Assembly (NCBI GenBank): GCA_037042185.1 | Contig: JAXQJY010000030.1 | Location: 1,240,001-1,304,000, forward strand | Direction: 5' to 3' | DNA from: Sordariomycetes sp. S80-01Y | Taxonomy: Eukaryota; Ascomycota; Sordariomycetes | DNA: 64,000 nucleotides | Part shown: positions 1 through 64,000 of the stretch, in pieces | Layout of the letters: each line of letters starts with the position of its first letter | How positions within the stretch are numbered: the first letter of the stretch is position 1 | Made by a program: the position numbers and the translations under genes | The notes under the pieces: model-generated | Database searches by the model: none | Seen by the model: the letters and a program-made list of their open reading frames with translations, nothing else | Told to the model about the DNA's origin: nothing

Positions 1-95
1 TCATCCGGTCCAACACTCAACCTACATGTTGGTGAATGTGGGGGTGATCATGACAACCAACACCTGAGTCAACACACAGCTAACATTTTTACCAG
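1..95 (+). other. 3' part of an Hsp70 intron
   Basis: The first 95 bases do not continue the Hsp70 reading frame. They end in a branch site (GCTAAC near 79-84), a short T-run and the acceptor ACCAG at 91-95. The donor and earlier exons lie left of the window. Confidence 0.8.
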
Positions 96-1298
96 GACCT
101 TTCTACTAACGCCCGTGCTCTGCGCCGTCTCCGCACTGCTTGCGAGCGTGCCAAGCGCACTCTTTCCTCTTCCGCCCAGACCTCCATCGAGATCGACTCT
201 CTGTTCGAGGGTGTTGACTTCTACACCTCCATCACTCGTGCTCGTTTCGAGGAGCTGTGCCAGGACTTGTTCCGCGGCACCACCGCCCCTGTCGACCGCG
301 TCCTCTCCGACGCTAAGATCGACAAGTCCCAGGTCCACGAGATCGTCCTGGTCGGTGGATCCACCCGTATCCCCCGCATCCAGAAGATGATCACCGACTA
401 CTTCAACGGAAAGGAGCCCAACAAGTCCATCAACCCTGATGAGGCTGTTGCCTACGGTGCTGCCGTCCAGGCTGCTATTCTGTCTGGTGACACTTCCTCC
501 AAGTCCACCAACGAGATCTTGCTGCTCGACGTCGCACCGCTCTCCATCGGTATTGAGACCGCTGGTGGTATGATGACCAAGCTCATCCCTCGCAACACCA
601 CCATCCCCACGAAGAAGTCTGAGGTCTTCTCGACCTTCTCCGACAACCAGCCTGGTGTGCTCATCCAGGTCTACGAGGGTGAGCGTCAGCGCACCAAGGA
701 CAACAACCTGCTCGGCAAGTTCGAGCTCACTGGCATCCCCCCTGCGCCTCGCGGTGTTCCTCAGATTGAGGTCACCTTCGATGTTGATGCCAACGGTATC
801 ATCAACGTCTCCGCTGTTGAGAAGGGTACTGGCAAGTCCAACAAGATTGTCATCACCAACGACAAGGGCCGTCTCTCCAAGGAGGACATCGAGCGCATGC
901 TTGCTGAGGCCGAGAAGTACAAGGAGGAGGATGAGGCTGAGGGTGCCCGTGTCAGCGCCAAGAACGGCCTCGAGTCTTACGCCTACTCTCTCCGCAACAC
1001 TCTCTCCGACCCCAAGGTCGATGAGAAGATTGAAGCTGCCGACAAGGACACCCTCAAGGCCGAGATCGACAAGGTCGTCGAGTGGCTGGACGACAACCAG
1101 CAGGCCGCCAAGGAGGAGTATGAGGACAAGCAGAAGGAGCTTGAGGGCGTTGCCAACCCCATCATGATGAAGTTCTACGGAGCTGGTGGTGAGGGTGCTC
1201 CCGGCGGCGCTCCTGGTGGCTTCCCCGGCGCTGGTGGCCCCGGCGGTGCCCCCGGCCAAGGTGGTGACGACGGCCCCACCGTCGAGGAGGTCGACTAA
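96..1298 (+). CDS. Cytosolic Hsp70 chaperone (Ssa type), C-terminal 400 residues, 5' truncated by the window edge
   Basis: This is the last exon of a cytosolic Hsp70, an ATP-driven chaperone that folds and refolds proteins with J-domain and nucleotide-exchange partners. The exon opens with [13 protein letters not shown] and continues through the end of the ATPase domain ([11 protein letters not shown]), the conserved linker-proximal [11 protein letters not shown], the peptide-binding domain ([13 protein letters not shown]) and the helical lid. A Gly/Pro/Ala-rich tail (GGAPGG repeats) leads to the C-terminal EEVD, the docking signal for TPR co-chaperones, which marks it as cytosolic rather than ER or mitochondrial. 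Codon choice is strongly C-biased at third positions, as expected for a very highly expressed gene. A long open frame on the opposite strand is a known by-product of Hsp70 codon bias and is not annotated. The gene is convergent with the Emi1-like gene. Confidence 0.97.
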
Positions 1299-2246
1299 AT
1301 TGCTTGATACCCTGCACAACTCTTCACGATACTTGAGACCGTAATTGGTAATAGTTTCGGGGTGAAGTTAGATTTGTTTTTCTGCGATGCATTTCACGGC
1401 TTATGAAAAGGGAAAAGCATAGGGGTTTATGTACTTTAATGACTCAATGAAGATTTCTTAACTTCAACAACTGTTGCATAACGATATTTCCTGTGAATTA
1501 ACACGAATCTAGTGGTCAGAACTCCGTAGAAACTTTACACATGGGTTTGTAACTTAACCTGGATAGTTATTCAACTTCAGCAATCAAGAATCACAGGGTC
1601 ATTGGGGTTTCATTCTAGCCTTGCTGAGTCGCTCTCTGCGGCCGTCATGTTGATCTAACACAATCGTCGGCCTGCAGATGTCCGCTCAGCAGTCCGTTAC
1701 CCATTACGCACATCACAATTAGCCCAGAGGTGCATCTCACCAAGCCCTCCTGTTCCCAATCCCCAACGAAGGAAATTGGAGAGATTTGGCCAGTGGATCA
1801 CCTGCAGGTTCTTGTACTTTCCGCAAAAGTGGTGATAGAACACTCGAGCTGCATGATGGGACCGTGTGACGACATGCCGATGCCCGTCTCAGAAGACTGT
1901 CCGTGGGAGACACCCTGGGGCTTGGTGAGATTACCCTGGCCAGAGAGAGACTGGGACGAGTCGAAATCCCAGGGTCCTACGTAAGGTACTTCGGTAGTTC
2001 TACAATGGTGATTGTAGTAGTGTCCATCCTCGCTGGATGCGCGCCGGCGGCCGGTCTCAGCCAGCCACAACCAGTCGGCCTTGGTGGGCTCTCTACCAAT
2101 ATGATGACAGCCGTGACATGATCCGTTGGAACCAGTTCCAAGACTACTCGAGAGGGTCCAATTCGGAGCATAGATCATGAACCATGATATATTGCCAAAC
2201 ATCGCTAAATATATACCGATCCTACGCTCACCCATTCAAGTTTGCC
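1299..2246. other. Intergenic region between two convergent genes
   Basis: This holds the Hsp70 3' UTR (AT-rich to about 1500) and the 3' flank of the Emi1-like gene. Short open frames on both strands show no recognisable protein. I see no RNA gene or repeat. Confidence 0.6.
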
Positions 2247-2858
2247 TCAGTCTATACTCTGACTAAACGTATTGTTCAGCCTTACCTCCCTCGCTTCCCA
2301 AACATCCTCGCTGCTCCTCTTGCCCGGCGCGTAGTACTTCTCATACTCGCGATTGCGGTAGTGCGTCCGCACGGCCTCCTCCTTGACCGGCCCGCTGCTG
2401 CCCTTCTGGCGCATGCAGAACCAGAAGTCCTCCCACTGATCGCTGCAGCTCTTCATCTCGCCGTTCCTGTACACGGCGTTCCACTGGCCGCCCAGCGAGT
2501 TGCAGGACCAGGCGAGGTCGAAGGCCTGGCGGCAGGACATCTCTACGGGTAGGAGGGACTCGCTGAGCGGGGAGCGGGGCGGGGCGTCGGGAGTTTCGGT
2601 CGGCGTCTTGCTAGCCTTGAGGGACAGCCATGAGGACTTCTTCTCGGGTTCTGACGATGACGAGGAGGCGGAGGGGACTCGTGGCGGCGGCGGTTTGGGG
2701 GCCTCTGGCTTCTTGGTGTCGGTCGAGAAGAGATCGATGAACTCCTGGACTGCGGGGTCGAATTTGGGTTCGTTGGGCGCGGGCTTCTGCTCGGCCGGTT
2801 TGTTTTCCACGGGCGTGGATGGTTTGGGGGGTGACGGCGATGCCCAGAGCCAGCCCAT
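2247..2858 (-). CDS. Emi1-like twin-CX9C protein (DUF3128 family)
   Basis: A 203-residue protein. The N-terminal half is low-complexity and Pro/Ser/Lys-rich. The C-terminal half carries two CX9C motifs (Cys109/Cys119 and Cys138/Cys148) in the context of the Emi1/DUF3128 family. Twin CX9C proteins usually fold in the mitochondrial intermembrane space through Mia40 disulfide exchange; yeast Emi1 is linked to early meiotic gene induction and mitochondria. The start at 2858 (MGWLW) was chosen because family similarity begins after it; the frame stays open upstream to 3083 but without family features. The final residues after SSEDVWEARE look unlike the family, and a GTAAGG there could be the donor of a last intron, so the extreme C terminus is uncertain. 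The assignment to the family is firm; the cellular role is inferred. Confidence 0.85.
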   Translation of the reverse strand: MGWLWASPSPPKPSTPVENKPAEQKPAPNEPKFDPAVQEFIDLFSTDTKKPEAPKPPPPRVPSASSSSSEPEKKSSWLSLKASKTPTETPDAPPRSPLSESLLPVEMSCRQAFDLAWSCNSLGGQWNAVYRNGEMKSCSDQWEDFWFCMRQKGSSGPVKEEAVRTHYRNREYEKYYAPGKRSSEDVWEAREVRLNNTFSQSID

Positions 2859-3463
2859 TGTGTAAGTCGTTGCGCGGAGCGTCTGAGAAGTCGTCGAGGG
2901 AAGCGCTCGCCGTGTAGAGGGGATCGAGAAGAAGCAGGGGCGCCTGGGATTCGGGAATCTGGACTGGGAGAGGATGGGACAGCGCGGGGAAAAGGATGGA
3001 CGTATCACAGGAGAGGCTTGTACATGATGGTGGTGTCGAGTTGCAGCAATCGCGTGACGCTGATTTTCTCGACGGGCCGGCACCGCGCCGCGGTTGGTGC
3101 GCCACAGGCGTCAGCCACAAGTGACTTGATTGCGCCACATCTGGGGGGACCTCACTGAACGCCTCTCAAGCTCTCAAGCTTCAGCTATCGCCCCTCAGCA
3201 TCATTTCCAGGCTCTGACAATGGTAGACGGACTGTAGTTGCAACCGTAGCCCAGCAAGGTTATCGCCTCGACATTTACAAATCAACTGTTGGCAATGGAA
3301 TTGAATGCAAGTGACAATGGGAGTGTATCTGCCGAGCCTGAGTACAAAGGAGTTGCCATAATGTTACACCCGTTCTCCATCCTGCGACCAATCATACCGT
3401 TACCGTCTGGATTCCTCGCCTCAGCTATATACAAGTACAAGAATGAACAAATCATAGTGACAT
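2859..3463. other. Promoter region of the Emi1-like gene and 3' flank of yme2
   Basis: Both neighbours are on the minus strand. The segment next to 2859 should hold the Emi1-like promoter and 5' UTR. The distal part is the yme2 3' flank. No other gene is seen. Confidence 0.5.
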
Positions 3464-6060
3464 TTAGAACTCCTTCTGTAGAACAGCCTTCAGCCCATCA
3501 ATATCCTTCTCGAGCTCCGTAATCTTTCGTTGGCTTTTATCCAGTTTCGTCAAAAGGTATTGTACCCGGCTGGCGGTCTCGTTCGTCTGCTTTGGCAGCG
3601 ACCCGAGCAGGGAGAGTTCCTTCTCCACCTTGTCGATATCTTGGGCCTCATTCTTCGCCGTCTCTTTCAACACAGCGTAGTCCATCTTCGCCCGCAACAC
3701 GCGGTCGTCGAGCAGGACAGAGAAGGCAGCTTGGTTCAAAGCCTTGCCGGCAGTGATAGTCTGCGGGCGTCCTTGGTAAAACTGGACCGATATTAATTCG
3801 GAGCTTGCGAGATGCTCCAGGGCAAGTTCGCCATCCTTGGCACCAGGGGTAAGAGAAGACGAGAATGCTGGGGACAGGAGGACTTGGTTGTAGCGGAGTT
3901 GAGGGTTTTGAGCCAGCGACTTGACAAGGGTCCAAGCTTGCTCAGTAGACCACTTGCGCTCCTCGTCGCTTGTCTTACCCAAGAGGAACATCTTGACGAT
4001 ATCTGTGGCGTTTTCGTTGACGATCTCATCAACAGCCTGCTTGGGTGTCTGGCCGGTCCTGATACGGCGAGTGAGGAACTCAAGGTCGGTCAATCGTCCT
4101 CCCATGGTCTCGATGCTCTCGTCCAGACCGGTGAGATCATGGTGGACCTTCTTGGCGGGCTGGTTTTTCTTCTCGGCCTCCTTCTCCTCGGTCCTCTCGT
4201 CTTCTTCGATGCGGCTGATGACGAAGTTCTTAGCCACTTCAGGGTCGAGATCTCCAAGAGATACAGTCCTAAAGACACGGTCGGGGAGTGCCTTGGTGAG
4301 GGACTTGGAGAAGGAAGATTCATTAGTGAGGAAGATGACGTGAGCGACATTGTTCTGGACGACCGAGGCAGCCCATTCCGCTACTTTGTCGTAGACCATA
4401 CCGTTGTCTTCAGTCTTGTGCAGGAAGTTGTCGATGACAACGACGGGCCGCTTCTCGGGGTGGGATTCGAGGTAGGCGTCGTCGGAAAGGTTTGAGTCCT
4501 TGTCCTTCTTTGACCGAGCAGACAGGGAGACCTCCTTCAGAGCCGCAGTGGTCGTGTACAGAATCTTGTTGAGTTGTGTTTCGAGGGTTTCTGAGAAGCC
4601 GGCCTTGACGCCGGTGGTGCTCTGGACGGCGAGATCGATCATGCTGCTCATGCTGTTCGCCCAAGAGAAGACGGGTCTGTAACCAACTGCAGTCGCGAGC
4701 TTTCGTATGGTGCCAGCCTCTCCTCGAGCCTCCACAATAGGTCGGCAGTCAATCTCCAGGACATTCTTGCGTCCTTCCAAGGATTGGTCCATGACCATCT
4801 CCTTCTTCCCTGAGCCCTTCGGTCCAGTGACCACGATAAATGTGTCAGAGCTGCCATCCAACCACCCACGCAGCTGCTCGATGAGGTCCCGCCGATGGTT
4901 CCACACAGCGCTCAAGTCATCGCTGTCGTCCTTCCTCTTGGTCACGCCAAAGTTGTCAGTCTGCGTCTTGAACCACTTGTACACGGACGACTCGGTGAAC
5001 CGCAGAGAATGCTGAATGTGCACCTCGATGAAGAATTGGCGAATCGGGTCGAAGATTATGACCGAGATACCAGCAATTAGCGCCGCGATGGCTGGTATCA
5101 CGATTCGAGGGTGGTTCGTAAGCCAATTCCAAATGCTGTGCTTGTTGACCCGCTTCTCGTAGGATATTCTCAGTCGGGTACCGTTCTTGCCTCCACCTAA
5201 GGTTTCACCAACGATGAAGCCGTGCATGCAGTTGCGAGCCATGATAGCATCCCTCATCAAGGGGAAGCCCAGGTAGGCAAAGCGTGGCGACGTCTTGTTG
5301 TCCTGCGCTTGGGGGATGATGTCGGCAATCTTTCCGTACTTGCGGAAGAGGGAGTATAGAATTTCTTCTGATAGCTCCTCAGCTTCGGTGCCCGGCTCCG
5401 GCGGCGTGAACTCAACCTTGACTAGATTTGTTGGGTAGCGATACAGATCCTCCAGCCAGGGCGTGCCTCGCACGACACGCGCTTTGATGCCTCGAAAGGG
5501 ATTGAACCACGGCTTCAACGGCTTATGTTTAAGCCTCTCGACGAGAGTAGCTGTTCAGCGTTAGCGATTTTCCTGAAAAGATGTGGGTTTCCCGTACACT
5601 CAGCCTTCATGGGATCAAGGGACGGGTCATGCTGGAACTTGACGAAGGCACCACCGTCCTTCAGCCGTGGTAGGATCTCGGTCACCTTCATATCATTTGG
5701 AATCGACTTCTTGACGAGACGGATCGGATCCATCAATCCAAATGAGGAGCTCTCGTACTGCTGCAGCAGCTGCGCCATGTCCTGATCCGTCCTCCAGGCG
5801 CGGTTGAGAATGCTGCTCAGCTTGAGAGGGAAGAGGTTGTCGAAGAAGAGCACCGACTCGTTGGCCTGCACGCCGATATGACCATCGTCCTTGATATGGA
5901 CATCGTGCTGGTTTGTGGCGCTGTTGCTCTCCCAGACGCGGCTGAACTTGACGGGATGCCGCTGTGCTGCTGTCAGAGCTCCAAAGGGAGGTCTTGTCTC
6001 CCGTAAGAAGGCGCGACATGGCCTAATGGCCAGTGGCGCTATTCCTCGTGGACGAAACAT
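3464..6060 (-). CDS. yme2: Mitochondrial inner-membrane escape protein Yme2 (Rna12)
   Basis: Two exons (5598-6060 and 3464-5550) joined across a 47-nt intron (5551-5597; donor GTACGG, branch GCTAAC, acceptor AACAG) give 849 residues. The junction restores the reading VERLKHKPLKPWFNPF typical of the family. Features in order are a basic, Arg-rich mitochondrial presequence (residues 1 to about 30), an RRM-like domain (about 196-286), one membrane span (about 304-321), then a matrix or intermembrane AAA-like NTPase region with Walker A GPKGSGKK (397-404) and a Walker B-like VVVID (about 524-528), and a C-terminal coiled coil. Yeast Yme2/Rna12 is an inner-membrane protein that influences mitochondrial DNA escape and nucleoid structure and interacts genetically with Yme1. 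The length matches the family. The start is the first ATG before the presequence. Confidence 0.95.
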
Positions 6061-6829
6061 CGCGCTGGGCTTTGCTGATGAGGAGAGGAGGGAATGGGAA
6101 TGTGAGCGAATGCTAAGGCATTCAAGATCCAGATTCGGAGCTCCAGCTTCAGGGCCAATGAGGTCATCGTACCATCGATCGCGCGCTAAGGCTGATCGGT
6201 TGACAGAAAAGCTGCGGAAAAAGCTGGCTATTCTTGCAAAAGATTCTTTATGTCATCATGCCATGTACGCGAGCTATCGGCGCTAGCCTAGTGTCCACTT
6301 GGGCAGGATCATGATCATCGGCCAGGGCAGCGAGACAGCCAAGATATTTGGATACAATGACCGTTGAATGGTGCAGGTGCAGGGTTGATCCTTATAACAT
6401 CGCCAACGGTTAATAGCCTCCAGATTCAAGCACAGCATCGCGCACTTCTGCAGCCACTCCAACATGTGAGAGCTACGATGTTACACGACGCAAGTAAACC
6501 TGGGCTAAAATTATTGCTTCTCCCTTTTACTGCTGTGTACACGGGGTTGTTCAATCGAAGATCACGAGCAACGATACATCTGTCATGATTTGATCGCGGC
6601 ACGAAGAAGCTCATTTGCAAAAGGAACATCTCGATTTGCTCATCACTGGAAAGTCGTATCGTAGAGACCCAAATCACCATTCGCCCAATTCATCAACCAT
6701 CCCGACATTCCTGAAAGTTGGAACACACACAAATATCTACGCCACTACGCTTGCGCCAAGTCAAACTCATGGTATCAATGAAATCGGGTCCGGACCCCGC
6801 GCCACACCAGTGTCTTCCGCCGCATACCC
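6061..6829. other. yme2 promoter and mif2 3' flank
   Basis: Both neighbouring genes run leftward. Nothing coding is evident. The AT-rich centre (about 6400-6800) is probably the mif2 3' UTR. Confidence 0.5.
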
Positions 6830-8870
6830 TCAACCAGCCATGAGCTGAGACGTCTCCGCGTTGGAGGACGCAACCTCACAGGCCTGCGAGAAAAAGATCC
6901 GCGCTGGCTGGTCGTAGTCGTTCAATATACTGTAGTAGTTGCCTGGCACGACGGTTAGCTCAAGCGCACCTTCGCAGCGCTGGCGTAAACTCACCTCTTG
7001 GCACAAACCATTGACCTCCTGCTGAGATGCGGAAGTGCCCCTCGTTGACCGTAACGGCAACTTTGCCATAATGTACAAAGAATACCATGTGCATCTTTCT
7101 TGAGTTCTTCGGCCTCTTCTCTGCTCCAGGCGGCATGTCGACCACGCCGGCACCCATGAAGGGCATCGTCAGTGTCTTGCCAAACTTGAAGGTTGCATCT
7201 CGGATCTCGCGCGTCTGCACCGCGTCTGCTGATATGGCAACCTGCTCCTCGTTGATGTGCACTGGATCCTCGTCGCCCGGTGGGTGCGTCTCGTACTGAG
7301 GATCCCATGCTATGATCTCACTGACAACGGTTCCCGGGTTTGTTTCCCACTCTTCGAGCTCCTCCTTCTCCTCCTCGACAGCTTGAAGGCGCGATTTGCC
7401 GGCTTTGCCACGCCCTTTAGCTCTTGGGGCTTTCCTTGAGGGACGTGTGTCTTCCTCTTCGACGCGGCGGATTTCTTTCAAAGATTCGAGGACGAAATCG
7501 CGATTGGAAAACATGTCGTGCTGCCGTTCTTCCTCGGCGATGGCGGCCTCGCCAGCCCACCAATGTAGAGGCTTGTAAGAGTGACGACCTGACCGAGTTT
7601 GCTGGATCTCGTCGGGTCGCTTAACAGATACCAGACCGCGGCGCTTAGGCATAGGGGGCCCTTTCTGCAAAGCCATGAATGAGGCCTCCCCAGAATCTTC
7701 TCCAGTATCTTCAGCCATTGCTTTAGGCTTCCTTCCTGGTCTGCCTCTGGGCTTTGCCGGCACAGGCTTAGCTGGCGCAGTCTGTTTGGAAGGCTTCGCA
7801 GGTTGCTTCTGGGTCTTCTGGCGTTTAGGCTGACGCGGCTCTTCCTCCTCCACTTCTTCTGACTGCTCTCGCTCTTCCGCTATCGATGTCCTAGCAGGTC
7901 GGCCTCTCTTGTTCGAGGCTGGCGAATTGAGCGTGGGATCTTCCAGAGCTGGTTGCTTGCCCTTCTTTGGAGGACGCCCCCTCTTCTTCTGGGAGGACGG
8001 CGGCTCTTGAGGCTCTTCCTCCTCAGTCTCTACTGCTGCAGACTTCTTCGGACGACCTCTTCCTTTTAGGGGCGCCCTTACCACGCGAATTTCCTCCTCT
8101 TCTACCTCGGAATCCTCTACTTCCTCTTCTTCGTCGTCTAGCGGTGGCTCCATCGGTTCGGGTTCGGGTTCGGGTTCGTCTGCAGCAGCGTCCATCCAGG
8201 CGTCGGCATCTGCTACAGCTGCGGCATCGTCTTCTTCTTGTGACTCTTCTTCCTCGTCCTCCTCGTCCTCCTCGTCCTCGTCCTCTTCTTCCTCAATGAT
8301 CCCATTCGCACCATTCGGTCTGCCGGGTCTTCTAGGCTGCCCGGCGAAGTCGAGTCTGCGGGTCACCGTCGCATCGTCCTCTCCCAGCGGCGACGATAAG
8401 CGCGCGCCCCTGCGCGCAGGCGATTTAATCCCACTCTTAACAGGTGATTTTCCGCGGGGGATCAGGGTTTGTCGGTTCTTTAGTAGTGTTCGAGGTCCCG
8501 GTCCAGCACCTAGCGTCAGGTCAGTACGAGCGTCTATGCCCGCGAAGCAGGGCGCAACGCACTTTGAGGGTCAGCGAGCTCCATCTCTTCGCTTCCCGAG
8601 TCATCGTCCTCGTCCTCCTCATCCTCGCGGTCGCTGTCCGCCCCGGCTGCTTTGTTCGGAGAGGAGAAGACGTTCTCGAGGGGCTGCAGGCCGTACTCGT
8701 CCCTTTCGCCGATATTCGCAAGTGACACGCCTGTCTTCCTGTGTCGCATAGCGTTAGCATCATGCAGAAACGCCGCCTGACTCACGCTCAACGTACCGAC
8801 CGCGAACTCCGAGCTGGTGTATAGCCTGCGACTCTGCGCCCTCGGCGCCATTACGCCGCCGGGGTGCCAT
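6830..8870 (-). CDS. mif2: Centromere protein Mif2 / CENP-C
   Basis: Four exons (8797-8870, 8563-8738, 6995-8509, 6830-6942) give 625 residues. The introns are 58, 53 and 52 nt with GTACGT, GTGCGT and GTGAGT donors. The N terminus has the Mif2 block HQLGVRGRKTGV (about 18-29), followed by DEYGLQPL and the PRGKSPVKSGIKSPARR segment. Then come long acidic runs and four AT-hook cores RGRP (about 234, 260, 285, 338). The CENP-C signature lies at about 389-401 (RSGRHSYKPLHWW), which in the family contacts the CENP-A nucleosome. The C terminus is a cupin dimerisation fold that spans the last intron (WFVPRG-NYYSIL). The protein links centromeric chromatin to the outer kinetochore. It is divergent from rnh201 across a short promoter with a cell-cycle-type ACGCGT box. 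Exons 1 and 2 are too short to be found as long open frames and were placed by motif and splice signals. Confidence 0.95.
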
Positions 8871-9066
8871 TGTGGCTGTCGCGCAATCGAATGAATACTC
8901 GGCAACAATCGTTTGGGCCCAAAAGATCAATCGTACGTTAAAATCGCGTCCTGGTCAGTGCCTGAAGTTGTGGGCGAGAGCTTGAGATCGGTGACAGCAT
9001 AGAAATGTTGCGACGAGAGCTTGCTTAGAGAACGCGCTTTCCCGTGGTGTTTTCGTGTTGGGCCGT

Positions 9067-9082
9067 TGTAGCGGCCGCTACA
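9067..9082. repeat. Perfect 16-bp palindrome in the mif2/rnh201 promoter
   Basis: TGTAGCGGCCGCTACA reads identically on both strands. It lies near the middle of the shared promoter and could bind a dimeric regulator. No binding factor is known to me. Confidence 0.7.
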
Positions 9083-9166
9083 GGGGTCTCGCCACTAATC
9101 GCTGTCCAGGTAGCGAATGCATAGTGGGTCGTTACGGAGTACAGTAGTAGGTCACCTCACGCCCCA

Positions 9167-9172
9167 ACGCGT
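9167..9172. promoter_or_regulatory. MCB-like ACGCGT element
   Basis: Exact match to the palindromic MCB core that directs G1/S transcription through MBF in yeasts. Its place between a kinetochore gene and a replication-linked nuclease gene fits that role. Activity in this fungus is inferred. Confidence 0.45.
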
Positions 9173-9288
9173 CTCACAACGGGGGGCGCGTCGAGGGGTC
9201 CAACTCGACAACGACTGAGAACCAACTACATCCAAGAGCCTTTTCCAAGTGACGAAAACAACAAACTCGAAACACAAAACCCCTCATA

Positions 9289-10314
9289 ATGGCCGACTCA
9301 CAACCTCAAGACGATTCCCAAATAGCTCTGGAGACCCCTCCAAACCCGTCCGCCATCTTCCTGCCACCATCCATCTCAAGACCTGAGCTTCTGTCCGGCG
9401 CCTCTTCAACACATTTCTCGCCAATTCCCCCGTCACTCCTTCCAACAAACCCTGAGGATCCATCAACAGCACCTCCATGTGCTCTCGGGGTCGATGAGGC
9501 CGGCCGAGGACCTGTCCTGGGACCTATGGTTTACGGCGTCTTCTACCTCCCTCTACCGCTTTCTGACCCCTTGTTACGAGAGACGCACCACTTTGATGAT
9601 TCGAAAGTATTGAAGCCCGAGGTTCGAAGTGCGCTCATGAAGACTCTTTGCGAGGGTGGTTCGGACCTACATCAGAATTGCGGTTGGGCGACGGCATCAC
9701 TGTCAGCCCGGGATATCAGCGCAGGTATGCTTCGACCGACAACCATCTACAACCTTAACGCCCAAGCGATGGACGCAACGGTAGATCTGATCAAGGGCGT
9801 CTACGCTCGAGGTGTGAACATTCAAGAGATTTACGTCGACACCATCGGTCAGCCCGCACCATACCAAGCCAAACTCCAGCGGATTTTCCCAACTGCACGG
9901 ATCACAGTGGCGAAGAAGGCCGATTCTTTATACCCCTGTGTCAGCGCGGCGAGTGTATGCGCCAAGGTCACGAGGGATGCCTCGTTAGAAGTGCTGTACG
10001 AGGCTCGGGGGGCGCAAAATGAGGAGGGTGAGGGTATGGCCTGGGGATCAGGTTATCCATCCGACGGCAGGTGTGTAGGATGGATGAGGGGGAACCTGCA
10101 TCCGTTCTTTGGCTGGGGTCCTGAGTGTCGGTTCAGTTGGGGGACGGCCAAGGACATGCTCGAGGCCAAGGGCAGTGGAGTCAAGGTCGAGTGGCCGGAG
10201 CCGGACGACGGTGAGAGCAACAGGCTGACGGATTACTTCTCCTCTGGAGGGGAGAAGGATGAGAATGGCTTGGGGAACTGGTTTGGCTCCTCGACTGGGC
10301 TAGAAGCGTTCTAG
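9289..10314 (+). CDS. rnh201: Ribonuclease H2 catalytic subunit A
   Basis: A single-exon gene of 341 residues, normal for fungal RNase H2A. It cleaves the RNA strand of RNA:DNA hybrids and starts removal of ribonucleotides misincorporated in genomic DNA, acting in the nucleus with the Rnh202 and Rnh203 subunits. The signature GVDEAGRGPVLGPMVYG places the first catalytic acids at Asp69 and Glu70. FDDSK follows at about 102-106. IYVDTIG supplies Asp184, and AKKADSLYPCVSAASVCAKVTRD supplies Asp212. About 65 N-terminal residues are Ser/Pro-rich and unconserved. The ATG at 9289 follows an A-rich leader and is the first in frame. The gene is divergent from mif2 and convergent with sey1. Confidence 0.96.
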   Translation: MADSQPQDDSQIALETPPNPSAIFLPPSISRPELLSGASSTHFSPIPPSLLPTNPEDPSTAPPCALGVDEAGRGPVLGPMVYGVFYLPLPLSDPLLRETHHFDDSKVLKPEVRSALMKTLCEGGSDLHQNCGWATASLSARDISAGMLRPTTIYNLNAQAMDATVDLIKGVYARGVNIQEIYVDTIGQPAPYQAKLQRIFPTARITVAKKADSLYPCVSAASVCAKVTRDASLEVLYEARGAQNEEGEGMAWGSGYPSDGRCVGWMRGNLHPFFGWGPECRFSWGTAKDMLEAKGSGVKVEWPEPDDGESNRLTDYFSSGGEKDENGLGNWFGSSTGLEAF

Positions 10315-10473
10315 TTTGAAACAATTCACGGGTTCGGGTATCAAGAGCTATCAAAGTACGATGCAACTATCGTCACGGCCTGCGACACAGAAAATCAACG
10401 TTCAATGTTCGTTGCATCATGTATATAGATCCAGTTTCGCTACCATAACCATCAAACTACACAGTACCAGGCC

Positions 10474-13145
10474 TCAAATCTCATCCGAATCGGCCGCCTC
10501 GTCCTTCTTCTTCCCATCTTTGTTCAGGGTGTCCATGTCAATGTCATCATTACTACGTCCTTGCATTCCCATCGCCTGCTTCGCAGATTCGTTGCTCATA
10601 ATGTATTCTCTCAGTCGTTCTTTGCCGATGTCAAGACCTTGTGTGGCGGCAGCGTTGGCCATGTGCATCATCGGACCGAGCAGGTTCAGTTGCCATGCAA
10701 CGTACAGGCCACCTGCCAAGAGAATGAGGAGCAAGAAGAGGAAGGGGTTCTTGATGACTAATTATAGTGTTAGCTTGCGCTCGTTTTCAAGAAGGACTTG
10801 GAGTGGTCCTTACCTGCAACAATCTCGTTCCATCCAAGAGCGAGCAAGATGGCGTAGAAGTACAAGGGAACCTGCGCAACACCGCCGATAGCGCTGCGCT
10901 TGGCTTCAACAAAGACGCCGTCGGCTGTCTTCTTGAATCGTACAACAAGATCTTGCCTCTTGCTTTCGCTCAGGACCGTCGTCTCCTCCTCGAGGCTCTT
11001 GCCTTCATCTTCATCAACACCGCCGATGGGTGCCATATCTTCCTCATCGCCAGGCTCGGCTGAACCAGGCTGAGCGCCGATGAAGCTAATCAAGTCTGGG
11101 GGAGCGTAGGTCGAGGCGAGTCGGAATCGGGACAGGAGCGGGATCAGTTTCAGTGTCGATTCCCTTGCCTTGGTGTAAATGCCCTCAATATCATCGGTCG
11201 GCCGCCATATCCGGGGTACACCAGCCTCGTCGTATCTGAACTTGTCCTCAAAGTTCTCCCGCAACTTCATCAGAATGTTGCCCTCCATGACCTCCTCATC
11301 AATCTTTTCGCGCAGGGCAACCCAGGACTTGCGCCTCAGGCGCCACATACCCACATCGACCTCGTCGTCGTTGGCATCAAAGCTCTTGGCCCGCTCAACG
11401 AATCGACTCTCGGCCTCCTTGACAATACCAGTGAAGACATTCCAAATGCGATCCCACAGGTCCTTCTCAGTAGTCGGCTTCTCACCCTCTTCCGGAGCAC
11501 CAGTTCCGCCTCTACCGGAACCAAGTTTGTTGAACTCGAGGCCGATAGCCTCGCCCAGCCTCGACTTAACCCAGCGCTCCACGCGAGTTGCCAATCTGCG
11601 CATCTCCTCTTTCCGCAACTTCCCGCTAACATCATCGAGCTCCTGCTCGAAGAGAAGATACTGCGGCTTGAAGTTGGTCCACGGGACTCCCTGTATCGCA
11701 AGGGACTGTGCTTCAACCTTGAAGATGTCGAGTGTCTTCTTCTTCTCGTTGGCGACAATCTCAGCAAATTCGTAGCCGCCGCCAGCTTTTTGTCCAGCCT
11801 TGACCTTGTTGCTAACAGCTTCGCTGAATGCCGTGACACCAGCCTTGTGAGCAGCGGAGAGCTGTCCCTGGTAGAGGGCCTTCATTCTGGCGTCGACCTT
11901 GCCTTCGAGTTCCTGCTTCTTCCGACCGTAGACGCCCTTGTGGTAGCGACTAGCTTGTACCTCAAAGGCCTTGAAAATCTCTGATCGGGCCTTACTGCCT
12001 GTTGCGCCCAGGTCGGGCAGCACTGTAGGCTTTCCGAGGCGAACGGCCTCCGCTTGCTTCTCTTCCAAGGGAGTGACAACAGCATCGAACCCGATGAGGA
12101 CCTCCCTTGAGATTTCGTCGCATCGAAACTGGGCCAGGAGCTCCTGTTGCGTAGGCAGATCCAGGTCCTTGTTGTGAACGATCTGGTCCCAAATGCCCTC
12201 GGCGTAGACCGAGAAGCCATCGGCTGGGATCCTTCGGTGATACTCAGGCAAGAAGACGCCGCCCTCGAGTTCATCCTGGTCGCGATCCCCACTCTTGCCC
12301 CTATGTCCCGTTGTAAACCTCGAGCCTAAGACCTGGACCTCGCTTACAAACTTATCGCCCTGAAGAATCTTGTGCGGAAGCGCGGCGAAGCCGAAGTCGA
12401 AGTAGTCTTCGATTCTCGAGTTTTCGAGCCCCTGAGGTTTCGAGATCGAGGACCAGATCTTGGTCAAATCCTGGACCAGCGTCGTCCGCAGGTTCGCCAA
12501 GGGGGTCGTGCCGAGATGATCGCGAATAACGAAGAACAGCAATGACCTGGGCGTCGACTTCTTGTCCTTGAGGAAGAGCTGCAAGTTAACCTCGAAAACC
12601 GTCTTAAGCAGTCCCATGTTCGCTCCCTGGTATAATCCAACCTGGTGCTCCCAAATGTTGACCAGCAGAACTTCACTCGTGGCAAGCGCAAACAAAGCGC
12701 TCTTTCTCTCGAAATCCTGGTCCTCGCCGCGTTCCCGGCCGTCGGTGCCCTCTACGTCCATGACCAGAATGTTATCGGCCATGCGCGTCCCCGCGCTTTC
12801 GCCGCGCTTGTTCTTGGACATCCAAATACCCTTAGTCGTCTGCTGGCGTTGCGTCTCGGACATGACGCTGAACTCGGTGCCGAAAAGGTTGTTGAGGAGG
12901 GTCGATTTACCGGTCGATTGGGAACCGAAGACGGAGATGAGGTGGTAGTTGAAACCTGCCTCGGCAACGTGTTCGAGCTGCAGGTAGTCGTTGAGGTTGG
13001 AGCTACACGCGTCAGCGCCGTACAAAGCTTCTACGGGCAATTGCGTCGCTTACTTGAACTCCTTGTCCTCGTCAATCACCTGGACGCCATGCTCGAAGCT
13101 GCCCTCGGCTGGCTTGTCGCCCACGCCAGCCATGTGGCCATTCAT
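10474..13145 (-). CDS. sey1: ER-shaping dynamin-like GTPase Sey1 (atlastin/RHD3 type)
   Basis: Three exons (13054-13145, 10814-13002, 10474-10757) give 854 residues, the usual Sey1 length. The introns are 51 nt (donor GTAAGC, branch CTGAC) and 56 nt (donor GTAAGG, branch GCTAAC). Sey1 drives homotypic fusion of ER tubules. The GTPase domain has the P-loop GSQSTGKS (57-64), switch residues around QQTTKGIW, and a [10 protein letters not shown]3 motif. An RD motif (VIRDH) follows, then a long helical bundle. The C terminus has a two-span membrane hairpin, with one span before and one after the last intron ([11 protein letters not shown] and [17 protein letters not shown]), then an acidic/basic cytosolic tail. 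The short first exon was placed by the MNGH start and the EDKEFN-SNLNDYL join. Its start is divergent from the hydrolase gene at 13569. Confidence 0.97.
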
Positions 13146-13568
13146 GATGCCGTCGTCAAAATAGGGGTTCGGTACGAATGCGTTCAGGCCCTAGTCGGTG
13201 AAGTGGTTTCGTTCGTATTTAAAGTCGCTGTGGGATCGGGAGGAAGTATGTCGAGGGACGGACCTCCCTTGTGATTTAATATCCTATCAAACATGTGTTC
13301 ATATGATGTGGGCGCATGGTGTCAGGGTAGCCCGGTGTGGCGGGGAGCTGTCTCCGGAGGCTTGTTGACCCGGACCGGACGACTCGAACTTGCATGTGGA
13401 TTGTGCAATGATTGTGCAATGTCCCCGGAGCTGTTATGCAACCCCAGCAGATCGAAGGAGGGGCAACGTGAGAGCTCACACAGCAACAGCCCATACCAGC
13501 GCCCAAAAGTATCTACATTCGGAGTTGAGGTTGAATCGAATAAGTGTTCGCCCCGCTAAGTAATCAGC
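13146..13568. promoter_or_regulatory. Divergent promoter region, sey1 / dienelactone hydrolase
   Basis: Outward-facing starts bound this 423-bp segment. I see no strong TATA box or repeat. It is presumed to serve both genes. Confidence 0.45.
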
Positions 13569-14664
13569 ATGTTGATTCAGGAGAGCCATGTTGACGTGCC
13601 TGTCACTGCCAATGGTGCCCAGAGCACTATGCGTACGCCTCTCCTCTCACCAAGCTCAGTGAGCTGTGAGCCATCCGCTGACAGCACTAGGGATCTTTGT
13701 CTTCCACCCCTCTATTCCCGGATATCCCAAGGCGTGAGTCATTCCTCTATGGACGTATGAAATCGACAATACTGATAATCTTCAGCAAATTTCCCGGTGT
13801 CTGCGTCTTTTCTGAGATCTATCAAGGTCAGCCCCTCACCCGACGCGGGGCAGCCCCTTTTTGGCCCCTTTTGCCCCCTTCATGATGTATATTGACACGT
13901 TCATACAGTGACCGGGCCCGTCGCCCGTTTCGCGCGTCAAATAGCAGGGCATGGCTACATCGTCGCCGCCCCGTCCTCATACCATGACTTCACCGGCCCA
14001 GACCCATTGGCCTACGACGCAGCAGATACAGACAAGGGCAACAAGTACAAAGCCGAGAAGACACTCGAATCTTACGACGCCGATAGCTTTGCGACTGTCG
14101 ATCACCTGCTGTCGCTTCCGACTTGCACCGGGTTGATTGGGTCAACGGGAATGTGTTTGGGTGGGCATCTTGCTGTCCGCGCTACAGCACGTTAACCCCT
14201 TTCCCCTTACCCTCCAACGGAGCTAATCGTGTCTCTAGTTTGATCCCAGAATCACCGCGTGTATATCCTACTTCGCCACAGACATTCACGCCCGCTCTCT
14301 CGGCCCCCACAGCGCCCGTAACACCTCCCTGGCTGGCCCTGACAACAGCACCCACACCATCGACAACCTCACCAAGCTCAGGCATGCAGAGCTCGCTCTC
14401 ATTTTTGGAATCAAGGACACACATGTTGATGCTGAAGGTCGTGATATGATCCGACAGAAAATGCGTGAAAGCGGCACGACCTTTAGTTTCCACGAGTTTG
14501 CGCATGCGCAGCACGCGTTCATCAGGGATGAGTTGAGTAAGGGGAGGTACGACCCTGCGATCACCAAAGTTTGCTTCGAGGTGCTCCTTGAAGTGTTTGG
14601 ACGGTGCTTGAAGACGGACCTGGGCCCGAGGGAGGGAGAGAAGCCGCTGGAGCATGTTTGCTAA
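13569..14664 (+). CDS. Dienelactone hydrolase family protein
   Basis: Five exons (13569-13632, 13691-13733, 13786-13826, 13909-14186, 14239-14664) give 283 residues. The family is alpha/beta-hydrolases acting on lactones or esters; the best-known member is carboxymethylenebutenolidase of catechol breakdown, but fungal substrates are mostly unknown. The nucleophile is Cys132 in STGMCLGGH, with a probable Asp in KDTHVD and His in HAQHAF completing the triad. The KFPGVCVFSEIYQVTGPV core is rebuilt across introns 2 and 3. Introns 1-3 have GT donors. Intron 4 (14187-14238) only keeps frame and family spacing (HLAVRAT-FDPRITA) with a GC donor (GCACGT). The GT three bases later (GTTAAC) would run into a stop. 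The gene is convergent with the MscS gene. Confidence 0.87.
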
Positions 14665-15157
14665 GCGTCAAACGACTGTGTTTGGGGCTACGCCAACACG
14701 CAATGATACACATGTGAACCAAACCCATGTTTCTGTCGCAATGTTTCCAATATCTCATGAGCAAGATCCCTTACAGATCGCTAGAGATAGCAGAGTTGAG
14801 ATCTCGTGCAGTAATGTTCAATGAGCAGTGTTGATTCCACTACCTCAAAAGTCGAAACATAAACAGTCCTTAGCCATGCTAACCAAGCAATCCTCCACTG
14901 CTCGACGTGCCGCAGCACGGAGCCATGCAAAATCTATTCAATCTCAATGTAATGGCGCCTTCCATGTTCAACGATGCATCTGTACACCTGCTGCCAACAT
15001 GCGGATCATGGACAAAGTGGCGCATTCGGTGTTTTTCATTCCCCCATCTGGTCGTCCTGCGGCCTTGAGTGTCCGTGTGCACCCAAATAAAATCCTTCTT
15101 CTTCACTAACAATACACTTCACCATTCGTTATTCGTCATCGCTTACGAGACAGACCA
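14665..15157. other. Intergenic region between convergent genes
   Basis: 3' flanks of the dienelactone hydrolase and the MscS channel genes. No further feature is seen. Confidence 0.5.
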
Positions 15158-17886
15158 CTAGCGTTGTCCTGCAGGCGGTGGGCCTCTGGGTTGCTGAGGC
15201 TGCGGCGGCTCGCGGATCGTAGGGGATGTAGCGCTGCCGGGATCACCATACGTACGCTGGCCGAAGGAGGGACGGCCAGTCTGGGCTTCCTCGTCGAAAA
15301 GCTCACGGCGGCTGTGCGTGGGCGAGATTGGGGACTGCATGGCGGCTTGCTGGCTCTCCGTGAAAGAGGGGATGCTCTCGCCTGCCTTGCGGCGGCCGCG
15401 GGTGCTAGCACGTCGAAGGAGGTCATTTCGGAGGCCCTCGATATCACGGCTGCGTTGGGAGGCGTCGCGGGCTAGGTCGCTGCCGAGCTTGCCGCCTTCC
15501 CACAGACCGCCCTCAGCTTGCATCTCGGGTACCGGAGCGCGAGCGTTGATGCCTGAAATAGCGGCCTCTTCTTGCTCTTTGGCCTCATCGGCGTTGGAAG
15601 GTGGGGGAACGAGGCGAGCCTCAGCCTTACCGCGAGCAGACTCGTCGCGAGACTTGGCAGCCCAGTCATCGGTCACGGCGACAGAATAGGTAGGGTTTTG
15701 AGGTCCACCCAGAGCGTCGCCGCCACCCCCAGGGCCGTAGATGGGAATCTTCTTCAACGCAAGAGCCAGGGCGCACATGAATTTGGAACGTCGCTGAGCC
15801 TTGACCATCCCATTGTGCCAGTTAGATTTGTGTAGAATAGAGATTTGAAGCGTGAGCTTATCGAGCGAGCCGACACTGCCAACGCCGATGGTGAAGTCCG
15901 GCTTGAAGTCACGGGAGTTGTCGGGATGGCGAACGAACATCTCCATCTCCTGGCGAAGGAGCTCGATATCCTCAAAGGATGTGTCAAAGGAGACGTCGAT
16001 TTCGAAGCTTTCGTACATGGCCTTGGAACGAGAGATGTTGTCAACCCAGTAGTTGTTCAGCTGGATGTTGGGAATCTAGGTAATGTCAGCAAAGCCCAGC
16101 TCAGTTCACTTAAGTAACATACCTGAGAAATCTGCTCAGTATCTGTGCGGGAGAAGACAGAGTACAGCAAAGAAATGCGCTCAACGATGAGCTGCGTATC
16201 GTTAATGACGACACGGTCGCCAACGTCGTAAGGGTGCTTGACAAAGAGGAAAATGCAGGAGCCCAAGAATTCCTGACAAGTGACGGCAAAGATGAAAGAG
16301 AGAGAGAGCAGCGTGGTACCAGCACCAGCAATAACAGTGACGAAGCTGCTCTGGAAGAAGGCGAGGAAGATAAAGACGACGATGAGGAGGACGACGAAGA
16401 GAAGGACCTTGTCGAAGGCGCTGAGTGCCTGACCAATATCCTTCATACCCTCGCCGATGGCCTTACGCTCCTTGCCGATGTCGACGACCTTGCGGATCAT
16501 TTCGTCGAGGGAGATGTCACCGTTCTCGTCGTTGTCGATCATGTAGAATGCTTCCTCGGCTTCCTTCTTGTAGGCAGGACCAAGAACCTCGAAGACATCA
16601 TCAATGTCCAGAGATTCCTTGCCTTCCACGACGAAGGACATCCAAATGCGGCGGGCCAGGGCTTCGGACGACCTGAGCTTCTCGAGAGCCTGCAGAACGA
16701 TGGAGTGGGCGGAGTTGGGGTTGAAGACCTTCTTGCCGGTGATTTCAGAAGCGATGTTACCGAAGGCAGAAGTGACCTTGCCTCCAAAGCGACCAACATC
16801 ACCAACGACGTCGCCCACGAGCCTCATTGGAGTGGCACTGCCTGACTTGCCCCTAGAGTGTTTGCCGCCAAGCACAAGCTCGAGGCTATCATTGATGACC
16901 ATATCCTCCTCGGAGAACTCCGGGCAGTACATGGGGAAGAGGGCGCGAGACGCATCATAGAGAACTCCCAGCAGATGGATTTCCCTCTTGGACTCCTTGA
17001 TGCGCAGAGCGAACGACCGTTGGTGATATGAGACACCAATGATCTGAACAATTGCCTTCTCACCCAGGAACACAGCAGATGACACAAACAGGGCTCCCTG
17101 TATGGTCTCCAATGTGCGAACCCAGCTAACCCCGTCGTTGTAGGATCTGCTGAAAAGGTTCCGGAAAGTGAGCCAGACAGCGAGCGCCCAGAAGAAGAGA
17201 GACAGGGGAATAGACAGATTGGCGAGGACCTGGCCGTACTTGCGTGTCCCAGAGCTCACTATGCCTGAGAAGAACATGAAGAGCTTGGGGATGAACCATG
17301 CCACGAGCTTGGCAAGCCATACTGTGCACCAAGTGACCTCGATCCAGAGGAACAAGCGCCAGAGCGAAGGGCCCGGTTTGTAATTTTCTTCGTCATTCGG
17401 GTCACCAGAGTTACCAACGAGGATCTTCTCGCGTTTGCCCATCACGGGCAGGACGACGAGGGGGATAGCGAGGAAAAAGGCAACCGGAATGATGTAAACG
17501 AGGTACCGCGAGACGACCGAGAAGCTTATGATCTTGTAGTAGAGGCGACCCATGAAGTTGAGCTTCGCTCCACCCTCCTCATCTTCGCCTTTGATTTCTT
17601 TACGCCCCAGGCTATCATCCTTCCTCTGTCGGCGGCCACGATGGCGGTGGAACGGGTTGTGCTGATGATGGTGCTCCTTCTCCCCAGCCGTGGAGTCGAC
17701 GCTGCTCGAGTGCGCCATGTTGGCCTTCCTAGCGCCGGTAGAACGGTGGGAAGCCTGGCTTCTGACCTGGGTCAGTTGGATACCGTCGTCGGGAGGCATG
17801 TCGTTGCGGGCTCCTCCACCAGAGAGTTGGACGAAGCCTGAGTTTCTGGATGAGAGCGAGTGTTGTCTGCCGGGCATGCCAGGCAT
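15158..17886 (-). CDS. EF-hand mechanosensitive ion channel (MscS family, Msy1/Msy2 type)
   Basis: Two exons (16123-17886 and 15158-16075) with a 47-nt intron (16076-16122; donor GTATGT, branch CTGAC) give 893 residues. Fungal MscS channels of this type sit in the ER or internal membranes and, in fission yeast, limit calcium and volume changes after hypo-osmotic shock. A hydrophilic, His-rich N terminus precedes several membrane spans (from about residue 125). An EF-hand (DNDENGDISLDE, in the segment AEEAFYMIDNDENG) lies between spans, and the last spans carry the MscS core with PYDVGDRVVIN. The C-terminal domain continues across the intron (QIS-IPNIQLNNYW) and ends in a Pro/Gln-rich tail. 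A TATA-like box lies 566 nt upstream and the leader between has no ATG, so the start at 17886 is well supported. Confidence 0.93.
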
Positions 17887-18451
17887 GGTTCAAGTGAATG
17901 AGAAAGAATGTTCAAGCAGCCTCCCCGGGAATAGGAGGACGCCCAGGGGCTAGCGGAGCTGGTGGTAGGTAGCGCCTGGGATGGTGGATCTGCGGGGCCA
18001 CGATTCGTCGTCAATTCGTGCTCGGTGGGAGGACGACGTCTTGGTGCTTTAGCTGAATGCACCCAGGTTCCAACGGGGACCGCTTTGGGTGGCACCACCG
18101 TCGATCGATTTGCGAGTGGGCGTGAAGAGCCTGGATATCGAGAAGGTCGTCGATACACGTAAAACGGACCGCGATGGGGTGCTGCCGTGTCAGGTCGATG
18201 CTTGAAGACTGACGGTACTTCGTTGCCAAGTAAATGTCGGGCCGTATGGCGCGGGTGTTGATGAAGATCCTAGGAAAAAGATACAGCTCAAAGAAACGCA
18301 AAGCCAAGCCCGATGTTGGGGGCCAGTGTCGGGAGTATCCAAGCGAGAGTTGGTTGAGCGAGTGAGTGTGACGGTGAGGTAAGAAAAGAGAGAAACGAGG
18401 AAAATCCAAGAAACAGTAGTCGTAGGAGCAGCCAGACACGGGACCCCGTAG
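17887..18451 (-). promoter_or_regulatory. Probable long ATG-free 5' leader of the MscS gene
   Basis: Read on the minus strand, these 565 bases contain no ATG and are CT-rich near the upstream end. They start just after a TATAAG at 18452-18457. About nine ATGs would be expected by chance. This fits a long untranslated leader ending at the MscS start codon. Confidence 0.55.
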
Positions 18452-18457
18452 CTTATA
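18452..18457 (-). promoter_or_regulatory. TATA-like box for the MscS gene
   Basis: TATAAG on the minus strand in the context CCTATAAGC, followed downstream by a CT-rich stretch typical of fungal transcription starts. Confidence 0.4.
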
Positions 18458-20086
18458 GGTCTTGAAGGTGTTAGACGGTCTACTGTAGGTCTAGACTAGA
18501 GGCTTAGGCGCGCGAGGTGAGGGCGTAAGGGACTGCGGACGCGTACTTGGTGCTGTAGGGGCCGTGTTGGTGAGGGCGAGCGTTCATGAGAGAGAAGAAT
18601 TGGAGCCGCGGTCGGAGAGATCATCATTCTTGGGTTGGTGCAGCGCAGCGCAGTGCCACCGGCAGTGGGTCGTGCGGGAGGCGTTCAGGGGTCCCGCTGT
18701 CACGGCGAGTCGCTCTGTCCATTTGGCTCTCTGTTCCAATTGGGTAGCGCGACCCAAGGGCAGCCGCGCCTCGGTTTCACAATGGCGCCTCGCAGTCAGA
18801 ATTAGGGGCTCCTTTCACCTGGAAGAGACTTCAGAGAGAGAGGCGTGCCAATGCTGTTGCGCTGAAGGGTCCGAGACAAGCTTCGCTGATCGCCAAAAAC
18901 ACTGGAGTTGGCCCTCCGCTGTTCCAGCAGAACTCGCAGCGTAATCGAGATCAGATCTACCGCCCAGAGATCGCACGCGGATTTCTCGCACGATCTCGCT
19001 TGCTCCCCAAGCTCTCCTCTGCAGACCCCTGTCGCCTGCCGCGTATGCAGATCGTATTGGGGCATTCGAACAAAAGCTGGCCCAGCCCCTATTTTCCACT
19101 TTGTCCACCCAGCGCAGACATGAGCATTGAACACGTCGACATGGCCCGAGGACTCTGACCACGAGCCTTCCGTTCTCCAAGCCATCCACTGGAATTCGGA
19201 TGCAGGAGGTGGCTGGTCTTAGTCTCCCACAGACTGCTTTCCCTACTCCTAGCCCTGCCTTAGCGCAACGCCACGAACCCAGCGCTGACGCCAACTTGCA
19301 TCATCACTGAAATCTTTTTTTTCAATAGGGGTGGGAGGGCGACGAGAGTGTTGCTTCGTATTCTGCATGCGCGGGGAAGCAATTCCGACCCTGGTGAACT
19401 CTCGCTGGAACGCGACATCGACTTCCCATCATCATGCTCTAATCAGCTCTGATTTCGTCAATGCGGTCCCAGCCGGGAAAGATGGCGCGGGCGTTTCGCG
19501 AAACGTAATACCTACAATCACGTAGGACAACCCCAAACCGGTGGTGCAAACACTATTGCTGCCACTGGTACGGCGTTGCCCCTTGATTCCACTCGAAACG
19601 GTACCCGCCAAAGACGCCACCGCAGACCACTAAGGACTAAATGGGATGGGAACACAACGGTCTGATCTGAAACGATTTTCCGTCTACCAGCATAACGATC
19701 TCCATGCCAAAGAAGCGTCGATCAAAGAGATTGAGCAACCATAACTGGTAAATGGGACTTAATGAGATTATATCTATATCATGACCGGGTTTATCCATAT
19801 TTAGGTAAGGTAGTGATTGCAGCTGCCGCCTAGTCTAGATACTACTCAGTCCGCCCCGAAGCTTTAATATACGGAGTACTGGAAGCCCGGCAAAAGGGGG
19901 GAGGCGTATCAGACCAATTGGGCCGTAAAATCCATAAAATATCCAAGGTATCATGAGTGCACGCTCGTCCCAATGCCCGAATGCCCGAATGCCCAGCTCT
20001 CAAAATAGAGCACAAACTCCTTGTATCGAAATGCATCGCTTGTCCCTTTGGTGCCGTATGTGCGGGGTATCCTTCTAATGACAAGT
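18458..20086. other. Intergenic region upstream of the MscS gene
   Basis: Distal promoter of the MscS gene and 3' flank of the sugar porter gene. It includes the short motifs TTAGGTAAGGTAG (about 19801-19813) and TACGGAGTAC (about 19871-19880), each echoed elsewhere in the window. No coding capacity is recognised. Confidence 0.5.
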
Positions 20087-22268
20087 CTACAAGGCCCCCC
20101 TTGTGACCTCTCCAAAATTATACTGCTCGTAATCAGGTAACCTTCGTACGCCGGCTATATCTTTCATCTCCACATGAGACTTGTCATTGTCGTGAGTTGC
20201 ATCGTTGCTTTCCTCGAGAGGGACCCCGCTGTCGAGCTTGTAAAGAGGCTCGAGGGTGGCGTCCTTGCGCATGAGAACCCAACGTTTGAACCAGAAGGGG
20301 AGGGTTTTCGTGACTTGGTATTTCATGAATACCCGTGTCGGTACCGCGAAGATGTAATCTAATTCTTCGAGCGTTCGCTGCTTCGTCTCTGGCAGCCACA
20401 GGAAGATGATAACTAGCGCCACGACGTTGAAGCCCGCGTAGAAGAAAAACGTGCCCATCGTGCCCATCCTCGACAGCATGAGTGGGAAGGTAATGGACAC
20501 CACGGCCGCCCAGCCCAAGCATGTTGCGACGGACCAGGCCATGCCAACCTCACGATGAGACAGCGGAAACACCTCGGCTGAGTATGTGTAGGGCACCGGC
20601 CCTTCACCTGGCGAGTAGAAGGCGGCAAACAGGTAGATGAAGAAAGCCACCAATCCAAGATGCAGGCCGTCGTTGCCCGGTATCAGGGTACACAACCCAG
20701 CTGCTGCCAGTGACCAGGCCATCTGGGGAAACGTGAATAAGAGTAGTGATCTGCGCCCGAATGTGTCGATCGTCCAGATAGCCGGGAACGCAAATACGAA
20801 ATTCACGAGTCCAAAGCCCCACGATGCTAGAAGAGCCTCGAAGTTACTCGCACCAGCGTCCTTGAATAGTGTCGTCGAGTAAAACGCCATGATGTTGATG
20901 CCGCACATTTGCTGCGCAATCATGACCGTGAACGCTGCCAGGGTCGCCCGTCGCACTCTGGGGATCGTGAAGAGCTCGATGAACTTGACAACGTAGTTTC
21001 CCTTTTTGATATAATGATGCTCCAGTTCGAGCTGAACGTGGATATAGTATAGGTCTCGCCCGGCCTGGACCGGGTTGTTCCGTAACCGCAACAGCGATCT
21101 CATCGCGTCCTGATACCTGTTCTTCTTCATGTACCAACGAGGTGACTCGGGACAGAAGAAGATCAAGAGTGCTAATGGCACTGCTGGGATAATTGCGGAT
21201 CCCAATTGATACCTCCACGACTGAGGACCAATGTTAGAAACCGCCAGATTCGCACATGTCCCGAGAAAAATGCCGAAGGCTGTCCATAATTGCCATCCCA
21301 TGACAAGGGCACCACGAATGGGCGCGGGTGAGTTTTCGGCGGCAAAGATGGGCACTGTACAAGTCAGTCATAAGTCAATCATGCAACGCCTGGCGAAGCA
21401 AAGACGCACCTGTAGAGGCTTTCGTCCCCATTCCAATGCCCAGTAGTAAACGACAAGCCAGTAGTTGTTGCCAAGTGTTGCAGAAGGCACTTGCAAAGAC
21501 AGGCCATAAGCAGAAATTTGCCGAGAAGAAGATGGTACCCCTTCGACCGACCAGATCGTTGATCGGATCAGACATCCAACATCCCACGAATGCGGTTCCC
21601 AGATAAGGGGCTGCGTTTACCAAGCCCACCAGCATCTTGTCTCTCATATCTTCTCCAGCGATTCCATATACCTGGGGAAAGTCGATAGTCGCACCGTTTG
21701 ACCCTGTCTGATCCCATCCTTGAACGATAGCTCCTATAGAGCAAGTCACGACCGTCAAGAGCAGCACTCCCGTTATACGCCACTTATGCAGTACTTCGTC
21801 TCGCAGGGCATCAATCTCGACCTGGTCGAGCGCTTCATCACCGGTAATGTCTTCGTAACCTGTGGGGTCCTTCGCAACCAAGGCGCCTTTTCGTATTATA
21901 TTTTGATGTTCCTCCAAGCCCTTTATTGCGCAAAACTCGTCGACTGCTAGAAGCAGGCTGCGACGTGGTATGCCAGCGAGGGGGTTCTGGATCCTAGGGT
22001 TGATTAGCGGTGAAGTGCAGGAAGGCAGGAACTGTCTTACCTAGCCTCAAAGTTGTCGTTGAGGTTGATGTGTTTGTCTTTGCGCCGGAAGCCATTCTCG
22101 GGAGAGGTCGAGGACTGCTCGCGTGCCCGATTGCTAAACCCAAAGTTAGCCACGCTTTCACTTTTGATAGAATGCGGGGTGGCGCATCGCGAACACCCGC
22201 ACCCTGTGGACTCAAACATACGGCAACGTCTCAATCTCCTCAACCTCGTCAGCAGAGGACGACGACAT
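20087..22268 (-). CDS. MFS sugar porter (hexose/polyol transporter-like)
   Basis: Four exons (22222-22268, 22041-22133, 21410-21993, 20087-21354) give 663 residues. The introns are 88, 47 and 55 nt with GTATGT, GTAAGA and GTGCGT donors. It is a plasma-membrane major-facilitator transporter of the sugar porter family. About 120 hydrophilic residues include the conserved NPLAGIPR block. The first membrane spans carry [15 protein letters not shown], then come the RRG loop, [12 protein letters not shown] after span 6, GRRSLLLF in the second half and [12 protein letters not shown] after span 12. [13 protein letters not shown] is the usual span-7 signature. The substrate cannot be read from sequence; hexoses or polyols are likely. 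The first two small exons were placed from splice signals and the NPLAGIP block; the ATG at 22268 starts [11 protein letters not shown]. Confidence 0.92.
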
Positions 22269-24385
22269 GGCTGTGCGTCGTCTTGCGACCGCCTCCTTCT
22301 AACAAAATATGGGCGATCAATCACCCAGTGCGACGTCGATCCCGGGTGAGTGGTAGCGGTGGGGTTTCCCTTGTGAAACTTGATAGCCGGTCGCAAGGGC
22401 TGGTCGCGACAGTTTAGGGTTCGGCGATCGTGGATGTACTATCAAACGAAGTCCAAGGCGCAAGCGAAGCGGTGGGAAGAGTGCAATTCGAGGTTTCGCG
22501 GGCGGGCGCACAAATAGGCTGGGCACGATGCAGGGTCCTGGGACCAGCGTCGGCGCTCCAGGCTGCGATGATTTGAGCTTCGGTCTGGTGGAGGGAGTTA
22601 CGGCGGTGCGGGGTCTTGTTGATGTCAACTGCGCAAATAGCATACAAGGCAGAGACGAAGACGTCGAGATTGAGGAGAAGAGTTGACGAAGGATCGGGGC
22701 GTGAGACGTGGTTAGGTCAAGAGTGGCTGCCTGCTGGCCAAGGCCAAGACAACAACGGCAAGGTGGGAGCTGCAAGAACTGGGGAATCCCACCAACGGAA
22801 ACCTTGTCCGCGACTCGCACTTTCCTCGTCCTTCAATGGTCACCCAACCAGGCGGGATCGTGGAGTTTACTGGGGAAGGCGCGCTACTGAACAAGCTAGG
22901 GTCCCTTTGCTCAGCGGTTCACCACATCGCTAGCAAACACCGACTGGTTTACGGTGGAGGGCTGTTAGGCTGGTGGCCATCCCCTGATCTAAGCCAACCA
23001 ACCCGCCGCATCGGGCGGAGACGCCGATAGCCAGTCTGTCAGTTGGCGAGTTCCCACGTTTGCACCATCGTCAGCCGCCAAGATAACCTTTTCCCATCCC
23101 GACTCAATGCAGCTCTGGTTTCGACATGAATCCCATGCATAACTGCAGGACCCCCGGTCTCCTGACCGTCAGGTGATATGTTACACCCGCGGATTCCCGT
23201 TCTAGGCCTCATTTCTTGCACTGCATCCCCAGCTCCACCCTCTGCAACATGACCTCGTGGCAGCACCTCTCGCACCCTGTAGACTCCCGCAAAGCCCCCA
23301 GTGGGGAGATTATTATTGCGGTCATCGGTCATCCTGCTTGGGGTAGTTTGCGAGGCAATTCCCTTGTTGGAGGATCTTACCGCCGGCATTCAGTTCATCC
23401 TCCTCGGCAGGTCTCAGTTCTCGTGAAGGATCTGAAGCTGGTCACGATAGACGTTGGTCCGAGCTAGCGATCGCCGCTCGCTGTCATTGGGCGCATACGA
23501 CCATCGCCACATTCATCCCATTACCACCTGGTCTTGCAGCAGGTTGTGTCTTGATACTGGCTTCCACGGCTCTGTAACGCTGACAGCTGCACTCGGAGGG
23601 CTCTATCAAGCATTGGACCGCCGATCCGGGCGGCTCGCTCCTTGACTTGCGACGGCAGTGGCGGCTTCTGACTCTGAATTTCTGATCCTTCTGCCGGCTA
23701 GCACTAGCATCCGAGACACCGTCGTCATCGTCATCCGATACCCGGAGTCCAGCCCTGGCCAAAAATACCGGCTTAAATTTCAGCGCTCTCCGCAGATACT
23801 GGCACAGAACAGAAACACATTCGAATCGTAGCTGCGGCTCTCGCTATAGATGCAGCAGGGGCACGGCGCCACTGTACATGCCGACACGCAATATCCACCG
23901 ATCTGCGCGCCCGGCTTCACATCTGCAACCCGGGGTTTGAGCGCACGCCACGCTTCGCCACAGTGTCGGGTAGATGTTTGCTTTTGTCCGAGGGCCTGGA
24001 GGGTGCTCAAGCTAGCCACATTCTCTCTTGAAACGCTGTTGAGAACTGGCATGTGCCGCGGGCTCTAGTTTCGGTCTCCAAGTTTGACCCCGTGATCGAC
24101 TGTCTCGGAACTCACTTAGTCCCCGTCATCGCTCATATCAACATGTCCAAGAGACGGCACAACCTCCATGAGTGAACCTAATGACCGGATCTCTGTCACC
24201 AAAGCGGCGCCATGCAATGGAAGCGCAATGGAACTCCAGCATTTTCCGTGGACTGATAATGACGGAAGAGGAAAGTAACGGTTTATGACAGCCAGTTGTT
24301 GCCTCTGTGGTATCTACACGCAACTCTTGATGTTGAGATTACCCTTGCTCCGCTGCTACATACTCATGGCCATCATGACAAGCTG
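22269..24385. other. Long upstream region of the sugar porter gene
   Basis: About 2.1 kb between the sugar porter start and the 3' end of the next leftward gene. Open frames here are short and resemble no family. The length would suit a regulated promoter. I found no clear TATA box or repeat. Confidence 0.5.
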
Positions 24386-26510
24386 TCAGATCAGATCTTC
24401 CCTCAACGAGCTCATGACCTTGCCCCTTAGATCCGCCAGCTCCTGCTCCCTCTTCTTCATTTCCCCCAGCAAAGCCTTGTACTTCTCCTTCCACTCCTCG
24501 GCGCTCATCCCATGCCCACCATCTCTCTCCCCCACATCCTCGTTCTCCCAGGCCGGGAGCGGCTTCTTCCACATCGTCCACGGCACCCGTTGGATCATGT
24601 TGAAATGCCCCTGGAGATGCCCAAATGTGTATTCCCACTCGAACTTGTAGTTGTGACAATCGTCTCCGTCCGGCATGCGGTAGTATTTAGGTCGCGTGGT
24701 CATCAGCGTGCGCGCCCCAGCCAGGGCCCCAAGATTAATGAGAAACGCCTGTGGGCTGGTTGCGGTTTTGAGCATTTCTTGCAATGTACAGTTGGTGATG
24801 GCGGCTGCTTCCTCCATGGAAGCGGCCTCGGCGGGCTGACCGTTCTGGTCAAACCACTGCCCGTCTTGGGTAGCGCGCATAAAGAAGGAAATAAGAGTAT
24901 CTACATTAGTGCGCTCCTTGGTCTTCTCGAAATAGTAGTCCTCCACTTCTGAAGGATTGGTAATGGGAGGGATGTGGACGCCAGGCTCACCCGTGGTATT
25001 TGATGGTTGATCTGGATCGTAGTAGGCGTTTTCAGGAAGCTGAGTTGAAGGATGCTCGTAAGGGAGGGAGGGCGGGTATTCCTGGGGTTTTTGGGTCTGA
25101 GGATGAGGAGGATAGTGTTGTGGAGGTTGCTGATGATGTTCACCGTTGACCATGAGTGCTGGCGGTGCTGTTGGTGGAGGGGGGGTTGCTAAGCGAACGT
25201 TGCCCCCTGGCCTTTGGGGCACTTGAAGTGAAATGCTTGGTCTGGATGGCCGTGGTCCATCTGACTGGGACCAGCTCCTTGCGGGCGGCGCCGGGGCCGA
25301 TGTCGTCCGGTCGAGAGTCGGTGCTGGCGGCTGGCTCGCCGGCATAGGTGCCACCGGCGCACCTGGAAAGATCGGATGTGTTTCGTTCGATGACGGTATC
25401 TGAGAAGCCGAAGCTCCAGTTGGTGTCGACGAGCCTGCTGTTTGGGTGTTTTGCTTCTTCCTAGGGGGAGGCGATGGCTTAGGCCTGGGCCACTCTGAAA
25501 AAGCGGAACCAGGTCCCTGAACAGGAGTCTTCTCCATAGGCGGTCTTCCTCTTGTTTTGCCATTGTCCTGTCCTGCAATCTTCCAAGCCGAAGAGACGCC
25601 CTTGGCACCCCTTCTTTGGGGAGTCGAAGGTGAGTCCCAGAAGCCACCTCTCGTGGTAGGTGTGATAGCCGAGCTCGGATACCTCGACAAGGGCGTGTGT
25701 GACCCATCATTTGGTGCCAATAGCGGATGCCCAGCGCTAGGCGTGTTTCCTGGATGTGCGGAAAGAGGTGTTCCGCCAGTGGGCTGCCATGGGGAAGCAA
25801 AGGAGATGGGCCTTGCGGACAAGGGAGTTGACACCTCGTAGTCCTGGGGCCTCTTGCGGCCTCGCTTAGGTCGGATATGGGGCAACAAACATCGAAGCGC
25901 CATGTCATCTTCAATGTGGATTCCATCACGAACAGGAGTTCTTGTCGGATCAGAATCAGTTGGGACATGGGTCCAGTATTCATTGTCAATGCCCATGAGA
26001 TATTCGAAGAAGGGTTTGACGTGGTATGATTGAAGCCATTTCTGTGTCCGTCAGCATGTGCTCTGCAACTCCGATCAAGGAACATGCCTTTAAGCGGACA
26101 CCATACTGGGTCAGCTTTTGTGAACTTTCACCCTTACTGACATCCGGCTCATCCACGCCGAGCCGGATGACCATTTCAGTCCACGTCGGAATCTCCCTGC
26201 TATAGAACTGCTTGACTTTCTGGAAGACGAGCCACGGTGAGAACTCTTTTCCTTGACTCTTTGGAGGCATGCGGAAAGCCTCTCTCAACGACTCAATGTC
26301 GCAGTCTGGTGGCAACGCTGGGTTGCAGTAGAGCATGAAATTGACGTAGGCATCCTCGATCGTTTCAAGACTGACATCCCTTTCGGGAAGAGCTCTAGGT
26401 GGATCAAGCGCATTATCATTCCTAACATCTGCCGTCTGTTGTTGCTGTCCATCAGGCTGCGGTTCAATCGGTGGTAACGAAGGGCCTTGGAGATCCTGGT
26501 CTGAAGCCAT
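24386..26510 (-). CDS. ARS-binding protein 2 (Abp2) family protein
   Basis: Two exons (26088-26510 and 24386-26041) give 692 residues. The N-terminal third has the Abp2 domain (about 45-175): LPERDVSLETIEDAYVNF, YCNPALPPDCD, AFRMPPKSQGK, TWTEMVIRLGVDEPD, QKLTQYGVRLK-KWLQSYHVKPFFEYLMG. Fission yeast Abp2 binds AT-rich replication-origin DNA; in filamentous fungi the role is not established. The middle is a long Pro/Ser/Gln-rich disordered region with a basic RPKRGRKRPQ stretch. The C terminus is conserved-looking (ATSPQAFLINLGALAGARTLM, then YKFEWEYTFGHLQGHFNMIQRVPW) and ends in a coiled coil. The 46-nt intron (26042-26087) begins with GCATGT after AAG, so it is a GC-AG intron. ATG 26510 (MASDQ) is the first in-frame start; upstream codons in frame include no ATG. 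Confidence 0.9.
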
Positions 26511-26930
26511 AGCTGCAGCTGCCTGGCTTTGGTTGAGCGCGACGGTTCGCAGAGACACGTCGGCACTTAAGCAGTATCACCTGCCTTTGGGTCGCTCATG
26601 AATTGAAGCCATACATGTAAGTAAGTGAGGCTGAACGATTGAGCTCAACGATGCTGAACGGTGTAATTCGATGGTTCAGGAGAGGAAGTTGGAGCGTCAT
26701 AATTAGGTCGAAATGAGCTGGGTTAAATGCGGTAGGGGTGCACCTGCACTGTACGGACGGGTGATACTTGGTGCAGAATCACAGTCTTCGTATCTCTCCA
26801 ACACTGTATCTCAACCGTGCGCTCCAAAAAAGAAAAAAACATTCCTCACTCGTTAGTTTCATCTTGACATTTCATGTCATCCCAACCAACAACTGGACCA
26901 GGGAACCCGTGCCTCTGCACAAGAGCCTGT
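26511..26930. other. Promoter of the Abp2-like gene and 3' flank of the sulfotransferase-like gene
   Basis: Both neighbours are on the minus strand. No coding features are seen. A short A-rich run (26825-26840) is the only notable composition. Confidence 0.45.
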
Positions 26931-27911
26931 TTATGGCAGCGTGAGCCTCTTTGAGCGCATATACTCGTAATCCGGCATCGCGTCACGGACGTGTTTCTCA
27001 ATCCTTGTCGCCACGTCTTCCCCGAAATCAGCCTTCCACTTCTCAGCCTCCGCGGTAATGTCGACGTGACCCGCGATTTTGCTTACATCGACACGGTCGC
27101 TGGCATTCAAGGAACTATGTGCGCCCTTCACCATGGGGTGCATTTGATCCAACACTACTCGTGGCACCCTCTTCCATGAGAAACGAAGCTTCTCCGGATC
27201 AAGTCCAACCATGGGCGCATACTTGACCACAAGCTCCGGGGAGACCATGAGGTCGTCAGCATCCAGTACTATGAATCCTCCATCACTTGTGACATCTTGC
27301 GTTTCGTAGAAGTCAAAGAGCTTTCTCTGCCAATACATGGTCAGCTCGATTAGATTTGGCTCGCCGGTCGGTCTACCGAATGCTTCGTTTCGAAATAGAC
27401 GGAACAACGACGGAAAGACCATAGCCGGGTGACGGATAAGAAACGTCGGTCTCCATGTCTTCAAAAACTCGTCAGACAAGATTGTCTTATTGTGCTCGGA
27501 ACGAGTTGCCTTCTTGTCCCCGCGAGGCATCAGCGGTGTCGGCTCGCCGACGGTGGTGCGCTTTCCATGCAAGAACTCCGATTCAAACCAAGGGTGGTTG
27601 ATCAACATGCCGTGTTCCTTGAGAAAAACGAGCTTTTGTTCCTGATGGGACTTTTCTATGTAGTCCTGCATGTTGTCGAAGCACGTCTGCATGATACTGT
27701 GAACCTCCATAAGCTCTTCGTAGGTCCACTGAGACATGGGCCTCGGCTGGAGCGTGTATCGTTTTTCCATCGACGGCAGGAAGTTATATCCGCCGTAATT
27801 AGAAGGACGGACGTCTTGCTCGTCAAGGTTCAACATCTTGACGAACATAGTCGACGCTGTGCGCGGGGCAGTGATGAGCAAATGATGCTGACTTTCGCTG
27901 GGAACCATCAT
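26931..27911 (-). CDS. Sulfotransferase-like P-loop protein
   Basis: 326 residues from ATG 27911. The 5'-phosphosulfate-binding loop is HHLLITAPRTASTMFVKML (about 9-27), of the R/K-S-G-T-S class in degenerate form. IRHPAMVFPSLFR resembles the 3'-phosphate-binding RxxxxxxxS segment of PAPS sulfotransferases. The protein belongs to a group of fungal sulfotransferase-like P-loop proteins, often found near secondary metabolism genes, whose substrates are mostly unknown. Open frame continues upstream to 28184 with another ATG at about 28157, but family similarity begins right after 27911 and the upstream residues look like untranslated sequence. No intron is needed. The gene is divergent from the oxygenase gene, about 0.9 kb apart. 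Enzyme class is inferred and PAPS use unproven. Confidence 0.75.
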   Translation of the reverse strand: MMVPSESQHHLLITAPRTASTMFVKMLNLDEQDVRPSNYGGYNFLPSMEKRYTLQPRPMSQWTYEELMEVHSIMQTCFDNMQDYIEKSHQEQKLVFLKEHGMLINHPWFESEFLHGKRTTVGEPTPLMPRGDKKATRSEHNKTILSDEFLKTWRPTFLIRHPAMVFPSLFRLFRNEAFGRPTGEPNLIELTMYWQRKLFDFYETQDVTSDGGFIVLDADDLMVSPELVVKYAPMVGLDPEKLRFSWKRVPRVVLDQMHPMVKGAHSSLNASDRVDVSKIAGHVDITAEAEKWKADFGEDVATRIEKHVRDAMPDYEYMRSKRLTLP

Positions 27912-28734
27912 CAATGCGATTATCAGAGATATGCTTTCCGAAGAGTGTTGTATAGATGCTTGGAAGGAGGTGGGCCTTAGGATCAGGACGTTCTTCACTT
28001 TGTTCTTATGCAGTGCCTGTTGATGCGGCGCGGAGGGAAGCCCTGGGACTTCGAAGACACCGCCTGGCACTCCGCCGCAGACATCTTGCAAATGTGGCCA
28101 ATCGTTCCGGATATCCCTGCGAATTGGCGTAAAAGGCAACGTCTTCTTCGTCTGCATCACTGATCCCGCCCCCGAACCCCTCACACATCACGACGCTGTC
28201 AGCTTACAATGGTAGCAAGACCTGCGCATCTCTCCCTGTTCCCGCATCATTCCCCGGCGGCATTTGACAATTACCCAAATGGGTTGAATCTGGCCTTTCC
28301 ATTGACTGTCGTGATCTTTTCGGCCTGCAGATCAACGTTATACACAGCGTGGGCGTCCTGCGTAGTGCAAAGTGCGCGGACTGCCGGACTCCTCTGTGAC
28401 TAATCCCGAAAGTCCGCCCTCCATGGCGTCGCCTCTTACAAATAAGAAGCCACCCCGGATCGTCACCCACCCATCTCGGGATGACGTGCTTGCCCTCGGG
28501 TGTTACCATTTGCCATTGAGGTTGCAATCCAAAGTCTGAAGCTTCAGACTGCAAGTCGCAATTGCTGTAGCTGAATAATTGGAGATGTGGAGATGGATTT
28601 CAAAGCCACGCCCTTTGATGGATCTTGACGTCTTCCGATTTGGTAGAGTATAAGAGGGCAGCGAGTGCTCCCACTTATACCACCTCGGCATCAGAACCTT
28701 GACATCATCGTCACTTACATACAGTTGCGCTTCT
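27912..28734. promoter_or_regulatory. Divergent promoter, sulfotransferase-like / AsaB-like oxygenase
   Basis: Outward-facing genes share this segment. A TATAAG at 28649-28654 lies well placed for the rightward gene. No clear TATA box was found for the leftward gene. Confidence 0.5.
28649..28654 (+). promoter_or_regulatory. TATA box of the AsaB-like oxygenase gene
   Basis: TATAAG in the context GAGTATAAGAGGG, 86 bases before the first in-frame ATG (28735) and 182 before the family-typical start (28831). Confidence 0.5.
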
Positions 28735-28830
28735 ATGCTCTTAAGGAATTTTATCTCCTCACTAAGACAACATTCGCCATCTCTAATCCGATCATCCCTA
28801 CCAGCAAAGTCCATCGCATCAACGCCTACC

Positions 28831-29673
28831 ATGACCGTCAACGCTTTGCCGAGCGGCCCCGTCACGGCCAGTCTCAACTTCTACGCCCCCCCGCTAGATC
28901 CCACTGAGAAGCCTCACAACAACGTCATGCCCCAAGAGCACACCCGCAACTGGCGAGACAACCCTCAGCCGACTCTCATCAACGACGCGCGCGGCCGCGA
29001 GTCGGATTTCACCCTCGACAAGAACGCCTTCGCCATCCTGGGCAACGTGCCAGAGAGCGCAGAAAAGGAATTCAGGGACGACGACAGCATCAAGAAGAAT
29101 TACTATCCCGAAGTTGAGAAGTTGCTGCTCGACCAGGTTCAGGGGGCCAAGAGGGTGTATTTATTCGACCACACCATCCGGAGGAGTGAGAAGGGTGCCG
29201 CGAGGGCTCCAGTGCAGACGGTGCACGTCGACCAGACACTCAAGTCCGTTGAGAAGCGCGTCCGCACCTACTACTCCGAGGAGGAAGCCAACAAGCTCCT
29301 GGAAGGGCGCTACCGCATCATCAACGTATGGCGTCCGCTCAATACCAAGCCCGTCGAGTCCTTCCCACTGGCCTTCGCCTCCTCCAACACCCTCAAGGAC
29401 GAGGACGTCGTGCCCATCGAACACAGGTACCCGAGCGGCTACACGGGTGAGACGGCGGGCATCAAGCACAACAAGGACCAAGAGTGGTGGTACCTCAGCG
29501 GGATGACGGGCGACGAGAGGATCTTGCTCGAGTGCTTCGACAGCGAGAGCTTGAAAGCTGGCAGCGGAATCGGGGGCAGGGTCCCGCATACTGCCTTCGA
29601 GCACCCCGGCACGAGGGAAGGGGCTGAGGGGCGGGAGAGCATTGAGGTCCGGGCCTTGGTCTTTGACAGGTGA
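28831..29673 (+). CDS. GA4-desaturase / AsaB-CmcJ-like oxygenase
   Basis: 280 residues from ATG 28831, single exon. The family includes gibberellin GA4 desaturase, AsaB and CmcJ-type proteins: small hydroxylases or desaturases of fungal and bacterial secondary metabolism, related to Fe(II)/2-oxoglutarate enzymes. Conserved stretches are TASLNFYAPP near the N terminus, VHVDQTLKSVEKRV with the metal-type HxD (His132, Asp134), RYRIINVWRPLNTKPVESFPLA, EWWYLSGMTGDERILLECFDS, and VPHTAFEHPGTREG with ESIEVRALVF at the end. The start at 28831 has strong context (ACC ATG A) and matches where relatives begin. An earlier in-frame ATG at 28735 would add a 32-residue presequence-like extension. The substrate is unknown. 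Confidence 0.88.
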   Translation: MTVNALPSGPVTASLNFYAPPLDPTEKPHNNVMPQEHTRNWRDNPQPTLINDARGRESDFTLDKNAFAILGNVPESAEKEFRDDDSIKKNYYPEVEKLLLDQVQGAKRVYLFDHTIRRSEKGAARAPVQTVHVDQTLKSVEKRVRTYYSEEEANKLLEGRYRIINVWRPLNTKPVESFPLAFASSNTLKDEDVVPIEHRYPSGYTGETAGIKHNKDQEWWYLSGMTGDERILLECFDSESLKAGSGIGGRVPHTAFEHPGTREGAEGRESIEVRALVFDR

Positions 29674-30308
29674 AAAGCGGAAGCCCGATTTTGCATGACA
29701 AGGAGGAGCGTGTTTGAACTTGGATCTCTATTAATCTACAGAAATTGATTAGAGCGTGCTTGGAGAGCGTGCTTGGCTATCCATCTCAAATATCTTCGCA
29801 AATTGTCCCAATAGGTGATCACATGCTCAAAAAGCCAGCATCCTGCTGATCAGTGACCTGGGCAAAAGTGCGTTCGCACAGGCCTGGAGCGAGGGTGGCG
29901 TCAAGGGCGACGTGAGTCTGGTGAATTAACCCGGGAGCTACCTCGTCTGTGCCTTCTCAAAGACGCACAAAACGTAAATGAAAGTCAAGTAGATATTCAT
30001 GTCTAGTAGAACTCTGTCGGTGATATGCTACACCTCCTGGCGCTCTCTGGCAGCCAACATGCCATCATGTACCCGTGTGCCTCCGAGGCCGTTCCCGTGT
30101 GCCTCCGAGGCCGTTCCCGTGTACCGTGTACGTGGGCCTCGGATTCCCAGCTGAAAACAAAAGCAAACATCAAAGAATTGCTGAAGGAAACATTATCCTT
30201 GGCATATGGTTTCCGCATCGTCATGATAGCAGGTGGCCCATTGCCGTCGTCCCAAGCGCCGCGCTGATGCGAGAAATCCAGACCGATCCTAAGCACTCAT
30301 CGAGCCGT
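29674..30308. other. Intergenic region between convergent genes
   Basis: 3' flanks of the oxygenase and Sds3-type genes. It includes a short tandem repeat listed separately. No gene is seen. Confidence 0.5.
30072..30122. repeat. 22-bp tandem repeat, about 2.3 copies
   Basis: Two exact 22-bp units (30072-30093, 30094-30115) plus the first seven bases of a third. Each unit starts CCCGTGTGCC. It looks like a small intergenic minisatellite. Confidence 0.8.
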
Positions 30309-31970
30309 TTAGTTCCTACGACCACGACCCCTAGTGCTAGTGTTGGTACCAGAACGACTCATAGCTACGCCCCCGAGGCTGCTCTGCCTGCTCATTGGCG
30401 CGGCCGCATAGCCACCGGGCAGCGGGCTCGGCTGATCCCTAGCGCTCGAGGCCGTGACCCCGAGTGTCTCCCTTAGGCTCTCAGGATCCTCGCGGGGAGC
30501 GCCCGCAAATGCAACGTACCGACTTTGAGAGTAAGGCACAGCCACGGTCTCCAAGATCTTGCGCAGCCCGCTAGGCGCGTCGAGGTAGGCACCGGGCTTG
30601 TGTGTCGTGTCGTAGCGCTTCATGTAATCCATGACCTGCAGATCCGAAGCCACGTCGTCCGCAGGGAGGGGTACCGGGAAGTTTTGGTCGACGCTGCGAG
30701 GGTAAGCCTTGAGATACTGCTGCGGGACGGCAGGTGGCATCTTGGGCGGTTCGAGGGAGTGGATGAGGTCGAGGCTGGCCGGGACTTCAAAGTTGGCGAT
30801 GCCTTCGATGCCTAGGATTTTGTCGTCGATGAAGTTCTGCGCAGCACCGCGAGTACTTCGTGTGGCGTGCGAGACCTGGCGCTCCATCATGGGTGCCGAG
30901 GGAATGGACTCGTTGTCTTCCGCATTGTCGCCGTCGCCGTTACCGGAGTCGCTGTCATCGGGCGACGACCCATTGCCATGATTGCGTAGAACGTATTGAT
31001 GAGCAGCCAGAGCAGCAGTGTTGTAGTGCAGAGACAGCTCCTTGTCTGTAAACAGCTTGTCGATGCTATACAACGGCCCGTTCTGCTTCGCCGCGGCTCT
31101 CGCCTTCTCGCTCTGCCACAGAGGCGTGGTGTTGTTAGGATCCAAAGCCCGCCGCATCGGTGCGGGAGAGCCGTCCTCATCACCGCCGTTTCGCTTTCGC
31201 TTCTTCTCGGAGTACATGCCGATGTCGTCGGCGTCCTTGCGCAGACGGGTGGCCCGCTTGCCGTGGGTGCCGCCAGGGCTGGAGGGGTTGGTAATGCTGA
31301 ATTGGTTCGGGTTCAGGAGAAGAGCGTTGGAGTCGTTGATTTCGAGGACCTCCTTTTCACGATTGAGTCGGTTCTTCTTCTGGGTGAGAGTGTTGACGAG
31401 ACGGTCGCGGAGGGTGGAGGTTAAGGCTCGGTGCTCGCGTTTGGCGGTCTCGACTTTGTAATCGTGGACGTTCTTGTACTCGCGAACCTTACGTTCGTAC
31501 TCATTCTTTACATTGTCAATAATGCTGTCAATAAGCTGGGGAAGCGAAGGGCGGCTCACCTTGGATGCCGTCAACTTGAAGTCGCGGATCTCGATCAGAT
31601 CCTCAATTTCGCCCATGAAGGTCCCGAACTTGATGCCAGCCATGTCCAACAAGCTTCTCGCACCCTCAGCATGCACCGGATCGCCCGATACCTGATCGTG
31701 CTCCTTCTCCAGGCTGGCGATCATATCAAGCGCATCGGGAGCGTAGGGATCGAAGCGTTGGACGAGGGTGGTGTCGAGCGAGATCTTCTGGAGCTGGTCT
31801 CGGTACATCCTGTCCTTCTCGTGCTGGAATTGTTCGTTCATAGTGACAAGACGGTCCACAAGCTGTTGGCGCTTGCGATCTCGCTTGGATTGGGCCGTCG
31901 GGGGCGGAGAGGTTCGGTTGTTGCCTCGTCCGCTAATGGCGGACGGCACTGCCGCTTCGGAAGCAGCCAT
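30309..31970 (-). CDS. Sds3-like subunit of a histone deacetylase complex
   Basis: 553 residues from ATG 31970 (MAASEAA) if read without introns. The Sds3-like region (about 30-240) starts with KRDRKRQQLVDRL, has a coiled coil around FQHEKDRMYRDQLQKISLD and continues to REHRALTSTLRDRLVNTLTQKKNRLNREKE. The next block (DSNALLLNPNQFSITNPSSPGG) is typical of filamentous fungal members. The rest is disordered, with an acidic patch and a C-terminal RGRGRR. Sds3 holds together the Sin3-Rpd3(L) co-repressor in yeast, so a nuclear transcriptional role is inferred. A 54-nt stretch at 31506-31559 (GTGAGC ... TTGAC ... AAAG) can be read through but may be an intron; splicing it gives 535 residues and a smoother coiled coil. 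Confidence 0.8.
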   Translation of the reverse strand: MAASEAAVPSAISGRGNNRTSPPPTAQSKRDRKRQQLVDRLVTMNEQFQHEKDRMYRDQLQKISLDTTLVQRFDPYAPDALDMIASLEKEHDQVSGDPVHAEGARSLLDMAGIKFGTFMGEIEDLIEIRDFKLTASKVSRPSLPQLIDSIIDNVKNEYERKVREYKNVHDYKVETAKREHRALTSTLRDRLVNTLTQKKNRLNREKEVLEINDSNALLLNPNQFSITNPSSPGGTHGKRATRLRKDADDIGMYSEKKRKRNGGDEDGSPAPMRRALDPNNTTPLWQSEKARAAAKQNGPLYSIDKLFTDKELSLHYNTAALAAHQYVLRNHGNGSSPDDSDSGNGDGDNAEDNESIPSAPMMERQVSHATRSTRGAAQNFIDDKILGIEGIANFEVPASLDLIHSLEPPKMPPAVPQQYLKAYPRSVDQNFPVPLPADDVASDLQVMDYMKRYDTTHKPGAYLDAPSGLRKILETVAVPYSQSRYVAFAGAPREDPESLRETLGVTASSARDQPSPLPGGYAAAPMSRQSSLGGVAMSRSGTNTSTRGRGRRN

Positions 31971-32835
31971 TGCGGTTGGTTGATCTTGCTCTTCGTGACT
32001 GCTGTTGGGAAAGGACCATTCGACTGTGGGAGGGTGCAAAAAGGGATAGGTCGAGGTTTAGGCCGCCCGTTGCCGATTGTGGTGCCGATAATGATTGTGT
32101 GAGGGTAAAGTAAGGTGAGGACTGGCTGGAGTCGGCTGGGAGAGGCGCTTGGATCTGCTGACGGTATTCAGCGAAAGTTGGTGCAGTGCGCACGTATAGG
32201 TAGCACCTTCGCACGTTAAGACAGTAGCCCTGCAGACGCCACCCAACAAGCAGTCACAGAACACTCTAACGATGCAAAGGCAGCGAGAATTGTCACAGAG
32301 ACTTTGCCCGGAGAACCTAAGCAGAACTGGATTTCTTCGCACTGCCTTTCACTGGACTTTCCGATTGACCTCGTGCCAGGGACTGACTTATCCGGATGAC
32401 CACACACCCGCCTTCACCGCTTTCCTGAACGGGCAAGCGTCGGGAAGGCTCACATCGGACAACTGAGGGTCTCTGATTGGTCGCTCCAATCCTAACGGCT
32501 GCCAGTGTCACTACCGATATCTTATTGCGGCTGGTAGTGCTCCCAAGGCAAAAAGTCTAGACTGTATTTCAGGAATTAATCCTACACATTGAAGTAGGAT
32601 AAGAGACAGCAACGGCAGATGTCACTGCCTAAATTTCCCATTTATCGCATGACCTACAAGCAGGGACAGCTGGACCGGGTCCTTGTGATGATCAACCCTA
32701 AGCTATCGTCATCTCCTTGTATTTCCGTACCTCCGCATAAAGAGTCTCGTCTCACCATATGAGCACACTGCCACAGCCAGAGACGTCGATTTCAAGTTTC
32801 GCTGCGATTTTGAAGCACGCGCCACAATGATGCAT
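31971..32835. other. Promoter of the Sds3-like gene and 3' flank of the COG-like gene
   Basis: Both genes run leftward. The region is unremarkable, with no recognisable ORF or RNA gene. Confidence 0.5.
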
Positions 32836-33945
32836 CTACAGCCCGCTGCGTAGCCTCTGGAGCTGGTTCAACAGCCCAAAGCCACCCGGCAACTTGGACT
32901 CCTCCGCCGCAGCTGCAGTCGCGGAACCCTGCCCATCCCTACTGCTAACACTACTTTTCCTCGGTCTCCCGCTCGCGATGCTCTGCGCGTTCTCCCTCTT
33001 GGCCAGCGTCTCCATCTCCTTCATCAGCTCCTTGTGCTTGTCCTCCACCATCTTCGCCAGGCTGTCAATAAACCTGTGCCGCCCCTTCTCCTCCGCCGTG
33101 CCCTTCCATACCGCTGTAAGCTCCTTGAGCTCCTCTATCCTTTGAGCGGCCTTGGCGATGCCTTCCACAGGGTCTTCGGGTGACGACGAGAGTATGTCGG
33201 CAATCTCCTCGCGGTATTGCTTTAGGACTTGTTGGCCCTTCTCTTCGGAGGATTGTTGGGCGCTTCCGGGATCGGGAGCTGAGACGGACAGGAAGCCTGA
33301 TCCAACGGACAGCTCGGAAGGTGGGAAGGTGAACTCCATGGCGTCACCAAAGGTCTTAATGACAGACTCCAACCGTGCCCTCACCAGCGTCAGCGTTTGA
33401 AGCTGTTTCACATATGCCGGCTCCAGCCCCTCCCCGTCCTTCGCTTCATCATCTTCTTCCCTCCTCGCATCACTTTCGGCATCCATTGAGATGCCCTCCG
33501 GCACAAACTTCTTTATGTCCTCCTGCAGGGTCTCCCCCATCAGTTCTCCCAGTCCCACGGTCTCCCCCCTCAGTAACTCAACCTCATACGCCAACCGACT
33601 CCCACTCCGCAGGATATCATCTGTCAGTCCCGTCAGGGTATTTGACAGCCTTGTAGTGTGGGCATTGAGCTGCGAAACCAAGCTCTGTGCTTGGCTCGAG
33701 ACCTCGGCTGTGTTGGAGTTTGCAGAACCACCCTGGATTGGTGGGATGTTGGAGTTGAGGAAGGCCGCGGGGTCAAAGGATGGTGTTAGAAAGGGTTTGA
33801 GGAAGTCATCGGACGTGTGTGTCGACTTTGCCGTGAGGATTTGGCGGGAGATGCCGCGGGCGTGGCCGTGTGTTGAGCCGTTGGAGCGCAGGGAGTGGGC
33901 GGTAGAGTTGGTACGGCGCCGGTTATGTTTGAACTCTGTCGACAT
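32836..33945 (-). CDS. Coiled-coil protein, possible COG (Golgi tethering) complex subunit
   Basis: 369 residues, single exon. The N terminus is Ser/Thr/Arg-rich and unconserved-looking. FDPAAFLNSNIPP (about 57-69) leads into a helical segment (SSQAQSLVSQLNAHTTRLSN to ILRSGSRLAYEVELLRGE) that resembles the N-terminal helices of small fungal COG subunits, Cog7 more than Cog5. Another long coiled coil follows (about 230-330), then a Ser-rich tail and a Leu-rich end (GGFGLLNQLQRLRSGL). If it is a COG subunit it would act in retrograde vesicle tethering at the Golgi. The family call rests on weak remembered similarity and could be wrong; the protein-coding call itself is solid. The start at 33945 is divergent from the PLP-protein gene. 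Confidence 0.6.
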   Translation of the reverse strand: MSTEFKHNRRRTNSTAHSLRSNGSTHGHARGISRQILTAKSTHTSDDFLKPFLTPSFDPAAFLNSNIPPIQGGSANSNTAEVSSQAQSLVSQLNAHTTRLSNTLTGLTDDILRSGSRLAYEVELLRGETVGLGELMGETLQEDIKKFVPEGISMDAESDARREEDDEAKDGEGLEPAYVKQLQTLTLVRARLESVIKTFGDAMEFTFPPSELSVGSGFLSVSAPDPGSAQQSSEEKGQQVLKQYREEIADILSSSPEDPVEGIAKAAQRIEELKELTAVWKGTAEEKGRHRFIDSLAKMVEDKHKELMKEMETLAKRENAQSIASGRPRKSSVSSRDGQGSATAAAAEESKLPGGFGLLNQLQRLRSGL

Positions 33946-34440
33946 GGCTGCGTTCGCTTACTTGGGAATTATGAGTTTGGTGCCTCAAGTGAGCGACGAG
34001 GGTGAGATGCGGCGAGTCTCGGGTTGGCTGTCGTTGAGTTGCATGAATGAGGTTGAGAGAGAGAGAGCCTGAGTGCGCCTCCACCGTTGATAGACTGTCG
34101 CAGTGGTGACAAAATAGTGAGAGCGCCAGCTCCGTGTCTTCCACGATGCATGCATCTGGTGAATTCCCTCGGTAAACCAGGTGAACAAAGCTTAAGAGAA
34201 GACGCAAGCTCAAGGTCTTCAATATTTCTTCTCAATCAAATCAGAACAACTGGATATAGCTTTCAACATAAGACCGCGCCGTGCCCGTGTGCTTGGTTCG
34301 TTTTATCGACCTTTTTGTCCGTCCCCAGATTGTAGATTTACTCACCATCTCAGACTTGACCTCATGACTTCCACTCACTGCCATCATCTCAGAACCTCAC
34401 TTCGAATTCTCACGCAGAACACTCAAAAGCCACCCGCGAG
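33946..34440. promoter_or_regulatory. Divergent promoter, COG-like / PLP homeostasis protein
   Basis: Outward-facing starts bound the segment. It contains a small upstream ORF (34364-34444) before the PLP protein. A GA-run lies near 34050-34066. Confidence 0.45.
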
Positions 34441-34444
34441 ATGA
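34364..34444 (+). other. Upstream ORF overlapping the PLP-protein start codon
   Basis: An ATG at 34364 opens 26 codons and stops at TGA 34442-34444, so its stop shares bases with the main ATG at 34441 (ATGA). The peptide begins [12 protein letters not shown], has several Arg and no acidic residue. Whether it lies inside the transcript is unknown. Confidence 0.5.
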
Positions 34445-35287
34445 ACGAGCCAGCATCCGAAATGAAAGTCGACCCCTCCCGCGCCCAGACCCTCAACAGC
34501 AATCTGTCTGCCATCACCCAGCGCATCACTGGCGCAGCTTCTGGCCGTAACGTGCGCCTCGTCGCAGTATCGAAGCTGAAGCCAGCAAATGACGTTCTGG
34601 CGCTGCACCAAGGGGAAGCGAAGCAGCTACATTTCGGAGAGAACTATGCCCAGGAATTGAAGCAGAAGGCCGAGTTGTTGCCCGACAGCGTCAGATGGCA
34701 CTTCATCGGGGGTTTGCAGAGTGGTGAGTCTCCCTAGAAGAGACGCTTCCAGCACGTCACTGATAATATCGGCCAAAGGACACTGCAAGAGCTTGGCGAA
34801 GATTCCTAACCTCTGGTGCGTCTCATCCGTAGATACGCCCAAGAAAGCCCATCTCCTGAACACAACCCGCGCCGACCTCCTCGCCTCCTCGCCCACCCTC
34901 CAGAAGCTCCGCGTGCACGTCCAGGTCAACACCTCGGGCGAGGCCGAGAAGTCCGGCTGCGAGCCCGGGGACTCCACCGTCGCGTTGTGCAGAGACATCC
35001 TCGAGAACTGCCCCAGCCTTGAGCTGTTGGGCTTGATGACCATCGGCGCCATTGCGAGGAGCAAGGCCACAACGCCCGAGACCGAGAACGAGGACTTCGT
35101 GGCGTTGCGGGAGCAGAGAGACCTAGTGGAAAAGGAGCTGGGGCTGGAGAAGGGCCGGCTCGAGTTGAGCATGGGCATGAGCAACGATTTCGAGGGTGCG
35201 ATCAGGGGGGGCAGTGACGAGGTTAGGGTTGGAAGTACGATTTTCGGAGAGAGGCCGTTGAAGGCGGACGCGAAGATTAAAGAGTAA
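34441..35287 (+). CDS. PLP homeostasis protein (YggS/PROSC/YBL036C family)
   Basis: Two exons (34441-34723 and 34779-35287) with a 55-nt intron (donor GTGAGT, branch ACTGATAAT, acceptor AAAG) give 263 residues. The family binds pyridoxal 5'-phosphate in an alanine-racemase-like barrel without known enzymatic activity and keeps free PLP and amino-acid pools in balance. Motifs are [13 protein letters not shown] with the PLP-binding Lys45, [22 protein letters not shown] across the intron, [30 protein letters not shown] and [11 protein letters not shown]. All are typical and the length is normal. The start at 34441 overlaps the stop of a small upstream ORF. The gene is convergent with the alpha-adaptin gene. 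Confidence 0.95.
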
Positions 35288-35821
35288 TCGAGTTTCGAAT
35301 AGAAATATAAAAGACCTACTTCTTGTTTACATTCCAGTTTCTCTTTCGTTCCAGAATCGCCATGTATGATAGTACGTTTCGACGAATTGGTGCAAGTTGG
35401 GATGGTGTTCGTCTAGTTGGCAAGCGCGGAGGAAAAGTCATTTCGTTTTCATGCTATCTTCGCTCATTGAGTCTTCCCCTTTCGCCCTCTCCGCATCCCA
35501 CCTTCCAAGCTACTAAGTAGTAGTGAGGAGGAGTCCGGGGTCGATAACCTGATGCCAATGTAAGAAGTGCCCTTCGTCAATTAGGGCGACAGGGCATCTA
35601 TCAGTTTCTACCAGAGCAGGACAGGAACGGATGTAACTAACGTCACCAATCTGATTTCTTTTAACCGCAAAAGATATATACATCCATCCATTCATGCTAA
35701 ACCGCCAATGCTCTCATCACAGAACGCGCATGTGAATCAAGTTGCATATGTACTATTCCAGAAAAGACGCACCGTAATCGCCACAAAACATCAGAACAGG
35801 GAGACTAAAGCGCTCGCAGCC
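35288..35821. other. Intergenic region between convergent genes
   Basis: 3' flanks of the PLP-protein and alpha-adaptin genes. It is CT-rich near 35460-35520. No gene is seen. Confidence 0.5.
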
Positions 35822-38800
35822 TTAAGTTACCATGATGTTTCCGAAGGCGTCCGAGATCTGCTCATGAGAAGGGGACGGCTCCGGCGCAGTCGAGATACCA
35901 GCTGAAAGCCTGTCTTGAAGAAGCTTGAGGAGGATGGGAGCAACAGTGTCTTCCGTTGCTCTGACTGTCAGGCGAATCATCTAGAATCTTGTTAATATCG
36001 GTTGTGCTACCCCAACAGGTGTGAGAAACTTACCTGACTCTGGTAGTTGGGCTCAAGACGCATCAAGCAGCCGAATTTGCCCCCTTCCGAAGTATGTAAC
36101 ACGCTGGCGCCGACCACATTCTTGGGATTCGGATCAACCATGTCTAGCACACGCAGCCTGAAGCCTTCGACGACCTTAGCAACATACCCAGGCGTCATCT
36201 CCCTGCCACTATTTGCGCCGCCGGAGATACCAAAGACCTCTTGAGCTTCGCGAGGAGCACCACCGATTTGCTTCCAGCGCTTGAAAAAGTCCTCCGCTGA
36301 CAGGTCTGCGGGATCCATGAACTTGTGGATAGTGACCGGTAGCTTCAAGGTGAGCGCTTGAAGCGCGCCGGCCAGGTAGCTGACGCGTACTGTTGGGCTC
36401 TTCTCGAAGACATTCTTCGCCTCGAACATTACGACTTGCTGGGACTGCGAGCCTTGGGTGATTTGGCTATCGGGCAAAGTCTTGGTGTCCCATGACAACT
36501 TGCCCTTTTCGCTGTCCTCCAAGTCCAGTGTGGTGGTAAACGAACCGAGTGCCGCCGGACTCTTGTTCTTGAAGTAGGTGATTAGGCAAGCCATCTGGCC
36601 CCGATACTCAGACCTCACGCCGATCTGAATCTGCCCATCCTCATAGAGAACGCCATCAGACTTCAACAGAAGACGGTTGTACCCCTTCTCCCAGCCAGGT
36701 GACAGATGAGCAGCACTTGCCAAGTTAGGCACGTTAAGCATCTTAGACTCAGAAGCCGAAGGCGCGCTCATGTCCAGTCCAGCTAGGTCTGAGGCCCCAT
36801 TGGCCGACTTCCCATTAGCACCGTTGAGGGCGGCACCAGAGCTGAACGTCCGCTTCAGAGCACTCGGCGATGCCATGTCGATTTGGCTCCTATCGGCGTT
36901 GGCATCTTTGCCCCCTACGACCCAGGTTCGGCGATCACTAGTGTGGGCTTGCTTCTGGTGTAGACGCGACAATAACGCAGATTGGCGTTCAGGGAAGGGT
37001 GGCATTTCGTCGCAAACGGTCCGTAGAAGGTCGTCTGTTGGTCGCGACGCTAGGGCGAGGTACTCGCACGCTCGTTGTTGCATCTCTGAGTCCAGTGTGT
37101 GGCTGTAGACCTCGAAAATGCCAAGGAGTTGAGGCTTGATCTCCGGGAAGAGGTTGACGAACTTGATGAAGCATGACAAGATCATCGACCGTGTGGCCGG
37201 TGAGCAAGGGGCGATCTTGCTTTGCAAGGCCAGGAATTGCTCGATTGGGCTGCACCTTGGCTGGTCTGCTACCAAGTGACCGAACTCTCCCAGGATATAG
37301 GCTCCGATCTTGACCAAAGTCTCGTGGCAATGGTCCGACTTCAGGTATTGCAATGCATTCTGGGCAGCATAGACTTGGAGCTCCTCGTTGTTTGTGACGA
37401 TTTGAATAACGCGCTGCCACACTTCGTCGCTGACGTGGTCGCCTGCCATGGCAATGAGCCTCAAGGATATGTCGACATACCACTGTACGTCAGTAGCATA
37501 TTTTTCTGTCAATATAGCAATCTTAAGAACCATCTCCTCCCGGATGGCGAAATCTGCGTTCTGCAAATACTGCAGAAGCTCGGCTACCACAATCTGCGCA
37601 TTGTCGACATCACACATGCTGTAGAGAAGGTCGAGACCTTTCCTACGCACACTGATATCGCGATCCTTCAGCGACCCGATAATGATTTCTTGGTGCTGCT
37701 TGATCGGATCCAGAGTCTCGGCACGAGCTGCAAGATGTGTCATAGCTTCCAACCCCAGGTATCGCACGTTGGTCTCCCGGCTCTGAATGAAGCGGCCGAG
37801 TCGAGTTGAGACGTGCTTCATGAGACCCTGCTCAGTGTCAAGATGGATGATCAAATTAATGGCTTCGAACAGCACAGCGTTCTGCGCATTGTTCTGCTGG
37901 ACGTTTTTGCTAGACTCCATAGCGACGTTGAGGATCTTGAGAAGAACCTCACGGATCATGTCGCGGACGTGGGTGTCCTCAGATGGCGGGAAGTATTGCA
38001 GCAACCTAAGCAGCTTCACTTGCAACCATGGACAAGGAACCTTGTAGTAGAGGTAGTCGGTTGTGTACTCGCCATCGATGATGATGCGCTTCAGTCTTGC
38101 TGTGGCCTTCGCGTAGGCGCCCTTGTACTGTTCAGCGTTGTCCTGGGCGAGGGTCATGACCAGGGAGGTCACTGAGAGCGCGACTCCTAGATCGATGTCG
38201 TCCATCAAGTGAATCAGCCGTTCTGCCCATTGCGGCGATACAATGTCGGGGTGCTTTCGATACAGTCGCAACAGGGTCAAGGCGGACTTCTTCTTTACGA
38301 AAGATTTCGACGTCCTGCGCAAGGTCAGTCGGTGGCCCGGTGAGCCGTTGGCGATCCCTAACTTACGGCGAAATAAGAAGCCTATGCACCTCACCGCTCA
38401 ACGCCTCTCCCATCTCCCGTCCGCCAACGTTCGCGATCGCATGCAAAGCCAAACAATTATTCAACTCGTTGGGATCCAGCAAATCCTTCCGTATGCTGTT
38501 CACGACCAGGTGTAACAGCTCATGCTTCTCGTGCAAGAACAAGGTCATGGCCAGGTACCCAATCTGCTTTTCCGAATACTTGTTCGCCGAAATCAAATTG
38601 ACAGCCTCCAGATGCCCAAAGTCGACATCGAATCCCAAAATATAAATGTAAAGCAGCTTGCACACATACTTCTTCCTGTGGTAGCCACTCAAGTTGCCGT
38701 CCTTGAACTTTTGCCGGATGTTGGCCAGCTCCTTATTAATCCTCTTCTCCTCGAGATCGCGCGCACGGGCATTCCTCAAATCGGCAATGAACTGGACCAA

Positions 38801-38863
38801 ACCGCGCATGTTGGCATTGCTGTTGCTCGAGCGGCCGAGAAAGCCGCCGCCGGAAGTCGACAT
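35822..38863 (-). CDS. apl3: AP-2 adaptor complex subunit alpha (alpha-adaptin, Apl3)
   Basis: Three exons (38367-38863, 36034-38314, 35822-35980) give 978 residues, the family length. The introns are 52 nt (donor GTAAGT) and 53 nt (donor GTAAGT, acceptor CTAG). AP-2 links clathrin to cargo and PIP2 at the plasma membrane during endocytosis. The start MSTSGGGFLGR leads to MRGLVQFIADLRNARARDLEEKRI, then KKYVCKLLYIYILGFDVDFGHLEAVNLI and NKYSEKQIGYLAMTLFL, all diagnostic of alpha rather than gamma adaptin. The Adaptin-N solenoid runs to about 600. A hinge with low-complexity sequence precedes the C-terminal ear domain (from about 700). The small last exon (52 residues, MIRLTVRATEDTV to the end) was placed because the ear continues across the junction (LEPNYQSQ-MIRLTVRA). 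Confidence 0.97.
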
Positions 38864-39539
38864 TTTAGGGGTATTCGCTCAGGGTTGCGCCCGGTTCGTG
38901 ATTTCCGAGAGGACAGGGGCGACGGCATACAATCGGTGGAAACGCAGGCTAGAGAACTGGTCGCTTAAAAAGAGAGGTATCGCATAGTCGGACGGAGGTC
39001 CTGGTCTGGCTCACGAGACCGGCATCGACGATGTGGGAGCTTCGCAATGGGCGGTCGGGATCGCTGGGAGTTCGAGGGGTTCGTTGGGAAGAGCTGATGG
39101 GAGACGAGGCGGGGTCCCGATCGCAAAGATTCGGGCAATCAGACTGGCGATCCAGTTGTCTCTTTTCTCGTCGATTTAATATCGTGAGAAGCCGCAGGAG
39201 AAATAAGATCGATCCTGAGTGCTGAAGGGTCTCCTGAAGATGGGGACTCGGACGGGTGCTGGAGGATGGAGTCGACATTCCAGGAGCCCTGGCTGGAGGG
39301 TCCCACCCCGTGCCAAGAGCCATCTCCGGTCTACACTGCCAGCGGCACCGTGACTGGCAGGACTTGCACGGTCGGCTGGTCCGTGCGCTACCTTCAGACC
39401 GCGTGGGAAAGCTTCGAGTTGGATGTCGATGCCGTCACAGCTTCAGCCCTCGCAACCCCGTTTTATACAACAACCTCTTCTCATTTCCCGAACACTTCAC
39501 TTGCACCTGGTTCGTCTCGAGCTGCCAGTTTAGCATGTA
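38864..39539. promoter_or_regulatory. Divergent promoter, apl3 / NDUFAF5-like
   Basis: Outward-facing starts bound the segment. Open frames here are shadows. No TATA box is obvious. Confidence 0.45.
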
Positions 39540-40657
39540 ATGTCATTGTGTGCGCGCCCTCTCTGTGCTGCGAGCAAAGCCTCGTCCAGCTTCTCCGTCT
39601 ACGCTCTGACGTCCGCGCGGAGGACGTACGCTACACAAACCGGCGGCGCGCCGAGATTCCAGGTCTTCAACAGGAGAGCAAAATGGATGCAAAAGGAGCG
39701 TGCGGCTGCGAACCCTGAGGCAGGCCGAGAGGCAGACTATCTCAAGGATGAGGTGGCCATACGACTGTCGGAAAGACTGCTAGTATGTCAGCGTCCCTTC
39801 CTAGGAGGCCATGCGAAGCTAACAATATTAAGGATGTCAAGCGCCATTTCCCCAGAGTCCTCGATCTAGGCGCCAACTCCTGTAATTTGGCGAGAGCCTT
39901 GGTCCGACCGAATCCAGATCCCGACCCAGAGACGCCCGAGTCGCCACCTCTGGTGAATAAGATCGACGAGTTGATCGCGGCCGACTCTTCCGAAACTTTG
40001 CTGTACCGCGACGCAAACCATGCCTTCAATAAGGAGATCAACATCACGCGACAAGTGCTTGATGATGAGGAGACTCTGCCGTACGAGGCTGGTTCGTTTG
40101 ACATGGTCATGAGCTCCCTTAGCATGCATTGGATCAATGACCTCCCGGGCGTCCTCACGCAGATCAACAATGTTCTGAAACCGGACTGCCCGTTCATCGG
40201 TGCTATGCTGGGTGGAGATACTCTCTACGAGCTGCGAACATCGCTACAGCTAGCCGAGCAGGAGAGGAGAGGAGGGCTTTCGCCCCGCGTATCCCCTCTG
40301 GCTGATGTCAGAGACGTTGGCGGTCTGTTGCAAAAGGCTGGCTTCAAGATGCTGACCGTTGACGTGGACGATATCATTGTGGACTACCCCGATTCCTTTG
40401 CTCTGATGCGCGATCTGCAAGCCATGGGCGAGTCGAATGTGATTTTAGGACGAGAGATGGGTCCCATCAGCAGGGACCTCTTGCTTGCGAGTGACGCCAT
40501 CTACAAGCAACTACATGGTAACGAGGATGGCTCGATACCGGCTACTTTCAGGATCATCTACATGATCGGATGGCATGAAGGCGAGGATCAAGCGAAGCCC
40601 TTGCCTCGGGGTAGCGGCGAGCTGAACCTCAAGGACATCCTGGAAACACCCAAGTAA
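39540..40657 (+). CDS. NDUFAF5-type mitochondrial methyltransferase-fold protein (complex I assembly)
   Basis: Two exons (39540-39782 and 39833-40657) with a 50-nt intron (donor GTATGT, branch GCTAAC, acceptor TAAG) give 355 residues. Human NDUFAF5 hydroxylates an arginine of the complex I subunit NDUFS7 during assembly, using a SAM-methyltransferase fold; the fungal protein is expected in the mitochondrial matrix. A presequence-like N terminus (MSLCARPLCAASKASSSF, then RRTYATQ) precedes FNRRAKWMQKERAA. The SAM-binding-like motif is RVLDLGANSCNLARAL. DMVMSSLSMHWINDLPGVL and GDTLYELRTSLQLAEQER are typical, and the C terminus ends in IYMIGWHEGEDQ. The presence fits an organism with a complex I. 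It is divergent from apl3. Confidence 0.93.
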
Positions 40658-40782
40658 TGGTCGATGGTGGAGCGCAGTATGTAACAAAATATGTATATCA
40701 TAGATGTGCAGCAGCTCTGTCACTAGCCGTTGCTATTCATCAAACGCCATTGCATGATGCCCATGTCGCTAAACCTCCTCTT

Positions 40783-41515
40783 CTACACCTTGCGCCAGTC
40801 AGTCATTGTTCGCGCGATGCACCCGATGCCCGCAACATCGACGACCTTCTCGTGCCAGCTCAGCAAAACACTCATCGCCGCCTGTGTAGGTTCCGTCGCC
40901 CCCGGCCGCGAACCAACCTGGCTGAATCCCCCGGTCGATTGCGGCGTGACCTTCGACGGCGTCCTCGATGCGTGCGGCGACCCGGTGCCCATTCCTTTGT
41001 AGCTGTACATCCACATTAGCACCGCAATGATACTATGAGCTCTCTATACCCACATGTACTTCATCAGGACGTCCAGTGCCTCACTGCCGCCTTCCGAGGC
41101 ATACAGGCTCTTCAACAACGGTGTCATCTCGCTCGCCTTGATGCTCTGCAGCACCTCCAGGATTGTCTGCAAGTGCGCATCCTATCACTGCCGTCAGCCC
41201 CAGCTCCTACATGCATTCCAGCTTTGCCGGCGCTCCCGTGACTCAGCTGCTTCGCCTTACCTTGGCCCCGTCCGTTCCATTGTATACCGGCATATCCAGA
41301 CACCCCCTCAACGCACCCTGGGCATCGCCCCCGCGCAGCAGCTGCCGCACCTGCCCATTGATCTGACGGACCTCGGGCTCACTGATCTCGGGCTGCTCCG
41401 GACGGAGTGTCGAGGTGTCGAAGTTGACGGAGGAGTCCTCGGTGAGGGCGTCGATGTTGATGGTGCGCCAGTTGTCGCTGAGGGAGGCAGCCGTGTGCTG
41501 TTGGATGATAGACAT
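40783..41515 (-). CDS. Arp2/3 complex 16-kDa subunit (ARPC5, Arc15)
   Basis: Three exons (41261-41515, 41054-41181, 40783-41002) give 200 residues, slightly longer than animal ARPC5 as usual in fungi. The introns are 79 nt (donor GTAAGG, branch GCTGACG) and 51 nt (donor GTGGGT, branch GCTAAT). The Arp2/3 complex nucleates branched actin at endocytic patches. Recognised stretches are NWRTINIDALTEDS, QVRQLLRGGDAQGALRGCLD, then AHLQTILEVLQSIKASEM, GSEALDVLMKYIYKGM across the second intron, and LLSWHEKVVDVAGIGCIARTMTDWRKV at the C terminus. A low-complexity insert (about 130-165) separates the last two. The start at 41515 is the first ATG. Confidence 0.94.
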
Positions 41516-44500
41516 CGTGGCGGTGCTGATGATATTCCGCCGTATGATACGATGTTAGAGAAAGTGGGTAAAGTTCGGTGTAGCCTTGAGGCAGTGATGC
41601 TGCTGGTTCGGTTGCCTTGGGCGGAGTGTGTGAGGTTGAGCGGAAGCTTGGAGATGCTGCGTCAGACAGTCACCGACGATGGCGGGGCTGGGGGGCCGTG
41701 GGGGAGCTCCAACCTTGGCTACCCTGTAGCCGGGACTCGCTAGAATTGTCATGTGACGTCTGCGAGCTGTTGATTTCTTGTGAAGGCCAACAGGGTGCGG
41801 TGCTGATTTTTTGTTCTCGTCGTGCTTTTCCTGCATGTTTATGGCTATAGGACCTGTGCGCAAGTCCCTAACGAAAACAGTCGATGCTGGTCGCACCATC
41901 GGAAAACTCAACTTCCCAAATGGAAAGATTTTGTACCGAAGATCGTGAACATGAAACCATCCCCTAATGTAAAGGCTGCACCTCACGTAAAACAAATGAA
42001 AACTCACTGAGTACCCAGAAACTAAACACAATCAATAGAACTAAAATATTTGGAAGTCTTGACCCATGTCTGTATCAAGACTGACCACCAAATCCCCAAG
42101 CTCACATTACATACCTCCAGCTATCCTGTCAACCAGAGACGAATAAGTCACGATAAAGCTCGATACGCGATCCCAACAAGGTCTCTCGTATATTGCTCGC
42201 TGCTTACATCATTACGAGAGTGTTGCTCTCCATGAATAGATGAAAACCTGAAGGAGGAAGTCTGTCATCCAATGACCGCTGAAGTTCTAATCTGCACGGG
42301 GTGTATACATCCATGAGGGTGATCCCGCGCCAGCGGCAACACGCAAGGGACGGCTTCCTACAGCTGCCAAATCCGTCATAGGGTGTTTGATAGAAGCAGG
42401 AACCTGAACGAGTGGAAGTAGACTGCCCTTTTTGAGACATTGGCAACGGACGACTACAATGGCTGATGCCCGTTTAAGCATCTCTCCCCTTTAGTTCACT
42501 GTTGAAAACAGTTAGGGATAACATCTCACTACTCGTATAGTAACCGTTCCAGCGCCAAAGTCACCGTCGCTATGGTTTCCACCCGACCGTGAGGGCACCG
42601 CTCGCTTCCTAGGACGCTAAGCCGCAGATCATCTTTCCAGAGGACCGCTTACCCAATTCGGGATCCTGGTCGTGAGCCGCCGCGAGTCGTCCATTTACAC
42701 CGTATGGGGCCCTGGAACCCTTCCGGACGGTACGGAGCCTGGTCAGGAAAACCGGAGAACCGTCAGGCAAGGCGGGACAGAAATGACGGAGGGCCAGGCC
42801 GTAAAAATTTTAAGATTGCCCCTACGGATGGTGCCCTCCCAAAGCGCCAGGGCTACGAGGCTACGGAAGCGCATCCCCGGTTTGATTGCGGGAGACGGGG
42901 CCTGACGGAGCCTGACGGCGGAATCCATCCCCGGTGGAGTGCTGAGAAGTGTTGACCAGACTCTTGGGATCTGGGGTTGACCCAGGGTCTCGAAAAGTGT
43001 TGAATCCTCGGTAATTAATCAATGAAGAGAACTTTGACACGCTGGTGACTGGACCTGATCTGCGTTCCTTGCGATGACACCGTACGACGAGAGGATGTCG
43101 CTGGAGAAGAGGCTGTCGGCACTTGTCTACTGTAATTAGCTTCATGGGAGATCCTCCTGAGCCTGCTCGAGTCGTGATGGTTGAAATTGATGCGACGGTC
43201 CTGCCTGGTCGCCCTTATGACGCTAGGCGCTGCTGAGGACTTCTATCGCTGCACTGGGGGTGGCCCGCGCCAGGATTCAAGCCGTCACCGTGGACACAGG
43301 GCCGCATCCAGGGAAAACCCCAACAACGACTCCAAAGGGCACCAGCAATCATGCCATGTGCTGCAGCTGCAAGGCTGCGCCTGAATTGCAAGGAAGCACC
43401 TGGCATGGTGAACGATGAAGCCACGTTCTGACATCCATGTTGCTTTGTGACAGCTCCCAGCCACGATCCCCTATCGACGCCCTCAAACGCCAGGGTTTCA
43501 GAGTTGCGAGTGATGCTGGCATGACACCAAAAACACTCCGAAGATGCTGGCACGACCTTCAGACGCTGCGAGTTCCAAGTTTAAAAATACGAAGGCGGAT
43601 GTGGAATGGAAGCCGAGGATTGTGTGTTGAGCGACGCGCCAGTTTGCGTTTATGATGGCTGAGACTAATGCAGGAACAGCCGAGGGATGTGTGGGATGGA
43701 TGTCCTTCGCGTCGCCAGCGAATTCATGCCCACATCTGCTAGCACTGCGCTACAAGGAATCCGAGTGAGAGTATTGTGTGCCGCTGCGGCCTTCCAATGT
43801 CAAAAGCAATGGCTGCCTACCTCGTTAGCTTCAGCGACAGATTCCAGGTCTCTTTTTCAAAGTCCCCATCGCGAGTCAAGCTCGCAACCTCACCCTCCCG
43901 CAGGCCATTTTCCGGCCGATAGGTGCCAAATTGCATGCCAGTGTCATTTACTGCAGCCCCCCAACGCCCAACGAGTCAGACGTCAAACGGTGCTCGCCTG
44001 GAGGTACTTCCACCTCGCACTGTCTCACACCCCCCCTTCCCCTGTCCGCCCTGTGATTGATGATCCTGGTGACCTTCCAGAAGGCTTCCATTATCTTGAC
44101 AGGAGCTCGCACAGGGTACGAGGAACCTCGCCTCACCGAGCTGACCACATCCTTGTCACCGGCAACGATTCCGCCTCAGACCCAGCTTTTCACCACGCGA
44201 CGCAGAGCAGCGGTCGTGCCTCGGTGGACGCCTGCGAATGGGTCTTTGCTGTGTTCTTGGAAGCTCACGTACCCTCTCCGTTGGGCTATCGATGGCTCCA
44301 TGTGCCCAAGGCGATACCGTCACCAGATCCGGGTGTCTGTCTTTCACCAAGACAACAGCTCAGGCGCTATGTTTCTGGATAGGCGACGACTGGTCCCTTT
44401 CGTCAGCAGTCGCCTAGGTCAAAGGCTGGACCCTCAAACAGGCCAATCTCAGCCTTTGCTCAACCATGAACCAGGGAGCCCAGTCGTCTGCCGAGGATGC

Positions 44501-47072
44501 CCAAATAGGTCCGAGGTGATTTCCACGTGTTCAACATGTGCCGACTATTCCCAATGGCCGACTTCATGCATTGCTGACCGGAGCAGCGGAAACGCGATCG
44601 GCCCGCTTCAACGTCTCGATGTGGTTGCACGACCACAGACTACACTCTCAAAGGCAAGTGTCGCCTTTTCTCTGGCGCCTTGTGCTCTGGTCTTGGTAGA
44701 CACGCCGTTGGAGGAAGCCCTGGCCTTGTAAGCCGGAACCGCCTTAGTCTTGACACGGTGTAGAAGGCTTAGGATAGCTTGTCCTGCCAATAATCGTATG
44801 TTTGAGACGACTTCCTGGTAAGTGGATGGACTGTGGAACCTGCTTAGCGAGGTCATATCGTTTCGGCACTCATATGGTCATCTGCTTGGCCATAGCCACG
44901 GCCGGTCCTCTAGGCAAATGATAGCTAGTTGAAGGAAGAAGTGCCGCATCGTACCATTTGATATCTATTTATGGCCTAGGACCCGAACTAAAGTCTCCCC
45001 CCTATGCAGCAGAGGGCCACTCTGATCAGCAGCTCATGTGGCTACAGGATTCAGTTACATACCTTTCCGGGTTCGTGTTCCTGATGGTCGTAGAATGAGC
45101 CATTCTGAGCTCTTCTCAGCTGATGGCGAAGGATTGTGCCTATGGGCCGAGCTGCGAGGACAAAGACGGAAATCGAACGGGGCAACTCTTTCTGAAGGTA
45201 AGATCGCGTTTCGCTAGGCTGACTGGTCACGGGAACTGCAACAAATCTAGAAGTCGATCTATGCCATGGTTGCTAACGCTGCCACAGAAGCGCGGTTGGC
45301 TTTGAATCCTCACAGCAACAGAGCGCATCAAGACCGAGTAACAGTGCTGACGAGATGTCGTGAGACATTGGTGGTTATGCTACTACGAGTATGAGGGGCC
45401 CGATATCCCTGGGCAGCCGCTTCGAAGTAAAAGTTGCGAGGGAATACGGGGTACTAGAGTAAAAATTGGACCAAACACGGTGTTGCGCATAACTTCCTTC
45501 GCATCCGCGACCAGCAATTGGCATGGCTTCGCAGGCCGTGGAACGGTCAGATTGGTCGCACCAGTTCAAGTCGCAGACAAATGACAACCGTTTGTCTTTG
45601 ATCGACAGCCCGACTCGCCGTGGCTAGTGGCTGTCAAAGCTCCTGGACCTATTTCGAGAAAGCGACACAGCCAGCGCACGGCATATTCTGCCCGTCATGC
45701 TTGTGGTTAGCTGAAGGCATGATGCTGCCACAGCATGCGGAGATTTGTCAACTGTGTGGAAAGTTTGTAAAGACCGTCATACGGGTTGGGAGGCTTGTTC
45801 GTGTCGGTAAGCCGGTCTATTAAAGCGGAAGGTCCGGGCGCCGCCTCTCGAAACGGACGCAATGGAAATGGCTTGCCTGGGCGGTGTCCTGTGGTTGAAA
45901 ATGGACCGCGGACGACGACGTATACGAGGTTGGGAGGAACCGCGAAGCCATCAACAGGCTATAGAGAGCTGTCACACACGAAACATGGTTTCGCGATTGG
46001 AACTGAATCACGTCGGAAGCGCAGGCCGTTGCCTAACGACATCATGACGCGCCGGAGACGGTGTTTTGCCAGGGTCTAATGACACGCCACGGCGTTTTGA
46101 GAGTCAAGTGCCTGCATGATCCCACGTTTTTTTCCTGTCCGAGGAAGCTGACGGTGGTGGAAACCATGGAGACAGCCGCCCAGTTTGCTCAGCCCAGCTT
46201 GTAGCCGCTGGCAGGCCACGCCTCGCAACAAGAGCGTCAGGGCATCGCACCCAAACGCCTTTCGTCAAGATTTTCCCACGACTTTCGGCAGGCAGCTGGC
46301 CTGGCCCCGACCAACGTGCGCAGTGACAGCTGGGATCGCGGGCGAAAGCAAAAAGAAGATTGCGGCCCCCTGTTCCAGAAGCCCTGACTTGTGAACTTTG
46401 CACGCCAAACGAGACTTGGTACCTTACGGGCACGGTGTCGCTCTGTTCCGGCGCTAGCCCCTGGCGTCTTTCTTGGGGGAATCAGGGGCACCGCCAGGCC
46501 GGTACGAGCGCGACGCCAACAGAGTCCGCGAGATTTGAGGTACTGTCTGCACAGTGCGGCGTGACAGGCGGGCCCTCTCTGCCCGGTGTTTTGGGCTGGG
46601 CGGATCAGCACGCATTTCACCCAGACCCCTGCTGATTGCATCCGTCGGTACGGACGAGGCATGGATGGCCTGTGACGGGGCGGTTTAGCCTGTGTGCGCG
46701 CCTCCCTTGCCTTGTCTCCTTTCATTCCCAGCACCACCAGGCACCGCGAGGCACCGCACCCTTCTGGGCCCCTGTCCCGGTGCCAATTTGCTTTTTCGTC
46801 CCTTCCCAGCCGCTGGAGCTGTCACTCAGCGCTCAGGCACGCCGGTGCCAGCATCAGAGAGATCATTAATCCACCGGGTACCTGGTACCGGCGCCGTTAG
46901 CCAGGTTCCTTTTCTGGGGGGGACCTTCATGGTAAATTACCTGACTTGTACGTACTGTACCGGCTTTTGCGGTGCTGGGAGCGCCGCCGCTGCCAGTGTC
47001 AGTGCCAGTGCCCGTCAGTGCCAGTGCCAATGGTGACGGAAGCCCCCTTCCACTTTCCTTTTGAATCCTCCT
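41516..47072. other. Gene-poor interval, upstream half
   Basis: About 5.6 kb without a recognisable gene, between the ARPC5 start and the micropeptide transcription unit. Open frames are short or lack protein-like composition. 42.0-42.5 kb is AT-rich. 42.7-42.95 kb is rich in CGGA/CCGG words. 46.7-47.0 kb is GC-rich with GGCACCG and CAGTGCC repeats. I see no tRNA, rRNA or transposon. It may be an extended regulatory region. Confidence 0.5.
46995..47033. repeat. Cluster of CAGTGCC heptamers
   Basis: Several near-tandem copies of CAGTG(T/C)C within 40 bp, about 45 bp upstream of the TATA-like box at 47073. The same AGTGCCAG core recurs at 50113 downstream of the transcription unit. Confidence 0.6.
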
Positions 47073-47080
47073 TATACAAA
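47073..47080 (+). promoter_or_regulatory. TATA-like box of the micropeptide transcription unit
   Basis: TATACAAA in CTCCTTATACAAAAAGC, followed by a long CT-rich tract from 47090 that resembles fungal transcription-start regions. Confidence 0.5.
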
Positions 47081-47747
47081 AAGCTGCCATCTCGCTCCAT
47101 TCCTTCCTTCCCTTTTGTTTGAGTCCACTTTGCCCTCTTTAGATCTCTCGCGTCTTCAACTTTCCTCTCTCTTGCATCTACAGCTCCATCTACACTAATC
47201 ATAGCCTCGCGGCGCATATCCATCCCAACCAACTACTCAGTACCTCACCTCGTCTCGACGCGACTACCTCGGCCCAGAAGCTACTCCTCCTACTGCTAGC
47301 TGTGCTGCTTATTGACCACTCGACGCTGGCACTTCTCGCAATCGATTCTCGATATCAGACACTCGATCCAGATCCGGAACCAGACCCAGATCCCTGGATA
47401 CACGACCGTTGCGCCAGGCTAGAAGCTCCGACCTTCTCGCATCACGACCCTTGTACCACTCCTACGACAGCTTGAGTAGCATTCTTGTGTGCCTCATCTG
47501 CGACAGTCCTCGTCTCGTGTCGCCTTTCTCCACGCTTCGGTGCCGATATTCTCGCCTCCATCACGTCCATCGCTTCTCGCCTCAGCTGCCTCGACCATAC
47601 ACCCAATATTATTGGTGACTCTCGCAACAAGACCGGCCTTTGGCTGCTTCCTCGGTTCTTCTCTGCACCTACCACTCCTTTAGTACGCCTAGCCGCCTCC
47701 ATCTCGTGAGGTTGTGTTCCTACCGTCACACCAAGACGACTGAGCTG

Positions 47748-47898
47748 GTGAGTCAACTTTCGCTTCTGCCGTCTATTCCCCCGTGGCTGCTCGCTGTCTG
47801 ATGCCAACTTTGGGCATGCTGGCTTGCATGGGGGCCGATAAATAAACCCGGTTCTCCAACCTCCTTTTCTGAACTTGAGCTAACGTAGCATCTTCCAG
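47748..47898 (+). other. Predicted 5'-UTR intron (151 nt)
   Basis: Donor GTGAGT at 47748, branch GCTAAC about 15-20 nt before the acceptor TTCCAG ending at 47898. It carries the only ATGs (from 47801) between the promoter and the micropeptide start. Confidence 0.6.
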
Positions 47899-47939
47899 AG
47901 CTATATATCGTCCACACTCCTTTACAAAATACCGCCACA

Positions 47940-48032
47940 ATGGTCTCCGGATCCCAATCGAGTCCCATCAACGCCGGTCGTGGCGCATACGACACCACTG
48001 GCGTTGCTAAGCCTCCACCTCGTCCTCGATAA
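47940..48032 (+). CDS. Candidate 30-residue micropeptide
   Basis: A 30-codon ORF starting MVSGSQSSPINAG and ending PPPRPR, stop TAA. The context CCACAATGG is strong (A at -3, G at +4). It is the first ATG of the predicted spliced leader. The peptide has no Cys, no signal peptide and no membrane segment; it has a Gly/Arg/Tyr middle (AGRGAYDTTG) and a basic, Pro-rich end. I do not recognise the family. The AGRG core is faintly like the GRGGAGN repeats of Par32-type fungal proteins, but this is too short to claim. Function is unknown. It could also act as a short regulatory ORF on a longer RNA. Confidence 0.5.
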   Translation: MVSGSQSSPINAGRGAYDTTGVAKPPPRPR

Positions 48033-48930
48033 AGGACGAACATGAATTGGAATATCACTGGCCAACGACATGGACCAACTGCAGCGCCGGCTCGGCTGAT
48101 CTGTCAGTTGTCCCCGTTCGTGCTCCACGAGCACGGCTACTCACGAACTTCGCTTCTGTTCAAACGACCATTTTTTTTTCGATTACCATCATCTTAATAT
48201 TGGAGGACGAACTGCTTCGACAAGTACGACCCCGACCTCAGGCGTCCTCGCAACACACCTAATTCGCCACTATCCGCCCATTTTGGGTCGTACCTCCCTT
48301 GCTTCCCAGCAGCAGCGATCAACGAAAGGGAGGCTCCGGCAACAACATCTATCGACGGACCTTATGCGCGAATGCTCTTCTTCTTTTTTGGGTCTTACTT
48401 CTGGCGTTCTGAAGATTGGTCACGGCGTTCGACTATAGAAAGGGGACCTGCTTTTTACACGGTCTCAAGACGCTTCGGAACTAGCTGAGCTCCTGGCAAA
48501 CTCGCGACCAAAATGGAGCGTTCACATACGCTACGCCTCACCGTCACGGCCTTGAGCTAGCTCTGGGGATTCGAACGAAGAAGAGATCTAGTCCTCGCGG
48601 ACGCTGTTTCATATTATTGCACCAACTGTATTTCGGGACAAGGGAAAAGCTGGATTGATTTTGCATATAGACTTTGGCTTTGTGTTTGTGTTCTGCTTCT
48701 TCACAAGCTCGATTTTTGGTTTGATTCAGGCTTTCCTCGCGGGTGCCGGCAATAATCGTTGGATTTCCTTTTCCTTATCGTGTTCACAAGATGGGCGGGT
48801 TGTTGGCTGCGCTACCGTCTGGAAAAAAAGAGGTGGTTACAGAGCGCGCTTCAATAGCGACGCTGTGGCACTGGGCTGGACTCAGGAAGACGACGGAAAG
48901 ATACCCCCCTGTTCTACATAACTAGACTGT

Positions 48931-51290
48931 ATAGATAGTTTCGCCCTACGAGGGTACCGGCAAACGGTTCAGCAATGGAAGCATTTTCCCGACGTCCGCT
49001 CCCGTCTACGACTCAGACTTGTATTGGTGCCTCCAGCATCCAAAGATATCCTCTCCCCATCACCCTGCATAGGGGCGCTTGATGTAGGTTGGCGGACCTG
49101 TCACTTGCTGAGGCCGGGACGAACCGTGCCTTTGGAGGGTTGTCGTTGGTGGACCGGTTGTTGGCTGCGACCCTGCGCAATGTTTGTTCTGTCGCTTTCT
49201 TTTCCTCTGGGGGCTTGATTTATCATCTGATTCGATCGAGACATCAAGACGGCGCCGGGAGAAGAGCGCTAGCGGACGGGCAGGCAAGGCCGATGCAATG
49301 CGGGCCGTTGCTTTTGCATGTTCCTGCGCCCATCCGTCCCAAGGTTTCCCATCTTCGGATTTGTCTGTCCCTCTGTCGTTGGGAAGCGACACGTCAAAAT
49401 GACCTATTTATTTCGGAGGGGTTCTGCGGCTTCGCGTGTTTGCTCTTCGCGCTTCAGGGGGCGGCGCAGACCACGCCGGCGGAAGACCCAGGCCTGGACA
49501 AAAACGCGCGCTGGCTTGCCGGAGAAACACACCACACACTCACACGCACACACACTACAAAAAAAAGGGAGGGCGCTTTCTCGGCGCGGTGCGGTCCCTT
49601 TCGCGGGGTTGCTTTTTTTTCGCGGGGCCTTCAATTAGTAGGGGCGGGATGTGCACAAGCAAGGAGGGCCGCAGGAACATCAGATCAGACGTCCGATGAC
49701 GAGGAGGTGGTGGTATATTTTTTTTCTCAAGAGGCTGCATGATGCACCGGATCGAACCGTGCGCCGCAGCGCAGCGCAGCGCATTGCATGACGCAGGAGC
49801 AGTCAGGTTGCATGAGGCTACGTACCTTACCTTACCTAAGTGGTAGCGCAGCGCAGCAGCGCCGTTTCTTTTGGGCTCCCGTTCCTCTGGCCTCCCTGAT
49901 TTCCTGTTACGGCTGTCTGTGCTCTGCCGCGACACGGCGGCCAGCGGCCAAACGGCCAAACGGATGGAAAGGTCATCCAGCCCGGGACAGTGCGAGCCTG
50001 AGCGTCGGATGATGGGGGAGCGAAGGCATTCGGGTCGTCCGAGAGGGGAGGGCATGTGCCAGACGTGTTTCTCGTGGGACCGGGGAATTGATGGCCGCTA
50101 ATGCAACCCCACTGGCAGTGCCAGACTCCTGGGACTGCGGTGGCTCTCAAGCTGGCAGTGGCTCTGGCAGTCATCTCCACTGTGGTGCATTCTCAACTAA
50201 CTTACAGTTCCTTGTCGCGTCTCAGCGCGTCTCGTCGCGAATTGCTTGAATTCGTCCCTCCCTGACCTTTGCGCGCCATCTTCCTTTACGAAGCTGCGTC
50301 TCCCCTCAGGATCAACGGACGGAAAACTCTGTCAGGCGGCAAGTGTGGCAAATCACAATGGAGCTGCCTACGCACTGGCGAGGTTGGTGGACAAGGGTCC
50401 TGAGCAGCCTTGATCCCAGGTCCTACTTTCTCCCCCCGCCCCCTGCCCTTCTAGTTTTGGAGACTTCCCACCGTCTGCCGGGGAATCGGACGACGCCGCC
50501 GCTTGGTCGCCGACTGAAGTTTACGCCGGAGACGAATTCCCCCTCCTTTCGACGGAACAGAGAACTTTCCAGACGCCAGCCCAGGCACGGTACATCATAC
50601 CTTGGCTGCTTGGGCACCCAGATCCCCGGGGTGCCTGGGCCCGAAAGTGCCGGTGGACCTGACGGCTCGCCGGCCGGCATACGCCGGTGGAGCTTCAATC
50701 TGGCGGCATTGCTTTCTCCCAACGGCAGCGGGAACCATGCCTGAGGAGGGGAGAGGGAGGACGCGACGGTTGCCCTTCCCGGACGCTCAGCTAGCCGGCC
50801 GTCTTCCCGCGGTGATACGAAGTCGCGACCTTGGTGACAATGGGGCAGATGTTGCTTGCTTGTTGGTGGCACGATGACGGAGGGCAAGGGGGGGTGGCAT
50901 GTGACTTGCTGGGCATGCACTTTGATCTCCGACGAGGCTGGACAGCTTGTCATTCGCTCGAGCCTGTGTCTCTCGGTCCCGGGAATCCGGTTGGACGTGA
51001 TTGCTCTGCTCTGTAGATGCTAGCGAGCGGCGTGTATCGATATCAATGAGCGCTCTCATCAACACGTCGAGGGCAGCCCCACCACATCCGCTGGCTCTGT
51101 CTCTTCCGCTTCGCAAGCGAGTTCCCAGAAGTCAAAACTTGGTGCATCGGGTCATGATTTGTCACGTTCAGCTACACTATCCTCGGGCGTGGGGTTGCAT
51201 TATCAATGTTGAGCCTGAGATACGGTACATTGCAAGACATCACTGCGTTGGGTTAGCAGGAACGGCAAGACAGAGGAAGAGCTTGATTAC
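48931..51290. other. Gene-poor interval, downstream half
   Basis: 2.4 kb without a recognisable gene, up to the 3' end of the nitrilase-like gene. It holds a CA-rich microsatellite (about 49526-49558), GCGCA repeats (about 49760-49783 and 49845-49860), the motif TACCTTACCTTACCTAAG (49823-49840) and a cluster of GGCAGTG words with the odd palindrome CTGGCAGTGCCAG (about 50110-50180). Confidence 0.5.
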
Positions 51291-52272
51291 TCACGGCCTT
51301 TCCTTCAGAGGCATTTCGCCTCGCACCTTGTCGGCTTCGTCGACTTTGATGTCGATGAAGCCGAGCTCACCCGCGGCACCATCCTCAGCCTCACCTCCTT
51401 CGCTTACACCCTTCAGCCTCAGGACCACCCTCCCCCACGGGTCGACGACCATGCTCCTCCCCCAGCTCGCCCTCTTCTCGTTGTGCCTGCCAACCTGCGC
51501 CGAGGCGACGACCCAGCTCTGCGTCTCGACGGCCCTGGCCCGGAGCATGATCTCCCAGTGGGCCTCGCCGGTGCGCAGGGTGAAGGCGCTGGGGAAGGTG
51601 ACGACCTGCGCCCGCTTGCTGGGAGAGAACCACGGCACGTTCGGGTCCGTAGGCTGAGTGAGCGCCAGGCTGGTCTCCGGGAAGCGGATGTCGAAGCATA
51701 TCAGACTGCCGATGAGGCCGACGGGCGAGGGAAAGGGGGCAGTCAGGGTCTTGCCCGGCTGGACCGTGGCGCTCTCGCGCAGGGCGCCGTAGTCGAAGAC
51801 GTGAAGTTTCGAGTACGTCTCGTCTTCCCGCACACTTCCGTCCGGATGGATGTAGATGGCGCTGTTGAGGAGCTTCTTCTGGCCATCGTCCACGCTTGTC
51901 ACGTCGTGGATGCCAACGTGGACGGCGAGGGAGTGAGACTTTGCGGCCTCACGTAGTCCCTGCACGAAGGGCGAGGCAGCCTGAGATACGCCCAGCTCCA
52001 GCGACTCCTGAGCGTTAGAGGCAATGTAGTCAGATGCCTCTGGCAGGAACAGCACCTCGATTCATCGTCAGCTCCGCAGTCGTCGACCAACGAGGGAAGC
52101 GCACCTTTGCACCGCCTCTAGCCGCTTTGCTGACGAGGCTGACACACTGTTCCAGATTCGCCCTCATCGACGCCGTGGAGGTGATCTGCCCTACCGCCTG
52201 CGCGGTGTCAGTCGTACCATCATTCGAGACGGGAGAGTGTACGGGTGGTGCCTTGCATACCGCGATCGCCAT
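51291..52272 (-). CDS. Nitrilase-superfamily amidase (Nit2/Nit3-like)
   Basis: Three exons (52261-52272, 52105-52197, 51291-52055) give 289 residues. The first exon is only 12 nt (MAIA). The first intron (52198-52260, 63 nt; donor GTATGC, branch ACTGAC, acceptor GCGCAG) keeps frame and has no stop, so read-through would give 310 residues. Splicing yields AVGQITSTASM, the usual start of the family. The second intron is 49 nt. The catalytic triad is visible: Glu41 in LPEASDY, Lys118 in YSKLHVFDYG and Cys155 in LICFDIRFPE. AHWEIMLRARAVE and ASWGRSMVVDPWG follow. Relatives hydrolyse deaminated glutathione or omega-amides; the substrate here is unproven. Confidence 0.93.
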
Positions 52273-53033
52273 GGTCTCAGACCCCCGCTTCGAGATGGGC
52301 CCAGAGCTTGCCGAGACGGCCCTGGAGAGAATGGCGTGATGTGATAGCGGGCGAAGCTTGCTTGCGCTGGTGCTGCCCGGGTAACGATGCTCGTTCTCAT
52401 CAATTCTCTTCGCCGTGTTCCCTAAAGGAAAAGAAGATTGTCAGCTGTATGACTCCTGTACTAGCACAGCGCTTCGCACTTCTACTAGGCGGGTCTAGGC
52501 ACGCCCCACATCTGCATTTGGCTTACGATAGTGCCACGGCGGCTCAATGTGGTGAGAACTGAGGCTTGGACGTGGCGTATTCACAGTGGACTGACGTGGA
52601 TTTTCAATCTTTGTCTATCCATTTCTTGCCTGGGAAGAGGCCGCAGTCCCCATAATCCCAGGTCGCTGTCTACACCCCCGCATGATTAACGATACATGGC
52701 AGTCCCCGTTACCTGCCCCACCCATCATCCTAAGCTCCCAGTCCCTTCAACACGTAGTGATTTTTCAGTCGAGACTGTCCCCTGGGCTCTGAACCAGAGC
52801 CGAATTTCCGAAATTTGCCCACGCGGTTGTGAAAGAGAAAAAAAAATACAAATCCAACGCCTGGCTATCTGTGCAAAACAGAGTAAGAAAGCAAAGAGCT
52901 AATCGAGCAACGAAAGGAGCAGCGGGAGCTAATCCACTGGCTCCGTGTCGAATGTGCCCTTCCTAGTATGCAACCTGTTAGGTCTAGTCGCGTGGCTTCG
53001 CCATCCGAGTTCTCGAATCTGTTTTGCCGCGTT
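52273..53033. other. Promoter of the nitrilase-like gene and 3' flank of taf4
   Basis: Both genes run leftward. A short A-rich run lies at about 52830-52850. No other gene is seen. Confidence 0.5.
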
Positions 53034-54948
53034 CTATCGCGGGTTGGACAGATCCAGGTGGATATAAGCTCGTTGCAAGGCCTGAGACTCACGCCCGTCC
53101 TCCTCCAATACGGCAACCCAGTCCCGGAGCTGTATGTTCTTCCCCTTTTCCTTGTCTTCTCGCCATTGTCCCAGTCGATTACGAGACTCTGTCGTGAGAG
53201 GCTGAGGGCCTTGCTGAGGTGCAGGACCTCCCCCAAGACTGGCCTTACCGCCGATGCCGCCCTTGGCAGGCGTACTGGTACCGCTGCGAGCAGCATTCAT
53301 CCAGTCGTACGTCTTGCCCTTCTTCTTGTTTCCGAAGAGACTGCTCTTGCCACCGAGTCCAGCGAACATGCTACTGGTGAGATTCTGGTTGGCGTGATTA
53401 TTGGCTTCCGCGGTCTTGGCAGCCTGTTGCTTCTTGGTCTCTTTCTTCGAAGGAGCCTTCTCACCCTCTGGCGCCACCGACCCAGGTGTGCCAGGTGCGA
53501 TACTATTCGCCCGGGATGGCGCGGAGCCTGAATCTGGGATGCCGTCTTTGCGCTTCTGTCGCTTCCGTAAGCGCGCTTCTTCCCACTCACGCTCCTGCCT
53601 CGCGAGCTCCCTCATCGTAGTGGTCATGTAGGACGAGATCTTGGGAAGCTTTTTGGGCGGCCCGTCCTGACTCGTATCCATGGCATCGACCGGTCCTGTT
53701 CTATTTTAGTAGGTGCTTCTCAACAATCTTAGGCGCGTGATACTCACGCTTTCGGTCAGCTGCGCCATCGGCTGGCGTGCCATCGGGATTCAGCCCATCT
53801 ACTTCCAGTGTTTCTGGTGTCTCCCGATTCAGAGGCGCAGCCGCTGGCTCCCACTCCTCCGGAATCTCACCATGGGAAGTCTTCTGCCTGTGCGCGGCAA
53901 CCACCCCAGCACCCTCCACCAAGTCTCGTAAGCGGGTCTTAGTCGCGATAGACAAGAGCGCCATCTGGTCTACCAAGAACGCGTCATGAGGTATGAATGA
54001 GCCGGTCGTCGTGACCACAGCTTGGTCAGGTCCCAAAACTTTCGTTTGAACGGTAACGGTTGGGTCGGAATCCAGTTGTGGCACCTTCATCTTGCCAACG
54101 TTCTGCTGAGGGTTCTTGAGATCAAGGTTCAAACCGAGGTTGTGCTCCCTCGCAGCCTTCTCTGCTCTCCGGTGTAGAATAGCAACTAGTAAAAACGGAT
54201 CATTCACTTCCTGGGTACGTTGAGCTGCCAGTCGCACCGCCGACTCGTTGAAAGCTCTCTCCGCTGCTTGGGCTTCAACCTTGGCCTGCTCCTCCTCGGC
54301 ATTCGGCTCTGGGGGTTGGTTCGCAGGGCCAGCTCCGTAGAAAGAGCCCTTTCCTCCAGGCGGGTATTGGGAGTATCCGTTCCGCGCCTCGGAGTCGAAG
54401 CTGCTGGAGTACATGTTTGCCATGTACTGCTCTTCCTCTCGCAAGTCAATACCCGTGCCAGCCAACGTATCCATCGGGTCGTAGTCGTATTCCTTGGTCG
54501 GCTTGTCGGCTGGACGCTGAGGAGGGCCCATGGCTCCATTCTGGCTAGGCGGGGTCACGGCCAAAGTCGCATTGGTGTATTGAGGTGTCGCCATGCCAGG
54601 GGTAGGAGGTTGTGGCGTCTGCAGAGGCGGCGTCGGAGAAGGTCGCGCTTCGGGAAGGTTGAGGATAGGCGTAGAGACACCGTTTGCGTAGGGCGTTTGT
54701 TGTCCCGGCAAAGCAGGGCTCTGCACATTCTGGGGCGACCCCGTGCTGCCAGGAGTCCCTGCGCCGGGCACTGGACTCATCGCGTAGGGCGAGTTTGCGT
54801 AGGGCGAATCAGGCTGTGACTGAGGACCGTCCGTGCGCACTCGTTTCGGGGGAGGTGCGAAAGCCGACTGTGAGGCTGCAGGTGAAGGACTGTGCTGCGA
54901 CGGAGGCGAGAATGCCGGCTGGTGCGCTTGAGGTGTAGGCTGCGCCAT
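53034..54948 (-). CDS. taf4: TFIID subunit Taf4
   Basis: Two exons (53748-54948 and 53034-53695) give 620 residues. The 52-nt intron (53696-53747) starts GTGAGT. The acceptor is GAACAG rather than the nearer AATAG, because only the former keeps frame into PVDAMDTSQDG. Taf4 pairs with Taf12 through a histone fold and is part of TFIID, which recruits RNA polymerase II to promoters. The first 190 residues are Pro/Gln/Ser-rich and disordered. EYDYDPMDTLAGTGIDLREEEQYMA and the Taf4 block NDPFLLVAILHRRAEKAAREHNL follow, then ALLSIATKTRLRDLVEGAGVVAAHRQ. The second exon has SSYMTTTMRELARQEREWEEARLRKRQKRK and the conserved end NIQLRDWVAVLEEDGRESQALQRAYIHLD. The gene is divergent from ysh1. Confidence 0.94.
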
Positions 54949-55553
54949 ATTGAAGGGTTCTCATCGAGGTTCGTGATGGGCAGGCGAAATAGCGAGGGCG
55001 GTTGCCGTGCGTTAAGAGTTGTGCACCCAGCAGGCCATGAAGCCCGTCACGGTAGCTATAGCTCCTCGCATCCGATGCGCGTAGGTTTCGTTCGTCCTGT
55101 CGATGGGTTCGATCGCAAATGCGTGGGAATCTCTGCCGTCTAGAGTAAGAGATGCGGCGGCAGGGCAGCGGAGCCTTTTCTGGGCGTCTGGGAGAGGTGA
55201 CTCGGTGTTCACTTCGCGGGACAATGAGAGTGAAGTTAGAGTTCAGATGGGGGGATCGCGTTCATTTACAGTCACGTGATACATCTCCTCACGTCAACCA
55301 TCACCCCTGTCCGATGATTAGCCGCCGCTGCTGTGGATCGTCCTTGTCCCTAGCACTTCATGCGCCAATGCGACTGCAAGGCTAAGGTACCTTAGCATTG
55401 TTCTCCCTTGCATCGTTGTTCAGGTCACGGTCACATCTCTCCGCCAATCCAGCGAAGGCCGTCGCGGTCTCTCGAAGCCTCTGCAGCTAATGATTGCGAC
55501 GACTGACGGCTAATGTGATCTTGTCCCGCGACTGCCTAGGTGCAAGCGCAGCG
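54949..55553. promoter_or_regulatory. Divergent promoter, taf4 / ysh1
   Basis: 605 bp between outward-facing starts. It contains TCACGTGA (55272-55279), a bHLH-type E-box, and a perfect 16-bp palindrome (55381-55396). Confidence 0.5.
55381..55396. repeat. Perfect 16-bp palindrome GCTAAGGTACCTTAGC
   Basis: The sequence equals its own reverse complement. The half-site AAGGTA also occurs in direct array at 49823-49840 (opposite strand) and near 19806. Confidence 0.75.
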
Positions 55554-58442
55554 ATGGCATCAAAACGAAAGGCTGCGGCCATGAACTCGGCTGCCAACGA
55601 GGAGCCAGTCGATCCGTCCGACGAGCTGTTATTTCTGGCATTGGGAGGTGGCAACGAGGTCGGCAGATCTTGTCACATCATTCAGTACAAGGGAAAGACC
55701 GTAATGGTAAGTTGCGAACGCGTGTTGGAAAGATTTGGGCTCGGGCTGACCAACCCTTACAGCTTGACGCCGGTCAACATCCCGCATACGATGGCCTTGC
55801 CGCACTGCCCTTCTACGATGACTTCGATCTCAGCACAGTCGATGTGTTACTTATCAGCCAGTAAGCGCTCCCCCCCGTCCCCCGAACCCCTCGTAGCATA
55901 CAGGAGAAGGACAAGCGATGGTATTCGATCTTGGGATAGCATGCGTCGCCGCGCACCTTATAACCTTTGCGCTCTCTTCCATATTCCAGATGAATAGACT
56001 ATGTTTTCTGCCCCTTTCGTCTCGCCCTGCCCGCTGTGACGCTGGCGACCTTGATCCCCGAATACCTAAGCCTGGTCCATATCCCGACATCTTGGAGGAT
56101 CCATTGGATAGAGCACCTCAGCTGACCTGATTGTAGTTTTCACGTCGACCATGCAGCATCGCTCCCATATGTCCTCGCAAAGACCAACTTCCGTGGCCGT
56201 GTCTTCATGACCCATCCCACAAAGGCCATCTACAAGTGGCTCATTCAAGACAGCGTCCGCGTCGGCAACACATCCTCCAACCCAACAACACAACCGGTCT
56301 ATACGGAACAAGACCATCTTAACACCTTCCCTCAAATCGAAGCCATTGACTACCACACCACACATACCATCTCCTCTATCCGTATTACACCCTACCCCGC
56401 CGGTCATGTGTTGGGCGCGGCGATGTTCCTTATCGAAATCGCGGGACTGAACATATTCTTCACCGGCGACTACTCCCGCGAGCAGGATAGACATTTGGTC
56501 TCTGCCGAGGTCCCCAAGGGCGTTAAGATTGATGTGCTGATCACAGAGTCAACGTACGGAATCGCCTCGCACGTTCCTCGGCTAGAGCGCGAGCAAGCCC
56601 TCATGAAGACCATCACATCGATTCTCAACCGTGGCGGGAGAGCCCTACTTCCTGTTTTCGCGCTGGGACGTGCCCAGGAATTGCTGCTCATCTTAGACGA
56701 GTACTGGGCCAAACATCCCGACTTCCAGAAGTTCCCCATATACTACGCCAGCAACCTGGCCAGGAAATGTATGCTCGTCTACCAGACCTACGTTGGTGCC
56801 ATGAACGACAATATCAAGCGTCTCTTCCGTGAGCGCATGGCCGAGGCTGAAGCCACTGGTGACGGGAAGGGGAAGGGTGGACCTTGGGATTTCAAGTTCA
56901 TTCGTTCACTGAAGAACCTTGATCGGTTTGACGACGTGGGTGGATGTGTGATGCTTGCAAGCCCTGGTATGTTGCAGAATGGTGTGAGCCGGGAACTCTT
57001 CGAGCGATGGGCCCCGAGTGAGAAGAACGGCGTGATTATCACAGGTTACAGTGTTGAGGGCACCATGGCTCGACAGATCATGCAGGAGCCCGATCAGATC
57101 CAAGCGGTCATGTCGCGCAATCTAGCGGGAGCGAGACGTGGTGGCGACGATAAGGTCCTGATTCCACGACGGTGCAGCGTTGCAGAGTATTCCTTCGCTG
57201 CTCACGTTGATGGCGTAGAGAACAGGGAGTTCATCGAAGAGGTTCAGGCTCCGGTGGTCGTAAGTTGCCCCTTTTCCAAATGAGCTTCACCCCTTTGCGC
57301 CTGACGGGAAGCAAACAAAGCAGGGCTTTTCCAAACAGCTCGCTGACAACGTCCAGATCCTAGTCCACGGCGAGCAGCACAACATGATGCGCCTCAAATC
57401 TAAGCTGCTCTCCCTCAACGCCTCCAAAACCACCAAGACGAAAGTATTCTCCCCACGCAACTGCGAGGAACTTCGCATCCCCTTCAAATCCGACAAAGTC
57501 GCCAAGGTCGTCGGCAAGCTCGCCTCCATCCCACCTCCCCTGCCTCATGCCGAAGGCGAGCAACCCAAGCAGGACGAGGACCCAGCGCTAGTGAGCGGCG
57601 TGCTGGTACAGAACGACTTCAAGCTCTCCCTTATGGCGCCCGAAGATCTCAGGGAGTACGCCGGTCTGAGCACCACGACGATAACTTGCAAGCAGCGTCT
57701 GAGGTTGAGTGCTGCCGGTGTTGATCTAATCAAGTGGGCTTTGGAGGGCACGTTTGGAACTATCGAGGAGCTCCCCGAGATGCGGCAGGCAAACAGCAAC
57801 GGCAAGGTCGTCGAAGAGGATGGCGACTCCGCGGCGCAGCCGGATGAAGCAGATGAAGAGGTTGGTCGGTTGGTAGCAGCTTACCTCGTCATGGGCACTG
57901 TCACAGTTCGTTACAGAGCGGCAGGCGATGTGGAGTTGGAATGGGAGGCCAACCTCCTCAACGACGGCATCGCAGATTCAGTCATGGCGGTCTTGTTCTC
58001 GGTCGAGTCCTCGCCCGCGGCCGTCAAGCAATCATCGTCCAAACACTCCCACTCCCACTCTACGCCCGAGGGCAAAACAAACCCACACGCAAAACCCTCT
58101 CCCGCCGACCGTCTGGAGCGTCTCCTCTGGTTCCTGGAGGCGCAGTTCGGAGCGGATAACGTCTCACCCGTCGAGACGCCAAAGTCGCTTCGCCAAGATG
58201 GGGTCAAGGAAGAAGCCGACGCCGAGAAGATGGATACAGACGACAGCGAGAAGGACCGGGAGATTGAACGGCTGCACAAGATGGGCATCCCCGTACCTGG
58301 TGTGCAGATCACAGTGGACAAGATGCAGGCAACTGTGTGGCTGGAGGATCTGGAGGTTGAGTGTAACAACAAGGTTTTCGCAGATAGGGTACGGGCTGTG
58401 GTCGAAAGGGCGGTTGAAGTTACGGCGCCTCTCTGGGGATAA
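55554..58442 (+). CDS. ysh1: Pre-mRNA 3'-end processing endonuclease Ysh1 (CPSF73)
   Basis: Four exons (55554-55706, 55763-55860, 56137-57259, 57357-58442) give 819 residues. Ysh1 is the zinc-dependent nuclease of the cleavage and polyadenylation factor and makes the poly(A)-site cut. The metallo-beta-lactamase site is HFHVDH (84-89), rebuilt across a 276-nt intron that splits the first His codon. [20 protein letters not shown], the beta-CASP domain ([38 protein letters not shown]) and [10 protein letters not shown] follow. The last exon starts [17 protein letters not shown] and carries the C-terminal domain with a His/Ser-rich linker. The other introns are 56 and 97 nt. For the third acceptor GTCCAG was chosen, since it gives the conserved APVV-ILVHGE join; a nearer AAG at 57320 would add 12 codons. 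Confidence 0.95.
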
Positions 58443-58664
58443 AAGGACATTCCAGGATTTAGGATTTAGTATCACATGTCGACGTTCGTGGGGAGTAATT
58501 GATCACCGAGTTTTAAACCAAAGTAGCGACGTCTAGGACAATCGATGCATTCCATTCAGACAAGCTCTAGGCATGTTGGCTATCATACAAAAGAGGGCTG
58601 AGTATACTACTAACCCTATGCGCGCGAGTAATGATGAGCAAGGAAAATAGTAGTTCTACACCCT
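58443..58664. other. Short convergent intergenic region
   Basis: 222 bp between the ysh1 and vph1 stop codons. It must hold both poly(A) sites. No other feature is seen. Confidence 0.6.
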
Positions 58665-61407
58665 TCAACCCAGGTACTCCTTCAGATCCTCAGATTCTTC
58701 TAGCAGAACGTCAAACGAGAATGGCGCGAATGGCCAACCGTTGAACTCGGCAAACTTCGAGAACGACTCGACCCATGCGAGACGAAGCGAGTGCAACATT
58801 GCAGAGGTACCTTCCATACAAACGAGAATGGCGATGGTGAGGAAGAACCAGGCATAGAAGCAGACGACAATCATAATGACACCGCCGACGCCGCCAGTCG
58901 TGAGGGCGGGCGCCATGGTCATGCTCCAGAGGACAACGGAAAGCTGTTGATGGGCAAGAGACAGAGCCCACAGACGGAGGTAGGAGGCAGTGTGGGAGAC
59001 ACAGTTAAGACAGAATTCTACATAACGTTAGCATAGGGCCATGTGCGGAACTCTGTGTCAAGCTTACCGATGGTGTGAATGACCTGGTGGATCATCTCCT
59101 CGCTGAACTCGAATTCCTCGTGCTCGTCTTCGATGTTCTGTGAGATCATAGCTACACCTTCACCATCATCCATGCTGTCGCCATGTCCGTTGGGCTGACC
59201 GTCGCCATCGTCGTCACCATCCAGCGCACTGACACGGGAAACCTCGCCGATACCGCGGTAGCCCTTTGCGCGAGCGCGGTTGTGCTCCCAACGAAGGTAG
59301 AAAGGCTTCAACAGAAGCAGGATGGGGACTTGAACGAAAGCAAGTAAAAGAAGGATAACCTGGACCGCCTCCTGACCCCTGTAAAGACGCTCGCCATCAG
59401 CAAGAGTACCGGGCTGCAAGAACATGTAGATCAGCATGTTGAGCAGACCGGGTGGCTGAGCGCCAGCAGCTTCCCAGTCGACGGACCACTTGTAGATGAT
59501 GCAGATGACCAAGTAACCAAAGATGGACTGGAAGAAGATCATACCGGGGACGAAGTTGCCCCAGATATCGATCGGCTTCTTGAAATGTCTGGCGTTGATG
59601 AAGGAAAAGCACAATGAGTACGTCATGTGAGCCCAACCAAGAATGATGGACATCTTCATCTTGTATGAGTTGCTGAAGAGAAGGTCGTTGTCGGTGCCGT
59701 GCCAAGCGTAGTCGAGGCCAAAGGGGTAGCGGTAACCTTCGTCGTTCAGCTCAGCAGTGACCGGCATGCCCTTCGTCCAGCCCTCGGGCTTCTTGAACTC
59801 CCAGGCCGAGGGGAACAGGGTCATTGACTTGGAGAAGGCGTCGTTGTAGATGAGACCGGTGAAAATGGAGAAGACTGCCATAACCAGGGCAATGTAGCGA
59901 CCATAGAAGATCATGGCGAACAGCTCAAAGGTAACCTTCTTGAGCGACTTCTCCCAGTAGATCATGGCAAGAGCAGCGGACAACATGATGATGGCGTGAC
60001 CAAAGTCACCAAACATGACGGCGAACAGGAAGGGGAATGTGATAATGACGGGCATAGCCGGGTTGACTTCCTGGTAGGTTGCGGTACCGTAGGCGTTGAC
60101 AATAGTTTGGAACCCCTCGGTGAACTTGTTTGTCTTGAGGTACGTCGGGGGCTTCTTGTTGGTCTTGATCTCGTTGATGATAGAAGGGACCGAAAGACCA
60201 GCGCGATTGGTAACGTCCTGCAGGGTTGAGCGAATGAGAGGAAGATCGTTGGTAGGGCACCATCCCTCAGCAATCAGTGTGCGGCGGGCACGGTCGTAAG
60301 AGAAGTTGTTCAGCGTGCTGTAGACGGCCTTTTCCTTGGACACGAGAACCATCCACGCCGACAATGACTGCGAGATCTGGTTGAGCTCCGCCTCGAGGGT
60401 AGTCTGGGTGTTGCGCAAGACGTTCTGCACATCCTCGAGTCGGTTGTTGACCTCATGGATCTGGTCCCGGCGGAGGTCGCTGTTCTCGTCGACACTGTAG
60501 ACATCGGCACCCATAGACTCAGAGATCTTGCGAATCTTGGCAAGGATCTCCTTGCCGTGAGCAAAGATGACGAACACGTTCTTGTTGATAGCCTCGTTGT
60601 TGGTCGGGTCGATCAACGGCTCGGGGATTTCGGACTGGTTCATGTAAAGGTTACCGCGAAGTGTACGCCAGAGGATACGCTCGAAGGCACCAATGCGATC
60701 CCGGTTGATCACACCGGCAACAAAGCCAATGTTCATGCCCGAGAACGAGCGATCGACGTCGGGAGCCGAGTTGTGCTGCTCAACATCCGACAACAACGGC
60801 GCGTCATCATCCTCAGTCGAGGCTCGGATCTCATCCACGTTGCCGTGAGCGCGGTCAAAGAAACTACCCGCCTCGCGCAGAACCCAACGCCACTCGGTAA
60901 GATCGCCCTCTCGCTTCTTGAGTGTCTCGTAGCTGTCGTTGAGGGCCGAGACTCGCTGCTCAAGCTTCTGGCTGCGCTCGGCAAGTTCGTCGATTTCGGT
61001 GGTGGAAGGAGAGGCAAGACGCTCAACATCAAGATCCAGCTTACGGAGCGTGATGCCCGTCTTCTCCATCTGGGCATAGAAGTAACCTGTCAACTTGTCA
61101 GTCGGGGCGTCATGGCGCGGCGCACGGTGGGGCGGACGTACGAAGCTGTCGTTCGACATTGTCGAGACGTCGAATCTCCTGGGTAAAAGTACGTTGGAAA
61201 GCGCTGACGTCCTCATTCAACTACCGCCCCGACATTAGCATTTCGACGTTTCTGACATACGTGACGCAGGGAGCTTACGTCGCGGAACTGGCAGAGGCCC
61301 AGCTCGCCGAGCGCGGTGACGACTTCCCGACCGATTTCGTTAGAGACATAGAGCTGGACCATGCTCATATCCGCAGAGCGGAAGGGGGTGTCCTGCTTTG
61401 GAGCCAT
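58665..61407 (-). CDS. vph1: V-type ATPase subunit a (Vph1), vacuolar proton channel
   Basis: Four exons (61279-61407, 61142-61220, 59068-61086, 58665-59017) give 859 residues. The introns are 58, 55 and 50 nt with GTAAGC, GTACGT and GTAAGC donors. Subunit a forms the proton half-channels of the V-ATPase, which acidifies vacuoles and other compartments. [22 protein letters not shown] opens the cytosolic N-terminal domain. [34 protein letters not shown] is restored across introns 1 and 2. The membrane half starts at about 415 with FGDFGHA, and [22 protein letters not shown] follows. The last exon has [12 protein letters not shown] with Arg757 at the place of the proton-transport Arg735 of yeast. 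The two short 5' exons were placed from family sequence. Confidence 0.97.
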
Positions 61408-62034
61408 GGTGATGCGGGTTGGCGGACTCCAGGGACCAGCTGTAGGAGGTTGGAGGTGGTTAGCTTTGGCTGCCAGGGATGACGGCAACCTGGCAGTCGT
61501 CACATTGTTGCTGCGTGTTGGCGGGAGCGCGGTTTATCCGGTGGGAGCCACGTCACGTGCATCATCGTTACACCCCCTGACGCCTAGGCGGCGACGACCA
61601 CCTGCAATTGTTGGAATTGGGAAGAATTGACGCTACCATATTGCACGTATTGACAGGTTCACTTCATTGCTCTTGTCTCACACAGAAATGGGCCACATCG
61701 AGTTGACCTTCCTCTTACATTTTCTCTTCACAGCCCGACCAGCTCGGTACGTAATTTACAGCTTCAGAACAGCTCAAACAGACGAGTGAGATCAATCATT
61801 ATATCAGGTTCTTCAATCATACTCATACTTCATTTCGTCTATCGCTAAACCGCCAACGTACAAGAAAGAGAGCTCGCTAAACTTTTTGATATCTTTTTAT
61901 CCGTTTCACATTTCCCAAACTCCGTGCTTAAATGCTCTGATCGAGGAGAGAAGTGACCTTTTCCGCCGCGCCGCTGGAAAGGATTGGGATAACGGCGCCA
62001 TGCGATGCTAATACCACGCCGGAAAACAGGAAAT
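61408..62034. promoter_or_regulatory. vph1 promoter and 3' flank of the LRR gene
   Basis: A CACGTG E-box lies at 61554-61559, about 150 bp upstream of the vph1 start. The segment 61640-61980 is AT-rich and probably 3' UTR of the LRR gene. Confidence 0.45.
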
Positions 62035-63958
62035 TCAAAGTCGTCGCCCAAACATGAATGAACCGTACATACCACCAACCTCAGCAACAGCAACAGGGAT
62101 CTTCCGCATGCCCCAACTGTCAGCACCCATCTTCCAGGGCCTTGCACCGTTATCATATGTGGTACCATCGTCGTTCAGACGTACGAGCCAGTAGCGGCTG
62201 CCAAACTCCTTTGCGGTCCAGCCAACGCGCTGAAGAGACTTCTTGTTCTTCGCGCAGCGCTCGTAGGCTCGCTCTTGAACTTCGATGACGTGCAGGGGAG
62301 CAGATTCAATAGAGAGCAGCTCGCTGCCGCTGCCGAGCCGGACTTCGAGGTCGGAGATGTCGAGATACTTGAGGTTGTGGGGCTGCCATTGATTGTCGTG
62401 GTAGAACAGCGACTGGATCTCGCCGAGGTCGAGACCGCGGCCGAGAGCGAGCTCCTCGAGATTCTGAGTGAGGGGTTGCAGGAGCGGGATGTGCGAAGGA
62501 TCCATTCGGCTGCCCTTCAAACTCAACGAGCGCAGGGTTGAAGGAAGCTGAGGCAGGAGCTTGTCAACATCCTCCTTCCCAAGCAGCAAATGCGTGCTCG
62601 CGTCAGTCGCCAAGCTGAGGTACACCAACGAGTCCTTCACAGCAGGGTGGGAAGTGATGAATCGGGTCACCGCCTCCGACGAGAGCTCCTTGCACTTGGC
62701 CAGGTTCAAGTGGGTGATCCTCGCCGACGCGGGGATCGCCTCCAATGCCTCATCAGTGACCCTCGTGCCGGCAACATCGAGGTGGGTGACCTTTTGCAAA
62801 CGCGGGAGAATCTTTTCGAAGACCGCGGACGGCAGGTTCAGGCATTTGTGGAACGACAAACGCGTGATGTTGAGCGTCTCAGGCCACTCTTCCTCCGTTA
62901 CTATCTTGAACGCGTTACGGAACGCAGGCGAGGAGCAACCACAGAAATCAATCGCCCGCATCCTTGGAAGTTCAAAAAATAACTTTCTGAGCACCTCCGG
63001 ACCAAGGTCATCGTCGACATACTCCTGGGCCAAGAATTCCTTCAAGTAAGGCGTCAACTCCAGGCACCGGGCAAGGGTATCGGCCGTCAGGTTTCGGGTG
63101 TTGGCGCGCTCGCTGGCACTGGAAAAAATGGTGGAGGGATTGAAGTGGCTGAAGTCGAGGCGGCGGACGATGGAGGCCAGCGAGGGGTAGTTTGTGACGG
63201 TGGAAAGGAACTTGCGGAAGATTCGTGAGTGGGGGATGGTGATGTGGCGGTACAGGGTGTTGAGGGTGGCTTGGTGGAGGGCTCGTGAGGTCATGAGAAG
63301 GGCCATCAGGTCGGCGTTCCGCGTGGTGAGACCGTTTGGAGGAAGCTCGACGACTAGGAGGTCGATGATGTCGCCTGAGAACGTCAGCAGCCACTCAATT
63401 AGTATTTCAACTGCGGGTCAACTTACCTAGAATCTCGCTTGGGAGAAGTTCGAGAGGGGACTGTCCAGTAGCAAAGGTGGTCTTGGGCTTCTCAGGCTTA
63501 GGCGTCTGCGGGGGGCTCCAGCTCATTGCCAGATTCCTCAGGTTCTCATGGCTTCTGCTCGCCTTCTTCCCCTTCAGCGGAATCTCCCTCCATCCCTTGA
63601 AGGTGGGCGCCGGCGCCCAGAAGCCATGGAGCCTGCTGCCCGGCTGCGTCAAGGGCGCATGGAACGTAGGCTGAGGGATCTCGACCGAGGGCGACTCGTC
63701 AAAGACTGAATCGGCCTCATTGGTGTAGCTCGAGATCTTGGACCTGGTGAAGGTCTGGGCGAGGCCGTCGTCGTTCTCGCGAACTGAAGAGAAAGACGAA
63801 CGCGCCGTCTTGTCGGAGGGAGAAAGGGCACCAGTGCCCAATGCCATTGCAATGCTACGAGTCGTAGTCGTCGTGTCTTTGTTCTGGTTCAGGACAGCGT
63901 TGGTGTGGTCGAGGTCGAGCACCATGGGGTGGTGCTCGGCATCATGGTGACCGGCCAT
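62035..63958 (-). CDS. Leucine-rich-repeat protein, possibly F-box-like
   Basis: Two exons (63427-63958 and 62035-63374) with a 52-nt intron (donor GTAAGT, branch GCTGAC) give 623 residues. The N-terminal 165 residues are Ser/Thr/Pro-rich. LELLPSEILGDIIDLLVVELPPN (about 167-189) resembles the start of an F-box, rebuilt across the intron. HQATLNTLYRHITIPHSRIF follows, as in fungal F-box/LRR proteins. Several degenerate leucine-rich repeats run from about 270 to 520 (THLDVAGTRVTDEAL, THLNLAKCKELSSEAV, LRSLSLKGSRMD, LKYLDISDLEV). If the F-box is real the protein would bring substrates to an SCF ubiquitin ligase; no target can be named. The C terminus (WGMRKIPVAVAEVGGMYGSFMFGRRL) looks conserved. 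The start at 63958 lies 42 bp from the window end, so an upstream exon cannot be ruled out. Confidence 0.85.
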
Positions 63959-64000
63959 ATATGGGATTTGTCCGAGGTAGGGCGTCTGGGGCAGATGACC

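Follow-up and report, generated by a model that had tools for sequence, protein, structure and literature searches.

A candidate gene for a 30-residue micropeptide behind a long ATG-free leader in a filamentous fungus

We looked at a locus near 47 kb of a window of 64,000 nucleotides (the whole stretch of DNA analysed here) from Sordariomycetes sp. S80-01Y. It belongs to a contig of 2.77 Mb in a genome of 30.9 Mb and 16 contigs, an assembly in which 5.8S rRNA was searched for and not found. The features of the locus and the surrounding genes are as follows, with the kind of support for each.

36.0-38.4 kb, minus strand: alpha-type adaptin (Pfam)
39.8-40.7 kb, plus strand: methyltransferase (Pfam)
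41.2-41.6 kb, minus strand: Arp2/3 p16 subunit (Pfam)
47073..47080, plus strand: TATA-like box TATACAAA (sequence), with a putative promoter role and a transcription start expected shortly downstream
47081..47747, plus strand: putative leader exon, CT-rich and without ATG (sequence, shuffles)
47748..47898, plus strand: apparent leader intron of 151 nt, GTGAGT / GCTAAC / TTCCAG (splice signals)
47899..47939, plus strand: second leader piece (exon 2), 41 nt, without ATG (sequence)
47940..48032, plus strand: 30-codon ORF and its stop, MVSGSQSSPINAGRGAYDTTGVAKPPPRPR (sequence, start context, bacterial look-alike)
48033..48932, plus strand: probable 3' untranslated region (no coding-like segment found; AATAAT at 48751)
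48042..48197, plus strand: downstream 51-codon ORF starting 9 nt past the stop, no coding evidence
51.3-52.1 kb, minus strand: carbon-nitrogen hydrolase (Pfam)
53.0-55.0 kb, minus strand: TAF4 (Pfam, one of two pieces just below cut-off)
56.1-58.4 kb, plus strand: CPSF73 (Pfam)

The candidate locus lies in a gap of 9.7 kb, from 41.6 to 51.29 kb. When stop-free stretches of at least 40 codons were scored for codon usage, no coding-like segment of this gap was found above 8.5 bits, and the segments of the flanking genes scored from 24 (p16) to 111 (adaptin). The 30-codon ORF itself was outside the 12 best coding-like segments of its gap. No Pfam match above cut-off was obtained for ten of the longer gap ORFs, a part of the total, nor for three ORFs beside or across the peptide. 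These scans suggest that a transcript of the locus, should there be one, serves no larger CDS. A small-ORF (smORF) gene should have no longer CDS on the same RNA, and none was found in the scans of 41.6-51.29 kb. A RING domain was considered for the ORF at 44057-44728, but its match was sub-threshold (E 0.028, 15 bits with a cut-off of 31) and was not accepted.

The initial annotation had pointed to TATACAAA at 47073 with CT-rich sequence downstream, and both were found again by reading and by script. The inferred mature leader, which joins 47073-47747 to 47899-47939 and includes the TATA-like box, is 716 nt long and contains no ATG when 5.9 were expected (P=0.0008, 4000 dinucleotide shuffles), a P-value that flatters the depletion because the locus had been chosen for its ATG gap. 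Among the 64 trinucleotides, only CCC is more depleted than ATG in the leader when compared with the shuffles; GTG and TTG are above shuffle expectation, and the 12 CTGs come close to the 13.3 that the window rate would give. The plus strand had been said to lack ATG from 46935 to 47800. This was wrong, as an ATG is present at 47030; that position precedes the TATA-like box, which leaves the inferred leader untouched. The estimate of about thirteen ATGs expected by chance fits the mean spacing of 65 nt in the window, but local composition gives only about 8 for 46935-47800, besides the 5.9 of the leader.

The true ATG gap, 47030-47801, is 771 nt long. It is the longest on the plus strand of the window and ranks third among the complete ATG gaps on both strands of 244 kb, the two longer ones sitting in Pro- and Ser/Thr-type repeats as read by eye; longer still is a stretch cut by the edge of a fetched sequence, the first 805 bases of L023, which are without ATG. 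Neurospora leaders are described as long and AUG-rich (PMC7049704), so that an AUG-free leader of such length would not be the default and stands out. For Sordaria, UTR medians of 155 and 259 bases are given, printed such that which UTR is which is ambiguous (PMC3472292), and on these figures the candidate leader would exceed the median about three- to fivefold.

An intron with GTGAGT, GCTAAC and TTCCAG at 47748-47898, containing the first ATGs, had also been proposed. The signals are present and match those of fungi, and the unspliced leader has no ATGs other than the three in the intron, at 47801, 47816 and 47828. On intron retention, these open ORFs of 14, 9 and 5 codons, in one frame. We counted the intron signature (GTRAGT, CTRAC and YAG in register) on both strands of 244 kb and found 31 occurrences vs 14 in shuffles, or 4 vs 1 for its strict form; chance alone would place about 0.03 in a single strand of 1.1 kb.

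The first ATG after splicing would be that at 47940, in CCACAATGG. As proposed, it opens 30 codons, which end in PPPRPR before a stop at 48030-48032. With a start-context matrix built from 57 presumed starts, this ATG scored 1.10 vs a mean of 0.54 for the presumed starts (n=57) and reached the 88.5th percentile of all ATGs. The context of the ATG at 48070 was comparable (89.5th percentile). The codon score of the 30-codon ORF was at the 32nd percentile among 30-codon windows of long ORFs, and 57 of 638 short ORFs (22-45 codons) taken from non-coding stretches equalled or exceeded it. The predicted peptide is net positive, with a GRGAYDTTGV core and a Pro/Arg tail. Its sole match in its own genome at E<=0.001 was itself, showing no paralogue, and the 1860-bp stretch likewise matched only itself at E<=0.01. 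No family had been recognised for it at the outset, and this holds: Pfam and NCBIfam gave no family, and the PDB no match at E up to 10. Words taken from the peptide sequence had no match in the literature, nor was the locus recognised in the titles and abstract openings of the papers listed on fungal small ORFs or micropeptides, a part of those matching. An AlphaFold single-sequence model (mean pLDDT 78.5, pTM 0.32, one short helix at 9-14) was not used as evidence. We conjecture that the peptide is soluble and works as a short binder via its core and its Pro/Arg tail. Telomerase RNA was considered for the locus and rejected, the template CTAACCCTA being absent from it, with the only match in the window at 58610.

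Within the 244 kb sampled, 146 GTRAGT sites have 675 nt of upstream sequence, and these 675 nt are ATG-free for two of them: the candidate locus and a site before a PSP1-domain gene, which this contig carries some 87 kb further upstream (L023:1281-3347, C13:1201281-1203347). The apparent intron of this gene, placed by its signals (GTGAGT...GCTAAC...AG, L023 704-967), contains the single upstream ATG, at 806. When the intron is left out, the upstream region holds no ATG in 1016 nt vs 8.2 expected, although the transcription start may lie beyond the fetched stretch. A PSP1-domain protein of 689 residues begins at the next ATG, in GACAATGAG. The same layout was therefore observed at both places, with a CT-rich ATG-free upstream region, an apparent leader intron holding the upstream ATGs (three at the candidate locus, the sole one seen at the PSP1-domain gene) and then the start of an ORF, but the main ORF has 689 residues before the PSP1 stop and 30 at the candidate locus. 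Five other long ATG gaps were inspected. One led straight to a main ORF, as a 700-nt ATG-free stretch lies directly before a mechanosensitive-channel ORF (window 17886-18587, minus strand); two were in repeats, and two led to ORFs of 72 and 74 codons, whose status is uncertain. Judged from a single comparator and not from a survey, the layout with a leader intron would be the telling one.

We scanned the GTDB genomes for GRGAYDT[S/T]G, using a degenerate pattern that was fixed before any hit was known and that let in a few other residues. Among the 21 matching stretches, 20 had a flank score of 14 or less against the fungal peptide and one scored 37. The latter is a small ORF (L013:513-683) in the AT-rich (32% GC) Burkholderiaceae MAG nzgw548, JAHFQJ010000003.1. 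The peptide aligns with it over its whole length, Met1 to Arg30, with both the start Met and the last Pro-Arg matched; 18 of 30 positions are identical, there is one single-residue gap, and 14 of the 18 shared residues are encoded by different codons. The first start codon of the bacterial open frame is an ATG at the aligned position, and a TTG follows inside. Measured against random bacterial flanks, the flank P is 1.3e-5 to 3.7e-5 per match, or 2.8e-4 to 7.7e-4 for 21 trials. The whole alignment (87 raw, 38 bits) has an E of about 52 in the six-frame collection and is not significant, and Pro-rich tails match easily. The bacterial ORF also differs from the fungal peptide in that it runs 26 residues further, besides being bacterial.

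The neighbours of this ORF, read by eye, are sdhB and zapD. The nearest genomes in the collection are distant, their presumed zapD being at most 52% identical among 31 genomes searched, and a search of 198 related genomes did not recover the ORF. At E<=1, some match was seen in 84 of 199 genomes of relatives (own included), the best other one at 0.003, and seven other relative loci inspected by eye bore no likeness to the ORF. Among 369 genomes drawn from its class (own included), 3 passed 0.001, its own and two others, which, at about 5e-4, matched the tail of the model only. Plasmid and phage collections gave no match except two records of one mycobacteriophage (E 3), and viral contigs gave none for three patterns. 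A phage-like protein with DTTGVPKPP, the 1 that passed of 12 viral stretches holding the bacterial-peptide pattern, was judged a chance match. Endosymbiont signs in the bacterium amount to two ankyrin matches; the nucleotide-translocase family gave no match, but the same search gave none in a control either. From these sequences, homology of the bacterial ORF and the fungal peptide seems the likelier case, and our main claim was not made to rest on it. We hold it possible, just short of an even chance, that the two belong to an undescribed peptide family (M-x9-N-x-GRGAYDTTGV-x-KPPP-x-PR) that occurs both in a filamentous fungus and in an isolated, AT-rich lineage of Burkholderiaceae, whether through eukaryote-to-bacterium transfer or because the family is old and annotation has overlooked it for its size.

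On the whole, we consider it fairly probable that the locus is a protein-coding gene for a 30-residue micropeptide, whose transcription, splicing and translation we infer from its sequence. RNA polymerase II would start just past the TATA-like box, at about 47.1 kb. Splicing of the leader intron would remove the only ATGs between the transcription start and 47940, so that a scanning ribosome would meet no AUG for about 700 nt until the well-placed one at 47940, make the free 30-residue peptide and stop at 48030. If the intron were retained, its three AUGs and their short ORFs could capture ribosomes; splicing would then be an on-switch and, since the intronic ATGs come first, retention the off-state.

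The initial annotation had left the choice between an mRNA whose main product is the 30-residue peptide and a short ORF on a regulatory RNA. The former is somewhat better supported, because the main ORF of the PSP1-domain gene starts at the corresponding ATG and because a bacterial small ORF resembles the peptide from its first Met to its last Arg, although codon usage gives no decision. We judge it rather unlikely that the locus makes a long non-coding RNA by splicing, or one that matters through its transcription as such, with a 30-codon ORF arisen by chance. Such an RNA would suit the gene-poor interval of 9.7 kb and the undecided codon usage, but gives no reason for the depletion of AUG before one well-placed AUG, for the same layout preceding a main ORF elsewhere or for the bacterial look-alike. 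As to a structured RNA, neither the leader (z 1.25) nor the 3' part (z 0.77) folds better than its shuffles, only 1 of 27 windows of 120 nt was below z -2 (-2.36, over the ORF), and no Rfam match was obtained either for the window at gathering score or for 46000-49500 at E<=1.

It is very improbable that there is no gene, and that an ATG gap, intron-like signals and an ORF coincide by chance in intergenic DNA. The locus was picked for its oddness, ATG is absent from 41 of 19,250 overlapping 675-nt windows, 14 intron-like matches occur in 488 kb of shuffled sequence and no recognised gene follows several of the long ATG gaps; against this, several features coincide here in the right order. The 30-codon ORF could also be an upstream ORF controlling a downstream one, such as the 51-codon ORF at 48042, which begins 9 nt past its stop, and the ATG at 48070 does have a good context. 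Yet 9 nt is very short for reinitiation, the start context at 48042 is middling (56th percentile), the ORF at 48070 has only 9 codons, and the downstream sequence, as far as the carbon-nitrogen hydrolase gene on the minus strand (51.29 kb), showed no coding-like segment, which makes such a control most improbable.

Coming back to the micropeptide gene, ORFs of about 30 codons fall below the cut-off of most fungal annotation, and such genes are usually missed. If our reading is true, a long AUG-free leader, a leader intron holding the stray AUGs and one AUG in good context would make a search rule, usable on any fungal genome to find more micropeptide genes. If the likeness across domains is true as well, the core sequence would be a specific and testable functional unit. 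The a-type pheromone precursor genes of Sordariomycetes (mfa-1, ppg2), whose ORF of 20-odd codons sits on an mRNA about 1 kb long, set a precedent for long untranslated parts around a very small ORF. Their peptides end in a CAAX prenylation motif, whereas the candidate peptide ends in PPPRPR and has neither Cys nor a C-terminal CAAX motif, and we therefore rejected it as a precursor of this type (mfa/ppg2). Like smORF or micropeptide genes, the locus would place a short ORF on a transcript that one might otherwise class as non-coding; unlike for them, its translation is predicted from the DNA. The candidate may work as a smORF gene does, and its membership among these genes would follow from that predicted translation.

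Upstream of the PSP1-domain gene, in a stretch of the same contig about 87 kb away (L023:1-1290, C13:1200001-1201290), we found 1016 nt free of ATG once an apparent leader intron was excluded, and the sole upstream ATG lies inside that intron. Within the window, the mechanosensitive ion channel ORF is immediately preceded by a CT-rich 700-nt stretch without ATG (17886-18587, minus strand). Elsewhere in the fungal genome, one strand of L035:5551-6830 (C2:505551-506830) is ATG-free over 1280 nt, in what by eye is Gly/Pro-type repeat sequence. A short tandem array of TGCCAG-like units (window 46991-47029) was observed immediately upstream of the TATA-like box of the candidate micropeptide gene.

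As for the 30-residue fungal peptide, its whole length is resembled by a small ORF (L013:513-683) from a Burkholderiaceae MAG that is rich in AT; this ORF is flanked by two genes that we took, by eye, for sdhB and zapD. The residues FDTTGVPKPP are present in a 584-residue phage-like ORF from a viral contig (L050:4359-6113), a likeness to the fungal peptide that we take to be due to chance.
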